The notes under the pieces are model-generated. The model had not been told where the DNA came from and ran no database searches. It saw only the letters and a list, made by a program, of their open reading frames with translations. 64,000 bases of DNA from Pseudanabaena sp. PCC 6802 (GTDB taxonomy: Bacteria; Cyanobacteriota; Cyanobacteriia; Pseudanabaenales; Pseudanabaenaceae): contig NZ_KB235914.1 of NCBI RefSeq assembly GCF_000332175.1, positions 1,309,966-1,373,965 on the forward strand, given 5' to 3'. Below are positions 1-64,000 of this stretch, piece by piece. The stretch's first letter is position 1; each line of letters starts with the position of its first letter. A program made the translations under genes and the position numbers.

Positions 1-371
1 CCACCGCTTGCAACTCGTCGCGCCACTCGCTCAACCGCTAGATCGGAACTTTGAAGCCAAAAGTAAATGAGGTTGATTGAGTAACCTAGAGATTTACAGT
101 GTCTTAAGAACGGGACGAATGTACGAGCAGCCAGGGTGGTTTCAAAGGCAAAATCTGTACCCGATGCTGCAAGTTGTTTGATTCTTGCTAACATCAGCCG
201 TCCTGCTTGTATAGCCATAGAGTTTTGGTTAAGGGGCGACAGTCCTGCGGCGATCGCATCGGCATTCACATACTCAAATATGCCCAGAAGATTGGGGAGT
301 AAGCTCAGTGCAACAGTTGTTTTGCCTGCTCCATTGGGGCCGCCTATGATGTAAAGGCTTGGACTACTCAA
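1..371 (-). CDS. Zeta-toxin-like P-loop kinase, partial (C-terminus beyond the left edge)
   Basis: Reading the minus strand from a TTG at 371 gives an open frame to base 1. It begins MSSPSLYIIGGPNGAGKTT, with a Walker A motif (GPNGAGKT) at the N-terminus. It continues through NADAIAAGLSP, an FETTLA motif near residue 80 and RVARRVASGG at the window edge. That order (P-loop, NAD, FETTL, RVxxGGH) is characteristic of the zeta-toxin/COG4185 AAA kinase family, which phosphorylates small-molecule or sugar-nucleotide substrates. The TTG start overlaps the stop of the upstream PIN gene (ATTGA), so the two are probably translationally coupled. Only about 123 residues are visible. The family is confident; a toxin role is inferred from the neighbours. 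Confidence 0.8.
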   Translation of the reverse strand, partial: MSSPSLYIIGGPNGAGKTTVALSLLPNLLGIFEYVNADAIAAGLSPLNQNSMAIQAGRLMLARIKQLAASGTDFAFETTLAARTFVPFLRHCKSLGYSINLIYFWLQSSDLAVERVARRVASG

Positions 372-799
372 TTTTGCTCTAGCAGTAAGTTTTCAAATGG
401 GTTAGTGTTGTTCCATCGGTAAATACTAAAATCTCGGCGATCGCAGGTTAGAATCCTTCCGTGTCCTAGATGTTCCGCTAAAACTACCAGAGAGGCATCG
501 GCAAAATCCATGGGTAAGTCAGCGTAGCGTCTCATGAGTTCGACCATGCGAGTAATGTGATGTTTTTGGAGATCGAAAACGGGAAATGTCCCATTGGCAA
601 CTTCTGTTAAAAAAGCAAATTGTGCTGCTAGTCCAGCATCTCTTGCCAAGAGATAGCTAGTTTCTGTAATTACAGGATAAGTGGTAAGCAGGGGGGCGTT
701 CAGGGTGGATATAGTTTGTATAGCAATGGAATGATCGAGATCGCTCCTGTTACCCAAGGCAATGAAAAATCCTGTATCAGCGAGGATCGTATTTTTCAT
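368..799 (-). CDS. PIN-domain ribonuclease, VapC-like toxin
   Basis: 143 residues, the usual length of a PIN domain. The acidic metal-binding set is visible: D8 in ILADTGFF, E46 in VITETSY, D101 in DFADASLV, and D120/D123 in LTCDRRDF. PIN toxins are Mg-dependent RNases that cleave tRNA or rRNA. The gene overlaps the preceding small ribbon-helix-helix ORF by 23 bases and its stop overlaps the start of the downstream kinase, so the three form one operon. The pairing with an upstream DNA-binding antitoxin supports a type II toxin-antitoxin module. Subfamily assignment (VapC versus other PIN) is inference. Confidence 0.85.
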   Translation of the reverse strand: MKNTILADTGFFIALGNRSDLDHSIAIQTISTLNAPLLTTYPVITETSYLLARDAGLAAQFAFLTEVANGTFPVFDLQKHHITRMVELMRRYADLPMDFADASLVVLAEHLGHGRILTCDRRDFSIYRWNNTNPFENLLLEQN

Positions 800-1049
800 T
801 CATGATTGCTTTAAAATTAGCTTCTGAATTAGCGGCTAGATTGGGATCGCCGCTAAAGCAACCAATAAACTTACTTTGTCGCAGTTGTGTTAGACGATCT
901 AGGTTAGATGCTTGAATTTGTTGGTAATAAGCATCGATCGCTTCGGTAAGCGTACGATTTAGCAATGTCGCTGCGTCTTGGTTGGTTTGCTGCTGGATGT
1001 ACTCTAGTTTGTGAACTTGTTCGTCTTCTAGGTGAATGGTGATATCCAT
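777..1049 (-). CDS. Ribbon-helix-helix antitoxin (CopG/VapB-like)
   Basis: 90 residues. The N-terminus has the short beta-strand followed by two helices typical of ribbon-helix-helix regulators (MDITIHLEDEQVHKLEYIQQ, then NQDAATLLNRTLTEAIDAYY). The C-terminal half is polar and would wrap the PIN toxin. It is first in the operon and overlaps the toxin gene by 23 bases, the usual antitoxin-toxin arrangement. Its expected role is to neutralise the PIN protein and repress its own promoter upstream of 1049. I see no clear operator palindrome apart from HIP1 sites. Confidence 0.75.
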   Translation of the reverse strand: MDITIHLEDEQVHKLEYIQQQTNQDAATLLNRTLTEAIDAYYQQIQASNLDRLTQLRQSKFIGCFSGDPNLAANSEANFKAIMNEKYDPR

Positions 1050-1131
1050 AGGGTCTGTGCTTATAGCGGTCTGAATTTAGTGTAGCGTACCCTATGGTTA
1101 ATCGCGATCGCATTCCCTATTATTCGATTTC

Positions 1132-1458
1132 AGGACGATCGCATTTTTAGAACCACAAGAAAACAAGCTCGCGATCGTCATCCTAAAGTATTGCTAGAGT
1201 ATGCGATCGCCTTCGCAAAAACTAAACCATTACGGGGCAATCGCTAAGAAATACGAATGACAAAGCGATCGCCCTAAATTCTCCCCATCTTCGGTTAAAG
1301 GACGATCGCAGTTTTAGTACCACAGGAAGACAAGTTCGCGATCGCTCTCTTAAAGTGTCATCAGAAAAAGCGATCACACTCGCAAAAATACCCATTTGGG
1401 AGAGTCTATTAAGAAATACAACTAGAGAATCGCCCAAAGTCTTTTCCTTTAAGGGTTA
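1132..1458. repeat. Diverged tandem duplication, two ~165-bp units, in a gene-free stretch
   Basis: The 545 bases between the antitoxin and the amylase hold no convincing gene. Two units align along their length with a period of about 167: unit 1 from 1132 and unit 2 from 1299. Both begin AGGACGATCGCA, continue with a TTTTTAGAACC/GTTTTAGTACC-type segment, and later share CGCAAAAA, TAAGAAATAC and a terminal GGTTAA. HIP1 octamers recur inside. A third, very partial copy may follow at 1461. The function is unknown. Confidence 0.6.
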
Positions 1459-1594
1459 AAGTGCAATCGCTAGATTCCTGTCTTACTCTTACAAGATTTG
1501 CGATTGCACTTATTTTAAAATTATTTTAGAAGTAACTCTAGCTATCTACTATTTATTAGAAAAGCGGTAAGGGAAAGGAAAATTGATTACTTTC

Positions 1595-2899
1595 TCAACT
1601 TTTTGTCCACACGGCATAATCTGGACCATCTAGAGCAACTTTCCAACCATCACCAGGAGACCATGAAGCTGATCCGATCTTTATCGCAACCTTTCCATCT
1701 ACGATCGCTGCATATTTACCATCAGTGTTGGGTTCGATGAAAACGCTACTTTTGCTTGTGATGCCAGCATTTTTGCGAATTTCGATTAGTTTAACAATCT
1801 GAGCTTTCTGGGAGTCGCCCCCATCGAAGAAATGACGCCAGAACACAGTTGGAATACCTGGATGAGTAAGTATGTAAACATATCCCTGCATCACTTTGTC
1901 GTCGGGGAATCGCTTTTGACCTCCATTGCGAACTGCTTCAGTATCATGATTTTCAATGAACGTAACACTCATTTCAGGCCACATGCCGATTACGCCAGGC
2001 GACTTGCCTGAAATAGTTTTCAGACGACTATAATTCTGGTTTAAAGTAGCATCGACGAGGGCTGCTCTTGTTGGGAAGTCAAATGCCATTGACTTGCCTC
2101 TTGTCTCATCAACCCAATCTACAACTGCTTGGGAATTATCGTCCCAGAATTCGCCAACGGACAGTACTGGTTTGGAAGCATCATTGTACAGACCCACGTA
2201 GTAACCGTTATAGCCGCGCACTTGATCGTATCGCCAACCAGCGAATCCAATCTCAGTTTTTAGTTTGTCTAAAAATTCTTTGACTTTTGCCTGAACTAAT
2301 GGGTTGGTATGGTCTAGATCGCGCCCAGCATCGTTGCTCTCGGAAATACTGCCATTATGATGCCTTTCTTCTGGCTTGCCAGTACCACAGTTACAGTCAT
2401 CACCAGTTACTACAGCGCTTCTATTTTGTTCACTGTTGCCAAATGCTGGATTTGTGAAATCTGCTCCTCCCGTTGCAGTTCCGCAGCGATGATTGATGAC
2501 GATATCAGCTAGAGCTAATGTTGGTTTTAGTGCGGTTACTGCTTCTTTGAGTTCGTTCTCAGTACCGTATCCGTTCTCTAAGGTGTACCATTCAGTGGGT
2601 AAGTAGCTGTTATCGCTTGCAGCACTGCGAGAGGGTGGTGGAAACCAAACATAGTCGAAGCCAGCACGATTGATGTTTTGGGCATTCTCTTTAACAATCT
2701 GATACCAGTGCTTATTTCCATTGTTTTCAGGTTTGTAGGATGTCCAGTGAAAACCTTGGAGAATTACTTCTTTGCCTGTGCCGTTGTAGTCAGCGGCCAG
2801 AGCCCCTGGTGCTGTAATCAAGACAACAAGTAGGAGAAACGCAAATAGGAAGCCAAGAAAACGAACAATCCAACGATTTCGGGTCAAAGATAACTTCAT
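1595..2899 (-). CDS. Secreted alpha-amylase, GH13
   Basis: 434 residues from the ATG at 2899, which is preceded by GGAGAGG. An in-frame start 75 bases upstream lacks such a site and overlaps the neighbouring gene. An N-terminal signal peptide or anchor ends near APGALA. The four conserved GH13 regions are present: DIVINH (132-137), GWRYD with the nucleophile D225, GEFW with the acid E250, and FIENHD with D319. The sequence is closest in style to plant/bacterial GH13_6 amylases that cleave internal alpha-1,4 bonds of starch or glycogen. It lies 37 bases downstream of the papain-like gene on the same strand, so co-transcription is likely. The stretch has no HIP1 octamers, which suggests acquisition. 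Confidence 0.93.
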   Translation of the reverse strand: MKLSLTRNRWIVRFLGFLFAFLLLVVLITAPGALAADYNGTGKEVILQGFHWTSYKPENNGNKHWYQIVKENAQNINRAGFDYVWFPPPSRSAASDNSYLPTEWYTLENGYGTENELKEAVTALKPTLALADIVINHRCGTATGGADFTNPAFGNSEQNRSAVVTGDDCNCGTGKPEERHHNGSISESNDAGRDLDHTNPLVQAKVKEFLDKLKTEIGFAGWRYDQVRGYNGYYVGLYNDASKPVLSVGEFWDDNSQAVVDWVDETRGKSMAFDFPTRAALVDATLNQNYSRLKTISGKSPGVIGMWPEMSVTFIENHDTEAVRNGGQKRFPDDKVMQGYVYILTHPGIPTVFWRHFFDGGDSQKAQIVKLIEIRKNAGITSKSSVFIEPNTDGKYAAIVDGKVAIKIGSASWSPGDGWKVALDGPDYAVWTKS

Positions 2900-2936
2900 A
2901 ATACCTCTCCTAAGAAGGCTCGTAAAATAATACAGA

Positions 2937-3566
2937 CTATTTGTGCCAAGGCTCAAAAATGACGGAATCTTCAAATAACTCTTGAGGGTTAATGGTTTCG
3001 TCAGGGTTACTCAAAATACCTTTATCTTTATAGTCTGGCTGCCGATCTAAAGAGTAGGCGACTAGTTCACTACAGATCCAACGATCTGGATGATTGAATT
3101 TTGAAGCTAAAAAATCCTCCAGTCGATTGCCTGATAGTCGATTGAAGATATTACCTAGCACAGTTCCCACAGCCAAGTGGGCTTTAATCAAATCAAAGTC
3201 ATACGCTTCACCAACTTTCTCGCTGGCAGTTTGAATAATTCCTTCAACGTTATTTTCTAGTTTGATGGGTTTACGGAAAAAGATAAGGCAGTGAGGATTA
3301 TCAAAATATTTCTTTAGATCTGAGCGACGTACTCCTCCTTCAGCATGAGCTTCGATACATTCATTCTCACCAGAGACAATCAGGGTATGAGAGGTTTTTA
3401 TATCACTTATCCTGTCCCAACTTGTAAAATAAGCAATTCCCTCAGAGACTATATTCTCAGAATCGTAGGTAAACCCGATATACCCTCGATTGTAAGTAAC
3501 ACCATATTCCGGCTTTAAAGATTGAATCTCGATAGTTCTATTCGCAAGTATTACTCGATCAGTCAT
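2937..3566 (-). CDS. Permuted papain-like (YiiX/NlpC-P60 type) hydrolase
   Basis: 209 residues. The catalytic order is circularly permuted relative to papain: H60 in KTSHTLIVSG precedes C165 in WICSELVAY, and an acidic residue follows in IEAHAEGG. The C-terminal NPQELFEDSVIFE resembles the closing segment of YiiX/YebB-type amidases. Such enzymes cleave amide or thioester bonds in peptidoglycan, lipids or peptides; the substrate here is unknown. There is no signal peptide. A good Shine-Dalgarno (AGGAGG) precedes the ATG. It lies upstream of the amylase, probably in one operon. The fold is fairly confident; the substrate is open. Confidence 0.7.
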   Translation of the reverse strand: MTDRVILANRTIEIQSLKPEYGVTYNRGYIGFTYDSENIVSEGIAYFTSWDRISDIKTSHTLIVSGENECIEAHAEGGVRRSDLKKYFDNPHCLIFFRKPIKLENNVEGIIQTASEKVGEAYDFDLIKAHLAVGTVLGNIFNRLSGNRLEDFLASKFNHPDRWICSELVAYSLDRQPDYKDKGILSNPDETINPQELFEDSVIFEPWHK

Positions 3567-3804
3567 AAAAACCTCCTCCTATAAATATTAATTGTGATGG
3601 CTCAGGATGGGTTAGCAAAAGCACAACCCACTGAATTAATCACAGAGTCCGTCAACGAAGTAAAACGAACCTTATAAGATCATTGATTGCACTCTTAACT
3701 ATTATCTTTGTCCCTAAAACTTCTTAGGAATATTTGTCAGAGCCTTCAAAGATTTGAAGAGCGTGAACTAGAGGTGTCGTATCTCCTATTTTAATTGGAA
3801 ATTA

Positions 3805-4413
3805 CTAATTCCCCACCCGTATTATAAATAATTGAATTGGAATAGGTGTCTTCTCTTCCTTGATAATAGTATTATTGAATAGCTTCTGCCCGTTGAGAAC
3901 AGGCCACCAATTTCCCCGCAAAACAGTTGAGCCTTGAGTACTTATAAGAATATACTCAGTTGGATGCATAAACTTAGCATCGGGACTGAGATCAACCCAA
4001 ATTAGAGTGGCTTCACCTGGGATTTTGATTGTTGTTCCATTTGGTCCATCTGTGAGTATGTCCTTAGGGGTAAGCTTTTTTGGATAGAAATAAACTTCAG
4101 TCTCTACTTTATTAACTGGGACGGTTTGAACTGTACCATCTTCAAATTGTAGAGAGACCTGAGTGTATTGCTTCACGCGATCATCTTTTATCTCATATGA
4201 AAAGTCCCGAAAAATTCCCTTCATTGGACTAGACCCCTCACTAATCGTAAGGTTGAGAATCAAAATAGTTGGATTTAATCCTTGCGGTACGGCCTCTGTA
4301 ACGGATATTCGATCATCGTTGTGATAGACAAGTACCGAGCCATATACATATAATCTTGGGGGAGATTCCTTCAAATTAGCATTTGCACCGAGAGTAAAAT
4401 TGCCAGGTTGCAT
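3805..4413 (-). CDS. Unknown beta-rich protein
   Basis: I do not recognise this protein. The open frame extends to a GTG at 4506, but a strong AAAGGAGG ten bases before the ATG at 4413 argues for that start (202 residues, MQPGNFTLGANANL...). The composition is rich in beta-formers, with alternating hydrophobic residues, many Thr/Val/Ile, no cysteines and no signal peptide. It could be a beta-sandwich or a phage- or carbohydrate-associated protein. It shares strand, AT-richness and lack of HIP1 with its neighbours. Confidence 0.6.
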   Translation of the reverse strand: MQPGNFTLGANANLKESPPRLYVYGSVLVYHNDDRISVTEAVPQGLNPTILILNLTISEGSSPMKGIFRDFSYEIKDDRVKQYTQVSLQFEDGTVQTVPVNKVETEVYFYPKKLTPKDILTDGPNGTTIKIPGEATLIWVDLSPDAKFMHPTEYILISTQGSTVLRGNWWPVLNGQKLFNNTIIKEEKTPIPIQLFIIRVGN

Positions 4414-4653
4414 AATTAGTATTCCTCCTTTGAGATCATTATTTTGGGATAACATGACTTTTCCGGTTTTACCTAAGAGACTGTTTGATAAAGTATAAAT
4501 ATCCACTGTTCTTTTGATTCTAAGGTTAAGCTATGGAACTAGAAACCCTCATTCTTTCGTACCCAAATTTTGCTAAATGAGGATTTTCTTAAATTTTAAA
4601 ACAGGCTCTAAGACATGTTCATTATAAAGTATTTTTACAGCATCTTTGGAAGA

Positions 4654-5049
4654 TTAAAACCCTGGTCGATGCCATACAAGACTATACGTTTCATCGGACG
4701 AAGGTATCATGGAAGAAAGTTCCTCCAACATCTTAACCTTAGGTTCACCTGTCGATCCATATACCCTTACTCCTTTAACACCATCTGGTAAATTCTCCCA
4801 AATAAATGTAGTAATTACAGGAGTGATAACTTGAATTGTGCTCCCAGTTGGAGAATCAGCTACAAAATCAAAATTATAAATTCCATCTTCTGGAGCTGTA
4901 AAATAGTAATATGGGATAAGTATAGGGTTGCTCCAACCACCTGAAGTAACTACGCCAGAAGCAATGATAAAAAGTGCTTCTTTAGGAGATTTTCCACTTC
5001 TTAATATTTTTATACCTACATCAACTACTTGCCAGATTTTTATTTGCAT
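4654..5049 (-). CDS. Unknown small protein with a GWSNP...YYYF...FDFVA core
   Basis: 131 residues, ATG preceded by AGAGGG. The central segment has TSGGWSNPILIPYYYF, EDGIYNFDFVADSPTG and VKGVRVYGSTG. This pattern (GW-N-P, PxxGIxxFDFVA, QVITP, VRVY) looks like a small conserved soluble family, but I cannot name it or assign a function. No signal peptide or cysteine is present. It is the first gene of the HIP1-free minus-strand block that ends with the amylase. A small beta-barrel or binding domain is plausible. Confidence 0.6.
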   Translation of the reverse strand: MQIKIWQVVDVGIKILRSGKSPKEALFIIASGVVTSGGWSNPILIPYYYFTAPEDGIYNFDFVADSPTGSTIQVITPVITTFIWENLPDGVKGVRVYGSTGEPKVKMLEELSSMIPSSDETYSLVWHRPGF

Positions 5050-5411
5050 TGTAATTGCCCTCTAATCTTATAGTTCTAGCGATTTACTGAATCTCGATCG
5101 CGAACTTATTGTGAGATTAACTCGAACATCCCCTGCAATAACATAACCATTTACGGAAATAAAATTGCGTTAAACCGCAAATAAAATAACTGTCATCCGC
5201 ATCGAGAAATATAAGGAATTCAGGTAGAATTTGCTAAGGATTCATCCTTTTGAGTATTAAGATTTGTGTCCAACATGCTTCTCTCTCAAAGTCTACTAAG
5301 TTCGCAATCTTTCTCCATCAGTAGAAACTAGAGCAGGCATTCCAAATCAGCCCTCACCAAAAGCAACGCGATCGCTTAATCTTTTATTTAGTTTCACCCA
5401 ATGCAAGAGAT
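5050..5411. other. Intergenic region between diverging genes; no gene seen
   Basis: 362 bases separating the minus-strand block from the plus-strand histidine kinase. It must hold divergent promoters, but I see no convincing box pair, hairpin or conserved small ORF. HIP1 reappears near 5368. Confidence 0.4.
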
Positions 5412-7340
5412 ATGATTCTCCGCAAAGCATGGCAACGCACTGCCCTCTGGCTTGGTATAGGCTGGAGCCTTTTGTGGAGCGTCGTTCTCTCCGATCTTCC
5501 CCTCATTCAGCAACTCGATCTCGGCCTTCAGGATCGCCAGGTCGCGATGGGGCATCCCAGCACGCCACCCCCAGAGATATTGCTGGTCACGATCGGCGAG
5601 GCGGACTTAAAAGCCTGGCCATCCGATCGCGAACCAACGATCTATGCCGATTTAGTCCAGCGTCTCCTCGACTCAGGCGCATCGGTAGTCGCGCTCAACT
5701 TGCTGCCCAACTGGGTGCAAACCTCCGACCATGCCAATAACCCCATCAAAGCCTTAGTCAAACAGCACGCCTCGCAGATCGTCATCGTCCTTCCCACCTC
5801 CAGTGCGGGCAACCCCAGTCCCAGCGAATGGAGAAATTACGAATACTTTCTCCCTTTAAACGCTAAAGGAGAGTCGCTGTTTCCGCCCAGGTCGATTCTG
5901 GGCTTTTCCGAATACGAACCAGAGGCAAAGCATCCGCTTAGTTCCAACAGTACTGCCCGTCAAGCCTATTTATCGGGACAATTTACCCTCGCCCGCCATC
6001 TCGATCGCACCGAAACGCTTGACTCCGTTGCCCTCCTCAGTCTCAAGAAATTTCAACAACAGGACACTCCGACAGACTATCTACCCTCCCCAAGCGATCC
6101 GATCCGAATTCATTTTTGGGGTACCACGGGGACTTTCCCATCCTTGCGGGCGGGATCGGTTTTGCGCAGTAATGCGCCGTTGCCGCAGGTTCGCCATAAA
6201 ATCGTCCTGGTGGGATTCTCAGACACCAGCAACCCTGAGGCTTTTGCGATTCGCGCTCCCCTTGGCGATACCATGCCTGCGATCGAAGTGCAAGCCAATT
6301 TGCTGGGCAGTTTGCTGACGCGCTCTTTCTATCGAACAGCACCATTGTGGCTGCAAGGGATATTCGTCGTCCTGGGCGGCATTGTCATTAGCAAATGGAT
6401 CGTCTGGGGAAACCTCAACCCTCGCGCTAGCCGCAACTACCAGTACTGGCTGTTCCCCCTTGTCCTGCTTGGGAGTTTTGCCCTTCTGGGTACAGGCATG
6501 TTTTGGACGCGACTCCTCATCCCCTTCGTCCTGCCATTAACGATCTGGATTGCCACAGGACTATCCGTCCTCGTTTCCTTACAATTAGGCATCCAGAAAG
6601 ACCTGATCGACGAGCAACAATGCGAAATCGAGCGACTTCATAGAGTAGAACAGGCAGCAGTAATTTCCCAAACGCAAAAACTGCTGCACCGCATTGCCGC
6701 GAATATCCACGAAGGCCCGCTGCAAGAACTGAAACTGGTGATGGATCGGCTGGAAATTTTGCAGATGAATTTCCCGCAGGTGTCCGTCGATCCGATTCTG
6801 GAGGGTCTGGAAAGCCTGGGGCACCACCTGCGCCAGCAACTCAACCAAACCAAGGCGATCGCCCTGGAAATTACGCCAGAACTCAGGGAGGGCTTAGACG
6901 CTGGCATCAAAAACAGGGTACAGCAACTCGTCCAATCCGGCGAACTGACCTTACAAGTTATCCAAGAAATTCAGCCCCTAGAGGAACCTACCTTAAACAG
7001 CCAGTGGCTAGAAGCTCGCGAGGATATATACAGTTTCTTTGGCGAGGCCGTCAAAAATGTCGTGCGCCACGCCCAGCCACCCCACGGCACCGCCACTCAA
7101 GTAAAAGTAAGCCTGAGCCAGCAAGGTACGCGCTGCACTTTGACTGTCGAAAACGACGGTGCCAAACTAGACGATTCGGTCTTTGCGCGATCTGAAGGTC
7201 TGGGCAGACGGGGCGGTTATGGCATGAAACTCATGAGTGCGATCGCCGCAGATCTGCCCGAAGGAGCCATTGAGCGCGTTGCTTTGCCAGAGGGAGGTAT
7301 GAGGGTAGCCCTTTCCTGGACATTACAGCTCGATCGCTAG
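5412..7340 (+). CDS. CHASE2-domain sensor histidine kinase, NarL-partner type
   Basis: 642 residues. The N-terminal hydrophobic segment (about 10-30) is followed by an extracytoplasmic CHASE2-like domain (about 35-310, including PPEILLVTIGEADL and VRHKIVLVGFSD). Three transmembrane segments follow (about 312-392), then a coiled linker. A dimerisation/phosphoacceptor helix carries H433 in RIAANIHEGPLQELK. The C-terminal HATPase has an N-box near EAVKNVVRHA and a glycine-rich GLGRRGGYGMKLM. The helix and short HATPase resemble HisKA_3 kinases, which pair with LuxR-type regulators, and one lies 113 bases downstream. The ligand is unknown. Confidence 0.85.
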   Translation: MILRKAWQRTALWLGIGWSLLWSVVLSDLPLIQQLDLGLQDRQVAMGHPSTPPPEILLVTIGEADLKAWPSDREPTIYADLVQRLLDSGASVVALNLLPNWVQTSDHANNPIKALVKQHASQIVIVLPTSSAGNPSPSEWRNYEYFLPLNAKGESLFPPRSILGFSEYEPEAKHPLSSNSTARQAYLSGQFTLARHLDRTETLDSVALLSLKKFQQQDTPTDYLPSPSDPIRIHFWGTTGTFPSLRAGSVLRSNAPLPQVRHKIVLVGFSDTSNPEAFAIRAPLGDTMPAIEVQANLLGSLLTRSFYRTAPLWLQGIFVVLGGIVISKWIVWGNLNPRASRNYQYWLFPLVLLGSFALLGTGMFWTRLLIPFVLPLTIWIATGLSVLVSLQLGIQKDLIDEQQCEIERLHRVEQAAVISQTQKLLHRIAANIHEGPLQELKLVMDRLEILQMNFPQVSVDPILEGLESLGHHLRQQLNQTKAIALEITPELREGLDAGIKNRVQQLVQSGELTLQVIQEIQPLEEPTLNSQWLEAREDIYSFFGEAVKNVVRHAQPPHGTATQVKVSLSQQGTRCTLTVENDGAKLDDSVFARSEGLGRRGGYGMKLMSAIAADLPEGAIERVALPEGGMRVALSWTLQLDR

Positions 7341-7453
7341 CGATCCTGACTGTTTTGCGATCGCGCTAAAAATATAGATAAAAATTGCAGTTTTTTCAGA
7401 TATCTTTTAGGATTAGGCTAAATAGCTTAGTCCCAAATTACGCCTGGGGGGGT

Positions 7454-8116
7454 ATGGAGTCTAAATCACCTCTATTTCTAATCCTCGAAGATCACCCCGA
7501 AGTTGCTGAAAATAACGGTCTGTTTTTGCAAAAATTCAAGCCGTCGGCAATTTGCGAGATCGTCCACAATCCCGCCCAAGCTTTAGAAAGCCTCAAATTA
7601 GAGACTCCCGATTTGATTGTTATCGATCTCCTATTTGGAACGCCGACAGGACAACAGTCGCCTCAAGCCAGTCTAGAATTGCTGCAAACAATCTTTCAGA
7701 ATTATCCCTTGCTGAATGTTCTGATCTACACCAGCGAGTACGGGTATTTAAAACCGCTGACCAAACTCATCGGTCGCCATCAGGGGGGCTTTGTCGTCGT
7801 CAGCAAACTCGAACGCCGCAAAGCTTACCTCGATGGCGTCCAACACGCTCTGGATGGCAAATTCGATATCCCCAAAGAATTGCGCCGCGATGTTGACTTA
7901 GACGAGCGCGAGTTACAGGTTTTGAGCTTGTTGTGTCGGGAAGCTCTTACAGATAAAGCGATCGCCCAGCGCATGAACGTCTCCTTGAAAACTGCCCAAA
8001 ATTCCGTACAGCGCCTGAAAGCAAAGCTGGGTATCGACTACCTCGATGAGAACAATACCAGCACCCGCGTTGCCCTCTGCATGGAAGCCATTCGGCGCAA
8101 ATTAATCGTGCTGTAA
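7454..8116 (+). CDS. LuxR/NarL-family response regulator
   Basis: 220 residues from the ATG at 7454. The frame opens earlier at a TTG, but the receiver starts right after MESKSPLFLILEDHPEV. Receiver features are the acidic ED pair, the phosphoacceptor Asp in LIVIDLLF, a Thr in VLIYTSE and a Lys in VVVSKLE. The C-terminal helix-turn-helix has DERELQVLSLLCREALTDKAIA and MNVSLKTAQNSVQRLKAKL, typical of GerE/LuxR. It is the likely partner of the CHASE2 kinase immediately upstream. Its target genes are not evident. Confidence 0.87.
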   Translation: MESKSPLFLILEDHPEVAENNGLFLQKFKPSAICEIVHNPAQALESLKLETPDLIVIDLLFGTPTGQQSPQASLELLQTIFQNYPLLNVLIYTSEYGYLKPLTKLIGRHQGGFVVVSKLERRKAYLDGVQHALDGKFDIPKELRRDVDLDERELQVLSLLCREALTDKAIAQRMNVSLKTAQNSVQRLKAKLGIDYLDENNTSTRVALCMEAIRRKLIVL

Positions 8117-8275
8117 AACCCATTCAAACCACTTAATCAGAAAGACGACCAATTCAGCCAGACAACTACGAACGAGAGCATGTAACAGTTCGCGACAAGC
8201 GGTGATTCTAGCACCACGAGCATTGTGTCCCAATCGTTCGACGATTTCATAGCCGTAGGGGGGAAAGTCTGTCAT
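8102..8275 (-). pseudogene. Remnant of a Ser/Thr protein-kinase N-terminus
   Basis: On the minus strand an ATG at 8275 opens a 57-residue frame beginning MTDFPPYGYEIVERLGHNARGA. That resembles the start of large cyanobacterial Ser/Thr kinases (F-x-x-x-GYE-x-x-ExLG-N-x-GG). After about 25 residues the similarity stops, the catalytic domain is absent, and the frame ends inside the 3' end of the response-regulator gene on the other strand. I read it as a decayed fragment. Confidence is low because the match is short. Confidence 0.35.
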
Positions 8276-8345
8276 AGCTCGTACAATGCCAGGTATACTT
8301 AGTACTTTAAACCTAAGCTTTAAATCCTGATATCAAATCCTACGT

Positions 8346-9275
8346 ATGGCTGCTACAAATACCGCCCCTAGATTAGCTTCTCGCTTGGTAAACGGCATCC
8401 TGGCGATCGCGCCGCTAGCTAATTTTGCCAAACATAAAGCCCGTCAAATGATGATCGACCGGGCAGAGGGCATGGGAGTCCCCTGGCGCAAAATTGTAGC
8501 AGAATGGCGATCGCGCGATCTGGAATCCGAGCTAGCGCAGGTGCAAAACCCCGATACGCAATATCCCGACTACTATCTCACATCCTTTCATGCCTACGAA
8601 AAAGGCAATATGAGTTGGGAAGCCGCCACCGAAGTGGAAGTTGCAGCCTACGCCGTCCACTCAAAGATTTGGAACAATAATAGTCCCGAAGGCGATGCCA
8701 TGCTGCGGCGCAGCTATCACGATGTCATGACTAACCAGATTCAATCCCCGCCCCAGGATATTCTGGATATAGGTTGCAGTGTTGGCATGAGTACGTTCGC
8801 ACTCCAGGCGGTTTATCCACAGGCAAACTTGACCGGACTGGACTTGTCACCCTATTTCCTTGCGATCGCTAACTACAACCACCGCGAGCGTCAAACTACT
8901 GCGCCTACCAAAAATATCAAGTGGGTTCATGCCGCAGCAGAATCGACTGGATTACCCACTGCCTCCTTCGATCTCGTATCGATCTTTTTGGTGTGCCACG
9001 AACTGCCCCAAACTGCGACCGGAGACATCCTGCGCGAAGCTCGTCGCCTCCTGCGTTCTGGCGGTCATATTGCCATTATGGATATGAATCCTCAGTCGGA
9101 AATCTATGCCAAGATGCCGCCCTACATCCTCACTTTGCTCAAAAGTACCGAGCCATATCTGGACGAATATTTTGCACTCGACATTGCCCAGGCGATCGCC
9201 GATGCCGGATTTACTCGTCCTAGCATTACCAGCAACAGTCCTCGACATCGAACTATAATCGCGCAGGCTATCTAG
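8346..9275 (+). CDS. Class I SAM-dependent methyltransferase
   Basis: 309 residues. The Rossmann-fold methyltransferase signature is clear: motif I ILDIGCSVGMSTFAL near residues 138-152, the acidic end of strand 2 in LTGLDLSP, and later FDLVSIFLVCHELP and LLRSGGHIAIMDMNP (post-II/III motifs). An N-terminal helical extension of about 110 residues precedes the fold. Small-molecule methylation (methyltransferase_11/25 type) is likely; the substrate cannot be told. It is monocistronic, with a MITE-like repeat directly after the stop. Confidence 0.82.
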   Translation: MAATNTAPRLASRLVNGILAIAPLANFAKHKARQMMIDRAEGMGVPWRKIVAEWRSRDLESELAQVQNPDTQYPDYYLTSFHAYEKGNMSWEAATEVEVAAYAVHSKIWNNNSPEGDAMLRRSYHDVMTNQIQSPPQDILDIGCSVGMSTFALQAVYPQANLTGLDLSPYFLAIANYNHRERQTTAPTKNIKWVHAAAESTGLPTASFDLVSIFLVCHELPQTATGDILREARRLLRSGGHIAIMDMNPQSEIYAKMPPYILTLLKSTEPYLDEYFALDIAQAIADAGFTRPSITSNSPRHRTIIAQAI

Positions 9276-9368
9276 TACACCAAAACAAAAGTTTTGGAGG
9301 GGGTTCACCCCCCTTCTAGGGGCTTTGCTCCCATTCCCCCATGTTGCAAAATTTATGATTTGCAACAC
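9275..9368. repeat. MITE-like repeat, GTGTTGCAAAT subfamily
   Basis: Starts at the methyltransferase stop codon. The GTTTTGG...GGGGGTTC-ACCCCCCTTCTAGGGG core resembles the main MITE family. The right end reads, on the minus strand, GTGTTGCAAATCATAAAT, which matches the left end of the element at 46400-46491, and the opposite ends also agree. Confidence 0.6.
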
Positions 9369-9450
9369 TAGGCATTGCTCCAGGTTGTCAGAAGAGGGAT
9401 GCATTTATACTAAGTGAAACGATCTTCACTGCGAATTCGCACTAAAGGCA

Positions 9451-10407
9451 ATGAATAATAAACGTTTCATTGGGCTTAGTCCTGAACTCTATCAACATCC
9501 GTCCGATCGCAAGGCTTTAGCATCCCTCGAAAAAATGCCCGGATTATCCTTACTCTTGAAGAAGGTAAACGAGTACGGCATCGATCGCCTCCTCAGGATG
9601 CAAACCCTGGGAAGCGAGTTCAAAGTGACCTCTCGCAACTTCCCCAAGCTCTACGATGCCTTTATGGAGACGTGCAATATTTTATGCGTTAATCCATTGC
9701 CAGAATTATATCTCTTTCAAGGGACGGGACACATTCATACCTATGCCATTGGCGTAGAGAAGCCCATTGTCGGGGTGAACTTAGAGACAATGGAATGGTT
9801 AACGCCAGAGGAGTTGTGCTTTGCACTCGGTCACGAACTGATTCGGGTTAAAGGTGGATATATCAACTACCAACAAATTGGGCAAGTCATGCCCCTTGTG
9901 AAGGGACTGATTAGCAGTACGACTTTGGGTTTAGGCGGTATTGCCGCGAATGGGATAGAAGTTGCCCTACAGAACTGGATTGTGATGTCCAAATTTACAG
10001 CCGATCGCGCTGGTTTGTTTGCTTGTCAGGATATTGAGGTAGCAATCTCAGCTCTCATGAAATTAGGCGGACTGCCCGCAGAATATTTAACTGCGGATAC
10101 AATCGACGACTTTGAAGCCCAGGCTCGCAGCTTTATGACGACCGATCTGGACAATTTAGATCGCTTTACCCAGGTTTTCAGCTTCATGAAACTTCGTCAC
10201 CCCTGGACAGTAATGCGTATGGCCGAGCTATTTAAGTGGATCGATGCTGGCGAGTACAAATCGTTGCTGGAAACTGGCAAGCTGCCACAACCAGCTAAAG
10301 AGCCTGCTCAAACTTCCGCTTCATCCAATTCCCCCACTTCATCCAATTCGTCCAGTTCATCCAATTCATCCAATTCATCAGATTGGGATTTCCTGGCGAA
10401 TCTATAA
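9451..10407 (+). CDS. M48-like metallopeptidase homologue with degenerate zinc site
   Basis: 318 residues. Overall layout follows soluble M48 peptidases of cyanobacteria: an N-terminal helical segment, LYLFQGTGHIHTYAIG, then LTPEELCFALGHEL and later a SKFTADRAG segment. The catalytic HExxH reads H128-E129-L-I-R132, with the second His replaced by Arg. The third-ligand position in the usual ExxAD motif is K181 (SKFTADRAG). The protein is therefore probably not a standard zinc protease. The C-terminus (about 285-312) is a Ser/Asn tract encoded by a short tandem repeat. There is no signal peptide. It may act as a chaperone, scaffold or regulatory pseudoenzyme. Confidence 0.7.
   Translation: MNNKRFIGLSPELYQHPSDRKALASLEKMPGLSLLLKKVNEYGIDRLLRMQTLGSEFKVTSRNFPKLYDAFMETCNILCVNPLPELYLFQGTGHIHTYAIGVEKPIVGVNLETMEWLTPEELCFALGHELIRVKGGYINYQQIGQVMPLVKGLISSTTLGLGGIAANGIEVALQNWIVMSKFTADRAGLFACQDIEVAISALMKLGGLPAEYLTADTIDDFEAQARSFMTTDLDNLDRFTQVFSFMKLRHPWTVMRMAELFKWIDAGEYKSLLETGKLPQPAKEPAQTSASSNSPTSSNSSSSSNSSNSSDWDFLANL
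10321..10380 (+). repeat. In-gene tandem repeat (TCATCCAAT units)
   Basis: Short units of the type TCATCCAAT/TC recur about six times and encode the SSNS-rich C-terminal tail of the M48-like protein. The unit length (9 or 12 bases) preserves the frame, so copy-number changes would alter tail length without truncation. Confidence 0.7.
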
Positions 10408-10456
10408 AGGGATTAGATCTGGATTCTACCCAGCCTGATCTTGCTTCCCAGGACAT

Positions 10457-10569
10457 TATAGCGTTTTTCAATTGAGAACAGGTTTTATTGACGGGGTGAA
10501 GGGGTTCCACCCCTTCTTGGGGGCAACGCCCCCAAACCCCCTTCTCGTTTTCATCTGAAAACTGCTATA
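10457..10569. repeat. MITE-like repeat, short form (113 bp)
   Basis: Bounded by TATAGCGTTTTTCA at the left and TGAAAACTGCTATA at the right, near-perfect inverted termini beginning with TA. The interior has GGGGTGAAGGGG, a CCACCCCTTC segment and GGGGGCAACGCCCCC, so it is strongly self-complementary. It is nearly identical to the copy at 49879-49991. Confidence 0.85.
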
Positions 10570-10570
10570 G

Positions 10571-10790
10571 TAGTTCGCGGCTGTAGTATTAGATACCATC
10601 CCCCCACAGTCAGGTGTGCTTGGTGCGTCCATTGCGATCGCGGTAGTTTCCCGGACTCAAACCCACCAATCAAGTCCATAACTTTGTCAAGATTACTGTA
10701 TGTATGGCAATCCATTCCATAATCTCCATCAACAAGCTGACCGCTAAGGAAAGTTGTTACAGTAGAATCCCTTGTTAGGGGTAGTTTTTG
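10571..10790 (-). pseudogene. Gene remnant encoding a WTHQAHLTVGGWYL-type segment
   Basis: The minus strand here has an uninterrupted coding-like stretch reading FLSGQLVDGDYGMD, then KVMDLIGGFESGKLP and SQWTHQAHLTVGGWYL, which runs straight into the MITE-like repeat at 10569. There is no start codon with a ribosome site, and the frame is lost upstream. The LPxxQWTHxAHLxVGxWYL pattern resembles a conserved bacterial hypothetical family. I interpret it as the leftover of a gene cut by repeat insertion and frame decay. The function is unknown. Confidence 0.4.
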
Positions 10791-10847
10791 TCCAAATGCT
10801 ACCGCTCGAAATCAACAACTTTATTACCTCTATACCACTATCAAATA

Positions 10848-10893
10848 GTAAGGTGGGCATTGCCCACCTTAACCTGTGCTATCTCTGCGAAAG
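10848..10893. repeat. GGTGGGCATTGCCCACC repeat (partial copy)
   Basis: Perfect palindrome AAGGTGGGCATTGCCCACCTT followed by a diverged CTATCTCTGCG tail. Related, longer copies are at 12127-12217 and 24151-24243, and a core-only copy is at 61952-61975. Located just past the 3' end of the cobO-like gene. Confidence 0.65.
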
Positions 10894-10903
10894 TCCGAAA
10901 ATA

Positions 10904-12058
10904 CTAAAAATCAACGCCGCGTTTGAGATCTACACCCTTTTCGGCGTAATGCTTGTGACAGACCATTTCGCTATGCACGCTGGCTAGATCGAAATAAGCA
11001 GGCTGGTTGAGACATCGCCCCGTAATGATTACTTCCGTATCCTTGGGCTTACGTAGCAAGGCTTGGCAAATTGGATCGACTGGCAACAGGTCTAGATCGA
11101 CCGTGGGATTTAATTCATCTAAAATGACTGTCTTATAGAGGCCAGAGGCGATCGCCGCTTCGGCAATTTCCCAACACCGTTGTGCCTCGATAAAGTCGAT
11201 TTCCTGCTGCTGACCGCGCCAAACGATCGCATCGCGCCCGCAGCGTTGGTGATCGACGACATGTGGATAACTGCGGCTGAGTGCAGCGATCGCCGCATCC
11301 TCGGTATAGCCGGAGCCGCCTTTGAGCCACTGCACGATTAACACGCGATGCGATTGATCGCGGCTGATACCCGTACCAATTGCTTTGAGCGATCGACCCA
11401 ATGCCGCAGTACTTTTACCTTTCCCAGCGCCCGTATAAATCTCGATACCAGATATACCGTAAGCTTCGACATTGGGATGCTCGTGGGGGCGCATCTCGGA
11501 GTGAAGATCGGCGATATCTAGCAATGCTTGTGGCGCACCCCGACCTGTGGCAATTACCTCCAGATGTTCCGGTTTGCGCTTGAGGTCTTTGACGACGCGC
11601 TCTACGGACAGCAAACCCAGATCCAAAACGGGATTAATTTCATCTAAAACGATCACGGAATACAGCCCCGAGGCGATCGCGCCTTTCGCCACATCCCATC
11701 CCCGTTCCGCTTCGGCGCGATCGAATGCGGTAATCTGCTCGGCATCAAAGTATTCGGCTCTACCCGTGCGTACTTGATCGATCAGATGCGGAAAGCCCTG
11801 TTGCAACGCGGCGATCGCCGCGTCTTCAGCATATTCGCGTCCTGGCCCCTTGAGAAAGCGCAGTAGCAAGATCCGGGTCTCAGTAGGGTTGGAGGTTTCC
11901 GTCGCTGCCATACCCAAACCGAGCGATCGCAACACTACTCCCAACGCCGCCTGAGACTTACCTTTTCCCAAGCCATCATAGACCTGAATTTGCCCTATCG
12001 CCCGCTCTGGGCGCACCTGAGCAGTCATGATGCCTACAGCTGCCATAAGCTTACTCAA
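10904..12058 (-). CDS. cobO: Tandem-fused CobO/BtuR-like corrinoid adenosyltransferase
   Basis: 384 residues made of two homologous halves of about 190. Each half has a Walker A motif (VYDGLGKGKSQAALG; IYTGAGKGKSTAALG), then a LLRFLKGPGREY / IVQWLKGGSGYT strand, AAIASGLY, ILDEINPVLDLGLL / ILDELNPTVDLDLL, and EVIATGRG / EVIITGRC with a DL/ASxHSEM motif. CobO transfers the adenosyl group of ATP to Co(I) corrinoids in cobalamin synthesis or salvage and is normally a single-domain dimer of about 200 residues. Here the dimer seems built into one chain. The second half diverges more at its C-terminus. No cobalamin riboswitch is apparent upstream. Confidence 0.85.
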   Translation of the reverse strand: MSKLMAAVGIMTAQVRPERAIGQIQVYDGLGKGKSQAALGVVLRSLGLGMAATETSNPTETRILLLRFLKGPGREYAEDAAIAALQQGFPHLIDQVRTGRAEYFDAEQITAFDRAEAERGWDVAKGAIASGLYSVIVLDEINPVLDLGLLSVERVVKDLKRKPEHLEVIATGRGAPQALLDIADLHSEMRPHEHPNVEAYGISGIEIYTGAGKGKSTAALGRSLKAIGTGISRDQSHRVLIVQWLKGGSGYTEDAAIAALSRSYPHVVDHQRCGRDAIVWRGQQQEIDFIEAQRCWEIAEAAIASGLYKTVILDELNPTVDLDLLPVDPICQALLRKPKDTEVIITGRCLNQPAYFDLASVHSEMVCHKHYAEKGVDLKRGVDF

Positions 12059-12126
12059 ACCTCGCCAATTTTTTGTACTACCGCACAGTTACCTGAAAGC
12101 TACAAGTCTAGCTAGCAATTATTATA

Positions 12127-12217
12127 GGGTTTACACAAAATGAACTTTTTACACTACATCTACTGTAAGGTGGGAAGTGCCCACTCTACCCATGGTGTCT
12201 CTGCGTAAGCCCTGAAT
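12127..12217. repeat. ~92-bp dispersed repeat (AAAATGAACTTTT ... TCTCTGCGTAA)
   Basis: Aligns end to end with the reverse complement of 24151-24243: TTAC-AAAATGAACTTTT, an ACTAC/CTCTACATTCACTGTAAGGTGGG segment, a central GTGCCCAC, and GGTGTCTCTGCGTAA at the far end. It is the main content of the 315-base gap before the next gene; I see no gene in that gap. Confidence 0.7.
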
Positions 12218-12373
12218 TAATCAAAACCTGTGCAACGCCAGCTATTATTACACTACATTTAGTGCTTTTACAACGATCTTATCAATTTTAAACACTACCT
12301 GTGAAACCAGCGATCTGGCTGCTGACTGCTTCACCCACGATATAATCAAGGTAAGCACTTTCCACTGTCAGCT

Positions 12374-13282
12374 ATGCCTGCCGTCTTTATCAACCCCAAA
12401 ACTGACTTTGCATTCAAAAAGATCTTTGGCTCCAAAGAAAGCAAAGATATTCTGATTAGCTTTCTCGACGCTATTCTCTACAACGAGCAAGATGCCATTC
12501 AAGATCTGGTGATTCTCGACCCTTATCAGGCACCCCGGATTAAGGGGATTAAAGACTCCTATCTCGATGTTAAAGCCACTCTGCAAGATGGCAAAACTGT
12601 AATTATTGAAATGCAGGTATTAAACGTTTTGGGGTTTGAAAAACGAGTGTTGTATAACGCCGCCAAAGCCTTCTCCATTCAGCTTGGCGTGGGAGAAGAC
12701 TACACTCTGCTCAACCCCGTAATTGCGTTGACGATTACTGACTTCGAAATGTTTGTCGGTAACGAGAGAATTATCTCCCGCTATCGGCTAAAGGAGAAAG
12801 ATGACTTAACTGACTACAGTGATGATATTGAGTTGGTTTTTGTGGAGCTACCAAAGTTTGAGAAAAGCTTGAACGAATTGGAGACTCTAATTGATAAGTG
12901 GCTGTATTTTCTTAAATGCGCTAATGAGCTGCGATCGGTGCCGCCTACAATGAAAGCGGTACCAGCACTTAACCACGCTTTTACTGTAGCGCAACAGAGC
13001 AAACTAAGCCGCAAGGAGCTGGAGATTTTGGAAAAGCGACAAATGTTTTTGCACGACAATCGCAATGCTATTCTCAAAGCTAAACAAGATGCGCTCCAGC
13101 AGGGAATTCAGCAGGGAATTCAGCAGGGAATTCAGCAGGGAATTCAGCAGGGAATTCAGCAGGGAGCATATCAAGAGAGGGTAGCGATCGCCCAGCAGTT
13201 ACTGGACGTACTCGATCCAGAGACGATTAGCCAGAAGACAGGACTGACTTTAGCAGAAATTCAGGCGCTGCGATCGCCGTAG
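12374..13282 (+). CDS. Rpn-family PD-(D/E)XK nuclease/transposase-like protein
   Basis: 302 residues. The N-terminal PD-(D/E)XK nuclease fold is shown by the opening FINPKTDFAFKKIFGS, D65 in SYLDVKATL and the E79-x-Q81 of VIIEMQV. These are typical of Rpn proteins (recombination-promoting nucleases, annotated PD-(D/E)XK transposase). The C-terminus has about six QQGI units encoded by 12-base tandem repeats, then a helix. Such proteins are abundant and mobile in cyanobacteria and are sometimes linked to RecA-independent recombination or phage defence. It stands alone between dispersed repeats. Catalytic residues look intact. Confidence 0.85.
   Translation: MPAVFINPKTDFAFKKIFGSKESKDILISFLDAILYNEQDAIQDLVILDPYQAPRIKGIKDSYLDVKATLQDGKTVIIEMQVLNVLGFEKRVLYNAAKAFSIQLGVGEDYTLLNPVIALTITDFEMFVGNERIISRYRLKEKDDLTDYSDDIELVFVELPKFEKSLNELETLIDKWLYFLKCANELRSVPPTMKAVPALNHAFTVAQQSKLSRKELEILEKRQMFLHDNRNAILKAKQDALQQGIQQGIQQGIQQGIQQGIQQGAYQERVAIAQQLLDVLDPETISQKTGLTLAEIQALRSP
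13097..13165 (+). repeat. 12-bp tandem repeat (CAGCAGGGAATT x5-6) in the Rpn gene
   Basis: Five identical CAGCAGGGAATT units plus a partial sixth encode QQGIQQGI... The identity of the units implies recent slippage. Twelve-base steps keep the frame. Confidence 0.9.
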
Positions 13283-13357
13283 TACCGAGCGCGATCTTGT
13301 CGGCACAGCCCCAGGTTTATACAATCTCGACCGCTACTCAGAATAACCGGACAAAAT

Positions 13358-13645
13358 ATGGCTCCCAAATTATATCGTCGCTGTATATGCTGCCAACGCC
13401 TGGCACCAAGAGAAGAGTTCTGGCGAGTCGTGCGCCTGCACGGTGACAATAATGCTACCAATATTCAACTCGATCGCGGGATGGGGCGATCGGCTTATAT
13501 CTGCCCCACAGCAGCATGTCTGCAACAAGCTCAGAAGAAAAATCGCTTGGGGCGATCGCTACGCGCACCTATACCCGCTGAAATCTGGTCTCAGTTAGAA
13601 TCTCGACTAGAAGCAGGAACGAAAAAATACATTTCGATTACTTAA
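13358..13645 (+). CDS. YlxR family RNA-binding protein
   Basis: 95 residues matching the YlxR (DUF448) layout: YRRCICCQR with paired cysteines, FWRVVRL, then IQLDRGMGRSAYICP, CLQQAQKKNRLGRSLR and IPAEIW. YlxR binds RNA and modulates RNase P or translation. It is normally encoded between nusA and infB, but neither is next to it here: upstream is an Rpn gene and downstream a tRNA. It is therefore either a relocated single copy or a second copy. No odd residues in the core motif. Confidence 0.85.
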   Translation: MAPKLYRRCICCQRLAPREEFWRVVRLHGDNNATNIQLDRGMGRSAYICPTAACLQQAQKKNRLGRSLRAPIPAEIWSQLESRLEAGTKKYISIT

Positions 13646-13751
13646 AATCAGATGCTATTATATAAAACCATCCAAATATTTTTTCCAAATATTTTGTGGT
13701 GCCTCAGTGCTAGCTCCAGGCTAGTAGCGGTCTGATATACTAATGCATGAT

Positions 13752-13823
13752 GGCGGTGTAGCCAAGTGGTAAGGCAGAAGCCTGCAAAGCTTTTATCCGC
13801 TGGTTCGAATCCAGTCACCGCCT
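13752..13823 (+). tRNA. trnC: tRNA-Cys (anticodon GCA)
   Basis: Cloverleaf folds fully. The acceptor GGCGGTG pairs with CACCGCC, the D arm is GCC...GGC, the anticodon loop CTGCAAA contains GCA at positions 34-36, and the T arm has TTCGAAT. The unpaired base after the acceptor stem is T, the discriminator expected for cysteine. CCA is not encoded. Confidence 0.96.
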
Positions 13824-13870
13824 TTAAAGCAAATAAATCTGGTAGCGATACGCGATGTGCAACTAACGTA

Positions 13871-13968
13871 CTCCCTCATCCCCCAGCCCCTTCTCCCAAG
13901 GCAGGTGAAGGGGAGCCAGAATCGGTCAAAGTCCCTCTCTCGTTCTGGGAGAGGGATTTAGGGTGAGG
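13871..13968. repeat. Widespread cyanobacterial inverted repeat (CCCTCATCCCCCAGCCCC type)
   Basis: CTCCCTCATCCCCCAGCCCC, TTCTCCCAAGG and GGTGAAGGGGAGCC on the left, then GTCCCTCTCTCG / GGGAGAGGGATTTAGGGTGAGG on the right, giving nested inverted repeats. It sits between tRNA-Cys and ftsH and resembles a repeat family common in cyanobacterial intergenic regions. Confidence 0.7.
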
Positions 13969-14108
13969 TCAATGGGGAAATTTGCACATCGCGTGACTCT
14001 TGTAAACCTTAAGCGGTACGGGAAACTATACCAAGAGAAGCTAGGAGCATTGCGATCGTCTCCCTATAATTATGTGTAGAAATATAACGAAAACAGATTG
14101 TAGGGCGT

Positions 14109-15992
14109 ATGGCTATCAAGAACCAAGATCCCAAGCAGGCTCGCTCCCGTCTAATCGGTAATATCTTGTTACTGATTGGTTCTGGTCTGCTGATTTTCAA
14201 CTTCCTCTCACCTTTCCTATTCGGCCCGCAAATTCCCAGCGTTCCCTATAGCCTGTTCATTCACGATGTGAAAGCCAATCACGTCGAACGGGTTTCGATC
14301 GCTCAAGAGCGCATCACCTACCAACTGCGTGGTGAGGGCGAGCAACAAAACGGTGAAATTCTCTCTACTACACCTATATTCGATCTGGAGTTACCCAAAC
14401 TCCTGGAACAAAATGGTGTAGAGTTTGCCGCCGCACCAATTCAAAAGAATAATTGGTTTGGTACTTTACTAGGTTGGATAATTCCTCCCTTGATTTTTGT
14501 GGGCATATTCCAGCTATTCAGTCGCGGTGCCGGTGGTACTGGGGCTGGGGGCTTGCAGATCGGTAAGAGTAAAGCCAAGGTCTATGTGGAAGGCGACGCT
14601 CCCAAGGTGCTCTTCTCTGATGTCGCTGGCGTTGATGAAGCTAAGGTAGAGCTAGAGGAAATTGTGAAATTTCTCAAAACTCCCGAACAGTACACTCGCC
14701 TCGGTGCCAAGATTCCTAAGGGGGTGTTGCTGGTTGGGCCTCCTGGTACTGGTAAGACCATGTTGGCAAAAGCCGTAGCTGGGGAAGCTGGCGTACCTTT
14801 CTTCAGTATTTCTGGTAGCGAATTTGTCGAACTGTTTGTAGGTGTTGGTTCTTCGCGCGTGCGCGACCTATTTGAACAAGCCAAAAAGCAATCGCCTTGC
14901 ATTGTATTTATCGACGAACTCGACGCGATCGGCAAATCTCGTGCCAGCAGTGGTTTCTATGGCGGTAACGACGAACGCGAGCAAACCCTCAACCAGTTGC
15001 TGACCGAGATGGATGGATTTTCTGCCGATGGTTCGACCGTAATCGTCCTGGCTGCCACTAACCGCCCCGAGACTCTCGATCCGGCGTTGCTACGCCCCGG
15101 TCGTTTCGATCGCCAGGTTCTCGTAGACCGCCCCGATAAAATCGGTCGAGAAGCGATTCTCACAATTCACGCCCGTAAGGTAACTCTGGCTCCAGATACA
15201 GATCTCAAGACAATTGCCGCCCGTACCTCTGGGTTTGCCGGTGCCGATCTGGCCAACTTGGTAAATGAAGCTGCGTTGCTAGCTGCTCGCGCCGATCGCA
15301 ATTCCGTAACAATGGCTGACTTTAGCGAAGCGATCGAGCGCGTTGTTGCTGGTCTGGAGAAAAAGAGCCGCGTCTTGAATGATAAAGAGAAGCGCATTGT
15401 GGCCTACCATGAAGTGGGACACGCCCTCGTTGGTGCTTTGACTCCTGGCAGCGGCAAAGTTGAAAAGATTTCGATTGTACCGCGTGGCATGGCAGCTTTG
15501 GGTTACACCCTGCAACTACCCACCGAAGATCGCTTTTTGATGAGTAAAGAGGAACTGCAAGCCCAGATCTCCACATTGTTAGGCGGTAGATCGGCTGAGG
15601 AGATAATTTTTGGTAGCATTACCACTGGTGCTGCCAACGATCTGCAACGCGCGACGGAATTGGCGGAGCAGATGGTTACCAGCTACGGCATGAGTGAAAT
15701 TTTAGGCCCACTAGCTTACCAAAAGCGTCAAAATGATTTCCTCGGCGGTATGAACAGCGGTCGCAGTCTTAGCCCCCATACGGCAGAGATGATTGACAAA
15801 GAAATCAAAGATATAGTAGAGTCCGCTCACCAAAATGCGCTAAGCATCCTGAAGGAAAACCAAGGGCTATTGGAGTCTATCTCGGAGAAGCTATTGGATG
15901 CAGAGGTAATTGAAGGTGAAACCCTACACGATCTATTGGCGCAGGTCAAGCTGCCAGCCAACGCTCATAGGGAACCAAGCCTAGCTGCCTAG
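14109..15992 (+). CDS. ftsH: ATP-dependent zinc metalloprotease FtsH
   Basis: 627 residues, standard for cyanobacterial FtsH. Two N-terminal membrane segments (about 16-38 and 117-136) flank a lumenal/periplasmic loop. The AAA domain has Walker A GPPGTGKT (210-217), Walker [13 protein letters not shown], and the second region of homology near [20 protein letters not shown]. The protease site is H434-E-V-G-H438. FtsH hexamers degrade damaged membrane proteins, notably photodamaged D1 in thylakoids, and regulate soluble targets. Which of the usual cyanobacterial paralogues this is cannot be fixed without an alignment. It is a single-gene unit after a repeat-rich gap. Confidence 0.96.
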
Positions 15993-16040
15993 CGTCTTTG
16001 AGGGTAAAAGGAAACATCTCTAGCCTGGTAGGGCAAACAT

Positions 16041-16718
16041 ATGAAATCGCGTCACATTTCAGTATTATCTGTTGGTTCGCTTTTGAGTGTTGCGATCGCG
16101 ACACTGGGGGTTGCCCCAACCTATGCTTCGCGGTTCAGCAAGGATTGGAGTTATACCCGCTCGCCTTACACCAGTCAGCGCGTGGCGCAGGTCTTTAGAA
16201 CTACGATTACGTTGCCGGTGGGACAACCGATTGTCACTACATTAGTTAACCAGGAGACCCTCTATGTCAATAACGGTCAAAGTCTCCCGGCCCAATTAAG
16301 AGTGGCAAAGGATGTAATTGGGAATAATGGCGTAGTCCTGATTCCAGTGGGAGCGACGATTGATGGTGAATTCGTACCCGCTAATGGAGGTTCTAAGTTT
16401 GTCGCGCGCACGCTCACCAGTAGAGGTGCAACGATAGCGATGAGTGCAGAATCTGATGTCATACGCGATACGAAAGATCCCCGCGAAACCAATGTCGGTT
16501 CGATCGCCACCGATGCGGCAATTGGTGCTGCTGGTGCATCTATCCTTGCGGCGGTAACTGGCGATCGTGCGATCGCCACCGAAGAAGTTCTAGCAGGTGC
16601 GGCAGCGGGTGTCATTATAGGCAACACCACCGCACCGCAGACAACCGTAATCGAGCCGAAATCTGAAATTAACCTTACGACAAGCCGCACTCTCACCTTC
16701 AGACGCGGTGGAGATTAG
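16041..16718 (+). CDS. Secreted conserved hypothetical protein
   Basis: 225 residues. The N-terminus is a cleavable signal peptide ending near PTYAS. The middle (LRVAKDVIGNNGVVLIPVGATIDGEFVPA) resembles the beta-rich core of TrbI/VirB10-like domains found in cyanobacterial exported proteins. A glycine/alanine-rich hydrophobic stretch (about 165-195) could insert in a membrane. Its role is unknown. It starts 48 bases after ftsH on the same strand and may be co-transcribed with it. The TrbI-like comparison is a weak resemblance, not an assignment. Confidence 0.65.
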   Translation: MKSRHISVLSVGSLLSVAIATLGVAPTYASRFSKDWSYTRSPYTSQRVAQVFRTTITLPVGQPIVTTLVNQETLYVNNGQSLPAQLRVAKDVIGNNGVVLIPVGATIDGEFVPANGGSKFVARTLTSRGATIAMSAESDVIRDTKDPRETNVGSIATDAAIGAAGASILAAVTGDRAIATEEVLAGAAAGVIIGNTTAPQTTVIEPKSEINLTTSRTLTFRRGGD

Positions 16719-16785
16719 AGAGATTGAGACAGGCATAACAGGTTAAGTATCAAATCAACACGATTCCTGGGGTAAGTTGTACGAC

Positions 16786-17100
16786 TTACCCCTTTATGTT
16801 TTCAGATGGTCGATTGAATATTAACTGCCATACTTGCTGAAGTGTCAGCAGAACCAGACCGAGCGCGACTATGGCAAAGATCGCGGTCGCCCCTGTACCT
16901 ACAGCTAGCAGGAACGCACGGACGATCGCGCCTATTTTGGCGGCTAGCGTGTCCGCATTACTGAGAGGACTCTCGGCCAGTTTCCGCGCTACGTGAGCGG
17001 TAATCAGGTACAGACCCGACGATAGGAGTGCGGCGATCGCGGCACCAACTAGATTTTTTAACGGTGTGGGTGGGGCTGGCGGATTTACTTCTTCAGTCAT
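16786..17100 (-). CDS. Two-helix membrane protein, DUF3082-like
   Basis: 104 residues: a proline-rich N-terminus (NPPAPPTPL), a hydrophobic helix (about 18-35), an amphipathic loop rich in Ala/Ser/Lys, and a second hydrophobic segment (about 58-92), then a short basic tail. Layout and the AKIGAIVRAFLLAVGTGAT region fit the cyanobacteria-specific DUF3082 family of unknown function. It is convergent with the preceding exported protein. Confidence 0.65.
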   Translation of the reverse strand: MTEEVNPPAPPTPLKNLVGAAIAALLSSGLYLITAHVARKLAESPLSNADTLAAKIGAIVRAFLLAVGTGATAIFAIVALGLVLLTLQQVWQLIFNRPSENIKG

Positions 17101-17211
17101 AGAAATCTTACAATTTAGGTTTAGCTAAAGTCGATTTTACACTCTAGAACCCTTCCAAAAATCTCAGATAATTTTCCTCGCCAGCTTCCTGAACGGACTC
17201 AATTGATATGC

Positions 17212-17369
17212 TATAGCGGTTTTCAGATCGGAATAGAGTAGGGGGTTTGGGGGCGTTGCCCCCAAGAAGGGGAGGCAGGGCGGTCTTGGGGGTTCCCCGC
17301 TAGAGCCACTGCCGTGTTCCACCCCTTCACCCCAAAAATAAAACCCGTTCTCAAGTGAAACCCGCTGTA
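17212..17369. repeat. MITE-like repeat, long form (158 bp)
   Basis: Left end TATAGCGGTTTTCAGATC, right end TCAAGTGAAACCCGCTGTA. The core matches the short form but carries an extra module (on the other strand ACACGGCAGTGGCTCTAGCG, then GGGAACCCCCAAGACCGCC). It is nearly the same as the copies at 32081 and 41674. It truncates the remnant gene that follows. Confidence 0.85.
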
Positions 17370-17379
17370 GTTCCAGATA

Positions 17380-17572
17380 CTTTCTGAAGTATGCTTTCAA
17401 TACGTTTTCTAAAAATACCAACAAAAAAAGAGGACGTTACCAACATTGGCATACAAGCCTATCAGCCGTGCGTTGTCTGGAAAACGTTCTAATAGTTGGC
17501 TTGCCAATCAATGCTATCGAGTTCATTCGTTAATTGTTCGACCAACTCAAAGATTTCGGACGGAATCGTCAT
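17380..17572 (-). pseudogene. Frameshifted remnant of a small helical protein gene
   Basis: The minus strand from the ATG at 17572 reads MTIPSEIFELVEQLTNELDS then a stop. In shifted frames it continues ERFPDNARLIGLYANVGNVL and VFLENVLKAYFRKYLELQ before meeting the MITE-like repeat. These pieces look like consecutive parts of one helical protein interrupted by at least two frame changes. A family with an MTIPxE...L..FPDN...L..YA pattern occurs in cyanobacteria; its function is unknown to me. Confidence 0.45.
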
Positions 17573-17898
17573 TTGACAGCTAACTCATAGGAGTCATTTT
17601 GATTGCTATATTACAGTTTAGATCGCGATCGCCAAATAAAATTATTATGATTTATTTAGGCACTACCGTAATGGATTATGATACAACCAAATTAGTTATT
17701 TTAAAAGCCTTTCAGACATTGAAATTAAGAATTAATATAGTAATGAATCATGAATTATGTCAGTCGCCAAATCAAAATAAAATCAAATATAAAAATTGAC
17801 ATAAATTTTGCAAGAATTTGTGTAGTTAATTATTGATTTAGATATACTTTAGTATATTATTTAAACCTAAATCTCGTTCAACATTATCTATAAAGTTA
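17573..17898. other. AT-rich leader region of cyabrB; no gene seen
   Basis: 326 bases, markedly AT-rich, without a convincing ORF. It probably contains the cyabrB promoter. One HIP1 octamer lies near 17622. Confidence 0.5.
17842..17857. promoter_or_regulatory. Inverted repeat ATATAC-TTTA-GTATAT upstream of cyabrB
   Basis: Perfect 6-bp arms with a 4-base spacer, 41 bases before the cyabrB start. It is a candidate operator or extended -10 region. The sequence is AT-rich, so chance is possible. Confidence 0.35.
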
Positions 17899-18300
17899 AT
17901 GGCTAAAACTAAGCAATCGGTCATGCTCACTGGCCAAGCTCTGCTGGAAAAAGTCAAGGAATTGGAGCATTTATCTAAAGCAGAAAAAGCTAAAGCCTGC
18001 GGTTATGCAACTGTCACTAAAAATGGTCAAGACCGCATCAATTTGATGAAGTTCTTGAACGCCTGGATGGAGGCTGCCGATATAAATTTAGATCCCAAAG
18101 GCAGCGGTAAAGGGGGGCGCAGTGCCAGTTATCGCGTCAGCGTTCAAAGTAATGGCAATCTCTTGATCGGTTCCGCGTATACACAGTTAATGGGGCTAAA
18201 ACCGGGCGACAAACTCGAAATTAAACTGGGGCGCAAGCACATTCACCTCAGGCAAATTGAGGACGATGAGGACGATGAGGACGATGCAACTGAAGAATAA
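17899..18300 (+). CDS. cyAbrB transcriptional regulator
   Basis: 133 residues matching the cyanobacterial AbrB family: TGQALLEKVKELEHLSKAEK, CGYATVTKNGQDRINLMKFLN, then GGRSASYRVSVQSNGNLLIG and GLKPGDKLEIKLGRKHIHL. The AbrB-type DNA-binding domain is C-terminal in this family, unlike in Bacillus AbrB. cyAbrB proteins adjust carbon-nitrogen balance, inorganic-carbon uptake and hydrogenase expression. The extreme C-terminus is an acidic DDEDDEDD tail from GAGGACGAT tandem repeats. Whether it is cyAbrB1 or cyAbrB2 cannot be decided here. Confidence 0.92.
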   Translation: MAKTKQSVMLTGQALLEKVKELEHLSKAEKAKACGYATVTKNGQDRINLMKFLNAWMEAADINLDPKGSGKGGRSASYRVSVQSNGNLLIGSAYTQLMGLKPGDKLEIKLGRKHIHLRQIEDDEDDEDDATEE

Positions 18301-18396
18301 TCTACCTATGGTATCAATAGGTTGTCCTGGGTAAACGATTATACTAGTGGGAATATGCGAGAGCAAAATATAAGCACAATTTAGGAAACCAGTATA

Positions 18397-18744
18397 ATGA
18401 CCGCCAGGATTCAATTAGCCGCAAATATTGATGAAGAAGCTACAGATGTAAAAATTACCCGCTCTAAGGATGGATCTACCAGCACGGCTACTTTCTATTT
18501 TGCCGAGCCTAAGTGCATGAGTTCTGAAAACCCCGAGCAAAGCAATAACATTCTTGGCATGTTCATGATTGACGAAGAAGGGGAAATCGTTACCCGCAAT
18601 GTCAACGCTAAGTTTATTAATGGTAAACCCGCTGGCATTGAAGCTATATATAGAATGGAAGGAGAGTTTGCATGGGAGCGGTTCTTGCGCTTTATGAATC
18701 GCTATGCGGAAGCAAATGGTATGAGCCTTAATAAGAAATCATGA
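18397..18744 (+). CDS. psb28: Photosystem II assembly protein Psb28
   Basis: 115 residues, the normal Psb28 size. Diagnostic segments are VKITRSKDGSTSTATFYF, GMFMIDEEGEIVTRNVNAKF, INGKPAGIEAIYRM and FAWERFLRFMNRYAEANG. Psb28 is a soluble factor that binds CP47-containing assembly intermediates on the cytoplasmic face during photosystem II biogenesis and repair. The stop overlaps the moaB start (ATGA), so the two are translationally coupled. Psb28-1 versus Psb28-2 is not resolved. Confidence 0.93.
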   Translation: MTARIQLAANIDEEATDVKITRSKDGSTSTATFYFAEPKCMSSENPEQSNNILGMFMIDEEGEIVTRNVNAKFINGKPAGIEAIYRMEGEFAWERFLRFMNRYAEANGMSLNKKS

Positions 18745-19253
18745 CGATCGCTAACCCTTGCCCCGATCCACCAGCCTATCGGGTTAATTGCGCTGTAATT
18801 ACGGTGAGCGATACGCGCAACGAGGAAACTGATAAAAGCGGCAAATATATTAGGCAATCGCTCGTCAATGCCGGACATCAAGTCAGCAGTTATTTCATCG
18901 TCAAAGATGAACCAGATCTAATTCGCGATCGCTTGCAATCGTTAGCTGATATCCCAGATCTGGAAGTAGTTATTTGCAATGGCGGTACGGGTATTGCACC
19001 TAGAGACACAACCTACGATGCGATCGCTGCCTTGCTAGAAAAAACGCTGCCCGGATTTGGTGAAATGTTTCGCTATCTCAGTTGGCAGGAAGTGGGTTCG
19101 AGGGCGATCGCTTCCCGTGCCGTGTCGGGTATTTATAAAGGTAAGTTGATCTTCTCTTTACCTGGATCCAGTAATGCAGTGAAATTAGCGATCGAGCAGC
19201 TTATATTGCCTGAGATGATTCATCTAGTCAGACAGATGAAGGGGTTGCACTAG
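18741..19253 (+). CDS. moaB: Molybdenum cofactor biosynthesis protein MoaB/MogA
   Basis: 170 residues with the MoCF domain: CAVITVSDTRNEETDKSG near the N-terminus, VVICNGGTGIAPRDTTYDA (the GGTG molybdopterin site), and GKLIFSLPGSSNAVKLAIEQL. These proteins adenylylate molybdopterin before metal insertion. MoaB and MogA are hard to tell apart by eye; cyanobacterial copies are usually called MoaB. The ATGA overlap with psb28 and the 33-base gap to the next gene indicate one transcript. Confidence 0.88.
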   Translation: MTIANPCPDPPAYRVNCAVITVSDTRNEETDKSGKYIRQSLVNAGHQVSSYFIVKDEPDLIRDRLQSLADIPDLEVVICNGGTGIAPRDTTYDAIAALLEKTLPGFGEMFRYLSWQEVGSRAIASRAVSGIYKGKLIFSLPGSSNAVKLAIEQLILPEMIHLVRQMKGLH

Positions 19254-19286
19254 CTGTAAGCTTTTAGCAGTTAGCTTTTTTAGCTT

Positions 19287-20075
19287 ATGCGCTCTTGTCT
19301 GCCAATTATTTCTACCTGCGTGCATACAACTAGCTATGCCGATGCCTGCGATCGCATTCAATCCTGGATCGCGGCACGACAGTCTTGCTACATCGTAGCT
19401 GCTAACGTGCATGTGGTGATGACTGCCTACTGGGATCGCGCGTACCAAAGTATATTAGATCGCGCCGCTTTAGTAACTCCGGATGGGATGCCATTAGTAT
19501 GGGGTTTGCGCCTATTAGGACAATCTCAACAGCAAAGGGTATACGGCCCCGATTTGATGCTGGCCTGGTGCGATCGCGCTGCCGATCTAGGTTTACCGAT
19601 TTATCTCTACGGGGGCAGCGATCGCGCTCTAGCTCTGCTGGAAACAAAGCTAAAACAGCAATTTCCTAAAATCGCGATCGCGGGGAGTTATGCCCCTCCC
19701 TACATAGATCTGCGGGATTTGGATATGACAAGTCCCGATCTACCCACCTGGTTAGAATCCGACATCAATTGCATTCGAGATTCTGGTGCTGCGGTAGTAT
19801 TTGTAGGCTTAGGCTGTCCCAAGCAGGAATACTGGATGGCAAAAGTACAAAGTCATCTAAATTCAGTTGCGATCGGCGTGGGAGCAGCATTCGACTTCCA
19901 TAGCGGTCAAGTTTCTCAAGCTCCTCGCTGGATGATGAAGATCGGTTTGGAGTGGCTATATCGCTTTAGCCAAGAGCCTGGCAGATTGTGGAGGCGATAT
20001 CTCATCAACAATCCAGTTTTTATCATTCTATTTATCTTTCAGTTGCTGAAGAGAATTATAACAAAGAATCAATAA
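19287..20075 (+). CDS. WecG/TagA/CpsF family glycosyltransferase
   Basis: 262 residues. The GT26 signature is visible: CYIVAANVHVVMTA, LVTPDGMPLVWGLRLLG, RVYGPDLMLAWCD, IYLYGGSD, then AVVFVGLGCPKQEYWMA, IGVGAAFDFHSG and RAPRWM-like APRWMMKIGLEWLYR. GT26 enzymes add N-acetylmannosamine(-uronate) or a related sugar to lipid-linked intermediates for envelope polysaccharides. The C-terminal hydrophobic/basic helix would mediate peripheral membrane contact. Third gene of the psb28-moaB unit; a MITE-like repeat follows five bases later. Confidence 0.9.
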   Translation: MRSCLPIISTCVHTTSYADACDRIQSWIAARQSCYIVAANVHVVMTAYWDRAYQSILDRAALVTPDGMPLVWGLRLLGQSQQQRVYGPDLMLAWCDRAADLGLPIYLYGGSDRALALLETKLKQQFPKIAIAGSYAPPYIDLRDLDMTSPDLPTWLESDINCIRDSGAAVVFVGLGCPKQEYWMAKVQSHLNSVAIGVGAAFDFHSGQVSQAPRWMMKIGLEWLYRFSQEPGRLWRRYLINNPVFIILFIFQLLKRIITKNQ

Positions 20076-20079
20076 AGGT

Positions 20080-20193
20080 TATAGCGGTTTTCACTTGAGA
20101 ACGGGTTTTAATTTTTGGGTTGAAGGGGTGGAACCCCTTCTTAGGGGCAGCGCTCCCAAACCCCCTACTCCTTCCGATCTGAAAACCGCTATA
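20080..20193. repeat. MITE-like repeat, short form (114 bp)
   Basis: TATAGCGGTTTTCACTTGAG at the left and TCTGAAAACCGCTATA at the right; core GGAACCCCTTCTTAGGGG and a GGGGCAGCGCTCCC hairpin. Located immediately after the glycosyltransferase stop, so it could act as part of the 3' transcript structure. Confidence 0.85.
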
Positions 20194-20241
20194 TCTTAGG
20201 GATAATTAATGTGGGTTTGGGATGAACTGGTTTAGAAATCG

Positions 20242-21165
20242 CTAGAATGGCAAAATTCTCTGTATCCCTCTTTCGAGCGTGTTTTCTAAGACGCGCTGAA
20301 ACAGGTTGTCCACATTGACGCGATCGCGTTCGTCAGTTTGGGTAGTTGTGGTAGTTGTGGTGCTGGTGGGCTGGGCTGGCGGTGAATTCTCAACCTGTAG
20401 CCCCAAATACAGACCGGACTGCGGAGCCAAACTCAGGAAGGTATTAATTGGTACCGCCATATTAAAACCAGGTTTGCCAGCAATTTGCGTGAACTTAGCG
20501 GCTTCTGCTTCAGAAGCCAGTCCCAACCTGGATTTAATTGCGTTGGCATCTTCACCTTCTGCCAGTCCGTGAATTGCTACCACACGACCGGCTGTGTCAA
20601 ATACAGGGCCACCGCTCATACCACGGCGGGTGACATTGGTATAAACCATCTGATAGCCGCCGCCTACGGGTTTATCCAATCGCTCGGAGACATTTCCCGT
20701 CGTGAACTGGCGTACGACTTCTTTGATTGCTTGTCCGGGGGCGGGCCATCCCGATACAAAGACTGTCGCCCCTTGTTTTGTGGTATCTGAATTGGCTAGC
20801 TTGGCAAGCTTATAGGTTTTGTCGCTCTGGAATTGCACCACCGCCAGATCGACATTAGGCAGGCGTTTTACTTTGCTGTAATCCATTTCATGGGCTTGCT
20901 TGTCAGACGTGACAATGCGGTACTTATCTGAGTCGCTGACTACGTGATAGGCAGTGAGTGCATAGTAGGTATTGCCGTCTTTAGCGATTAGTACGCCGGA
21001 GCCGTGACCGGATTTTTCGCCTCTAATCAATACTGTGACATCGCGAGCAATGTCATTAATTTCTTCACCAGAAAGGGCATGTGCTGCGCGTGGCTGTACG
21101 ATTACCATTGCACTAACGATCGCTGTTCCGGCGATCGCGGCACTCAATCCATTATAAAATCTCAT
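20242..21165 (-). CDS. Secreted trypsin-like serine protease (S1 fold), first copy
   Basis: 307 residues. Signal peptide through about residue 30 (QPRAAHALS). Catalytic triad: His in LTAYHVVSD, Asp in NVDLAVVQF, Ser in RRGMSGGPVFD. The C-terminal part after a Thr-rich linker (TSTTTTTTTQTD) is a short basic helix. It is likely exported to the periplasm or cell surface and acts as a regulatory protease. It is the last of three adjacent minus-strand genes (COP23, protease, protease), a recurring cyanobacterial association. The gap to the next protease is 18 bases. Confidence 0.88.
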   Translation of the reverse strand: MRFYNGLSAAIAGTAIVSAMVIVQPRAAHALSGEEINDIARDVTVLIRGEKSGHGSGVLIAKDGNTYYALTAYHVVSDSDKYRIVTSDKQAHEMDYSKVKRLPNVDLAVVQFQSDKTYKLAKLANSDTTKQGATVFVSGWPAPGQAIKEVVRQFTTGNVSERLDKPVGGGYQMVYTNVTRRGMSGGPVFDTAGRVVAIHGLAEGEDANAIKSRLGLASEAEAAKFTQIAGKPGFNMAVPINTFLSLAPQSGLYLGLQVENSPPAQPTSTTTTTTTQTDERDRVNVDNLFQRVLENTLERGIQRILPF

Positions 21166-21183
21166 AAAAATTCCTCAAAATTC

Positions 21184-22116
21184 TTAAATAAGCCCGAATA
21201 CAAGATGTTTATTTGGGGGTAAAGGGGTTCCACTCCTTCTTGGAGGCGCAGCCCCCAAACCCACCGAGCGTTCCGATTTGAAAACCGCTATAAATGTCTC
21301 GATGGGAATTGCCCAACTCAAACGCATCATGATTTCATGCTGCGATCGCTCTGGGCGAGAACCATCTGTAAACACAAACGGATCGCCCCAAATGGGGTAG
21401 GCATGCATGCCATTGATCCCGATTACCTGACCCTGACGGTTTAATAATGGCCCACCGCTCATACCCTTGCGAATATCATTGGTGTATCCAATTTGATAGC
21501 CGCCTGCTATTACCTTAGGAGTCAGGAGGGAGATCCGTCCAGGCACAAAATTGAATCCCGCAAGATTGCTAGTCTGTCCCCTAGTCGGAATATTCTCAAT
21601 GCGATCTGTATGCTCTGTTTCACTTGGGAATCCTGCCGCAAACACTTCATCCCCAACTTTTACATTATACGTTTGCCCTAGAGGTGCGATCGTATAATTA
21701 GATTTCGCTTGGAACTCTAATAATGCCAGGTCGCTATCCCCAAACTCTATCCTGCGAGCTTTAGCAGGGTAGATCCGACCATCCATCGTTTGGATGCTAA
21801 GGCGATCGCTATAGGCGACCACATGCTGATTTGTGACTGCAAAGTAGGTTGCTCCGCGCTTGCGCACCAGGATACCCGAACCCCAAGCCCGATCGACTTT
21901 CACCTTGACGGTGATCGAGCGGGCTAAAGATTTTAGCTGGGCTTCTGACAGATGGCGATCGTCTGGCTTCACCTGGGAGATCGGTGTAGATGTGGGTAGG
22001 GAAATCGCTGGAGGAGCGATCGCGAACCCCACAATTCCTCCCAATAGGAGCGCTCTGCTGTACCCTAGCTTCGATCGGGTGCAGCAGTTTCTGAAAGGGC
22101 AAAGCCAACTAAACAT
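21184..22116 (-). CDS. Trypsin-like serine protease, second copy, with repeat-derived C-terminus
   Basis: 310 residues from the ATG at 22116 (the frame also reaches a TTG at 22143; neither has a clear ribosome site). A hydrophobic export segment precedes the fold. Triad: His in TNQHVVAYS, Asp in DSDLALLEF, Ser in RKGMSGGPLLN. It is paralogous to the next gene downstream. The last ~35 residues (FKSERSVGLGAAPPRRSG...) are encoded by the MITE-like repeat at 21206-21292 and the bases beyond it, so the natural end of the gene has been replaced. Confidence 0.85.
   Translation of the reverse strand: MFSWLCPFRNCCTRSKLGYSRALLLGGIVGFAIAPPAISLPTSTPISQVKPDDRHLSEAQLKSLARSITVKVKVDRAWGSGILVRKRGATYFAVTNQHVVAYSDRLSIQTMDGRIYPAKARRIEFGDSDLALLEFQAKSNYTIAPLGQTYNVKVGDEVFAAGFPSETEHTDRIENIPTRGQTSNLAGFNFVPGRISLLTPKVIAGGYQIGYTNDIRKGMSGGPLLNRQGQVIGINGMHAYPIWGDPFVFTDGSRPERSQHEIMMRLSWAIPIETFIAVFKSERSVGLGAAPPRRSGTPLPPNKHLVFGLI
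21206..21292. repeat. MITE-like repeat truncated at the left, inside the protease 3' end
   Basis: The right terminus TTTGAAAACCGCTATA is intact and the core AAGGGGTTCCACTCC / GCGCAGCCCCC is recognisable. The left inverted terminus is missing. It overlaps the coding frame of the protease gene. Confidence 0.75.
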
Positions 22117-22151
22117 GGGTTGTACGACCAAGGTAATAGTCAAAATAACCG

Positions 22152-22799
22152 TTACCAGGCTCTACCGCTGTCGGGCGTTTTAGCTGGGGTGGCAGCAGGT
22201 GCAGTGTTAGCGGGACTGACAACTGATGGCTTTCCTGGAGTGGGCTTAGAGGTAGCCGTTTCCACGGGTGCGTTCTCCAGAAATTCTTTGACATTGATGG
22301 AAGAAACATTGGCGTTCTGGTTGCTGGGTTTAGAGCTTTCATAAAGGACGGTGCCGGCACCCGCTCTGCTCTCATACAAGCGTTGCAGTACCACTGCGGT
22401 ATTTTGACCGGGCTTGAGCGTGTATAAAACCGTGCTGCTAGTGCAGGCACCACCATACTCGCCAGTGGCGCAAATTACCGGCAATCCCCTCACAACTCCA
22501 GCGGTAATAAAATTCAAGGCACCTGAGTTATAGAAAGATTGGAACTTGTTAGAAACGATATTGCAACGCGTTTGAGAATCATAGCCCGAATCGCTGAAGT
22601 ATTCCGAACTCCAACGAATAATTGCCACTGTACCGCGCGGGGTATCAGCTAGTGTTGCAGGGTACCCACCGCTCCAACCACAATAAAAAGAAGTGCCGCC
22701 TGCATAACTGGGTTGAGTGGCAGTTAGTGCGATGGGCAAGGCACTTGCTAATGCGATCGCCCCTGCACCTAGAGTATTGGATAATAACTTCAGTTTCAT
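22152..22799 (-). CDS. COP23-domain secreted protein
   Basis: 215 residues. Signal peptide ending near TQPSYAGG. The body has the COP23 pattern: FYCGWSGGYPATLADTPRGT, VAIIRWSSEYF, RCNIVSNKFQSFYNSG, INFITAGVV-like LNFITAGVVRGLPVICA, and TVLYTLKPGQN. Cysteines (four or five) suggest disulfides. COP23 was named as a circadian-oscillating membrane protein in a unicellular cyanobacterium; its biochemical role is unknown. The C-terminal 45 residues are a Pro/Ala/Thr-rich tail. It is first in a run with two trypsin-like proteases. Confidence 0.85.
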   Translation of the reverse strand: MKLKLLSNTLGAGAIALASALPIALTATQPSYAGGTSFYCGWSGGYPATLADTPRGTVAIIRWSSEYFSDSGYDSQTRCNIVSNKFQSFYNSGALNFITAGVVRGLPVICATGEYGGACTSSTVLYTLKPGQNTAVVLQRLYESRAGAGTVLYESSKPSNQNANVSSINVKEFLENAPVETATSKPTPGKPSVVSPANTAPAATPAKTPDSGRAW

Positions 22800-23032
22800 A
22801 GTTTTTTACGCATTTAGCGTTGTGGATTTATAGCAATTATAGGCAATTCTACCAAGATAGTCTGCGATCGCAATTATTAACTTACGGCGATCGCGATCGC
22901 ATCGCCAGATACCAAAATCTCATATGGAGTTTAGGGAGACACGGTTAAATAATGTTCCCATCGTAGGATGTGTTAGGCGATAGCCGTAACGCATCGTGGG
23001 AATCTTATTTTTATGCGAGTCCCTTAAAGTGT

Positions 23033-24115
23033 TTATGGAGTTGGTTTGTAAAAAGGACGTTTGACAATGTGGGCAGGATAGTCGCGATCGCGAATCTGAA
23101 CTTGTAAAGCCTGGCCGACATCAGCCAGGTGGGATAGCACGTAGCCGAGCGCGATCGCTTTACCCAAAGTAGGCGACATGGTTCCACTCGTAATCACACC
23201 TATAGTTTCTCCATTCCAGCGAATGGGATAGTCGTGGCGAGCGATATTGCGCCCTTCCATCTCCAAGGCTACGAGGCGACGGGGTAAGCCTTCTGCTTTT
23301 TGTGCTTCTAAGCGCGATCGCCCGATAAAGTCCCCTTTTTCTTTTAAGTGTACCAGCCAACCTAGATCGGCTTCTAGAGGTGTGGTGTTATCGTCCATAT
23401 CCTGACCGTACAGGTGCATCCCAGCTTCGAGTCGCAGCGTATCCCGACAGCCTAAGCCGCAGGGAGTCACGCCAGCATCACCTAGTTTTTGCCATAACTC
23501 TCTGCCAGGTTCGATATCGATTGCGACTTCGCAACCATCTTCGCCAGTATAGCCAGTACGGGCCACGAAACTGGTTGTACCTAACACTTCTGTTTCGATA
23601 TGACTGAATCGCGCCATCTCTTGCAGATTAGCCTTCACAAAAGGTTGCAGCGCCTGTAGTGCTGCTTTTCCCTGTACGGCAATCAGTAACTTCTCTGTCG
23701 AACGATCGATGAGTTGGTCGTTAAGGTGTTGTTCCAGCCAGGTTTTATCCTTATCCGTAGTCGAGGCATTGACAATTACCGACCAGCGATCGCCGCCATG
23801 AAAGTAAAAAATTACATCATCGATGATGCCTCCCTGCTGGTTCAGGAGCACGGTGTACTGCGCCTGTCCTGGTTTCAATCTTGCGAGATTAGAAGGAACT
23901 AATTTTTGGAGCGATGCCAATATATCTTTGCCTTGCAATGAGAATTTTCCCATGTGCGATACATCAAACATGCCAACACGCGATCGCACCGCTTGATGCT
24001 CTGCCACAATACCCTGATATTGCAAGGGCATCTCCCAACCACCAAATTCAACAATTCTAGCTCCCATTGACAGATGCAGATCGTATAAGGGCGTGCGTTT
24101 TAGTGAGTTAGTCAT
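23033..24115 (-). CDS. gcvT: Aminomethyltransferase, glycine cleavage T-protein
   Basis: 360 residues, typical GcvT. Conserved pieces: LYDLHLSMGARIVEFGGWEMPLQ split by the usual insert, RVGMFDVSHMGKF, PGQAQYTVLLNQQGGIIDDVIFY with the catalytic/folate-contacting Asp, RTGYTGEDGCEV, GLGCRDTLRLEAGMHLYGQD, and TSGTMSPTLGKAIALGYV. It transfers the methylene of glycine from the H-protein arm to tetrahydrofolate, part of photorespiratory glycine metabolism. gcvH and gcvP are not adjacent. I see no glycine riboswitch in the short 5' region, which is interrupted by a dispersed repeat. Confidence 0.96.
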   Translation of the reverse strand: MTNSLKRTPLYDLHLSMGARIVEFGGWEMPLQYQGIVAEHQAVRSRVGMFDVSHMGKFSLQGKDILASLQKLVPSNLARLKPGQAQYTVLLNQQGGIIDDVIFYFHGGDRWSVIVNASTTDKDKTWLEQHLNDQLIDRSTEKLLIAVQGKAALQALQPFVKANLQEMARFSHIETEVLGTTSFVARTGYTGEDGCEVAIDIEPGRELWQKLGDAGVTPCGLGCRDTLRLEAGMHLYGQDMDDNTTPLEADLGWLVHLKEKGDFIGRSRLEAQKAEGLPRRLVALEMEGRNIARHDYPIRWNGETIGVITSGTMSPTLGKAIALGYVLSHLADVGQALQVQIRDRDYPAHIVKRPFYKPTP

Positions 24116-24150
24116 AATAATTCGATGAATTCGGTGAAATTGAGATATTA

Positions 24151-24243
24151 AGTCCAGAATTTACGCAGAGACACCCCAGGTAGGGTGGGCATTGCCCACC
24201 TTACAGTGAATGTAGAGTCAAAAGTTCATTTTACGTAAGTCCT
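24151..24243. repeat. ~92-bp dispersed repeat, second copy
   Basis: TTACGCAGAGACACCCCAGG, a perfect GGTGGGCATTGCCCACC palindrome, TACAGTGAATGTAGAG and AAAAGTTCATTTTACGTAAG. It is the inverted orientation of 12127-12217. Confidence 0.75.
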
Positions 24244-24291
24244 AGAGATATTATAGTTGGCTGGCAAGGTGCGTTCTAATTGACTCTAGTA

Positions 24292-25777
24292 ACTGGAGTT
24301 TAGACTAAAAGGCAACAAGAAGCATCTCGCTAGATAGAAACTAGCGAGAGAGAGGATAAAAGGGAAGAAGTTGAGCTAAGCAGTTGCAGCGGAAGCTTTT
24401 TTGAGGGGCTTGGCATAGCGTTTTTTGACAGTAGGATAACGAATCCGTTGGGTTCGTTTTTTCCCAAGAGGCCAACCTGGAGACTTACCGCGAGGTTTAG
24501 GGTCAGGGGAAGGAGAGCCAATCCTGACCAAAACTAAAGCAAAAGCATTTGCAACTCGACCAGGAGACAATTTAGTCATCGGTTTCTGCCAAGGCAGAGG
24601 AGAGTCTTGGACAAGTTCACGAGCGAGCCACAATTGCCAAGTAAGTAAAGGCATCAAGTCCGACCAAGTCTCCATCTGAGCAGGGGTAGAAAGCTGAGGG
24701 ATTGTCCAATGGAGACGTTGACGCACCAAGCGATACCAATGCTCAATGGCAAATCTGCGCAGATATTTTTGCCATACCTCACTCAAGATTGGCTCGTCTT
24801 TAGCGACCCAAATCAACCACAGGGGTTTCGATTCAGGCATATCAAGACGTTCGACCAGAATGAGTGTAAAGGGATGGTCTGCGGCTTGCTTTAAGTGCAG
24901 GTTTGGCCATCGACGAATTTGCAATCGTCCCAGTTTAGGCTCTGCAATTGTGATGTCTGCTTGGGGAATAGACCAAGTGTCAGAGTCTTTGAGGCTAAAT
25001 TTCTCTCCATGCTTATGGGGTCGCCCATGCCCCTCGTAATCCTTTGGGGCATGATACAGAACCCGGTTGGGGCGTAGCCTGAGCAGCTTGATACACGGGA
25101 TGTCTGCTGTTTGCTGCAAAAATGGTGCGCACCCATACTCGCCATCCCCCAGGAAAAGCACAGTCCCAGGAATTTCCGCACAAACCAAGCGTAACTGACT
25201 AGCGGCTTTCTGAATCGGGTTCTCGAAACTGGTGATCCGCTCATGCCGCAACGGTAAGGCAAAACTCCCTTCTGACTCTGGAATCCAGGCAATTGTGCTG
25301 TATCCTTGCCCCACCGTAACAGGTTTGCTTCCTACTCCCGGTTGAGGTTGATGTTCGTAGGTGCGTTCTTGTAATGTCACCGCATAGGGACGCGACCAGG
25401 CTGTATGGTCGCCCGCCAATATCGTCACCTCTGCTGCCGGCATTTGCTGTATGTATTGCTTCATCAAGTCTTCACGTGGAGGATGACTATCTTGCAGTGC
25501 TTCATAGATACTCGACCACTCCCTCCGAAATAATGGGCTTAACGAAAGTTCCACAAACGATGAAACACTCCGACTCGTCAGTACCGCATCCATCAAGTCG
25601 AACAGCGCATCTCTCCCGTTCCCTATAATTTCGTACGTGTACTTGCGAAATTGCTCAAGTTTATCCAAACTAATCATGATGAAGCTGTTGATTTTATAGT
25701 CTTTTCAGCTTCCATCATCAAGCGGTCAGTCTGCAATGGCTGGCTGCTTTTTACCACTTTTTAGTCTAAACTCCAGT
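24292..25777. mobile_element. Complete IS701-like insertion sequence (1486 bp)
   Basis: Perfect 19-bp inverted ends: ACTGGAGTTTAGACTAAAA at the left and its complement TTTTAGTCTAAACTCCAGT at the right. Flanked by the direct repeat AGTA (24288-24291 and 25778-25781), consistent with a 4-bp target duplication. One transposase gene fills the element. Intact ends and open frame suggest recent movement. Confidence 0.9.
24376..25677 (-). CDS. IS701/IS4-superfamily DDE transposase
   Basis: 433 residues, uninterrupted. Features: ILAGDHTAWSRPYA (first Asp region), LFLGDGEYGCAPFL (second Asp), and RRFAIEHWYRLVRQRLHW (Glu of the Y-x2-R/W-x3-E-type region). A lysine/arginine-rich tail (PRGKSPGWPLGKKRTQR) resembles the tails of NF041680-type cyanobacterial transposases. 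The gene lies inside perfect inverted repeats with a target duplication, so it is probably active or recently active. Confidence 0.9.
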   Translation of the reverse strand: MISLDKLEQFRKYTYEIIGNGRDALFDLMDAVLTSRSVSSFVELSLSPLFRREWSSIYEALQDSHPPREDLMKQYIQQMPAAEVTILAGDHTAWSRPYAVTLQERTYEHQPQPGVGSKPVTVGQGYSTIAWIPESEGSFALPLRHERITSFENPIQKAASQLRLVCAEIPGTVLFLGDGEYGCAPFLQQTADIPCIKLLRLRPNRVLYHAPKDYEGHGRPHKHGEKFSLKDSDTWSIPQADITIAEPKLGRLQIRRWPNLHLKQAADHPFTLILVERLDMPESKPLWLIWVAKDEPILSEVWQKYLRRFAIEHWYRLVRQRLHWTIPQLSTPAQMETWSDLMPLLTWQLWLARELVQDSPLPWQKPMTKLSPGRVANAFALVLVRIGSPSPDPKPRGKSPGWPLGKKRTQRIRYPTVKKRYAKPLKKASAATA

Positions 25778-25910
25778 AGTAAGGATGCCTCGTTCAATTC
25801 CGGACGGAAAATTCAGGCTAAACTACTGGTTGCTTGGCTCGGTCAATGCTATTCTGTAGCAAATTTGTTCAACAATGCTCATTAGTTTTAGTGGTGCCAA
25901 GAGGAAGAGT

Positions 25911-27045
25911 TATTGCCTTGGCAATAAAATAGAATGCAATCTATAGAGCAGCATAAATAATAGATGGATGCTTAAAGTAACTCCTAATGTGGGCAGGCAA
26001 TCTCTGCAATTTCTGCAGTTGAGATAGCAATCTATGTTTTAATTGACCCAGGTTTCGCGTCAGAGGTTTGGCGTGAACTCCCTGTTTCACATCACCATTG
26101 AAATACTCTACTGGATTCAACTGCGGCGCATAGGAAGGCAAATAAAATAACTCGATCTCCTGGGAGTGCTGTTCTAACCATTGCTGCACGGGGCGCTCTC
26201 GATGGACGGGATGGCGATCCACGATCCAAAACAGTTTGCTTGAACGCTTGTCAATCAACCGTTGCAGAAATTCAATAAATACTGGGGCTGTCAAGGTACA
26301 GGTGTAAAGCATAAATTGAATCGTGCCTTGATTACTGATGCTAGCAATGAAATTCAACCGTGTCCGCTCGCGTTTACTAGGACGAATTTCAGGGGGATGT
26401 CCCTTGGGTGCATAACCTCGCCCTCCATACTCATCAGAACTGAGTCCCGATTCATCTCCCCACTCGATTTCGGCACCTTCTGCTTGTGCCCGTTGCTCAA
26501 TCGCGGGATATTCTTCCTGTAACCAGTGTTTCACGGCAGCGGGGTCTTGCTCATAGGCACGTTCGATCGGCTTCTGGGGGCTGTAGCCCCATCGTTTGAG
26601 ATATTCCCCCACTGTGCGTATCGGCATCTCCACTCCTAATTCTTGCTCGATTAGTATTTGCACGGCTTGTCTAGTCCACAAGGCGCTCTCGATCTGGTAA
26701 TCCTCCGGGCTGTGTCCCCGCAGCATTGCTTCAATCGTTGTTTCCTCTGAGGCACTTAAACTGCGCCCTTCCCCTACCTCTCGTCCTCGTCGCTGCTGAA
26801 ACAGGGCTGCTTCTCCGTAATCTTGATACGCCCACCACCACTCCGTAATCGTGTTACGATGAATCCCCAGGTACTCACTAATATCACATACTCGTTTCCC
26901 TTGTTCTCGCAACCGGATCGCTTGCTGTCGAAGGTAATTTTGCGTTTCTATCGATAGGTGTCGGCCATCTGGTTTATCCATGTCAAACCTCCTTGTGCCT
27001 TTACTTCTATTATCCTATGCTTTCTTTTTCATTGCCGGAGCAATA
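25911..27045. mobile_element. IS630-family insertion sequence (about 1.13 kb)
   Basis: Imperfect inverted ends of about 28 bp: left TATTGCCTTGGCAATAAAAT, right (read inward) TATTGCTCCGGCAATGAAAA. They are followed by matching AGAATGCA/AGAAAGCA. Each end abuts TA, the expected IS630 target. The right-hand TA forms the A of the ATG of the downstream oxidoreductase gene. Encodes one transposase on the minus strand. Confidence 0.8.
25941..26981 (-). CDS. IS630-family transposase
   Basis: 346 residues, intact. An N-terminal helix-turn-helix (RVCDISEYLGIHRNTITEWW) is followed by the DDE domain: EIEWGDESGLSSDEYG, KLFWIVDRHPVHR and the terminal YAPQLNPVEYFNGD. This is the usual IS630/Tc1-mariner order. 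GGAGG sits just before the ATG. Its N-terminal 45-base 5' region doubles as the sequence upstream of the next plus-strand gene. Confidence 0.92.
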   Translation of the reverse strand: MDKPDGRHLSIETQNYLRQQAIRLREQGKRVCDISEYLGIHRNTITEWWWAYQDYGEAALFQQRRGREVGEGRSLSASEETTIEAMLRGHSPEDYQIESALWTRQAVQILIEQELGVEMPIRTVGEYLKRWGYSPQKPIERAYEQDPAAVKHWLQEEYPAIEQRAQAEGAEIEWGDESGLSSDEYGGRGYAPKGHPPEIRPSKRERTRLNFIASISNQGTIQFMLYTCTLTAPVFIEFLQRLIDKRSSKLFWIVDRHPVHRERPVQQWLEQHSQEIELFYLPSYAPQLNPVEYFNGDVKQGVHAKPLTRNLGQLKHRLLSQLQKLQRLPAHIRSYFKHPSIIYAAL

Positions 27046-29114
27046 TGTTGCGATCGCTTGCTAAGCAAATACACCTGTCAGTCCTGGGTGTTATTTTGCC
27101 TGTAGTAACGGTAACAAGCTATATTACACCCATATCAGATCGTCTATCTGCTCGGGCGCAACCTGCGCGATCGCCTCGAATCGATCGACAGGTGGAGTGC
27201 GATATCTTAGTAGCAGGTGGTGGTTTGGCTGGCAGTGCCACTGCCTACGAAGCCCTGCTCGCTGGGCGCACGGTCTGTCTTACCGAGCTAACGGACTGGG
27301 TGGGCGGACAAATTTCCTCGCAAGGTACCTCTGCCCTTGACGAGCGCGCTACACAAAGGCAGCTACTGTTTTACGATCGCGGCTATAAAGAGCTGCGCGA
27401 AAGGATCGAACAGCGTTATGGCGCTCTCAATCCAGGCGGTTGTTGGGTAAGCGTTGCCTGTTTCATGCCCAAGGATGGACATGAGATTCTAACTGCAATG
27501 CTGCAAGAGGCTGCCCGCAAAGGGAATGGCAAACTGGAGTGGTTTCCCAATACGGTAATTAAAGATTTAGAGATATCCGGTTCGCAAATTACGGGGGCGA
27601 TCGCGATTTCTCATCAGCCAGCGGCAGGCGCACCACCGTTGAATACCCTGCCCCTCTCGCAAACTATTATTGATTCTTACACCTACGATAATTCCAAGCT
27701 GTTTACCAAGACCATCACTAAATTTGTGGCGAAGCGATCGCCTGACAAACAGGCTTCAGCGCCAAACTGGTATGTAGTCGATGCCACCGAAACCGGAGAG
27801 TTGGTGGGTCTGGCCGACGTGCCTTATCGCTTGGGAATCGATCCGCTCTCTTATTTAGAACCATCTTCATCCAGTCCTAAACCCGATCCCTACTGCACGC
27901 AAGGGTTTACCTACACCTTTACGATGGAGGCAACTGCAGAACCGCAAAAGCATGAGGTGCCAGACTTTTACACACGTTACGCCCCCTATTACAGCTACGA
28001 ATTAAAGAATTTAGCTAGCTTCCCATTCGTGTTTACCTATCGCCGCATCTTTACACCTCAGCCCGATAAATTCAAAGATATTGATATCGGCTTCTACAAA
28101 AAGGATGAAGCAGTACTGGTGGGTGATATCTCTATGCAAAACTGGACTTGGGGGAACGACTACCGACCTGGCACGAATAAAGATAACTTAATTTACAGCC
28201 GCGACCAGCTTAAGGAAAACGGACAACTTCAGCCCGGTGGTTGGTTGGGAGGTCTACGTGCCGAAACCCTGAACCAGGGTGAGTTACTGGCTAAAGGTTA
28301 TTTCTACTGGCTAACTACCGGGACAACCGACTCGCAGTTAGGTGAAGGTTTCAAAAAGCCCTATCCCAATCATCGCTACCTTTCCGGGCTAGATTCTCCG
28401 ATGGGAACCGTACACGGTCTATCTAAACATCCTTACATGCGCGAAGGTCGTCGGATTATTGGTAGACCCAATCGTATCTACCCCGATGGCTTTACCATAT
28501 CCGAAATCGATATCTCGCGCCGTGACTATAACGACGAGTACTATCGCACTACGCTTGCTCCAGAAGTATATAGAAGGCTAAAAGCTGCGATCGCGGGGCT
28601 GGAAGGCTACTCCGTACTTTTAAATCCGAATGCCGCAGATAAGGTAAAGCGGCGATCGCGCTCTACCATTTATCCTGACTCGGTGGGAATAGGGCATTAT
28701 GCCATTGACTTTCATCCCTGCATGACGCAAACACCTGTGGAAACTCCCGGTAATACCGAGCGTGCTGGCGAGCGGCGCGGTGGCGGACAGGCATATCCAT
28801 TCCAAATTCCATTGCGAGCCATGATTCCACAAAAGCTAGATAACATGTTGGTAGTAGGAAAGAGCATTGCCACCAGTCATATTGCTGCTGCTGCCTATCG
28901 CGTCCATTCCTTTGAGTGGTCGTCTGGAGTTGCCGCCGGGACAGTGGCTGATTTTGCCCTAACGAATGGCATTGCGCCCTATCAGTTGGTGGACGATCTA
29001 CCGCGATCGGAACCTCAGTTAGAGCAGCTAAGGAAGCGTTTAGAGCGAGACGGTAACCCCACCGCCTTCCCCGACACGTCAATTTTTAACAACACCTGGG
29101 ATACTTGGAAGTAG
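27045..29114 (+). CDS. Exported FAD-dependent oxidoreductase
   Basis: 689 residues from the ATG at 27045. The frame opens further upstream, but that part lies in the IS630 element. An N-terminal signal/anchor (about 1-40) leads to the dinucleotide-binding motif ECDILVAGGGLAGSATAYEA, then ELTDWVGGQISSQG. The C-terminal LDNMLVVGKSIATSHIAAAAYRVH closes a FAD_oxidored-type fold. Such proteins are widespread in cyanobacteria and planctomycetes but the substrate is unknown. The IS630 end abuts the start codon, so the original promoter and ribosome site have been displaced; expression may depend on the element. Confidence 0.85.
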   Translation: MLRSLAKQIHLSVLGVILPVVTVTSYITPISDRLSARAQPARSPRIDRQVECDILVAGGGLAGSATAYEALLAGRTVCLTELTDWVGGQISSQGTSALDERATQRQLLFYDRGYKELRERIEQRYGALNPGGCWVSVACFMPKDGHEILTAMLQEAARKGNGKLEWFPNTVIKDLEISGSQITGAIAISHQPAAGAPPLNTLPLSQTIIDSYTYDNSKLFTKTITKFVAKRSPDKQASAPNWYVVDATETGELVGLADVPYRLGIDPLSYLEPSSSSPKPDPYCTQGFTYTFTMEATAEPQKHEVPDFYTRYAPYYSYELKNLASFPFVFTYRRIFTPQPDKFKDIDIGFYKKDEAVLVGDISMQNWTWGNDYRPGTNKDNLIYSRDQLKENGQLQPGGWLGGLRAETLNQGELLAKGYFYWLTTGTTDSQLGEGFKKPYPNHRYLSGLDSPMGTVHGLSKHPYMREGRRIIGRPNRIYPDGFTISEIDISRRDYNDEYYRTTLAPEVYRRLKAAIAGLEGYSVLLNPNAADKVKRRSRSTIYPDSVGIGHYAIDFHPCMTQTPVETPGNTERAGERRGGGQAYPFQIPLRAMIPQKLDNMLVVGKSIATSHIAAAAYRVHSFEWSSGVAAGTVADFALTNGIAPYQLVDDLPRSEPQLEQLRKRLERDGNPTAFPDTSIFNNTWDTWK

Positions 29115-29144
29115 CTATCAAAGAGCCAAAGCTCTAGAGTGTAA

Positions 29145-29249
29145 TATAGCAATCCGAAATCATTTATAGACGGGGTGCAGGGGTAGAACCCCTGCGTGGG
29201 GGCTGCGCCCCCACCCCCCCTTTTTCACAAATCATTTGTGATTGCTGTA
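29145..29249. repeat. MITE-like repeat, TATAGCAATCCGAAATCATTT subtype
   Basis: Ends TATAGCAATCCGAAATCATT and AAATCATTTGTGATTGCTGTA are inverted. The core GGGGTGCAGGGGTAGAACCCC / GTGGGGGCTGCGCCCCCAC forms two hairpins. It lies between the oxidoreductase and the acetolactate decarboxylase. Confidence 0.8.
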
Positions 29250-29272
29250 GATTGAAGGTGTTTGATGCGTAC

Positions 29273-30073
29273 ATGAGTCACAATATGAAGTCTAAGCAGA
29301 TATTTTCGATCGCAGCAAAACTAAAAAGCTACTTATGGTTTGCAATATTGTTTATTGCGATCGCACTTGGGGCTTTACCCATCTATTCTCAACAAATTCT
29401 GCAACTCCACCCAGGATTTCAGGTTTCCACTTTGGGCGCTTTAAATGTTGGTGTGTATGAAGGAACTGCAACATTAGCTGCACTCAAACAGCATGGAGAC
29501 TTTGGCTTAGGCACGTTTGATGGGTTAGAAGGAGAGATGATTGTCCTTAATGGCACAGTTTACCAAGTCAAAGTGGATGGAGTTGCTTATCACGTCTCGG
29601 ATGGGCTAAAAACCCCATTTTCGACGGTTACGTTTTTCCGCCGCGATCGCTCGCTTCGTTTAACCGGAAAAATGAACTATCAGGAACTGCAACAGCAGAT
29701 CGACAAACAGTTGCCTACACAGAACTTACCCTATGCCGTGCGCATTCAAGGTGCATTCCCTTACTTGAAGGTGAGAAGCGTCCCCAAACAAGCACTTCCC
29801 TACCCACCATTAAATGATGTGGTCAAGAAGCAGCAGCGCATTTTTGAGCTGCGAAACGTGCGCGGTACTTTAGTGGGGTTTCGACTCCCACAATATCTTA
29901 AAAGCGTAAATGTCGCAGGCTATCACTTTCACTTTATTACCAGCGATCGCAAAGCCGGCGGTCATCTGATTGATGGAGAGTTTTCTAACCCTGTAGCTGA
30001 TGTGGAAACTCTGCGTGACTGGGCGATGCTGCTGCCCGATCATTCTGCCTTTGCCCAAGCATCGCTAGATTGA
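29273..30073 (+). CDS. alsD: Acetolactate decarboxylase, exported or membrane-anchored
   Basis: 266 residues from the ATG at 29273, preceded by GAAGGTG; an in-frame TTG lies 21 bases earlier. A hydrophobic segment (about 16-38, YLWFAILFIAIALGALPI) acts as signal or anchor, unlike most cytosolic homologues. The enzyme core shows GLGTFDGLEGEMIVLNG, FPYLKVRSVPKQ, RNVRGTLVGFRLP, and the zinc-binding GYHFHFITSDRKAGGH. It converts (S)-acetolactate to acetoin with CO2 release. No acetolactate synthase or butanediol dehydrogenase is near. The export signal is the odd feature. Confidence 0.9.
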   Translation: MSHNMKSKQIFSIAAKLKSYLWFAILFIAIALGALPIYSQQILQLHPGFQVSTLGALNVGVYEGTATLAALKQHGDFGLGTFDGLEGEMIVLNGTVYQVKVDGVAYHVSDGLKTPFSTVTFFRRDRSLRLTGKMNYQELQQQIDKQLPTQNLPYAVRIQGAFPYLKVRSVPKQALPYPPLNDVVKKQQRIFELRNVRGTLVGFRLPQYLKSVNVAGYHFHFITSDRKAGGHLIDGEFSNPVADVETLRDWAMLLPDHSAFAQASLD

Positions 30074-30087
30074 AGCAAGAAATATCC

Positions 30088-31542
30088 TTAGTCGATCTTT
30101 GCCGATCCAGCGCATTCCAGCAAGTTTACCAGTTGGGAGCGTCCAAATTGCCGATCGAGGGCGTTGGCAATTTGCATGGCTTGTTTGTTCTGCCCCATCG
30201 CCGCATAGATCAAAGCGACGTTGGTGAGCTGACTTGCCTTATCCCTCAACTGAGACTGCGGATCGATCATGATGTCTTGAAGCTTGGCCAAGGTACTATT
30301 GGCGGCATTGCGATCGCCCACTTCAACATATCGATTGGCAAGATCGAGCAGTACGAGTACTTTATCATCGTCGTTATTTGCGCCATCGATTGCCTGCAAG
30401 CCTTGATTTAGAACTTTGATAGCATTGCGATTTTTGTCGAGTTTGGCATAAACATCTGCGATCTCCACCAGACTACTGGCTTTACCCACAGGATCGCTAA
30501 CGCTTTTGCTGGCATTTAAGGCTTGCCCTAAAACCCTGGCAGCTTTGGGATTTTGGTTAGCCTCAGCATACTTAATTGCGATTTGAGTAAACGCGATTGT
30601 CTGTTCGTAAGGATTCGTAACCCGTTTAGCCAGATCGAGTGCTGGTGTATAGAAACCAGCATTGACATATTCATTAACCACATAGGCTAAGCCTCTGGAA
30701 TTAAAGCTTTCGAGCGATACTCCCAGCATACCGCTACCAGCAACTTCTGAAGCTGCCGCCGCCGCCGCCAAGGTAGCATCGACCTTTTCCACCTGGTTAG
30801 TTGTTGCATAGGTTTTGGCAACTTCAAACAAGGCTCGTGCTTTCATCGCTGGATTGTCCAGTGCTTGAATTAACTGTAAACTCTGCTCTAAATTACTTGC
30901 TGAGCGATCGCGGTTTTGAGCATTGGCGTATTCTGTAGCGATCTCCAGTGTTGCCCGCGCTTTGGCATAGGGATCCTCGATCGGATCGCTAGCAGCTACT
31001 GCCTTCTCTAGCAACGAATTGGCTTTGTCCAACGCGCCTAATTTAGCGTACTGTGAGGCTGCTTTAGCCAGGGCAAAGGTTCGATCCTTGACATCCTTAA
31101 TTGCCTCGATTTGCGGAATAGCTGGTGCTAGAACTGACTTTGCTTGTTCCAATTGCCCAACCTCGGTGTATTCTGCCGCCAGTTTGACTCTGGCAAAAGC
31201 ATTCGCCGAATCGTCATCCCAGCCTTTTAAATATGTAGAGCTAGAGTCAAGTACTTTGGCAGCCTTATCCTTTTGTCCTGCTTTGGTGTATCTCTCAGCC
31301 ACTTCGAGTAGAGCAAAGGTCTGCGCCTGGGCATTGTTTTCCAACTTGGCACTGGATGCATAGCAGGCAAGGGGGATGCCCAAGAATTTGGGTTCGTCCT
31401 TATCAATTACTACTACTGCGCGATCGCCTTCATCTGGATCTACTGCATCTATTTCTGCTGCCGATACACCACTCAGGTTAGAGACAAATAGCGATAGGAC
31501 GGCAAAACAGACAACTAAGACATGGCACCACAATTTTTTCAC
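30088..31542 (-). CDS. Secreted TPR-like repeat protein
   Basis: 484 residues. Signal peptide (about 1-29, ending near GVSAAE). The body is a chain of about ten helical-hairpin units of 36-42 residues of the type RTFALAKAASQYAKLGALDKA / KARATLEIATEYANAQNRDRA, i.e. TPR or SEL1-like solenoid repeats. Three Cys are present (CYASSAK near the N-terminus and LLECAGS at the end). A periplasmic or surface scaffold that binds partner proteins is likely. It is convergent with the acetolactate decarboxylase, with only 14 bases between stops. Confidence 0.8.
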   Translation of the reverse strand: MKKLWCHVLVVCFAVLSLFVSNLSGVSAAEIDAVDPDEGDRAVVVIDKDEPKFLGIPLACYASSAKLENNAQAQTFALLEVAERYTKAGQKDKAAKVLDSSSTYLKGWDDDSANAFARVKLAAEYTEVGQLEQAKSVLAPAIPQIEAIKDVKDRTFALAKAASQYAKLGALDKANSLLEKAVAASDPIEDPYAKARATLEIATEYANAQNRDRSASNLEQSLQLIQALDNPAMKARALFEVAKTYATTNQVEKVDATLAAAAAASEVAGSGMLGVSLESFNSRGLAYVVNEYVNAGFYTPALDLAKRVTNPYEQTIAFTQIAIKYAEANQNPKAARVLGQALNASKSVSDPVGKASSLVEIADVYAKLDKNRNAIKVLNQGLQAIDGANNDDDKVLVLLDLANRYVEVGDRNAANSTLAKLQDIMIDPQSQLRDKASQLTNVALIYAAMGQNKQAMQIANALDRQFGRSQLVNLLECAGSAKID

Positions 31543-31690
31543 GATAAATCCCGCCCGAGGTTGAATTTTATAAAGCTTATGCTGAGGATTACACAGTTAC
31601 GCCAATAATACCCAATTGTTCCGATCGTTTACAGAAATGCAGAAGTACTTTGTATCCCCTAATACATCGACTCTATCTCAGGAAGGAAAA

Positions 31691-31739
31691 TGTTTAGAAA
31701 TGTTGCGAATCCCTAAGCGATTTGTTACATTTCTAAACA
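31691..31739. promoter_or_regulatory. Perfect 13-bp inverted repeat upstream of hli
   Basis: TGTTTAGAAATGT (31691-31703) and its exact complement ACATTTCTAAACA (31727-31739) flank a 23-base spacer, ending 38 bases before the hli start. It could be a paired operator or a 5' RNA stem controlling hli. No T-run follows, so it is not a terminator. Confidence 0.55.
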
Positions 31740-31777
31740 CAGGGTAATTCAAATTATTTAAGTAGGGGCTAAACATC

Positions 31778-31927
31778 ATGGAATCTAACCGTAACTCCTG
31801 GTCTTTTGGTTTTTCTAATGGCGCTGAAAACTGGAACGGTCGCCTTGCTATGCTGGGGTTTATCGCAGCGATCGCAACCGAACTGATTACTGGTCAAGGC
31901 GTACTGCACTTCTGGGGCATTCTCTAG
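31778..31927 (+). CDS. hli: High light-inducible protein (one-helix chlorophyll-binding protein)
   Basis: 49 residues. The single membrane helix carries the Hlip signature [28 protein letters not shown] split at its Glu-Asn-x-Asn-Gly-Arg-Leu-Ala-Met core, the chlorophyll-binding motif of the LHC superfamily. Hlips form dimers with carotenoids in thylakoids, quench chlorophyll and accompany chlorophyll synthesis and photosystem II assembly under stress. Monocistronic: a perfect inverted repeat lies upstream and a terminator hairpin begins 43 bases after the stop. Confidence 0.96.
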
Positions 31928-31969
31928 TCAGCTAGAAAATTCTAAATAAATAGTTTTGATTTCTTTTTT

Positions 31970-32002
31970 ATCCCTCTAAGGTCTAGGCTTAGGGGGATTT
32001 TG
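31970..32002 (+). terminator. Terminator hairpin after hli
   Basis: ATCCCTCTAAG and CTTAGGGGGAT pair (one wobble) around a 7-base loop, followed by TTTT and preceded by a T-rich run, so it may work in both directions. Confidence 0.75.
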
Positions 32003-32080
32003 CTAGCGTACGCGCCCACAATCGAGAACGTACTTTCCAGGATGCGATTCATAACTTATACCAATTCTGCAAAATCGCAC

Positions 32081-32237
32081 TATAGCGTTTTTCAATTGAG
32101 AACAGGTTTTATTGACGGGGTGAAGGGGTGGAACACGGCAGTGGCTCTAGCGGGGAACCCCCAAGACCGCCCTGCCTCCCCTTCTTGGGGGCGTTGCCCC
32201 CAAACCCCCTACTCTTTCCGATCTAAAAACCGCTATA
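32081..32237. repeat. MITE-like repeat, long form (157 bp)
   Basis: TATAGCGTTTTTCAATTGAG at the left and ATCTAAAAACCGCTATA at the right. It contains the extra ACACGGCAGTGGCTCTAGCG module. Confidence 0.88.
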
Positions 32238-32589
32238 CGCATCAATCCATGTACGGGCGAACAGCCGTTCGCCCCTCCAGCAATCTGTAATTTTACTTTA
32301 GGGAATTGGTATTACTTAAAATCTTTCCAAACATTTTGGGTATAACGGGAACAAATTATTTTACTCGCACATCATGATACCCACGCTTAGCGAACTATAG
32401 CGCTATAGAGTTTGCTAGGTTTATTTGGTTTAGACGATCGAGGCAATCTTGAGATGTGAGATTGCTATTTTAGGATTTACAAGCTTTTTGCCATTTGAGT
32501 TTACTCTTTGGGTGAGATGAGTTTTCTTGCCCAAGATGGAGTTGGCTGCTAATAGGATTAATGACTAGGAGAAAAAGAGGTTTCAATAA
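32238..32589. other. Gene-free leader region before the first small secreted protein
   Basis: 352 bases. No ORF is supported. The last 60 bases include a GACTAGGAGAAAAAGAGG segment that resembles the leader of the paralogous gene at 34184, so the duplicated unit includes its upstream region. Confidence 0.4.
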
Positions 32590-33018
32590 ATGATTAGAAG
32601 GGCATATGCGATCGGGCTACTGTCTTTTGCTGCGCTTGGGTTTGCGTCTCTACCTGCTAAAGCGCAAAATGCTGCAACCACGAGCGGTCAAACTGCGAAT
32701 CAAGCTGTAGTAATCAATGGAGATGGGAACAGGGTTAAGTTGCGCATCATTCAAGTGAATACTACAAGTGGACAATATCCCACAGATAATTCCAGCAAAC
32801 AAAACGCCAATCAGGCAGCGATAATTAATGGCGATGGCAACCGTGTCGATATGCGCGTACGTCAAGTAAACGCCTACCAAGGACACAATGGTAACAATGG
32901 TAATAAGTTCGATCGCGGCAACCATAGCGATAATGACTGGCGCAAACGCGATCGTTATAATTATGGCAACTACAACGGTCACAATAACAGAGATCGCGAT
33001 CGTCGCGAGCGAGGCTAA
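32590..33018 (+). CDS. Small secreted protein with two curlin-like Gln/Asn repeats (copy A)
   Basis: 142 residues. Signal peptide MIRRAYAIGLLSFAALGFAS...AKAQ, cleaved near residue 26. The mature part holds two 24-residue repeats, QTANQAVVINGDGNRVKLR and QNANQAAIINGDGNRVDMR, each ending in a QVN segment. The alternating hydrophobic pattern with a G-D-x-N turn recalls curlin repeats of amyloid fibre subunits. The C-terminus is Asn/Gly/Arg/Asp-rich and disordered. Paralogous to the protein at 34184. Amyloid or matrix function is a hypothesis; the family is not recognised. Confidence 0.75.
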   Translation: MIRRAYAIGLLSFAALGFASLPAKAQNAATTSGQTANQAVVINGDGNRVKLRIIQVNTTSGQYPTDNSSKQNANQAAIINGDGNRVDMRVRQVNAYQGHNGNNGNKFDRGNHSDNDWRKRDRYNYGNYNGHNNRDRDRRERG

Positions 33019-33193
33019 AGATTCCTTAGCTTCTAGTGGATAGAAGGTCTTAACCTGTTATTAACCCTATCAATTGTCTCCACTGAGAAAGAGATAACGG
33101 CATCGATTTGATGTCAATGCTCGTAGTCTCGTCGTGGTGGACTAGATTTCTTACAAGTTTAGAATACATCTAGAATAAATCTTCGGAAAGGAA

Positions 33194-33832
33194 ATGGCTC
33201 ATTCAGACACATCTTCGGACACGGTCGTTATGGTTACAGGCGACGATCGGGTTGTGAACCAAGGCAACGATAATACCTTCTCAGTGGAGGATGAAGATGA
33301 TGGTAACGATGATTCTATTACCGGCAGCAGTAACGACGGTTCTGCTGGTATCGTCATCTCTAATACGCTCGACACGGGAAATGGCAAGGATTCCATCACT
33401 GGTGATGGGGGCACCCAGGGTATCGGCATCCTAAACGATGGCACGATATTTACAGGGAATGGCAAGGATTTCATCACTGGCAGCGGCTTTATTGGAATCT
33501 CAAATAATGGCATCATCTTTACCGGTCGGGGCAATGACATCGTCGATGCTTTTGATGGCGGATTTGACGGCGATGGCGGCGTGTTTTTAGGAAGGGGAGA
33601 CGATACGCTCCTTGGGTTTGGGACAGGTTGGTTTTATGGAGGCAAGGGTGAAGATACGCTTGTTTTGCCTTCAGACAGCTACTCTGTTGGTTTCGCAGCC
33701 ATTGATGACAAAGTATTTGTGACCTTCACTCTCGGCGATTTCACCATGAACGTCATAGGATTTGAATCCTTAATAATTGGGAACAACACGTATGACTTTG
33801 CCGATTTGACTGAAGGCACGATAAGCGGGTAA
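33194..33832 (+). CDS. RTX-like calcium-binding repeat protein
   Basis: 212 residues, no N-terminal signal peptide. Glycine/aspartate repeats of the GxGxDxI type recur (TGNGKDSITGDG, TGNGKDFITGSG, FTGRGNDIVDAF, LGRGDDTLLGFG, GGKGEDTLVLPS), forming a calcium-stabilised parallel beta-roll. Proteins of this kind leave through type I secretion using a C-terminal signal; the last ~50 residues here are not repeat and could serve. No type I exporter genes lie in the window. It is located between the two curlin-like paralogues. Confidence 0.85.
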   Translation: MAHSDTSSDTVVMVTGDDRVVNQGNDNTFSVEDEDDGNDDSITGSSNDGSAGIVISNTLDTGNGKDSITGDGGTQGIGILNDGTIFTGNGKDFITGSGFIGISNNGIIFTGRGNDIVDAFDGGFDGDGGVFLGRGDDTLLGFGTGWFYGGKGEDTLVLPSDSYSVGFAAIDDKVFVTFTLGDFTMNVIGFESLIIGNNTYDFADLTEGTISG

Positions 33833-33928
33833 ATCCAGTAAATTTCTCAAAGCGCTAAAAATCTCTTTGTGGCTCGCTGCATGCAGACGAGGCGTTAAGG
33901 TGATTTTCCCAAGGGAATTTGTCCATTG

Positions 33929-33967
33929 GGATTTATTTCTGCGAGCCACGATCGCGGAAATAAATCC
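33929..33967. repeat. Long perfect stem-loop between RTX gene and copy B
   Basis: GGATTTATTTC and GAAATAAATCC are exact inverted 11-mers; an inner GCGA/TCGC extends the stem. No T-run follows, so a structured RNA or REP-like element is possible. The rest of the 351-base gap shows no gene. Confidence 0.55.
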
Positions 33968-34183
33968 TACAGATATAGATATCCTGACGGAATCGCAACT
34001 AACTCCAAATTCAAAAAAATTTTGATATATTTGGGAACAAGCAATTGTTCCATCCGTCAACTTAGTTCAAGAAGCGAGTTGTTTCACAAGCAAAAGCTTG
34101 CTAATTCGTTTCCGTTCAGTCGAACTACAAAATTCGACTGAGAGCGAGTTCATGACTAGAAGTAAAAATGAGGTATTATTCTA

Positions 34184-34573
34184 ATGTTTAAAAGAGCTTA
34201 TGCGATTGGGCTGTTAACCTTTGCAAGTTTTGGTTTTGCTTCTCTACCTGCCCTGGCACAGAGCGAAGACTCTGGCTCGTCCCCTACTATTGTCAATACC
34301 AGCAAGCAAACTGTCAATCAAGCTGCTGTAATCACTGGCGATCGCAATAATGTCAGATTGCGCAGCAATCAAGTGAATATTACGAACATCCACAACAGAA
34401 CTACTGGTAGTGCACCCACCGACACCATAGACAACCTGAGCAAGCAGCGCATCAATCAAGCCGCTGTCGTTGAAGGTAATCGCAATCGCGTCAACATGAA
34501 TGCCGATCAGATGAATGTCTACAACCAACGCAGTAAAAGAGGCAACCACTACGGTCAATATAGAGATCGTTAA
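34184..34573 (+). CDS. Small secreted protein with two curlin-like Gln/Asn repeats (copy B)
   Basis: 129 residues, paralogue of the gene at 32590. The signal peptide is nearly the same (MFKRAYAIGLLTFASFGFAS...ALAQ). The mature part has two repeats, KQTVNQAAVITGDRNNVRLR and KQRINQAAVVEGNRNRVNMN, each followed by a Q-V/M-N segment. It ends with a basic GNHYGQYRDR tail. The repeats keep Q, N, Q, A, V/I, G, N and V in register with copy A, so the fold should match. The function is unknown; a surface fibre or matrix role is inferred from repeat type and neighbours. Confidence 0.75.
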   Translation: MFKRAYAIGLLTFASFGFASLPALAQSEDSGSSPTIVNTSKQTVNQAAVITGDRNNVRLRSNQVNITNIHNRTTGSAPTDTIDNLSKQRINQAAVVEGNRNRVNMNADQMNVYNQRSKRGNHYGQYRDR

Positions 34574-34688
34574 TGCTGCCAACAAAGTAGAAGATGCTTT
34601 TTTGTAGAGGAAAACTTCGCACTTTGTCTTAAAACAGTAGATACCCTTTGAATGTTGAGGCTAGTATCAATTCTTTCAGGTAATGCAA

Positions 34689-34784
34689 TATAGCCGTATG
34701 CAGATCTGTTAGGACAGGGGGGGTGGGGTCTGCGCCCCCAGAGGTGATTCCACCCCTGCCCCCCTCCTAATCCTGTTGGCTATA
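34689..34784. repeat. MITE-like repeat, TATAGCC subtype
   Basis: TATAGCC at the left and GGCTATA at the right; an inner GCAGATCTGTTAGGACAGGGG is shared (inverted) with the copy at 56738-56835. Confidence 0.75.
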
Positions 34785-34791
34785 ACTATAG

Positions 34792-34831
34792 ATTGTAGGA
34801 AGGACAAGCAACTGTTTGTCCTTCCTACAAT
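34792..34831. repeat. Perfect 16-bp hairpin
   Basis: ATTGTAGGAAGGACAA pairs exactly with TTGTCCTTCCTACAAT across an 8-base loop, 7 bases after the MITE-like repeat. It could be a small palindromic element. Confidence 0.75.
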
Positions 34832-34900
34832 ACATTTGCAGTCCGATATACCATTGCTACATGTTCTTTCTATTAGCGGAGCCACGTGCTTCCTACGCTT

Positions 34901-35221
34901 ATGTTAAATAAGAAGTCAATTTTGCTCCTTACTGCTTCCGCTCTTCTTTTGCTACCGAGCATAGCTAGAGCGGAAATTGACGTTCAAACTGGGAATAGCA
35001 GAACAATCGTTGATGACGAAGGCCGCATCTTTATTAAGTCTGGTCATCCAGATAGTGAAGATTGGGATGCAGACGACTATACCTACGATCGCGATCGCTA
35101 TCGTCAAAGGAACTATCGTTCCAGATGTTATACGGATAGTCGTACCTATAAAAGCGATCGCGCTGGAATTTCCGGTAATAGCGTAGTTCATACGCAAACT
35201 TCTACGACAGTGTGTCAGTAG
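34901..35221 (+). CDS. Small secreted acidic/Tyr-Arg-rich protein
   Basis: 106 residues from the ATG at 34901; a GTG at 34886 in the same frame has a better placed GGAG and would add five residues. Signal peptide ends at about SIARA. The mature part is short: EIDVQTGNSRTIVDDEGR, an Asp/Tyr/Arg-rich low-complexity stretch (DDYTYDRDRYRQRNYRS), and a C-terminal CYTDSRTYKS...TTVCQ with two Cys likely to form a disulfide. I do not recognise the family. It precedes another small secreted gene on the same strand by 36 bases. Confidence 0.65.
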   Translation: MLNKKSILLLTASALLLLPSIARAEIDVQTGNSRTIVDDEGRIFIKSGHPDSEDWDADDYTYDRDRYRQRNYRSRCYTDSRTYKSDRAGISGNSVVHTQTSTTVCQ

Positions 35222-35257
35222 ATCTTTCCCAATACTTCACTTGCTCAGGAGGTTTTA

Positions 35258-35671
35258 ATGAAGCTCAAGCTGATTCCACTCAGTCTTTTACCTTTTTCTG
35301 CGGTAATTCTGACCGAATTGTCTGGTGGTATTTCTATGGCATTCGCACAGTGCGTTATGACCGATGTCGCCGTGCAAACTGCTATTCGCGGTTCGCGCCG
35401 TCCGGCAACCCAAACCAATAACGTGCAAATGAGGGCTGATAAGTCCTGCTTTGGCAATACCAGTACGAGCACTAGTTCGCAGACGTATGTCGGTAGCGAC
35501 GATCGCGTTATCCAGCAGAGATCGAGCGTTCACGATCTCAGTGGTAGCGGGAATAGACGTGGTATTAAAGGCTCCAATATTGCCGTTCCCGTCTACGTAA
35601 ACGTAGATGTCTACAGTCCAGCCCACGACCCTAGATTTATGAATAACATAAATAAAATGCGATCGCGTTAG
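35258..35671 (+). CDS. Small secreted Cys-pair protein
   Basis: 137 residues; the ATG is preceded by CAGGAGG at good spacing. Signal peptide through about residue 30 (GISMAFAQ). Mature sequence has QCVMTDVAVQ near the start and KSCFGNTSTSTSSQ in the middle, so a disulfide between two Cys is likely. It then has Gln/Ser/Arg-rich segments and AVPVYVNVDVYSPAHDPRF near the end. No known family. Together with the three preceding small genes it forms a cluster of exported proteins on one strand, ended by a clear terminator. Confidence 0.68.
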   Translation: MKLKLIPLSLLPFSAVILTELSGGISMAFAQCVMTDVAVQTAIRGSRRPATQTNNVQMRADKSCFGNTSTSTSSQTYVGSDDRVIQQRSSVHDLSGSGNRRGIKGSNIAVPVYVNVDVYSPAHDPRFMNNINKMRSR

Positions 35672-35730
35672 AAATTTTGCGATTTGGTTGTAAGCAAAAC
35701 GAGATTTTGAGCCTTATATCTCGATTTCTA

Positions 35731-35757
35731 GGGAGGTAGTTCGCTACTTCCCTTTTT
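35731..35757 (+). terminator. Rho-independent terminator after the small secreted genes
   Basis: GGGAGGTAG-TTCG-CTACTTCCC with one wobble, closed by a stable UUCG-type tetraloop and followed by TTTTT. Confidence 0.85.
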
Positions 35758-36050
35758 CATTTATCGGTAGAAATTAGTACCCCCATTCGGTATAGCGAAA
35801 GATTGATTCCACTTCTAGTTGCTTAGATGGTGAGAGTGTCCCCTTCTTCTCACAGATTAAGATATCTGAAGCTTTCAATATCACATCGGTTCAAGCGAAT
35901 CTTAAGATTTTGTTATAAGCCTTAATTCTATAGAGTTTTTGACTGAGATAGTCAAACAACTGAGATGGAAAGATGTGAAGCATAATGGAAATAATCTCAA
36001 TGTAAGGTTCTAATCGAGAATATTCCAGAAGATCGATCTATATTTGATTG

Positions 36051-36236
36051 CTACTTATTAGCACTTTTGACTACAGTGTCAGGACTGCCAGAAACTGTTG
36101 CAGGGGTAATTAACGGTACTAAGAGTGTAAATGTGAGAATAGTGAGCAGTCCACCTACGAATACTTGAGCAAACCATTTGTTGTCAAAAGCTTCGAAGCT
36201 ACTGAGGTCTACTTGTCGATTAGTTTTACGTGACAT
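36051..36236 (-). CDS. Small single-helix membrane protein
   Basis: 61 residues. AAAGGAG lies 8 bases before the ATG, which supports translation. The first 25 residues are polar (MSRKTNRQVDLSSFEAFDNK), then a single hydrophobic helix (WFAQVFVGGLLTILTFTLLVPL) and a short Ser/Thr tail. The family is unknown; it could be a small photosynthetic or stress membrane subunit. It is isolated on the minus strand. Confidence 0.6.
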   Translation of the reverse strand: MSRKTNRQVDLSSFEAFDNKWFAQVFVGGLLTILTFTLLVPLITPATVSGSPDTVVKSANK

Positions 36237-36550
36237 GGCTTTTCTCCTTTAAGTGAGACCATGAATATTATTGCTTCAGAGAACATACCCTTGTAGCGAT
36301 CGAAAGCCCTCATGTCTTGTGATGAATTTTTTGTAACACTGCGATCGCGATCGCTGACAGTTAATTCAATAAGACAGCTTGCTATTTAAGGGCAGCGCTT
36401 AGTGAGGATCTGTATGGGCTTGGGTGTTGTAGCGGAGCCTTGGATATTTCCCTGTAGTTTATACATTAGCTCGAGATCGTGAAAAACCCGTGAAAAAATT
36501 GTGAAAAACTGCTGAGAATTTTGTGGTTGGAGGTTGGACGCAGGACGCAG
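36237..36550. other. Gene-free stretch
   Basis: 314 bases with two adjacent HIP1-like sites and a run of GTGAAAAA motifs (36479-36510). No supported ORF or RNA. Confidence 0.35.
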
Positions 36551-36614
36551 GGGTTTAGCATTTGTCAATAACGCTTGCGTTTGATGCGAAGATTTTCGGA
36601 CAAATGCTAAACCC
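36551..36614. repeat. 64-bp palindromic element (GGGTTTAGCATTTGTC ends)
   Basis: Perfect 16-bp inverted ends GGGTTTAGCATTTGTC / GACAAATGCTAAACCC with a 32-base spacer. It looks like a known-style cyanobacterial small MITE. Confidence 0.8.
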
Positions 36615-36685
36615 TTACTGAGGATGGGGGCAGGCACGGGGGCGCTGCCCCTACGATGACGACGGTACCTCGATCTTGTGGGAAT

Positions 36686-37420
36686 TTATCCTTGGGCTAA
36701 AACCTGATCGGAAATAATGTCGATTCTGTTGACAACGTCACCAACCGATCGATCGAGGATGACACCCAGGATTAAGCCCGAGCCAGCAATACTGATAACA
36801 GTGTCATTCTGTCCGCCGCCACCGAAAATATTGGAGTAGTCGGCGCTGTCATCGAGAATAATCTCAGAGGTGCTGATGCGACTGTCCAGGCCAATGCGAT
36901 CGCCTTCAAATGTATTAAAGTCGAGGGCAACGTCGGCATTTACGACACCCTGGGCAGCGGTATCGGTCCTAAAGATGAAAGTATCTAAACCGGAGCCACC
37001 CGTAAGGTCGTCGGCACCAAAGTCTCCTACAAGCAGGTCGTTACCATTGTTGCCGAACAAGGAGTCATTTCCCTGTCCGCCTCTGACAAGATCGCTTCCG
37101 TCTCCACCCTGAACGAAGTCTTCCCCGTTGTTGCCATTAACCGTGTCATCGCCCGATTGCCCGTCGAGAAAATCTTCATTGGTGCCGCCGCGCAGGAAAT
37201 CGTTACTGCCGCCACCAAAAATGTTATCGTTGCCGGAGTTGCCATTAATCGTATCGAAGTCGTCAGAGCCTTGCACGGTGTCGTTGCCAGAAAGCGCGCG
37301 CACGCCAAAGGGGCGACCGAATAATTCGCCTGGAGCAATAAATTCATTATCGTCGCCAAAGCTCAGGTCGAGAAATCTGGAATCGAAAACGGGATTTTGA
37401 TTGTCGGGTAATCGTGCCAT
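36686..37420 (-). CDS. RTX-type calcium-binding protein
   Basis: 244 residues from the ATG at 37420, preceded by GAGGAG; the frame opens earlier but overlaps the upstream gene. A short N-terminal part (MARLPDNQNPVFDSRFLDL) precedes about nine nonapeptide-type repeats (SGNDTVQGSDDF, SGNDNIFGGGSN, NGEDFVQGGDG, QGNDSLFGNNGNDLLVG). A non-repeat C-terminal third (SGLDTFIFRTDTAA...VLAQG) looks like a peptidase_M10 serralysin-type C-domain, the usual type I secretion region. It is 22 bases after a DUF4214 gene and likely co-transcribed with it. Confidence 0.88.
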   Translation of the reverse strand: MARLPDNQNPVFDSRFLDLSFGDDNEFIAPGELFGRPFGVRALSGNDTVQGSDDFDTINGNSGNDNIFGGGSNDFLRGGTNEDFLDGQSGDDTVNGNNGEDFVQGGDGSDLVRGGQGNDSLFGNNGNDLLVGDFGADDLTGGSGLDTFIFRTDTAAQGVVNADVALDFNTFEGDRIGLDSRISTSEIILDDSADYSNIFGGGGQNDTVISIAGSGLILGVILDRSVGDVVNRIDIISDQVLAQG

Positions 37421-37442
37421 ATTTAATGTCTCCTCATAAAAT

Positions 37443-38108
37443 TTATCTTCTTCTGGCGTTACGGGCTTCGGCGCTGTTAGCAAGTTCCGCACGGACTTGC
37501 TTCAACGTCCAGCCATTACGCAAAGCCTTAGTATAGCTATCTAAGCCACCAGAGTCTGCATTACGCCCCAAAACTTGGACGTAAACGCGATTAACTGCAT
37601 CCCGCGCTTCGCTGCTCGCAGCTAATTGTTCGCGTATCCATGCCAGGGACTTACCATTGTCGATCTCATTGGCATAGCTGCGCAGTCCGTTGTCATCGGC
37701 ATTGCGCCCCAGAACATCGCGGTAGAGCTGGTTAATCTGACCGTAAACCCCATTGCGATCGCCATAACGGTTGTCGTAACGATTATCGTAGCGATCTACA
37801 TAGCGATCGCCGGAAAGATAGTCGTCAAGGTAAAGATCGTCATCATAACGACTGTCGTAGGGGACATAGGATGAGTTTCTGTTGTCGTAGCGATTGTCGT
37901 AATTATTGTCGTAATTATTTCCGTAACGGCTGTCATAGCGATTTTGCTGGCGAGGTTCGTACCTTTGCTCTGGGCGATCGCCATTGAGATCTTGACAGAT
38001 CGTGACCTTGTTTTCCCACCGACACTTGGTTTGGGCATTTGCGGGCGGAATCGCTGCCGCCCCTAAGCCAACCAACAGGACAGCGACTGAAAGAAAGCTG
38101 TATCTCAT
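37443..38108 (-). CDS. Secreted DUF4214 protein with a Tyr-Asp-Asn-Arg tract
   Basis: 221 residues. Signal peptide ends near PPANAQ. An extended low-complexity segment (about 50-115) repeats YDNRYDN, encoded by degenerate tandem TTGTCGTAACG-type units. The C-terminal half holds two DUF4214-like repeats: INQLYRDVLGRNADDNGL and VNRVYVQVLGRNADSGGL, each followed by a W-x3-QVRxxLAxSxEA motif. DUF4214 is common in large surface or calcium-binding proteins. First gene of a pair with the RTX protein. Paralogue at 56957. Confidence 0.85.
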   Translation of the reverse strand: MRYSFLSVAVLLVGLGAAAIPPANAQTKCRWENKVTICQDLNGDRPEQRYEPRQQNRYDSRYGNNYDNNYDNRYDNRNSSYVPYDSRYDDDLYLDDYLSGDRYVDRYDNRYDNRYGDRNGVYGQINQLYRDVLGRNADDNGLRSYANEIDNGKSLAWIREQLAASSEARDAVNRVYVQVLGRNADSGGLDSYTKALRNGWTLKQVRAELANSAEARNARRR

Positions 38109-38251
38109 GTTTTTACATTGCTCAGAAATATATGTACTGAAGCATTTGTGCCATTGCCAGCGTTATGGGGGTAATAGCACTAGCTCTAGTCTTCCTCCCC
38201 TCCGTACCACCCTCGGTAGAAGAATCCAGACAGTTGCTTTGCTTGACACAC

Positions 38252-38749
38252 CTACCTGACGGAAATACTGCCAAATAAGTGCCGCAAAATTGCCCTTCGA
38301 TATGCGAACACTGGCAGTTGGTAATATTCTGCTACAAATGCCACAACAAAATACAGGTGACAAAGGCAGGTCAGCACCGTCCACACGGTTGGTACCCAAC
38401 CCAAGGGGCTATCGTCTGATGGCGCAAACGTATACCCCGCAAGGCCAACTAGCGCGGTCGGCAATACCACCAGGATCGCTCCGATCGTGTATGTAAATAA
38501 ACCCAGTTCTTCGCCCTGCCGCTTAGCGCTTTGCCAAGTATTGCCATGCCACTGCCAACTCAGAGGGGTAGCATGGTCAGCCATCGCAAGTGTTTGGCGA
38601 TCTCGATCGATCTCGAATACATGACTGCAAAAGTTACAGGCCAGTACTTCCATCATCGGCATGGCTGCAATCTGCCCTCGGCGACAGATGGGGCAGGGAT
38701 ACGTTCCGTTGAGGCTGAGATTCTCATTTTGCCGATCTAGAGTAGACAT
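38252..38749 (-). CDS. Cyanobacterial zinc-ribbon membrane protein
   Basis: 165 residues. N-terminal CPICRRGQ and CNFCSHVF give two CxxC pairs, i.e. a zinc ribbon. A linker with PLSWQWHGNTWQSA leads to two or three hydrophobic segments (GAILVVLPTALVGLAGYTF; TVLTCLCHLYFVVAFVAEYY). The pattern matches a conserved cyanobacteria-only hypothetical family. The function is unknown. It is divergent from valS with 71 bases between starts. Confidence 0.78.
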   Translation of the reverse strand: MSTLDRQNENLSLNGTYPCPICRRGQIAAMPMMEVLACNFCSHVFEIDRDRQTLAMADHATPLSWQWHGNTWQSAKRQGEELGLFTYTIGAILVVLPTALVGLAGYTFAPSDDSPLGWVPTVWTVLTCLCHLYFVVAFVAEYYQLPVFAYRRAILRHLFGSISVR

Positions 38750-38785
38750 AGGAGCGCGGAGCTATTACGTTAGGAGCGTTTGGAC

Positions 38786-38791
38786 TATAAT
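38786..38791 (+). promoter_or_regulatory. Candidate -10 box of valS
   Basis: TATAAT 30 bases before the valS start codon, in the 71-base divergent gap. No strong -35 is seen. Confidence 0.4.
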
Positions 38792-38820
38792 TTGTAATCT
38801 ATTAGATCTTAATATTTTCT

Positions 38821-41553
38821 ATGAATACTGACAATTTACCGAAGCAATACGCTCCCCACGAAACTGAAGCAAAATGGCAAAAACGCTGGGAAGAGCAGGG
38901 TATTTTTGTCGCCGAGTCAAAGAGCGATCGCGCCTCCTTTAGCATCATGATTCCACCCCCCAATGTCACGGGCAGCCTCCACATGGGTCATGCGTTTGAG
39001 GAAGCTTTGATCGACGCTCTAGTGCGCTACCATCGCATGAAAGGGTTTAATACCCTGTGGCTGCCCGGTACGGATCACGCCAGTATTGCAGTTTCGACCA
39101 TACTGGACAATCAACTCAAAGCAGAAGGGAAGAAACGTAAAGACTTAGATCGTCAGGAATATTTAGATCGAGCTTGGCAGTGGAAAGCCGAATCGGGCAG
39201 CACGATTGTCAACCAATTACGACGGCTGGGACTGTCAACAGACTGGACGCGAGAACGCTTCACGATGGATGAGGGCTTGTCTCATGCTGTAGTAGAAGCA
39301 TTTGTGAGGTTATACGAAGATGGTTTAATTTATCGCGGTGAATATTTAGTCAACTGGTGTCCGGCTTCGCAGTCGGCGGTATCCGATCTAGAAGTAGATA
39401 AAAAGGAAATACAGGGACATCTATGGCATTTTCGCTATCCACTGGCGGACGGCAGCGGTCACTTAGTAGTGGCAACGACTCGCCCCGAAACCATGCTGGG
39501 CGATACAGCCGTTGCCGTGAATCCCAACGACGATCGCTACCAGCACATCATCGGCAAAACCGTAATGTTGCCACTGATGAATCGCGAGATTCCCATCGTA
39601 GGCGATCCGTATGTCGATAGCGAGTTCGGCACGGGTTGCGTTAAAGTAACGCCTGCCCACGACCCCAATGACTTTGAGATCGGTCAACGCCATCACCTAC
39701 CTTCGATTAATATCCTCAATAAAGATGGATCGATTAACGAAAATGGTGGCGAATTCCAGGGGCAGGATCGCTTTGTCGCCCGCAAGAATGTGGTGGCAAA
39801 GTTGGAATCTTTAGAATTGCTGGAGAAAGTGGAAGACTACGTCCATACCGTGCCCTACTCCGAGCGCGGCAAAGTACCAGTGGAACCGTTCCTCTCGACG
39901 CAGTGGTTTGTCAAGATTCGTCCGCTGGCTGATTTCGCTTTGCAGGAATTAGATGAGAGAAACTCGCCGCAGTTCGTGCCCGAACACTGGAGTAAAGTCT
40001 ATCGCGATTGGCTGGTGAAACTGAAGGACTGGTGTATCTCTCGCCAACTCTGGTGGGGGCATCAAATTCCTGCCTGGTATACACCTGACGGAGAGGTTTT
40101 CGTCGCTAGAACTGAAGCGGAAGCATTGGCAAAGGCTAAAGCCAAACTGGGTCGGGATGATATTCAATTGGAACAGGATTTCGATGTCCTGGATACCTGG
40201 TTCTCTTCCGGTCTATGGCCGTTTTCCACCTTGGGATGGCCAGCGCAAACCGACGACTTAGCTACATTCTATCCTACGAGCACTCTAGTCACTGGATTTG
40301 ACATTATCTTCTTCTGGGTGGCACGGATGACGATGATGGCAGGTTACTTTACGCAGCAAATGCCGTTCCGTACTGTTTACATTCACGGCTTAATTCGGGA
40401 TGAGAACAACCAGAAAATGTCAAAGTCGAAGAATAACGGCATCGATCCGCTCATCCTGATCGACAAATATGGCACGGATGCTCTGCGCTATGCTCTCGTG
40501 CGGGAAGTGATTGGCGCAGGACAGGATATTCGCCTCGACTACAATCGCAAGACAGACGAGTCCTCTAATGTGGAAACCGCCAGGAATTTTGCCAATAAGT
40601 TGTGGAATGCCTCGCGATTTGTCCTGATGAGTATTGGCGATCGCCCATCGGTAGGCAGCAACCGATCGGGAGAAATTACCGATCTCCCGTTAGAACTAAG
40701 CGATCGCTGGATTCTCTCGCGCTTTAATCGTACCGCGATTGAAGTGAATCGCCTATTTGGTATTTATGGATTGGGCGAAGCAGCTAGAGCTTTGTATGAA
40801 TTTATTTGGGGCGATCTATGCGATTACTACATCGAACTGGTGAAGTCGCGCTTGCAAGGTGGAGATGGCGAGTCTAAGCAAACCGCGCAGCAGGTTCTGG
40901 TGGCAGTTTTAGATGGCACTTTGAGATTACTGCATCCGTTTATGCCGCATATCACCGAAGAGATCTGGCAGGCGATTAATGATGATGGGAATAATGGAGA
41001 TGGTAGCGATCGCAACCAATATTATTTAGCAATTCAATCTTATCCTGAAGGGGATGCGAATTTAGTTGACTCGGACTTAGAAACGCAATTCTCGCTTATA
41101 TTCGAGACAATTCGCACGATCCGCAATCTCAGATCTGAGGCGGAAATCAAACCTGGATTGCAGATTAAGGTTGTCCTGCAGAGCGATAACAAAGGGGAAC
41201 GTCAAACTTTGCAATTGGGTAGCACCTATATTCAAAATCTCGCCAAAGTTAACGATCTGGTAATTACCGACAAAGAACCAGAGGGCATAGGGCAAACCGT
41301 CGCTGGTGTTGTCGATACCGTACAGGTTTTGATTCCCCTCACCGGAGTGGTGGATCTGGCACAGCTCAAACAAAAGCTAGAGAAAAATCTGGCTAAACTC
41401 GAAGCTGCGATCGCATCCATTCAAACTCGTCTCGGTAATGAGGGCTATGTCAAAAAAGCGCCCCCAGAAGTAGTAGCGACGGCAAAAGCTGAATTAGAAT
41501 CATCCCTACAACAGGCAGCGATCCTGCGATCGCGCCTGGCACAATTTGGATAG
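38821..41553 (+). CDS. valS: Valyl-tRNA synthetase
   Basis: 910 residues, the normal class Ia ValRS length. HIGH-type motif in [17 protein letters not shown] (near residue 52), the editing domain with [16 protein letters not shown], and the KMSKS loop in [12 protein letters not shown] near residue 532. The C-terminal coiled-coil ([19 protein letters not shown]) ends the protein. Charges tRNA-Val and hydrolyses mischarged threonine. It is monocistronic and followed by a perfect hairpin. Confidence 0.97.
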
Positions 41554-41571
41554 CTGTTAGTTCTCATGCTA

Positions 41572-41597
41572 AAGCGGATTGGATTTCCAATCCGCTT
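41572..41597 (+). terminator. Perfect hairpin after valS
   Basis: AAGCGGATTGGA and TCCAATCCGCTT pair over 12 bases with a two-base loop, 18 bases past the stop. No T-run, so terminator function is uncertain. Confidence 0.5.
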
Positions 41598-41673
41598 CAG
41601 GAATTGATGACCGATCCTAAATCCGTTTGTCAACCATTTTTTCCGTAGTCTGCGCAGGCAGACTTTGTTTGTA

Positions 41674-41830
41674 TATAGCGGTTTTCAGATGAAAACGAGA
41701 AGTGGGTTTGGGGGCAACACCCCCAAGAAGGGGAGGCAGGGCGGTCTTGGGGGTTCCCCGCTAGAGCCACTGCCGTGTTCCACCCCTTCACCCCATCAAT
41801 AAAACCTGTTCTCAATTGAAAAACGCTATA
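41674..41830. repeat. MITE-like repeat, long form (157 bp)
   Basis: TATAGCGGTTTTCAGATGAA to TTCAATTGAAAAACGCTATA, with the 44-bp extra module. Same length as the copy at 32081 but in the opposite orientation. Confidence 0.88.
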
Positions 41831-41862
41831 GCTGCGACTTCTAGTCGCCAGACACCATCAGT

Positions 41863-42489
41863 CTAGGCAACGATTTCGATCGTGCCAGCTACTGGTCTGT
41901 TGCCAAGGGTAGGGGCGGGAGAAAGCATGGCGAATAGTTCGTAAGTAAATCCCGTACCGCCACCATCGCGATCGAAGTAGAGTCCTCCACCAGTGTTATC
42001 GTAGTAGATGCTGGAAACACCAATAGTTGTAGCCGCATTGATACCTGTGGCTCCACCTGCGCCTTCAGCAAAGTGGAAGTTTTGCCCAAAAATTGGTACC
42101 CCAGTAGTTCCAGTCTGACCAGCGATCAGCGATCCGCCAAAGCCACTAGCGCTAATTTGCAGTCTATCGCCACTGGTGAGAGTTACGCCTGGGTTGTTGT
42201 AATCAGTCAGAATATCTACCTCACCGGAGCCGGAGGTGAAATTAGCGAATTTGAAAGCATCATTGCCAGCGCCACCTGTCAGGACATCATTACCAGTGTT
42301 ACCGATTAAAGTATCGACCCCTTCTCCACCTCTGAGGGTATCGAATCCAGCACCACCATCAATATAGTCGTCGCCGCCCAGACCAGAAACAACGTCATCA
42401 TTTACTGTAGTCTTGCGACCGGGGCCTGCTTCAGGATAGAAAGCATCTGCAACTGGGCTGCCTGTTAAACTTACACCAAAAATAGCCAT
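41863..42489 (-). CDS. RTX-type calcium-binding protein
   Basis: 208 residues. Starts MAIFGVSLTGSPVADAF without a signal peptide. The middle shows calcium-binding nonapeptides VSGLGGDDYIDGGAGFDTL, GGEGVDTLIGNTGNDVL and TGGAGNDAFKF. The C-terminal 100 residues (GDRLQISASGFGGSL, then SIYYDNTGGGLYFDRDG and FELFAML-like TYELFAML) form the serralysin-like secretion domain common in cyanobacterial RTX proteins. Likely exported by a type I system encoded elsewhere. Third RTX gene within 10 kb. Confidence 0.88.
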   Translation of the reverse strand: MAIFGVSLTGSPVADAFYPEAGPGRKTTVNDDVVSGLGGDDYIDGGAGFDTLRGGEGVDTLIGNTGNDVLTGGAGNDAFKFANFTSGSGEVDILTDYNNPGVTLTSGDRLQISASGFGGSLIAGQTGTTGVPIFGQNFHFAEGAGGATGINAATTIGVSSIYYDNTGGGLYFDRDGGGTGFTYELFAMLSPAPTLGNRPVAGTIEIVA

Positions 42490-42704
42490 TGTAGTTTTCC
42501 TCAGATTCTCTTAGTTTTCAAGTTCTAGTTCGGGGGGTACTCCTTGCCTTTTACTCTTTGACTGGAGAGATGTAAGGTCGGGCTGTATTTCCTCGATGAA
42601 CCTAATGTACGGCTTTCTAAGAGTTGAGGTTGCGATCGCGCCCTCACATAGTTAGTGACATTACCGCGTTAAACCTATGATCTAGATCGCTAAGCTTGGA
42701 ATGA

Positions 42705-42998
42705 CTACCTAGGCAGCGCAGATTTGGCGCGATCGACTACAGCAGTAAAAACCTCAGCCACTACTCTGCGCAGAAACTTGCTGAAGAGAATGCCCTGCAC
42801 GTTGTCGGTACCTAAATCCTTTAGCCCAACGCTTGGAACTTGAATAGTAGCCGCACTATAGGTACACCTAGATTCTGCGCTGGCAATTTGCTCGATGCCT
42901 GACCTGAGCATATAACCCAGACCAAACCAAACTACAAGCAGAGCGATCGCCAACCCCAGCAAAATACCGATTAAGATTTGTTTGACTCGATACCGCAT
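42705..42998 (-). CDS. Small anchored protein, unknown
   Basis: 97 residues. One hydrophobic helix near the N-terminus (ILIGILLGLAIALLVVWFGLGYML), then a soluble domain with a single Cys (ESRCTYSAATIQVPSVGLKDLG) and a basic C-terminus. Probably anchored facing the periplasm. Family not recognised. It is divergent from the acyltransferase gene by 48 bases. Confidence 0.55.
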   Translation of the reverse strand: MRYRVKQILIGILLGLAIALLVVWFGLGYMLRSGIEQIASAESRCTYSAATIQVPSVGLKDLGTDNVQGILFSKFLRRVVAEVFTAVVDRAKSALPR

Positions 42999-43046
42999 GA
43001 TTGTATTCTAACTAATTACTGTTGAGCTAGTCGGAAAGCACTGCCA

Positions 43047-44282
43047 ATGAGACTCCAACTCAAGCAACAACCTCTACTCGCACAGCTAGATGTAGTTCGA
43101 GGGTTTGCTATCCTGGCCGTTTTTATCTTTCATATCTATGGTGCTGCGTTTGGGATGGATAAGCTGCCCTTCTTAGGAAACTTTAGAGACTATAGCAAGG
43201 CTCCCGATCTAGCCTTTCTAATCTTTTGGCCTTACCAATACGGTATGCTAGGAGTCACGCTATTCTTTGTGCTCTCAGGTTTTTGCATACATTTATCGTT
43301 TCTCAAATACGTTAACTTCCTAGAGGATCGGGACTTAGATTTTCAATTTAAAACCTACATCAAAGATTTTTTCGTAAGGCGAATATTTAGGATTGTCCCC
43401 GCGTATTTGCTAGCTCTATTAATTCTTAGTTTTATTTACAACCCTACTAAAATTGATATCGAGACAAGTGAAGGTAGTTTTCAGTTTTTCAGCCATCTAT
43501 TTTTAGTTCACAACTTCAGTAAGGATTCATTTTTTGGCATCAATCCAGTGTTTTGGAGTATTGCGGTTGAAATGCAACTTTACTGCATTTATCCATTGCT
43601 ATTAATTATTCGCAAACATCTAGGCATTGCCAAAACCGTACTGGCAATTTTCATATTTCAGTATTTTTACGGTCAATTGGGATGGGACTTAGATCTACAA
43701 ATAAATGAACTGGGAAAGAGTTGGCAAAATCCATTTATGGAAAGCTTGCAAATATTTAGACAAATGCCCTTTAACTTTTGGTTTACCTGGGCTACCGGAG
43801 CCTATTTAGCCGAGCATATTTATGTAAAAAACAAGAAGATATTAAATCTTAATCTGCAATATAAGATATTATTTCTGAGCTTATACTTGTTAGGGTCTCT
43901 CTACAAACCACTATCTGCGCTGGGTCACTATTCCACTATTGTATTATTTATTTCTTTTGTTGAAGATTATATTTTTGATCGCCAAAACCTGACTTCCCTA
44001 GAGTGCGCGATCGCCAATGTTGGTCTGTGTTCGTATTCGATGTATTTATTCCATCAACCTATAGTTGTATGGTTGGTGGGTCTTTTGAGTAAGCCATTCA
44101 ATTCTTACTTTATCTGTACGGTTGGTGCCATCTTGGTGTTTATTCCGGTGTTTGGAATTAGCTGGTTAATTTACAAATATGTAGAAATTCCCACGCATCG
44201 AGCTGGCAAAAGTATTGCCCAGCAAATTTCTTCAAGTGATTTGAAAATATATGGTGATAACAAGTATGGCAATCCGAAATGA
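43047..44282 (+). CDS. Acyltransferase family 3 membrane protein
   Basis: 411 residues. Opens with the family-3 motif QLDVVRGFAILAVFIFHIYG, the conserved D/R and His that act in acyl transfer, followed by about ten membrane segments and a GVTLFFVLSGFCIHLSF segment. These enzymes O-acylate sugars of exported polysaccharides or lipids. The gene is clearly more AT-rich than its neighbours and has only one HIP1 site, suggesting a foreign origin. It lies near the RTX/secreted-protein region. The substrate is unknown. Confidence 0.88.
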   Translation: MRLQLKQQPLLAQLDVVRGFAILAVFIFHIYGAAFGMDKLPFLGNFRDYSKAPDLAFLIFWPYQYGMLGVTLFFVLSGFCIHLSFLKYVNFLEDRDLDFQFKTYIKDFFVRRIFRIVPAYLLALLILSFIYNPTKIDIETSEGSFQFFSHLFLVHNFSKDSFFGINPVFWSIAVEMQLYCIYPLLLIIRKHLGIAKTVLAIFIFQYFYGQLGWDLDLQINELGKSWQNPFMESLQIFRQMPFNFWFTWATGAYLAEHIYVKNKKILNLNLQYKILFLSLYLLGSLYKPLSALGHYSTIVLFISFVEDYIFDRQNLTSLECAIANVGLCSYSMYLFHQPIVVWLVGLLSKPFNSYFICTVGAILVFIPVFGISWLIYKYVEIPTHRAGKSIAQQISSSDLKIYGDNKYGNPK

Positions 44283-44377
44283 TTCATGAGATATTTTGAG
44301 CTACTGGCTAATAGCTATTAGCCATAATTCAAATCAGATCGCTATAATAGATTGTCTGCGTCAAATCCTGTACGACC

Positions 44378-45676
44378 ATGCATTTTAGAAATATGTCAAG
44401 CTGTAGCAAGCCCATCGTTGGGGCGTTAGTTGGTGGTTTCACCCTAGTGCTTACTACTAGTATTAACAGCATTGCGATCGCCGAAACCTTACCGACTCTA
44501 TTGCGTCAAGCTGCTTCTTCCAATTCCAGAGAATCGCAGGCAGCGATCGCGGCGTTGCGACAATTCAAAGATGAAGGCGTGCAGGCATTTTGGCAAACCT
44601 ATCAAACTCAATTACCTACCGACGAACGTTTGCGCAAGGTTCTAGACCAAATTTGCCAACAAAAAGATTGCGATATGTCTCGTCTGTACTGGTACACGGA
44701 TTTAGAACAGGCTAAAGCTGCCGCCAAAACTAGCAATAAGCCCATTCTTTCTCTGAGATTGCTCGGTTACTTAGATGAAGACCTCAGTTGTGCCAACAGT
44801 CGCTTTTTCCGTACAGTTCTCTATCCCAATGCTGAGATATCCCAATATCTACGCGATCGCTTTATTCTCCACTGGCAATCGGTTCGTCCCGTGCCTAAGG
44901 TAACTATCGATTTTGGTGACGGACGCAAGCTGCAACGCACTCTCACAGGTAATAGCATTCACTATATTCTCGACAGCGAAGGCAGAACTGTAGATGCCTT
45001 GCCGGGGTTGTACGCGCCCAAAGCGTTCTATCACAATCTAGCGATCGCAGAGCAAGCTGCGCTCCAATCATCTAAGCTGGCAGGCAACGATAGAACTCAG
45101 TGGTTGCGTTCCTATCATAGCGATCGCCTCAATGTCCTCCAAACCAATTGGCGCAGCGATCTAGTACGACTGGGAATAGCCTACCAACCTTTGCTGGCTA
45201 GTTCTCAAGTAGAATCCAATCTCACCAGTACACCGGATGCCGAAATTGCTGGGAGAAGGGCGATCGCTAAATCTGCACCAGAAATACCTTTACTGCGCCG
45301 AACCAGAAGTAGTTCTGTTCTCGCGAGTAATAATGACAAGCTCACCGATACTCAATGGCAGCGCATGGCAGCATTAAATGCCCGCGAAGTCAAATTAGAT
45401 GATAACAGTCAGGCACTGATGCGGCGGAAATTATCGTCCCAGTCGTCTTTCCCTCAAGTCCTGGCAAACTTTGAACGTGCGATCGCGCAGGATACCGTCC
45501 GCAACGAATATCTTTTCCATGCCCGCCTCCACCAATGGTTAGCAGAGGGAACGGCAGAAAATAATCTCAATGCGCTAAACGAACGAGTTTATAGCGAGCT
45601 ATTCCTGACCCCCAGCAGCGATCGCTGGCTAGGTCTCTCCGCAAGAGATGTGTATACTGGCATTGAAGCTCAATAG
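44378..45676 (+). CDS. Exported thioredoxin-fold-like protein
   Basis: 432 residues; an alternative start is the ATG at 44393. Signal peptide around GALVGGFTLVLTTSINSIAIA. A helical N-terminal part precedes a thioredoxin-like segment: WYTDLEQAKAAAKTSNKPIL, LSLRLLGYLDEDLSCANSRF, YLRDRFILHWQSVRPVPKV and HYILDSEGRTVDALPG. The catalytic CxxC of thioredoxins is not present; only one Cys lies in the equivalent region. The family recurs in bacteria as a hypothetical protein; the role is unknown. Confidence 0.65.
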   Translation: MHFRNMSSCSKPIVGALVGGFTLVLTTSINSIAIAETLPTLLRQAASSNSRESQAAIAALRQFKDEGVQAFWQTYQTQLPTDERLRKVLDQICQQKDCDMSRLYWYTDLEQAKAAAKTSNKPILSLRLLGYLDEDLSCANSRFFRTVLYPNAEISQYLRDRFILHWQSVRPVPKVTIDFGDGRKLQRTLTGNSIHYILDSEGRTVDALPGLYAPKAFYHNLAIAEQAALQSSKLAGNDRTQWLRSYHSDRLNVLQTNWRSDLVRLGIAYQPLLASSQVESNLTSTPDAEIAGRRAIAKSAPEIPLLRRTRSSSVLASNNDKLTDTQWQRMAALNAREVKLDDNSQALMRRKLSSQSSFPQVLANFERAIAQDTVRNEYLFHARLHQWLAEGTAENNLNALNERVYSELFLTPSSDRWLGLSARDVYTGIEAQ

Positions 45677-45681
45677 ATAAT

Positions 45682-46371
45682 TTAGCGAGATAGTGGGCTG
45701 CTATTAGCGATCTCTCCATCTCTGACGCGGATAATCCGTTTAGTGCGAGCGGCGATATCGGGTTCGTGGGTGACGATTACAATTGTAATTCCTTGCTCGT
45801 TTAACTCCGACAGTAAATTCATTACTTCCTGTGAGGTTTCCGTGTCTAAGGCTCCGGTCGGCTCGTCGGCCAGTACCAGAGCGGGACGATTAACCAGGGC
45901 GCGGGCGATCGCCACCCGCTGCTGCTGCCCACCAGACAGTTGGCTGGGACGGTTATGCATCCGATCTGAGAGGCCGACTCTCGCTAAAGCTTGCGCGGCA
46001 TACTGTCGGCGTTCTGACTTAGGGATATTGGCATAGATCATAGGCAGCATGACATTCTCTAAAGCAGTAGAGCGCGGGAGCAAATTGAACTGTTGAAACA
46101 CAAAACCAATCCGCTGATTGCGAATATAGGCTAGCTCATCATCATCCAAGCTGGTTAAATTCCTACCTTCGAGGAAGTAACGCCCTTTAGTAGGGCGATC
46201 TAGGCAACCAATAATATTCATCAATGTGGATTTGCCAGAGCCAGATACGCCCATAATGGCGACATACTCTCCTTCCTGGATCGACAGATCGATTTGCTTC
46301 AAGACGGAAACTGTCATTTCGCCTAAGCGATAGTCTTTTGTGATGCCTTGCAAGTGAATTATGGTACCCAT
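45682..46371 (-). CDS. ABC transporter ATP-binding protein, MacB/LolD type
   Basis: 229 residues. Walker A GVSGSGKSTLMN near residue 41, Q-loop FVFQQFNLLPRSTALENV, signature LSGGQQQRVAIARALVNRP, Walker B VLADEPTGALD and an H-loop in IVIVTHEPDIA. The short form and HLQGITKDYRLGE start are typical of MacB/LolD/DevA ATPases that power export of lipoproteins, glycolipids or peptides. No permease or membrane-fusion gene is next to it, so its partner must be elsewhere. It is convergent with the thioredoxin-like gene. Confidence 0.9.
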   Translation of the reverse strand: MGTIIHLQGITKDYRLGEMTVSVLKQIDLSIQEGEYVAIMGVSGSGKSTLMNIIGCLDRPTKGRYFLEGRNLTSLDDDELAYIRNQRIGFVFQQFNLLPRSTALENVMLPMIYANIPKSERRQYAAQALARVGLSDRMHNRPSQLSGGQQQRVAIARALVNRPALVLADEPTGALDTETSQEVMNLLSELNEQGITIVIVTHEPDIAARTKRIIRVRDGEIANSSPLSR

Positions 46372-46399
46372 CTAGACTTAGTCCCTCGATTTTCTACTG

Positions 46400-46491
46400 G
46401 TGTTGCAAATTGTAAATCTTGTATGGAGGACTGGGGATTGCCCCCTCGGAAGGGGTTTCATCCCCTCTTCAAAGCTTTTGCGTTCGTATAC
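46400..46491. repeat. MITE-like repeat, GTGTTGCAAAT subfamily
   Basis: GTGTTGCAAATTGTAAATCT at the left and CAAAGCTTTTGCGTTCGTAT at the right; core GCCCCCTCGGAAGGGGTTTC. Pairs with 9275-9368 (opposite orientation). Confidence 0.6.
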
Positions 46492-46571
46492 TGACAGAAT
46501 ACTACTGTGATTTTAACCTTTACCAACATAGAAAATTTGTTATACGGCAAGAATTCACATTGGCATCCTTT

Positions 46572-47417
46572 TTATAGCCATGTTAGATCTTTCCCAATTA
46601 TTAATTCTGTCTTCCTCGCATGATGGGTGTTCTTCATTGCAATGAGTTTTGTCTCGAACTTACAACGGCTTGCCAGTGCCTGCGCTTCAGTGACATTGTC
46701 ATAAGTCATCAGAAAGTCACCTTGTAATCTATTTGCTAAATCAAATAAGGCTTTGTGATCGATATCTGAGTAACGATAGAGTCGCTGCCCAGACTTTATA
46801 TAAGGCGGATCAATGAAATAAACAACATTATTTCTGCAAGCATTTTTCTCACATACCTCGAACGCATCCCCTTGGATAAAGTGGATTTTGTGCTTAATTT
46901 GATCGATTGTAAGAATACGCTTTTTAAGCGTCGCAGGATACCATCTTGAGGTTATTCCTTTACCATTTTCTCCATTCTTAATAAAGCTAGCTCCATCCGC
47001 GAGAATACCCCCTCGATTCACACGATTTTTGATAATCGTTGCAAAAGCAAGTGACTCTAAAGATTCATCGGCTCGATCAATGGCTCTTTTTGCCGTTTCT
47101 GGAGTTAGTTGAAAACGCATGATGGCATCAGCCAGCCACACAGCTCCACCATTCAGGATAATTTGCCAGACCGCAGCAACACCTTCATCCTTTTCAACCA
47201 TCGTTGCTCGATCGACAAGATTTTCACAAACGGCAGTCAAACTCACGATACCACTACCTGCAAAGGGTTCTATCATTTCCTTATCAGTCCCCCCTTGATG
47301 ACGCAACCATTGCCGGATCTTTGGGATGAGCCAAGTTTTCCCGCCAGCATATCGAAAAGGGCTGCGTTGTGGAACACGGGTCTGATCGGAATTTTGTGTA
47401 TCGAGCTTCTGAAACAA
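46572..47417 (-). CDS. D12-class adenine-specific DNA methyltransferase
   Basis: 281 residues from a TTG at 47417. AdoMet motif: SPFRYAGGKTWLIPKI and MIEPFAGSGIVSLTA; catalytic DPPY in VVYFIDPPYIKSGQRLYRY. This is the Dam/DpnM-type D12 family that methylates adenine-N6, often in GATC, but specificity is not readable here. There is no adjacent restriction gene. An IS5-type element begins 25 bases upstream of the start, so the native promoter and possibly the first residues were replaced; the TTG start may reflect that. Confidence 0.88.
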   Translation of the reverse strand: MFQKLDTQNSDQTRVPQRSPFRYAGGKTWLIPKIRQWLRHQGGTDKEMIEPFAGSGIVSLTAVCENLVDRATMVEKDEGVAAVWQIILNGGAVWLADAIMRFQLTPETAKRAIDRADESLESLAFATIIKNRVNRGGILADGASFIKNGENGKGITSRWYPATLKKRILTIDQIKHKIHFIQGDAFEVCEKNACRNNVVYFIDPPYIKSGQRLYRYSDIDHKALFDLANRLQGDFLMTYDNVTEAQALASRCKFETKLIAMKNTHHARKTELIIGKDLTWL

Positions 47418-47457
47418 CGTAAATACGTACCTTGGAACTCAATAGACCTCTTGCAAA

Positions 47458-48078
47458 TTAGCCAACTGAGGAGCCTTGAGAGCGTTCAAAATTGTAGAGA
47501 CCAGCAATTAGATTGCAACGCAAACCAAAGCGGTGACGACGATTGCGATAGCGTCCAGATAAGATGCGGAAGATCTTCAAGCGGCGATTAACATGCTCAA
47601 TGCCAACCCGTTGGCGCGCAAGTTGGCGGTTGAACGCTTTCTGCTCAGGCGTAAGCTGACCACCTTTCGGTTTCTTGTGGGGTAAGCGGCAGTAGAGATG
47701 CAGTTTCTGGATGCCTTGATAACCCTTGTCCTGCAAACTCTCGGTTTGAGGATGGAAATGGATGCCAGAAGCTTTGAACAGCTTGAAATCATGCCGTCGC
47801 CCCTTGCCGAAAAACGTACAGATAATCTGCCCAGTAAGAGCGTCAATTATGAGTTGACATTTGAGCGTGTGCCCTTTCTGTTTGCCGCTATAAAAGGCAC
47901 GTTGGTGCCGCTTAGGACGCTCAATGCGAGTTTCAGTCACATCAACGTCGCGACTGTAGGTATCCCAAAGCCCCGCACCAACTGGCGCTTCCCAGGTAGT
48001 CGAAAGCGACGTGAGCGGATTAAAGTCTCCTCTACCCAATGCACTATTCGACAAACTGTAGACTCGCTGATGCCCCAA
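47458..48078 (-). CDS. IS5-type transposase, C-terminal catalytic part (orfB)
   Basis: The meaningful part starts about residue 42 (SRDVDVTETRIERPK) and includes YSGKQKGHTLKCQLIIDALTG, DKGYQGI, and RQRVGIEHVNRRLKIFRIL with the catalytic Glu, a DDE_Tnp_4-type domain. It is in the -1 frame relative to the N-terminal part. The joint falls near a GGGGCTTTGGG run. The first 40 residues of the open frame are an out-of-frame shadow of orfA. Confidence 0.8.
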   Translation of the reverse strand: MGHQRVYSLSNSALGRGDFNPLTSLSTTWEAPVGAGLWDTYSRDVDVTETRIERPKRHQRAFYSGKQKGHTLKCQLIIDALTGQIICTFFGKGRRHDFKLFKASGIHFHPQTESLQDKGYQGIQKLHLYCRLPHKKPKGGQLTPEQKAFNRQLARQRVGIEHVNRRLKIFRILSGRYRNRRHRFGLRCNLIAGLYNFERSQGSSVG

Positions 48079-48299
48079 CTAGTGGCGATGTGAAAGTAGG
48101 TGCGATATTCCCGCCAATACTCGAAGGCAACCAATATGCGGTCTTCTAGTCCGAGTTTAGGCTTGGCTCCAGGTGTTGGCGTTGCTCGCCACTCTGGTTT
48201 AAGCACTTTCACAATTGCTTTGAACGTATTAGTCTCGATACCAAATCGACGCTTAAAGTGTGCAGCAGGTAGGGTTTGCGCTATTATATAGTTCATCAT
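47937..48299 (-). CDS. IS5-type transposase, N-terminal part (orfA)
   Basis: 120 residues; the true homologous part runs from MMNYIIAQTLPAAHFKRRFG to RFRLPGKRQLV and includes a helix-turn-helix (YFHIATSWGISESTVCRIVHW). The last ~15 residues are after the frame change. A single -1 slip would join it to orfB and give a normal transposase of about 265 residues. Either programmed frameshifting or a single mutation explains it. Confidence 0.8.
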   Translation of the reverse strand: MMNYIIAQTLPAAHFKRRFGIETNTFKAIVKVLKPEWRATPTPGAKPKLGLEDRILVAFEYWREYRTYFHIATSWGISESTVCRIVHWVEETLIRSRRFRLPGKRQLVRGFGIPTVATLM

Positions 48300-48391
48300 C
48301 AGGACGCTTTTTCGTTATTGCTATGTCCTGATATTTTCCTATCTTGGGGTTCTTTGGCAACTCAACCTCAACCTAATCTGCAAGAGGTCTA

Positions 48392-48735
48392 ATTTACACA
48401 AAATTCTGAGCACTCTCGGGAATAGCGATCGCCTTACCATTTAGTCAGGGAGTTCGCCAAAGCGATCGCATTTTAGTTTTGATATAGTCAGCGATCGCCT
48501 TACCATTTATTCGGGGAGTTCGCCAAAGCGATCGCGATATTTTTTCAAGATCTCTTCTGCATGTTCTTTCGCTAAACGTTCCTGTAATTTTTCTTGGCGT
48601 TCTTGGTTGGCGATCGCTTCAGCTTGTTGTTTAGCTAAATTTGCTTGGTTAGCGATCGCTTCGGCCTCTTGTTTAGCTAATTCCGCTTGCTCTTTAGCTA
48701 ATTTTTCTTGCAGGGCGATCGCTTTTACGACGATC
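48392..48735 (-). pseudogene. Extra copies of the 3' tail of the Uma2 gene
   Basis: Downstream of the Uma2 stop the minus strand encodes a second copy of its tail, from about 48725 to a stop at 48507: KAIALQEKLAKEQAELAKQ, EAIANQERQEKLQERLAKE and EEILKKYRDRFGELPE-stop. A third, shorter piece at 48421-48470 gives DRFGELPD-stop. There is no start codon or nuclease domain. These are tandem duplications of the 3' end. The rest of the 368-base gap has no gene. Confidence 0.75.
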
Positions 48736-48759
48736 TGAGCAGAGCGATCGTCTTAACAT

Positions 48760-49584
48760 TTATTCTGGGAGTTCGCCAAAGCGATCGCGATACTTTTTCA
48801 GCAACTCTTCTACTTGTTCTTTAGCAAGTTTCTCCTGAGCTGCGATCGCTTCGGCTTGCTGTTTAGCTAAACGTTCTTGTAATTTTTCTTGACGTTCTTG
48901 GTTGGCGATCGCTTCTGCTTGTTCTTTAGCTAATTTTTCTTGTAGGGCGATCGCTTCAGCTTGCAGCCTATCCTGCTCCGCCTCAGCATACGAACGCAAG
49001 ATCTGCTTTGATTTGGGGTCAAAGAAGCGAAACCGTCGATCTTCATATAAATACAGGTCTAAACCCAGTACCTCACTATGCAATGACAACACCCCATCCG
49101 GCAAAATAGACGCAGCGATCGCCTGATATTTGCCTTGCTCCAGACGCACTCCCTGTAAAGGCAGCGGTTTTAAATAGTCCCCAGATGGATCGAACTGAAA
49201 ATATTCCTTGACTCCCAGAGTCCGGTAAATTAGCGGATTCTCATCGCGATCTTTGCGCACCGTGCCCTTAGAGGTAATCTCTAAGACAAAATCAGGAACT
49301 TTGCCGCCTTCTTCCCACAGCTTATAGCTGAGGCGATCGGCACTATTCATGCCAAACACGACAAATGTATCTGGTGCGATCTTCTTATCGGGATTATTCT
49401 CTTCGTAGAAAATGAATAGATTCCCAGACACGTAAACGTCCTGCCGTGGCTCGAACCAAAGCCTGAGTGCCTCTGTCGTATAGCTCAGATTACGCCTCTG
49501 TTTATCACCTTCAGCCATCGGCTCAAAGTCCTCTTCCAAATATTCAATTGTGGGGGTTAGCTTGAGTTCGCCAGAAACAGTCAT
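48760..49584 (-). CDS. Uma2-family PD-(D/E)XK endonuclease-like protein
   Basis: 274 residues from the ATG at 49584. The Uma2 (DUF820) core is seen in LSYTTEALRLWFEPRQDVYV, YVSGNLFIFYEE, KIAPDTFVVFG and the nuclease strand PDFVLEITSKGT (D/E-x-K pattern). The C-terminal ~80 residues are a charged coiled coil of repeated EAIAxQEKLAKEQ units ending DRFGELPE. Uma2 genes are numerous in cyanobacteria; many are tied to mobile DNA, and their targets are unknown. Nearby IS5 element and tail duplications suggest repeat-driven rearrangement. Confidence 0.88.
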   Translation of the reverse strand: MTVSGELKLTPTIEYLEEDFEPMAEGDKQRRNLSYTTEALRLWFEPRQDVYVSGNLFIFYEENNPDKKIAPDTFVVFGMNSADRLSYKLWEEGGKVPDFVLEITSKGTVRKDRDENPLIYRTLGVKEYFQFDPSGDYLKPLPLQGVRLEQGKYQAIAASILPDGVLSLHSEVLGLDLYLYEDRRFRFFDPKSKQILRSYAEAEQDRLQAEAIALQEKLAKEQAEAIANQERQEKLQERLAKQQAEAIAAQEKLAKEQVEELLKKYRDRFGELPE

Positions 49585-49757
49585 GGTACGGCACTCCAAG
49601 ACATGTGAGATCCAAGCCTAGGTTAACATAATTGCTGAGCTAGATAAGTGCGATCGCCTGTACTCCGTTACTCAGAGATTTAATCACTAATCATTATTTG
49701 AGGTAGTAGTTTGTCTAGGTGTTGACCACTGTTTGAACAGTAAACACGACAGATCGA

Positions 49758-49858
49758 ACGGGGTGAAGGGGTAGAACACGGCAGTGGCTCTAGCGGGGAA
49801 CCCCCAAGACCGCTCTGCCTCCCCTTTGTGGGAGCAACGCCCCCACCCCCCATCCGTA
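49758..49858. repeat. Long-form MITE-like repeat lacking its inverted ends
   Basis: Contains GGGGTGAAGGGGTAGAACAC and the GGCAGTGGCTCTAGCG module, then GGAGCAACGCCCCCACC; flanks do not show TATAGC termini. It lies 20 bases from another copy. Confidence 0.7.
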
Positions 49859-49878
49859 ACCACAACAATTTAAATTGG

Positions 49879-49991
49879 TATAGCGTTTTTCAATTGAGAA
49901 CAGGTTTTATTGACGGGGTGAAGGGGTTCCACCCCTTCTTGGGGGCAACGCCCCCAAGCCCCCTTCTCGTTTTCATCTGAAAAACGCTATA
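49879..49991. repeat. MITE-like repeat, short form (113 bp)
   Basis: TATAGCGTTTTTCAATTGAG to TCTGAAAAACGCTATA. Almost identical to 10457-10569 along its whole length, so it moved recently or was gene-converted. Confidence 0.88.
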
Positions 49992-50081
49992 TAACACCTG
50001 TTCAGGGCAGGTTTGAACTTTGAGCCTGTACTTTTAGTCCAGAAGTAGTAAAATTCGAGCAGCGAGTATGGGTAAAAAACT

Positions 50082-51110
50082 TTGCTGGAAAGGCTACATA
50101 GTTTAGTTGGAGACTTCAGACGTACGAGAGTTGAGCCAGATAGACTACAGCAGTTGCAAGCTGAATTGGTGGCAGAATCTACGCTGGATGTACCGTATCT
50201 GGTTCTAATTGTTTCTTCCTGCGCGATCGCTACCTTCGGGCTGCTTTCTAATAGCGCGGCGGTTATCATCGGCGCTATGGTGATTGCACCCTTGATGTTA
50301 CCCATTCGAGGGTTAGCTTTTGGCGCGTTGGTAGGGGATACGCAGCTTTTTCGTCGCGGTTTGGTTGCCGTGACAGCCGGAACGTTACTAGCTCTGGTAA
50401 TCTCCTGGGGTATCGGCCTTCTCATCAGTCTCCCGAGCTACGGTAGCGAAATTCTGGCGCGCTCTAAGCCCAACTTACTGGATCTGGGAATTGCCGTTGT
50501 TGCGGGTGGTATCAGCGGTTATGCAATGGTGCAGCCCAAAATCTCTGCCAGTCTGGCGGGAACGGCGATCGCCGTCGCACTCATGCCCCCGGTTTGTACG
50601 ATTGGTTTGGGATTGGCTCAAGCAAACTGGCCTCTCAGTTGGGGCGCAACGCTACTTTACCTGACGAACCTGTTGGGTATTTCCCTTGCTTGCATGGTGA
50701 CTTTTTTAGTGACGGGATATACGCCCTTAAAACAGGCGCGCAAAGCACTTGTATGGACTCTCTTGCTTACAGGTGTCCTCGTCGTGCCGCTCGCGTTGAG
50801 CTTTTTCGAGTTGATCGGCCAGTCTCGCCTGGAAGCCAGCCTGCGGAAGGTTTTGCTAAACCGTACCCTTACCTTTCAACGCGTAGAATTGCTCAAGAGC
50901 GAAATTAACTGGCTGACCAGCCCCCCTCAGGTTTATCTGAGCGTTCGCGCCAAGGAAGCCATTACCCCCAAGCAGGTGAGGCTCTTGGAAGCTTTTTTAG
51001 AAAGAGAAATGCATCAGCCGTTCGCGCTAATTTTTACAGTCAGTCAGGTTGAAGAAGTCAGGGGAGACAGTTCGGTGCCTCCGCCAACGAACTCGAAGCC
51101 CAATCCTTAA
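50082..51110 (+). CDS. DUF389 membrane protein
   Basis: 342 residues from a TTG at 50082; an in-frame stop lies three codons before it and the nearby ATG is out of frame. Eight or so membrane segments contain the family signature: LSNSAAVIIGAMVIAPLMLP, RGLVAVTAGTLLALVISWG, then SGYAMVQPKISASLAGTAIA and MPPVCTIGLGLA. DUF389 (TIGR00341) proteins are thought to be transporters or channels of unknown substrate. A soluble C-terminal domain of about 80 residues follows the helices. Start choice is moderately sure. Confidence 0.85.
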   Translation: MLERLHSLVGDFRRTRVEPDRLQQLQAELVAESTLDVPYLVLIVSSCAIATFGLLSNSAAVIIGAMVIAPLMLPIRGLAFGALVGDTQLFRRGLVAVTAGTLLALVISWGIGLLISLPSYGSEILARSKPNLLDLGIAVVAGGISGYAMVQPKISASLAGTAIAVALMPPVCTIGLGLAQANWPLSWGATLLYLTNLLGISLACMVTFLVTGYTPLKQARKALVWTLLLTGVLVVPLALSFFELIGQSRLEASLRKVLLNRTLTFQRVELLKSEINWLTSPPQVYLSVRAKEAITPKQVRLLEAFLEREMHQPFALIFTVSQVEEVRGDSSVPPPTNSKPNP

Positions 51111-51221
51111 GCAACAATCCGGCTTTCAAGGCGATCGCCCCCAAGATCGCACTTTATTTTTCTGCCAACTGCGATCGCTCTAAAAATATACCCTGAGTTA
51201 TAGGTTTTATCCTGTTATTTT

Positions 51222-51240
51222 TAGTAGTTTCTACTATAAT
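51222..51240 (+). promoter_or_regulatory. TAGTAG-TTT-CTACTA operator-like palindrome on the nadA promoter
   Basis: Perfect 6-bp arms (51222-51227 and 51231-51236) overlap a TATAAT at 51235-51240, 45 bases before the nadA start. The position fits repressor binding on a -10 box. Confidence 0.45.
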
Positions 51241-51285
51241 TAAGCAAGCTACAAAAAATTACTTGAACTATAACTGAGGCCATAC

Positions 51286-52254
51286 GTGTTTGCCACTCTA
51301 GAAAGACAAAGTCAACAGCAGCCTGTTATTCCTCGCGATCTGTTTGGGGCGATCGCCGAGCTGAAGCAGGAGCTAAACGCCGTCATTTTAGCTCACTATT
51401 ACCAGGATCCCGACCTGCAGGATGTGGCAGACTACATCGGCGACTCCCTCGGGTTAGCGCAGGCGGCGGCAAATACCGATGCTGATGTCATAGTCTTTTT
51501 GGGCGTACATTTCATGGCCGAGACTGCCAAAATCCTTAACCCCCATAAACAAGTACTTTTGCCGGATTTAGCAGCTGGCTGCTCGCTGGCGGATAGCTGC
51601 CCTCCCGATCGCTTTGCCGCTTTTAAAGCAGCCCACCCCAACCATATGGTAATTTCCTACATTAACTGCTCGGCAGCGATTAAAGCCATGAGCGATGTGA
51701 TTTGTACTAGTGCCAACGCCGTGGCGATCGTCAAACAAGTGCCTGCCAATCGCCCCATTATTTTTGCCCCCGATCGCAATCTAGGCCGCTACGTCATGCA
51801 GCAGACAGGGCGGGAAATGTTGCTCTGGCAAGGAAGCTGCATGGTACATGAGATTTTTTCGGAGCGCAAACTAGTGGAGTTAAAGCAAAAATATCCCGAC
51901 GCTCAGATCGTGGCGCACCCAGAGTGCGAACCGAACGTGCTGAGACACGCGGAATTTATTGGCTCCACCACCGCCTTGTTAAAGTACGTACAAACTAGTC
52001 CCTGCAAGTCTTTTATCGTGGTCACCGAGCCGGGCGTAATCCACCAAATGCAAAAGGCATCACCGGGCAAGCAATTAATTCCTGCCCCACCGGAACATGA
52101 CTGCGCCTGCAACCAATGCCCGCACATGCGGTTGAATACTCTGGAAAAGCTGTACTTAGCCATGAAAAACCGCTCGCCGGAAATCGTGATGGACGAAGCA
52201 ATCCGGCAAGCTGCGCTTGTACCGATTCAACGAATGCTGGATATGTCAAAATGA
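51286..52254 (+). CDS. nadA: Quinolinate synthase
   Basis: 322 residues, GTG start. Motifs: [71 protein letters not shown], and the C-terminal [10 protein letters not shown] and HPECEP segments that supply the three cluster cysteines. NadA joins iminoaspartate and dihydroxyacetone phosphate to quinolinate in NAD synthesis; the [4Fe-4S] cluster is oxygen sensitive. nadB is not adjacent. A candidate operator covers the promoter. Confidence 0.96.
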
Positions 52255-52285
52255 TCTCAGGTGATTTCTAGTAAACAAGATCCGC

Positions 52286-52351
52286 GTAGGGGAAGGTTTT
52301 GTAGTTAATCTACGACTAGAACCATTGGATTCGGGCTAAACCTGCCCCTAC
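52286..52351. repeat. 66-bp inverted-repeat element (GTAGGGGAAGGTTT ends)
   Basis: GTAGGGGAAGGTTT / AAACCTGCCCCTAC ends. A second copy of exactly the same length is at 60651-60716. Confidence 0.7.
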
Positions 52352-52419
52352 AAGTAGGTGTGTATTTTTTCTCTTGGAAATCTCCTTAAATACGCCTTCA
52401 TAGATACAAGGACTAGACC

Positions 52420-54516
52420 ATGAGTTCTTCCCACCGCTCCGATACCTGGCTTGGTCGCCTCGTTGGCGATCGCGATCGCTATCGTTTAGAAGAGCATCTC
52501 GGCGGCGGTGGCATGGGGGATGTTTTCCTGGCAACAGATACGTTACTGGGCAAGCAGGTAGCTTTAAAGCTGCTCAAGGGGGCACTAGTTGACGTTGAGG
52601 GATTTGGCAAACGGTTTTCCCGCGAAGTTGCCCTTTGCGCTGCGCTAAAGAGCGATCATATCGTGCAGGTGAGCGACTATGGCATGACTGTCAATGGCGA
52701 GCCATTTTACGTCATGGAGTATCTAGAAGGAGAAACTCTAGGGCAGCGCTTAGCTCAACAGCAGCGCTTATCACCTCAAGAAGCTATAGGTATTATCATC
52801 CAGGTATGCCGAGGACTGCAAGTAGCGCATGAGGGTGTCAACGTATGGAAAAAACAGGTTGTCGCCAGTACAAAGAGCAGGATCGTCCATCGCGATTTAA
52901 AGCCTGAAAATATCTATCTCGTTCCCACAGTTCTGGGCGAGTTGGTCAAAATTATCGACTTTGGTATCGCTAAGATCTATAGCGAGCAACAGCAACAAGT
53001 ACAGGAAACTAATCTGAGTTACTCCAATCAGTTTCTCGGCACCTTTCGCTATGCTTCGCCAGAGCAATGGGAAAATAGAAAGGAGTTGGATGGGCGATCG
53101 GATATCTACAGTCTGGGCATCATCTTTTACGAAATGCTGAGCGGTACCGATCCATTCCACAGTAAAACGACTCAGACCGATCTGGCTTCCATTGTCTTTT
53201 GGGCAACAGCGCATACTAAACAACCGCCCAAACCACTGCGATCGCAACCTGGATGTGCCTATATCTCACCAGAAATAGAAGCAGTAGTCATGCGGTGCCT
53301 GGAAAAATCCCCGGATCGGCGTTTTGCTACGGTAACGGAACTGAGTCGAGCAATCGTGCAAGCGGCTTCAGACAGCAACCTGCCACTGAATATTTCCATT
53401 CCCCCACCTGCACTGCAGGATGCCTCGATTCCCACTGAAGTCGGCGCTAATCTGGAAACAGAAATGGGCAGATTCGGTACGCCAGCGCTAGACTCCTCGT
53501 TCTCAGAGACGATCGCATCCGCACATATTCCTTTATCGGTTACTGAACCTACCCAAAATGCATTTCCCTCTGAGCCGCTCGCCTCTGAAACTACTCAAGG
53601 AGGTAAGCCAACTCCTGGCGGCAGAAATTCTCTACTCAAAGTAGTTGCGGGCACTGGCATTGTCGGTATACTTGCCAGCGTATCCTATGTATATTGGCAA
53701 GGGCTTGGGAACAGTAGCAATCGTGGTAGTAGCAATATCGCTATCCTGGAAGATATTAAGACGCTAAAATCTCAATCAAAATACGAGGAATGTATTGCTA
53801 AAGCTACTTCTGCAACATCATCGGCAGCAGATACAAGTATCAATCCCGACCTCCAATCTATTCTCAATCAATGTCAATTAGAGCGAGCTAAGCAATTCGC
53901 AATAGAACAAAAGTTCGATCTCGCTTTGGCAAGAATCGCGCAGATCCCGGCCCATAGTTCCAGCTATGCAGAATCGCAACAGCTAGTTAGACAGTGGTCG
54001 GTAAAAGCAATCGCTCTGGCTGCGCCCAGGTTTCAAAATGGCGACCTCAATGGCGCGATCGCTCTGCTGAATGCAATTCCCAAAACTAGTCCAGGCTACG
54101 CTAAAGCGCAAACTGCGATCGCCAACTGGAAAAAAGAATGGCAAACAGCAGAACTGAACTTTAAAGCAGCGCAATCGGCACTAAAAAATAACAACCCCCA
54201 AGCAGTGCTTGATGCCACTAACAAAATCCCCAAGATTGCGTTTTGGCAGAAAAAAGCTAAACCCATTGCTGACGATGCCAACGCCCGCCTTGCCAAAATT
54301 AACCAGCCTGCGATCGTCGAACCATCCAATCCGGCAACAGATCCTGCGCCAGTATACATTGCCCCTAGTCGTATTCCCGAAGCTCCTACCAGCGTCCAGC
54401 CCGAAGCTCCAGCAGTTCAGGCTCCCCCCGAACCCAATCCCGTTTATACAGTTCCACCCAACCAAAACTTGGGAGAAGAGCAACCAAGCTCGAATAAGAA
54501 GGACGAAGGCATTTAA
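52420..54516 (+). CDS. Ser/Thr protein kinase with transmembrane segment and helical C-terminal domain
   Basis: 698 residues. Kinase domain (about 15-315): glycine loop EEHLGGGGMGDVF, VAIK-type VALKLLKG, E in the C-helix, HRDLKPENIYL and DFGIAK, APE-type SPEQW. A linker follows, then one membrane helix (LLKVVAGTGIVGILASVSYVYW, near 405-425). A helical extracytoplasmic part of about 220 residues has weak TPR-like repeats (ALARIAQIPAHSS; GAIALLNAIPKTS; AVLDATNKIPKIA), ending in a Pro/Ala-rich tail. Receptor-type Hanks kinase; ligand and target unknown. Confidence 0.9.
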   Translation: MSSSHRSDTWLGRLVGDRDRYRLEEHLGGGGMGDVFLATDTLLGKQVALKLLKGALVDVEGFGKRFSREVALCAALKSDHIVQVSDYGMTVNGEPFYVMEYLEGETLGQRLAQQQRLSPQEAIGIIIQVCRGLQVAHEGVNVWKKQVVASTKSRIVHRDLKPENIYLVPTVLGELVKIIDFGIAKIYSEQQQQVQETNLSYSNQFLGTFRYASPEQWENRKELDGRSDIYSLGIIFYEMLSGTDPFHSKTTQTDLASIVFWATAHTKQPPKPLRSQPGCAYISPEIEAVVMRCLEKSPDRRFATVTELSRAIVQAASDSNLPLNISIPPPALQDASIPTEVGANLETEMGRFGTPALDSSFSETIASAHIPLSVTEPTQNAFPSEPLASETTQGGKPTPGGRNSLLKVVAGTGIVGILASVSYVYWQGLGNSSNRGSSNIAILEDIKTLKSQSKYEECIAKATSATSSAADTSINPDLQSILNQCQLERAKQFAIEQKFDLALARIAQIPAHSSSYAESQQLVRQWSVKAIALAAPRFQNGDLNGAIALLNAIPKTSPGYAKAQTAIANWKKEWQTAELNFKAAQSALKNNNPQAVLDATNKIPKIAFWQKKAKPIADDANARLAKINQPAIVEPSNPATDPAPVYIAPSRIPEAPTSVQPEAPAVQAPPEPNPVYTVPPNQNLGEEQPSSNKKDEGI

Positions 54517-54684
54517 GGAAAGCTGAGTAGGTGCCTTGCCAAGAATAGCGATCGCTCGCTTTAAGCAACAGGTACGGTAAACCCTACCTCATGGTGGGCA
54601 GAAAACCTGTTTTGAAATATTAAAAATATAGTTAATCTTAGTTGAAATCAATAAATAAATTCTGTTGCAGGAGTTGGAAGCCTT

Positions 54685-56598
54685 ATGGCAAAAGTAGTCG
54701 GAATTGACTTAGGTACTACAAACTCGGTTGTTGCCGTTATGGAAGGCGGTAAGCCTACGGTTATTGCAAATGCTGAAGGCTTCCGTACCACTCCTTCGGT
54801 TGTAGCCTATGCTAAAAACGGCGATCGCTTAGTCGGTCAAATTGCTAAGCGCCAGGCCGTAATGAATACGGAAAATACGTTTTATTCGGTCAAGCGTTTT
54901 ATCGGTAGACGCTACGAAGAAGTTAATAACGAGTCCAAGCAAGTCGCGTATAAAGTACTAAATGTCAATGGTAATGTAAAGCTAGATTCACCTTCTGCGG
55001 GCAAACAATTTGCGCCGGAGGAGATCTCGGCACAGGTACTGCGCAAGCTGATCGACGATGCCAGTAAGTATCTGGGCGAAACTGTAACTCAGGCAGTTGT
55101 TACGGTTCCAGCCTATTTCAACGACTCACAGCGCCAAGCCACCAAAGATGCTGGCAAGATTGCTGGGGTAGAAGTCCTGCGCATTATTAACGAACCCACC
55201 GCCGCTGCACTTGCCTACGGTCTGGAGAGCAAGAGCAATGAAACCATCCTGGTGTTTGACCTCGGTGGCGGTACATTTGACGTTTCTATCCTGGAAGTGG
55301 GCGATGGCGTATTCGAGGTGATGGCAACCAGTGGCGATACCCACCTGGGTGGCGATGACTTCGACAAAAAGATTGTAGATTGGCTGGCCAATCAGTTCCA
55401 GTCCTCAGAAGGTATCGATCTCCGCAAGGACAAGCAAGCCCTACAACGCCTGACCGAGGCTGCTGAAAAAGCCAAGATCGAGTTATCCAGCGTCACCCAA
55501 ACGGAAATTAACCTGCCATTTATCACGGCAACTCAAGAAGGGCCAAAACATCTGGATATGACGTTGACCCGCGCCAAGTTTGAAGAACTGTGCTCCGATC
55601 TAATCGATCGCTGCCGCATCCCCGTCGAGCAAGCACTCAAAGATTCCAAGCTCGATAAGAGCAAGATCGATGAAGTAGTACTTGTAGGTGGTTCTACCCG
55701 TATTCCCGCCGTACAGGATCTAGTCAAAAAGATTCTAGAGAAAGATCCCAACCAGGGTGTTAACCCCGATGAAGTGGTAGCTGTGGGTGCTGCCATTCAG
55801 GCTGGCGTTCTGGCTGGCGAAGTGAAAGACATTCTGCTGCTCGACGTTACACCTCTATCTCTTGGTGTCGAAACCTTGGGTGGCGTGATGACCAAGATTA
55901 TTCCACGCAACACCACTATCCCCACTAAAAAGTCGGAAGTCTTCTCTACAGCGGTTGATGGTCAAAGCAATGTGGAAATTCACGTTCTGCAAGGCGAGCG
56001 TGAAATGGCATCGGACAATAAGAGCCTCGGTAACTTCCGCTTGGATGGAATTCCGGCTGCTCCCCGAGGCGTACCTCAGATTGAAGTTACCTTTGACATT
56101 GATGCTAACGGTATCCTTGCCGTAAAAGCAAAGGATAAAGGTACGGGCAAAGAGCAATCTATTACGATCACTGGTGCGTCTACATTGCCCGACAGCGAAG
56201 TCGAACGCATGGTTAGAGAAGCTGAAGCTAATGCTTCTTCGGATAAGGAAAAACGCGAGCGGATCGAAGCTAAGAATCAGGCTGATTCCCTTGCCTACCA
56301 AGCCGAAAAGCAAATTAAGGATCTAGGCGATAAGGTGCCCGCAGCAGATAAGACTAAGATTGAGGGTTTGATTAAGGATCTGCGCGATGCGATCGCATCT
56401 GAGGATCACGACCGCATCAAATCTCTAAGCGAAGATCTCAAGCAAGCGCTGTATGCCTTGAGTACGTCTGTTTATCAGCAAAGCTCGGGTGATGGCGGCT
56501 CTTCCTCTGGTGGTAGTAGTGGAATGGATGATTCTACTAGAGATGCAGCAAGTGGCAGCGATGACGTGATCGATGCTGACTTCACTGAATCGAAATAG
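54685..56598 (+). CDS. dnaK: Molecular chaperone DnaK
   Basis: 637 residues, full Hsp70. Opens [22 protein letters not shown]. Also present: [48 protein letters not shown] and the substrate domain [20 protein letters not shown]. The C-terminus is Gly/Ser-rich and ends [12 protein letters not shown]. Cyanobacteria have several DnaKs; the ending resembles the main stress form, DnaK2. No CIRCE element is visible upstream, so regulation is not HrcA-type as far as I can see. dnaJ and grpE are not adjacent. Confidence 0.96.
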
Positions 56599-56609
56599 GT
56601 AGCGATTAG

Positions 56610-56678
56610 CGGTTAGCCAATCGCTAACCGTAATAGCTTTTTTGAAGGCAGAAGCTTTTGCTTCTGCCTTTTTATTTT
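56610..56678 (+). terminator. Double hairpin terminator after dnaK
   Basis: First hairpin CGGTTAGC-CAATC-GCTAACCG, then AAGGCAGAAGC-TTTT-GCTTCTGCCTT followed by a TTTATTTT tract. The second is a textbook intrinsic terminator. Confidence 0.88.
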
Positions 56679-56737
56679 GTGGGTATCATTTGCCGCATCT
56701 GTAGGAGCCGGAGCAACCAAAATAATTTTGTTATAGC

Positions 56738-56835
56738 TATAGCCAATAGGCTTAGGACGGGGTGCAGGGGTGCAACCCCTACGTGGGGGCACAGCCCCCA
56801 CACCCCCTGTCCTAACAGATCTGTCTACGGCTATA
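56738..56835. repeat. MITE-like repeat, TATAGCC subtype
   Basis: TATAGCC to GGCTATA ends; GGGGTGCAGGGGTGCAACCCC and GTGGGGGCACAGCCCCCAC hairpins. Shares CTAACAGATCTG with 34689-34784. Confidence 0.75.
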
Positions 56836-56956
56836 GTAGTTGACCAGGCTGGCTAGCATATGAGTGCAAAAGTTGAGTTGCCAGAGGGGATTTACCTGGC
56901 TCCTCTACCTGCCTATTCTCCTTTGGATTGAGTTGCCCTACAATTGATGTGGGGGC

Positions 56957-57442
56957 TTAATATCTTCTTCTATTTCTAGCTTCGTCACTACTGGCAAGAT
57001 TGCGACGTAGCTGATCTAGAGAACCGCCGTTAGCCAGAAAAGATCTTTGCGTTTCTAGACCGCCAGGATCGACATTGCGCCCCAGAACTTGCAGGTACAC
57101 TCTGTTAATAGAGTTAGCAGACTCGCTGCTGTAAGCAAGATCGCGGCGTACCTGCGTCAAACTCCAACCGCTGTTCAGGTTGCGCGAGTAGTTATCTAGA
57201 CCAGCGCGATCGGCATTGCGTCCTAGAATTTGCCGATAGAGGTCATTGATGTCGTTGTAGTAGTTATTATTGGGGCGGTTGTAGTTAGGATCGCCATAAT
57301 TTCCTCCGTAGCGGAACCGACCGAATTCGCGGCAATCGATGTAGTCGCGATCGCGGTAGCAGGTTATGGGTTCGGCGGCGGCAATAGCTGGAATGCTGCT
57401 GACGAGGAGAAAAGCGGCACTAGCCAACATCTGGTGTTTCAT
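56957..57442 (-). CDS. Secreted DUF4214 protein, shorter paralogue
   Basis: 161 residues. Signal peptide ends near AIAAAEP. A short Asn/Tyr-rich linker (NYNRPNNNYYNDIND) leads to two DUF4214-like repeats: LYRQILGRNADRAGLDNY and VYLQVLGRNVDPGGLETQ, with QVRRDLAYSSES and QLRRNLASSDEA ends. Paralogous to the gene at 37443 but without its long YDNR tract. It has two Cys near the mature N-terminus. A surface role is inferred from that similarity. Confidence 0.82.
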   Translation of the reverse strand: MKHQMLASAAFLLVSSIPAIAAAEPITCYRDRDYIDCREFGRFRYGGNYGDPNYNRPNNNYYNDINDLYRQILGRNADRAGLDNYSRNLNSGWSLTQVRRDLAYSSESANSINRVYLQVLGRNVDPGGLETQRSFLANGGSLDQLRRNLASSDEARNRRRY

Positions 57443-57770
57443 ATAATTACTCTTGCGTACACTATTAATTTTCTACAGGCAATAACTTAAACTTCCGATT
57501 AGTTAATCACATTAGATCGCGAAACTTAACCACCACCCCAAAAGCCACCCATTAATTTAAGCATCGACATAATCTAAAGGTTAAAGAAGTAGAATTGCCT
57601 CCTAAGTTCCTGGTTTTGGCAATGTTTTTAAAGATGATTCAACATAAAAAATTAAGGGTTCCGTACCATGGGATTAAGCCAAAGCGGCATAAAATCAGAA
57701 GAACGAGGTACTACCTGTAGATCTGTTTTATAGTCATCTTAGAATACAAGCAAATAAAATATAAAAACCT
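57443..57770. other. Gene-free stretch between divergent genes
   Basis: 328 bases, AT-rich, no confident gene. A 14-codon minus-strand frame with a Gly/Trp-rich end lies at 57526-57570 but lacks a well placed ribosome site. Confidence 0.4.
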
Positions 57771-58046
57771 ATGACAGTAAGGCAACCTCGCTATAGTAAA
57801 GAAGAATTCGCCCGTCGCGGTGATGGAATTTACGAGTCTCAAGTTCGCCCTCAAGTTGAGGATGGTAATCGCGGTAGGATCGTTGCGATTGATATTGAAA
57901 CAGGTGCTTTTGAGCTTGCTAATGATACGATGACCGCTACTCGAAGATTGCAGGAACGGCTTCCAGATGCTCAACCATGGGTTATCCGAATCGGCTACCG
58001 CGCTGTTCATCGATTTGGTGCACGGAGCTTAACAGACGCTCTATGA
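57771..58046 (+). CDS. Conserved small cyanobacterial protein
   Basis: 91 residues: RQPRYSKEEFARRGDGIYES, QVRPQVEDGNRGRIVAIDIE, TGAFELAND, then RRLQERLPDAQPWVIRIGYRAVHRFG. This is a compact, strongly conserved-looking pattern seen in cyanobacterial genomes next to small partner genes (retropepsin-like or toxin-like), but no partner is visible here. Possibly the orphan half of a toxin-antitoxin-like pair; the biochemical role is unknown. The opposite-strand ORF is its shadow. Confidence 0.75.
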   Translation: MTVRQPRYSKEEFARRGDGIYESQVRPQVEDGNRGRIVAIDIETGAFELANDTMTATRRLQERLPDAQPWVIRIGYRAVHRFGARSLTDAL

Positions 58047-58106
58047 TGCAGGGATATGTCAACTAGAAGTAAGCACCAAGATCCAGTCGCGTCTTTGTAC
58101 TTAACG

Positions 58107-60578
58107 CTAGGGCTGCCAAGCTAAGACTTCACCTCTACTTGGTTGTTCGATCTGTTGATATTCGATCGCGCTGAAGGCATCAACCTGAATTGCATCTTGA
58201 CGAGCGAGTTCTGCTTCTCGAACGATCGCGGCTTCTTCTGGTGCGATCGCGCCATTAGTCAATGCCAGATCGATTAGAGTCTCCGGCCTGGCATTGGGCA
58301 ACTTGCCAGATGCGATCGCGGCTTTAATCTTTTGCAAAACTAATTCGCTTTGGTAGGAAAGGTGGAAAGCACGCTCCAAACGTGCCAACGATTCGGTATT
58401 AATGGGAGAAAAGGCAGGGATGTAAATACCTTCCGTGAGGCGATCTCGCTGCGATCCTGGGGTTTGCATGCTACGCGCAATTTCGCTGCCCAGCCGATCG
58501 GATGGCATTGTGCCAATGGGATTTACTCGCCACCACCACGCGATCGCGCCTGATAATAATCCTCCCAACCCAGACAGAGATAGATTAGCGAGAATACCTT
58601 CAAAGGCTTGTTGCATCTGAAAGAATGCGTACTGCATCGACCAATCGACCAGTGGCAGATCTTCTGGCTGGTGTCCTTCGGCGGCAAACCGTCGCAGGGT
58701 TGCCGTACTCAAATACATCCAGGAGAGCAGATCGGCAAACCGTCCCGTTATCTTCTCGCGGCGCTTCAAGGTGCTGCCAAAGCCTATTAAGGCAAGGTCG
58801 GACAGAAGAGCAAAGGTAGCCGCCGCCCATGTCAGTTTGCGTTCGTAATGGGATATAGGTTTGATATCAGAGTAAGAAGCAGCCAGATGACCGCGCGTGA
58901 GATCGAGCAACATCGCGCGGAAGCCATTGTGAATTGTCCAACCCAGATGACTCCAAAGCGCTCGATCGAAAGCGATCTCATCGGAGCGTTCTAGGGCGGT
59001 AATTTCTTGATAAAGATATGGATGGCTGCGAACGATCCCCTGCCCAAAAATCATCATCGTGCGCGTGAGGATATTTGCCCCTTCCACTGTAATTGGAATG
59101 GGCATCGCCGTATAAATATTTGCCAGTAGATTTCTTGGCCCCCGGCAGATACCAGCCCCGCCCAGGATATCCATGCCATCGTTCGCAACTTTGCGAGCGA
59201 GTTCGGTCAGGTTATATTTCGCGATCGCTGAGATGACGGCTGGTTGTTCGCCCTTGTCTACAGCAGAGCAGGTATAGATGCGGGTAGCGTCGATCGGATA
59301 GGTGAGTCCGCCAATGCGAGTTAGTGGTTCTTCAATCCCTTCAAACCGACCGATCGCAAGACCGAACTGTTGCCTAACTCGTGCGTAGTCTCCTGTCACG
59401 CGGGAGACGAGTTTAGAGACTCCGGCACAAGTGGCAGGAAAGCTAATCCCTCGCCCTGCCGCCAGCGACTGCATCAGCATCTTCCAACCTTGTCCCGCTT
59501 GTTCCACGCCACCGATAATCTGGTCGATGGAGACAATTACATCGTGCCCTTCGGTGGGAGAGTTATAGAAAGGCACGCCCATAGGATCGTGTCGTCGATC
59601 GATCGCCACGCCTGTTGTATTTGTGGGAATGAGAGCGCAGGTAATGCCCACATCTACGCCCTTACCCAGGAGGCGATCGGGGTCTTTGAGTTGGAAAGCT
59701 AAGCCCAAGAGCGTGGCGATCGCCCCCAAAGTAATATAACGTTTCTGCCAATTCAGCCGCAGATAAAGCTTTCCGCCTTCTCCTTGAAATACTGTACCAG
59801 TAGAAGCGATACTGCCAGCATCCGATCCGGCATTTGGTTCTGTGAGCGCGAAGCAGGGAATCTCTTCTCCCCTTGCCAAGCGAGGTAAGTAGTAGTCTTT
59901 TTGAGCAACGGTACCGTAGCTTAGCAGTAATTTGGCAGGCCCTAATGAGTTAGTTACGCCCACAGTGGCGGTGTAGATAAAGGAGCGCGATGACAACTTC
60001 GCCATCACGTTACTATAGGCGAGATGGGAAAATCCCAAGCCGCCATATTCCCGTGGAATCATCATGCCAAAGAAGCGCTCCTGCTTGAGATAATCCCACA
60101 CCTCTGGCGGCAGATCGTGGCGGCGGTAAATCTCCCAGTCAGTCGCCATCTGACATACTTTTTCAACCTGGTTATCGAGGAAGAGTTGAATTTCTGGAGC
60201 GTTTTTAACATAGGGTTCGGCATAGATGCGTTGGAAGTTGGGTTGACCTGAGAAAAACTCGCCATCAATCCAAACCGTTCCGGCATCGATCGCCGCCCGT
60301 TCTGTCTCGGAGATTTTGGGCAGGAGTTTGAGTTTGGAGATCGCTCGCATAATCGGTGCTGTGAATAGCACTCGCCGGATGAAAGGCAGGTTGAAACTCA
60401 ATGCTAGAACGGCAAAGATACCCCAACCCCATAGAGGTATGGAGGTCGTCCAGAGAATTGCAGCAATATATAACGACCACACCCATAGGGAAACGCCCAG
60501 GTAGCCACAGAGCAGGAATAGAAAGGTGAAGATCGGCAGAGCGATCGCTGGTTGACTAAAGTAATTGAATACGAACAT
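58107..60578 (-). CDS. fadE: Acyl-CoA dehydrogenase, long FadE type
   Basis: 823 residues, close to the 814 of E. coli FadE and much longer than typical 380-residue dehydrogenases. Two to three N-terminal hydrophobic segments (about 1-75) imply membrane association. The dehydrogenase core shows GMMIPREYGGLGFSHLAYS, SLGPAKLLLSYGT, CFALTEPNAGSDAGS, FGLAIGRFEGIEEPLTRIGG and DGMDILGGAGI; a DUF1974-like C-terminal part completes it. It catalyses the first oxidation of acyl-CoA in beta-oxidation. Downstream of fadA by 137 bases, same strand. Confidence 0.92.
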   Translation of the reverse strand: MFVFNYFSQPAIALPIFTFLFLLCGYLGVSLWVWSLYIAAILWTTSIPLWGWGIFAVLALSFNLPFIRRVLFTAPIMRAISKLKLLPKISETERAAIDAGTVWIDGEFFSGQPNFQRIYAEPYVKNAPEIQLFLDNQVEKVCQMATDWEIYRRHDLPPEVWDYLKQERFFGMMIPREYGGLGFSHLAYSNVMAKLSSRSFIYTATVGVTNSLGPAKLLLSYGTVAQKDYYLPRLARGEEIPCFALTEPNAGSDAGSIASTGTVFQGEGGKLYLRLNWQKRYITLGAIATLLGLAFQLKDPDRLLGKGVDVGITCALIPTNTTGVAIDRRHDPMGVPFYNSPTEGHDVIVSIDQIIGGVEQAGQGWKMLMQSLAAGRGISFPATCAGVSKLVSRVTGDYARVRQQFGLAIGRFEGIEEPLTRIGGLTYPIDATRIYTCSAVDKGEQPAVISAIAKYNLTELARKVANDGMDILGGAGICRGPRNLLANIYTAMPIPITVEGANILTRTMMIFGQGIVRSHPYLYQEITALERSDEIAFDRALWSHLGWTIHNGFRAMLLDLTRGHLAASYSDIKPISHYERKLTWAAATFALLSDLALIGFGSTLKRREKITGRFADLLSWMYLSTATLRRFAAEGHQPEDLPLVDWSMQYAFFQMQQAFEGILANLSLSGLGGLLSGAIAWWWRVNPIGTMPSDRLGSEIARSMQTPGSQRDRLTEGIYIPAFSPINTESLARLERAFHLSYQSELVLQKIKAAIASGKLPNARPETLIDLALTNGAIAPEEAAIVREAELARQDAIQVDAFSAIEYQQIEQPSRGEVLAWQP

Positions 60579-60650
60579 AATTGTACCTCATCCCAATTTC
60601 ACCTGAATTCGCAACAACTAGAGATTTAAATTCCTGACAGAACCCTACAT

Positions 60651-60716
60651 GTAGGGGCAGGTTTAGCTAAAATTTCTGAGTTATCCCATTAGCGCTTTTA
60701 CAAAACCTGCCCTTAC
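60651..60716. repeat. 66-bp inverted-repeat element at the fadA stop codon
   Basis: GTAGGGGCAGGTTT / AAACCTGCCCTTAC ends. Its last base is the first (plus-strand) base of the fadA stop codon. Same length as 52286-52351. Confidence 0.7.
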
Positions 60717-61897
60717 TAGATCGCTAGATTCTCAAATACGCCAGCCGCACCCATACCGCCGCCCACGCACATCGTCACCAGTCCATAGCGAACTCCACGA
60801 CGCTGCATCTCGTGCAGTAACGTGGCGGTTAACTTCGCACCCGTGCAACCTAAAGGATGTCCCAGGGCGATCGCGCCGCCATTCACGTTTACGATCTCCT
60901 CGTTTAGTTCTAATTTGCGACTGACTGCAATTACCTGTGCGGCAAAGGCTTCGTTCAATTCGATTAGGCTGATATCTTCGAGACTTAATCCCACCTGTTG
61001 CAAAACTTTCGGTACTGCGATGACAGGGCCGATTCCCATAATCTCTGGCGGTACGCCCACCACCGTAAATCCCAGTAAGCGCCCCAAGGGTTGTACGCCA
61101 AGTTCCTCGACCGTCCGCTTGCTCATCACCACTGTGGCAGCGGCTCCATCAGAAGTCTGGGAGGTATTACCCGCAGTTACAGTGCCTCCGACGCGAAATA
61201 CAGGCTGTAGCTTGGCAAGCGCTTCTAAATTTGTATCGGAGCGAGGCCCTTCGTCTACTTGGAATAGTTTCTCTATAGTTTGGGTCTTACCTTCGATATA
61301 AGATATCTCCTGCACGGTGACGGGAATAATTTCGTCATTAAATTTGCCTTGCTGGATGGCGGTTAAAGCCCTTTGATGCGATCGCAATGCCCAAGCATCC
61401 TGATCGGAGCGCGAAATTTGATACTGCTCTGCCACATTTTCGGCAGTATGCCCCATAGAAGCATAGACCTGCGGTTTATCCCTTAAAAGATCGGGGTTGG
61501 GTAGTATGCGCTCGCCACCCATCGGAATCAGACTCATGGATTCTGCTCCACCCGCGACAATTACATCCGCCTGTCCGGTCGCGATCGCTTGATGTGCCAT
61601 CGCGATACTTTGCAAGCCAGAGGAACAAAATCGATTCACCGTACATCCGGCAACTGAATCTGGTAGTCCGGCTCGCTGTGCGATAATGCGCCCTAAATTA
61701 AATCCCTGTTCGGCTTCGGGAAAGGCACAGCCAAAGATGATATCGTCGATCCGGTGCGATTCTAACCCTTTGACTTTGGCGATCGCGCCTTTGACTGCAA
61801 TCGCGCCGAGATCGTCTGGGCGCATGTGGCGCAAACTTCCGCGCGGTGATTTACCTACAGGGGTACGAACGCTACTTACAATATAGACATCTTGCAT
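60716..61897 (-). CDS. fadA: Acetyl-CoA C-acyltransferase (3-ketoacyl-CoA thiolase)
   Basis: 393 residues. Thiolase signatures: reactive Cys in CTVNRFCSSGLQSIAMAH (near residue 88), AGGAESMSLIPMGG, ELNEAFAAQ, NVNGGAIALGHPLGCTGA with His, and the second catalytic Cys in VTMCVGGGMGAAGVFE. It cleaves 3-ketoacyl-CoA to acetyl-CoA and a shortened acyl-CoA. It lies between fadN and fadE, 80 bases downstream of fadN, so one operon is likely. All catalytic residues are present. Confidence 0.94.
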   Translation of the reverse strand: MQDVYIVSSVRTPVGKSPRGSLRHMRPDDLGAIAVKGAIAKVKGLESHRIDDIIFGCAFPEAEQGFNLGRIIAQRAGLPDSVAGCTVNRFCSSGLQSIAMAHQAIATGQADVIVAGGAESMSLIPMGGERILPNPDLLRDKPQVYASMGHTAENVAEQYQISRSDQDAWALRSHQRALTAIQQGKFNDEIIPVTVQEISYIEGKTQTIEKLFQVDEGPRSDTNLEALAKLQPVFRVGGTVTAGNTSQTSDGAAATVVMSKRTVEELGVQPLGRLLGFTVVGVPPEIMGIGPVIAVPKVLQQVGLSLEDISLIELNEAFAAQVIAVSRKLELNEEIVNVNGGAIALGHPLGCTGAKLTATLLHEMQRRGVRYGLVTMCVGGGMGAAGVFENLAI

Positions 61898-61951
61898 AGA
61901 TTTCTCCTTCGATCGCGATTCTCATCTCTATTGGATGCAGTATGTTTTCTG

Positions 61952-61975
61952 AGGCGGGCATTGCCCACCCTACCT
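61952..61975. repeat. GGCGGGCATTGCCCACC palindrome (core only)
   Basis: A core-only member of the ~92-bp family, lying between fadN and fadA. Confidence 0.55.
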
Positions 61976-61977
61976 AT

Positions 61978-64000
61978 TTAATTCCGTAATGGCTTCTTAT
62001 GCTTGAGCAGGTAAGCAATCCGCTCTTGGGTTTTGGGTTGCCCCAGTAACGGCACGAATACCTCTCGCTCCAATCCCAACAGATAGTTTTCACGAACTGG
62101 AGTGGGAGCGGATAAATTACCGCCCGACATCACGTAAGCGAGGCGATTTGCGAGGTAGCGATCGTATTCCGAAATCGCGCCACCCTGGTGGACGGTGTAG
62201 GCTGTCAGTTCCATTTGGGCTAGAGCCGGACGACCCAACACCACGATCGCATGGCGTTCCGGTGGTGGTAGGTAGCCAGAGCGAGCTAGATTAATTACCT
62301 CCTGCTTGGCAACATACAGGCGGCGATCGCCATTCATGACAATCCTGGCTTTGGGTGGGAGAAATCCCAGCGCCTGCGCTTCGGAGGCACTGCTGGAAAC
62401 CTTCGCCATTGCGATCGTTTCAAATGCTGTTTTTAAGAACGGTTGAATGTGGGCGGCAGTATCCGTAGCGGCGCGTTCGGCAGCGCGTGCCACCATGCGC
62501 ATCACGCCACCTGCACCAGGAATGAGACCGACACTCAATTCCACCAGACCGATGTAAGTTTCCGCTGCCGCCACCACCTGCGGACAGGCCATCACCAACT
62601 CGCACCCACCGCCAAGGGCGCGTCCTTGCACTGCTGCCACAATGGGCTTGCTGGCGTAGTAGATGCTCTGAAATGTGGTTTGGAACTCCCCTAGCAATTT
62701 CCCAATTACCTCAAAGTCACCTGCCGCTGCCAGTGCTCCCATCTCAGCCAGATTAGCTCCACCCGAGAAATTGGCACTGTCGTTACCAATTACCAAACCT
62801 CGATAATCCTTCGTCTCCAGAACCTGCAAGGCAGCAGATAAACCTTCCATTACCTTGTAGCCCAATGTATTGCCTTTTGAGTGGAATTCGTATAGCAGAA
62901 CGCCATCATCGAGATCGAGTAACGTGGCATCGGAGTTTTGCCAAAGGATGCGACCGGGATCGGCTTTTAGCGCAGCGATACTAATTTCATCCTCGGGTTG
63001 TTGCAGTGGCAGGTATTGCTTTTGTGCGGGATTATAGATCTGTGTTGTCGGGGGAGAAAATTGATAGAAGCCAGGCTCTGTTGTCTGCGCTATTATTTCT
63101 ATCCAAGCAGGCACGGGTAGGCGGTCGGCCTTCATATCCGTCAATACGAGATGGAATCCCAGCCGATCCCACATTTCAAATGAGCCAATTTCCCATCCAA
63201 AGCCCCATCGCATTGCCCGATCGATCTCCGCCGGATTGTCGGTAATTTCTGGAACGCGACAGGCGCAGTAGCTGAGCAATTCCAAAGTCGATCGCCGGAA
63301 GAAAGCACCACCTCTACCAGAATCTCGATATAAGGCTCGCAGGCGATCGCCTAAATTCTCAATACTACTAATTGCTTCTAAATTGCCTAAATCCAATGGT
63401 TGAGGCAGCTCGTAGGTCAGGGTTTCCGGCTGCAAAGCCAGAATCTGCTGTTGCTCCTTTTTATAAAATCCCTGACCTGATTTTGCGCCCAGTCTGCCGC
63501 TACTTACTAGCTTTTGGAGCAGGTCGGGAACGCGAAAGCGATCGCGCCTCTCGTCATCTTCTACAGCAGTATAGAGGTGGTTGGCTACGTACATCAACGT
63601 ATCTAGCCCCACCAGATCGGCAGTGCGGAATGTGGCAGACTTTGGTCTTCCAATTAAAGTACCAGTTAGGGTATCGATTTCAGCGATCGTGTAGTCCCGA
63701 TCGGCGATCGCGTACAAACCCTGCATGGTTGCGAACATAGCAATGCGATTGGCAATGAAATTGGGAGTATCCTTAGCAACTACAATTCCCTTACCTAAAT
63801 GGATTCTCCCAAACCACTGCAATCGTTCCAATACCTCAGGTGCGGTTTCTACCGTTGGGATTAATTCTAGCAATTTGAGATAGCGGGGAGGATTAAAGAA
63901 GTGCGTCCCCAAAAAACGCTGACGCAGATCCTCAGAACACCCTTGAATAATTTCGCGAATCGGTAAACCACTGGTGTTAGTAGAAACAATGGCATCATTG
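61978..64000 (-). CDS. fadN: 3-hydroxyacyl-CoA dehydrogenase/enoyl-CoA hydratase, FadN type, 5' end beyond the right edge
   Basis: The frame runs through the window end (upstream codons read NDAIVSTNTSGLPIREI). Visible part about 673 residues: the end of the NAD-binding domain (STNTSG; GTHFFNPPRYLKLLELIPT), the dehydrogenase C-domain (VVAKDTPNFIANRIAM; LIGRPKSATFRTADLVGLD), then the enoyl-CoA hydratase domain (VLLYEFHSKGNTLGYKVMEG; VAAVQGRALGGGCELVMACP; VGLIPGAGGVMRM), ending HKKPLRN. This domain order (dehydrogenase then hydratase) is that of Bacillus FadN, not E. coli FadB. Catalyses beta-oxidation steps 2 and 3. First gene of the fad cluster. Confidence 0.93.
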   Translation of the reverse strand, partial: NDAIVSTNTSGLPIREIIQGCSEDLRQRFLGTHFFNPPRYLKLLELIPTVETAPEVLERLQWFGRIHLGKGIVVAKDTPNFIANRIAMFATMQGLYAIADRDYTIAEIDTLTGTLIGRPKSATFRTADLVGLDTLMYVANHLYTAVEDDERRDRFRVPDLLQKLVSSGRLGAKSGQGFYKKEQQQILALQPETLTYELPQPLDLGNLEAISSIENLGDRLRALYRDSGRGGAFFRRSTLELLSYCACRVPEITDNPAEIDRAMRWGFGWEIGSFEMWDRLGFHLVLTDMKADRLPVPAWIEIIAQTTEPGFYQFSPPTTQIYNPAQKQYLPLQQPEDEISIAALKADPGRILWQNSDATLLDLDDGVLLYEFHSKGNTLGYKVMEGLSAALQVLETKDYRGLVIGNDSANFSGGANLAEMGALAAAGDFEVIGKLLGEFQTTFQSIYYASKPIVAAVQGRALGGGCELVMACPQVVAAAETYIGLVELSVGLIPGAGGVMRMVARAAERAATDTAAHIQPFLKTAFETIAMAKVSSSASEAQALGFLPPKARIVMNGDRRLYVAKQEVINLARSGYLPPPERHAIVVLGRPALAQMELTAYTVHQGGAISEYDRYLANRLAYVMSGGNLSAPTPVRENYLLGLEREVFVPLLGQPKTQERIAYLLKHKKPLRN

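Follow-up and report, generated by a model that had tools for sequence, protein, structure and literature searches.

The gene at 9451–10407 of the window (the whole stretch of DNA that was analyzed, 64,000 nucleotides of Pseudanabaena sp. PCC 6802) was found to encode a homologue of the M48 zinc peptidases in which, judging from alignment, basic residues take the place of two of the three catalytic zinc ligands. Since the ligands are replaced, the acidic residues of the site are kept, homology to M48 is evident, the gene is under purifying selection, a C-terminal tail is conserved and an intact M48 paralogue occurs in every genome checked, the window protein is probably a retained, metal-free M48 pseudoprotease which would act by binding. 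The features of the gene are as follows.

9451–10407, forward strand: coding sequence of the putative M48-like pseudoprotease, 318 amino acids, above the cut-off for Pfam PF01435
9832–9846, forward strand: altered HExxH motif, H128-E129-L130-I131-R132, from the translation and the paralogue alignment
9991–9993, forward strand: K181 at the position of the third zinc ligand Glu, from the alignment with paralogues
10003–10005, forward strand: D185, an Asp four residues past the third-ligand position, invariant in 106 of 106 listed clade sequences
10198–10218, forward strand: H250-P251...R256, the HPx4R plug motif, with R256 conserved in the clade and H250 only in the window protein among those listed
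10320–10379, forward strand: 9-bp tandem repeat of 6.7 copies, encoding a Ser/Asn-rich linker
10381–10404, forward strand: DWDFLANL, the C-terminal W-x-F tail, a tail present in 105 of 106 listed clade sequences

The residues of the altered site could be read in the codons for H128 (cac, 9832–9834), E129 (gaa, 9835–9837) and R132 (cgg, 9844–9846), followed by K181 (aaa, 9991–9993) and D185 (gat, 10003–10005), the latter two within the stretch K-F-T-A-D-R-A-G. Alignment with the paralogue in the window's genome (L007; motifs HELGH...AELSSDRA) and 22 other intact paralogues placed R132 where HExxH has its second His and K181 where the third-ligand Glu stands. The window protein is without the HExxH zinc-binding helix, which reads HELIR, and without the third-ligand Glu of active M48 zinc peptidases. 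A sequence-only reading of this DNA had reported the loss of two zinc ligands, which is confirmed by these codons and their alignment to the ligand positions, and had left room for an alternative HExxH elsewhere in the fold; a search of the 318-amino-acid translation revealed no second HExxH.

Among 386 cyanobacterial genomes searched, the clade gene was present in 27, the window's own and 26 others. The 26 clade members were 51–72% identical to the window protein, and the next best match was 35% identical. In the window's own order, the gene was present in one of 38 genomes, that of the window; the occurrence is thus patchy, and the gene may have entered the window's lineage from another source. 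A scan of a named genome collection gave 112 relatives, the best 80 of which came from many genomes of Nostoc, Anabaena, Dolichospermum, Calothrix, and Tolypothrix, and also from Kamptonema, Microcoleus, Microseira, Limnofasciculus, Elainella, and an Oculatellaceae genome. The clade set comprised 106 sequences (26 plus the best 80 of the 112 relatives), of which 96 were distinct because some genomes are present in both collections. L003 and L005 were left out as duplicates, and L029, which contains an in-frame stop, was left out of the counts and trees. The stop of L029 (genome G233) is a TGA in a clade gene with its C-terminal tail codons intact and points either to recent pseudogenization or to an error in sequencing. 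The nearest relatives of the window gene among those listed, L008 and L057, showed the same states at both codons. An M48 protein of Nostoc flagelliforme (labelled htpX; PMC8973743) and two M48 proteins of Crocosphaera (PMC12265555) were considered as evidence of expression, and no tie of these proteins to the clade was established.

Two types of intact paralogues, A (L007-like) and B (L044-like), could be aligned with the clade at approximately 27–31% identity over approximately 270 amino acids with the motifs in register. Unlike the clade, both retained HExxH, Glu, and HP in every sequence read. Paralogue B was found in 26 and paralogue A in 25 of the 27 genomes with the clade gene, and the window's genome contained A and lacked B. 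Each of the 27 genomes had an intact motif set in one or more of its paralogues (read in 7 + 20). HExxH, Glu, and HP were retained in 23 of the 24 other sampled paralogues, the exception being L037 (1923–2867, genome G340). This separate paralogue outside the clade, approximately 35% identical, carries CExxR with the third-ligand Glu and, by its sequence, is a second lineage in which HExxH ligands have been lost. Its C-terminus contains a zinc-ribbon-like CxxC...CxxC pattern.

The window protein is identified as an M48 homologue on the basis of its homology to the intact paralogues, the structure matches being weak when taken alone. It scored 27.4 bits against Pfam Peptidase_M48 (PF01435; cut-off 20.3), and the best of three NCBIfam HtpX equivalog models gave 17.6 bits, below the cut-off of 369. 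AlphaFold models produced from 25 clade sequences and from 46 sequences including intact paralogues had pLDDT values of 79.3 and 84.5, respectively. In both models, the stretches 119–135, which contains HELIR, and 161–192, which contains K181, formed long helices. In the better model, mean pLDDT was above 90 for 51–140 and 181–230 and 86–90 for 141–180; finer blocks ranged over 92–98 within 111–140 and 86–96 within 161–190, and residues 285–318 remained below 50. M48 peptidases led the ranking of solved structures, namely 3c37 (Z 9.8, 4.8 Å, 178 aligned), BepA (Z 9.7), and ZMPSTE24 (Z 9.5), followed by BlaR1 (Z 9.1) and the HtpX domain (Z 7.6, 2.4 Å over 92), on a scale where values below 8, or below approximately 13 for mostly helical models, may reflect a common arrangement. 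Foldseek gave weak matches (best E 0.15 and 0.2), and the best hit of a single-sequence search for solved relatives was an unrelated protein at E 0.54. With a profile that included the intact paralogues, the motif helix was matched to the selecase HExxH (E 0.00014), and the same stretch of HtpX was covered. The sequence-only reading had called the fold preserved and had proposed structure prediction of the active site; homology places the protein in M48 and fold prediction is in line with this, with the motif and K181 stretches helical in the two models.

The helical hairpin of residues 138–192 was partly hydrophobic, with a mean hydropathy of 1.28 in the best 19-residue span, starting at 146. 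Together with a presumed likeness of paralogue B to the plant plastoglobule peptidase PGM48, this could indicate that the M48 fold serves only as the scaffold of a structural or lipid/membrane-associated protein with no link to proteolysis. Such a role appears unlikely, as the hydropathy is below that of intact paralogue B itself (2.18). For PGM48, an interaction with CCD4 and a lowering of CCD4 upon PGM48 overexpression are described in a review (PMC8702529).

Analysis of the ligand positions in the 106 listed clade sequences revealed R in 90 and H in 16 at position 132, and K in 59, R in 42, E in 4, and T in 1 at position 181, which was hence basic in 101. The joint states of 132/181 were distributed as R/K in 51, R/R in 39, H/K in 8, H/R in 3, H/E in 4, and H/T in 1, so that R132 was always paired with K or R at 181 and never occurred without a basic residue there. 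The homologue alignment which had been proposed as a check thus established the basic pair as a conserved feature of the clade. Position 128 was more variable, with H in 72, Y in 25, C in 7, and Q in 2 (34 non-His), and Glu129 and Asp185 were unchanged in all 106; Arg256 was present in 105, the remaining one having a gap. All three ligands, HExxH with the Glu, were held by four of the 106 listed members (L026, L028, L121, and L125). As these four hold the ligands in remodelled surroundings, some clade members may still be enzymes.

The surroundings of the site also differed from those of paralogues A and B. Most of the clade departed from the intact paralogues at 131 (Ala instead of Gly), 135 (Ser or Gly instead of Cys), 175 (Asn instead of Glu), and 178 (Met instead of Arg). 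The HExxH/E members, four in number, carry A131, S135, N175, and M178 and lack His250, and thus belong to the remodelled group. His250 corresponds to the HPx4R plug, which in BepA supplies a His as the fourth, regulatory zinc ligand and which marks the M48 family (PMC7950410). The window protein carries the full motif (H250, P251, and R256). Since His250 was found in none of the 104 other readable listed clade sequences (one more being truncated), L008 as the nearest relative among them, its presence in the window protein is more likely a coincidence than a retained function.

The same residues bear on the explanation that the protein is still a hydrolase with an altered or non-classical metal site, through weak metal binding by His128, Glu129, and His250 or through electrostatic catalysis by the basic residues. 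The constancy of Glu129 and Asp185 (106 of 106 listed) and of Arg256 (105, with one gap), the H128 and H250-P251...R256 retained in the window protein, and the four listed relatives with all three ligands are in line with it. However, with His250 missing from 104 of the 105 other listed sequences (the other one truncated) and His128 from 34 of 106, the clade has no common ligand set, and an Arg and a Lys in the pocket would be expected to repel a cation. Continued hydrolysis is therefore considered improbable for the window protein.

The order of ligand loss was followed on a careful tree of 65 rows with the ligand columns removed, which included 57 of the 106 listed clade sequences and 8 of the 24 others; L033 (truncated) and clade rows at least 93% identical to a kept row were left out. 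The deepest clade forks lacked resolution in this tree. Outside its two large groups, several lineages (L032, L093/L124, L030/L119, and L075/L081) showed HExxH or QExxH together with Lys or Arg at 181. The fewest changes needed on the tree were 11 at position 128, 4 at position 132, and 11 at position 181 by residue, or 3 when scored as basic or non-basic. Because H132 was combined with K or R at 181 in 11 of the 106 listed sequences and R132 occurred without a basic 181 in none, these states suggest that Glu181 was lost first and that His132 was then changed to Arg, perhaps more than once. The sequence-only reading had spoken of a coordinated loss; both sites are indeed basic across the clade, but the loss looks stepwise. 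The HExxH/E members L026, L028, L121, and L125 were nested within the Nostoc group of the careful tree, and it is possible that the zinc ligands were regained in one Nostoc sublineage or that they are a remnant of parallel losses. The AU test did not reject a tree in which the K/R rows were constrained to form one group (p-AU 0.089, and 0.122 with the Thr row added).

The clade gene is under purifying selection, and its retention, which the sequence-only reading had suggested, is thereby supported. The median dN/dS in the clade was 0.135 with a maximum of 0.31 (1197 pairs, dS 0.1–0.9), and the intact paralogues had a median of 0.110 (9 pairs). The protein would therefore combine the two marks of a pseudoprotease, catalytic residues that appear lost and a gene that is conserved. 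Invariance was observed at 48 of 282 aligned positions (105 listed sequences), including Glu129 and Asp185; as 47 other positions are equally invariant, the invariance of Glu129 supports a new role no more than moderately. A duplicate in decay and about to be lost would be consistent with the internal stop of L029 and the patchy distribution, yet it is very unlikely at a dN/dS of approximately 0.14, with the highest of 1197 pairs at 0.31, 48 of 282 positions invariant, and the basic pair kept over many genera. An error in the two codons, whether from sequencing, as the sequence-only reading had allowed for, or from assembly, can be dismissed because the ligand states recur across the clade, identically in many independent genomes and in L008 and L057.

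Behind a variable linker, the clade proteins finished in or near a W-x-F motif in 105 of the 106 listed sequences, the missing one being cut by a contig end. The commonest tail was EGWNFLTSW, found in 52 of the listed clade sequences, with variants in the rest. In the window gene, the 9-bp repeat of the linker (10320–10379) is perhaps variable in length between strains. Paralogue B resembles the clade in having a Trp-rich C-terminal peptide, and among its 11 listed tails GGWRNW occurred in 9 and GWWRNW in 1. Sharing of W-ending tails, unlike that of the window protein, with other proteins was considered and rejected. An exact DNA pattern with fixed spacing for such tails produced 29 hits in the 27 genomes. 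The clade gene accounted for 20, and the remaining 9 were as many as a reversed control pattern gave.

The window gene lies approximately 175 bp past a methyltransferase gene and is followed by a convergent cobalamin adenosyltransferase gene. The latter (10904–12058, reverse strand) encodes a CobA/CobO/BtuR adenosyltransferase with two matched domain stretches, apparently a tandem duplication, and a transposase of the PD-(D/E)XK nuclease family (PF12784) that contains a repeated stretch, QQGIQQGI, was noted at 12374–13282. Clustering of the open reading frames around 81 loci (80 named loci, the best 80 of 112, and the window) revealed no neighbour conserved across the clade. The commonest immediate neighbours were on the opposite strand, an upstream family at 30 and a downstream family at 27 of the 81 loci, all close Nostoc relatives. 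Same-strand neighbours occurred only in sublineages, with a directly upstream family at 5 of 81 loci (12–96 bp away) and a directly downstream family at 5 of 81. A response-regulator family, which may lump paralogues, was present, in differing arrangements, in the flanks of 34 of the 81 loci and absent around the window gene, and the methyltransferase family upstream of the window gene was present at 2 other loci among the 81. A conserved operon partner was thus rejected, the synteny being limited to sublineages. PADLOC gave no match for the window gene, and an anti-phage role was rejected on this ground.

For the preferred reading, a metal-free pseudoprotease acting by binding, a mechanism can be proposed. 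With their positive charge, residues 132 and 181 would occupy the pocket that zinc has left and form pairs with Glu129 and Asp185, by which the two active-site helices would be held together in a metal-free state. A peptide or a partner could then be captured in the substrate groove and stay uncleaved. The W-x-F tail, at the end of its flexible linker, may dock to a partner or fold back in a self-inhibitory manner. Most likely, the protein would modulate or scaffold either the intact M48 paralogues or the substrates of these paralogues. More tentatively, Arg132 and Lys/Arg181 could form a built-in cation that replaces zinc and is neutralized by Glu129 and Asp185, giving a metal-free binding protein, possibly with His132 changed to Arg repeatedly after the loss of Glu181 and with a return of the full zinc site in a single sublineage of Nostoc.

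HtpX, BepA/YfgC, Ste24/ZMPSTE24, and selecase share with the clade the catalytic Glu, the Asp of the DRA motif, and the Arg of HPx4R. The clade is unlike these M48 peptidases in the replacement of the second His by Arg and of the third-ligand Glu by Lys or Arg, in the W-x-F tail and, apart from the window protein, in the loss of the plug His among the listed sequences. Pseudoproteases as such are already known in several peptidase families and, in cyanobacteria, for the orthocaspases. The cyanobacterial pseudo-orthocaspases (PMC6426788) are conserved protease homologues with replaced catalytic residues; they are cysteine peptidase homologues that have lost the His-Cys dyad, whereas the clade has lost zinc ligands. 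The plastid FtsHi proteins are zinc metalloprotease homologues described (PMC8197885) as pseudo-proteases with an important function; they belong to FtsH (AAA+), in contrast to the M48 clade. No cyanobacterial M48 pseudoprotease group was described in the open-access literature among the matches listed. Living species show the states HExxH/E, HExxH/K, HExxR/K, and YExxR/K, by which the way a metal site gets lost becomes testable. The same states allow asking whether a salt-bridge cluster replaces the metal and whether a metal site can return.
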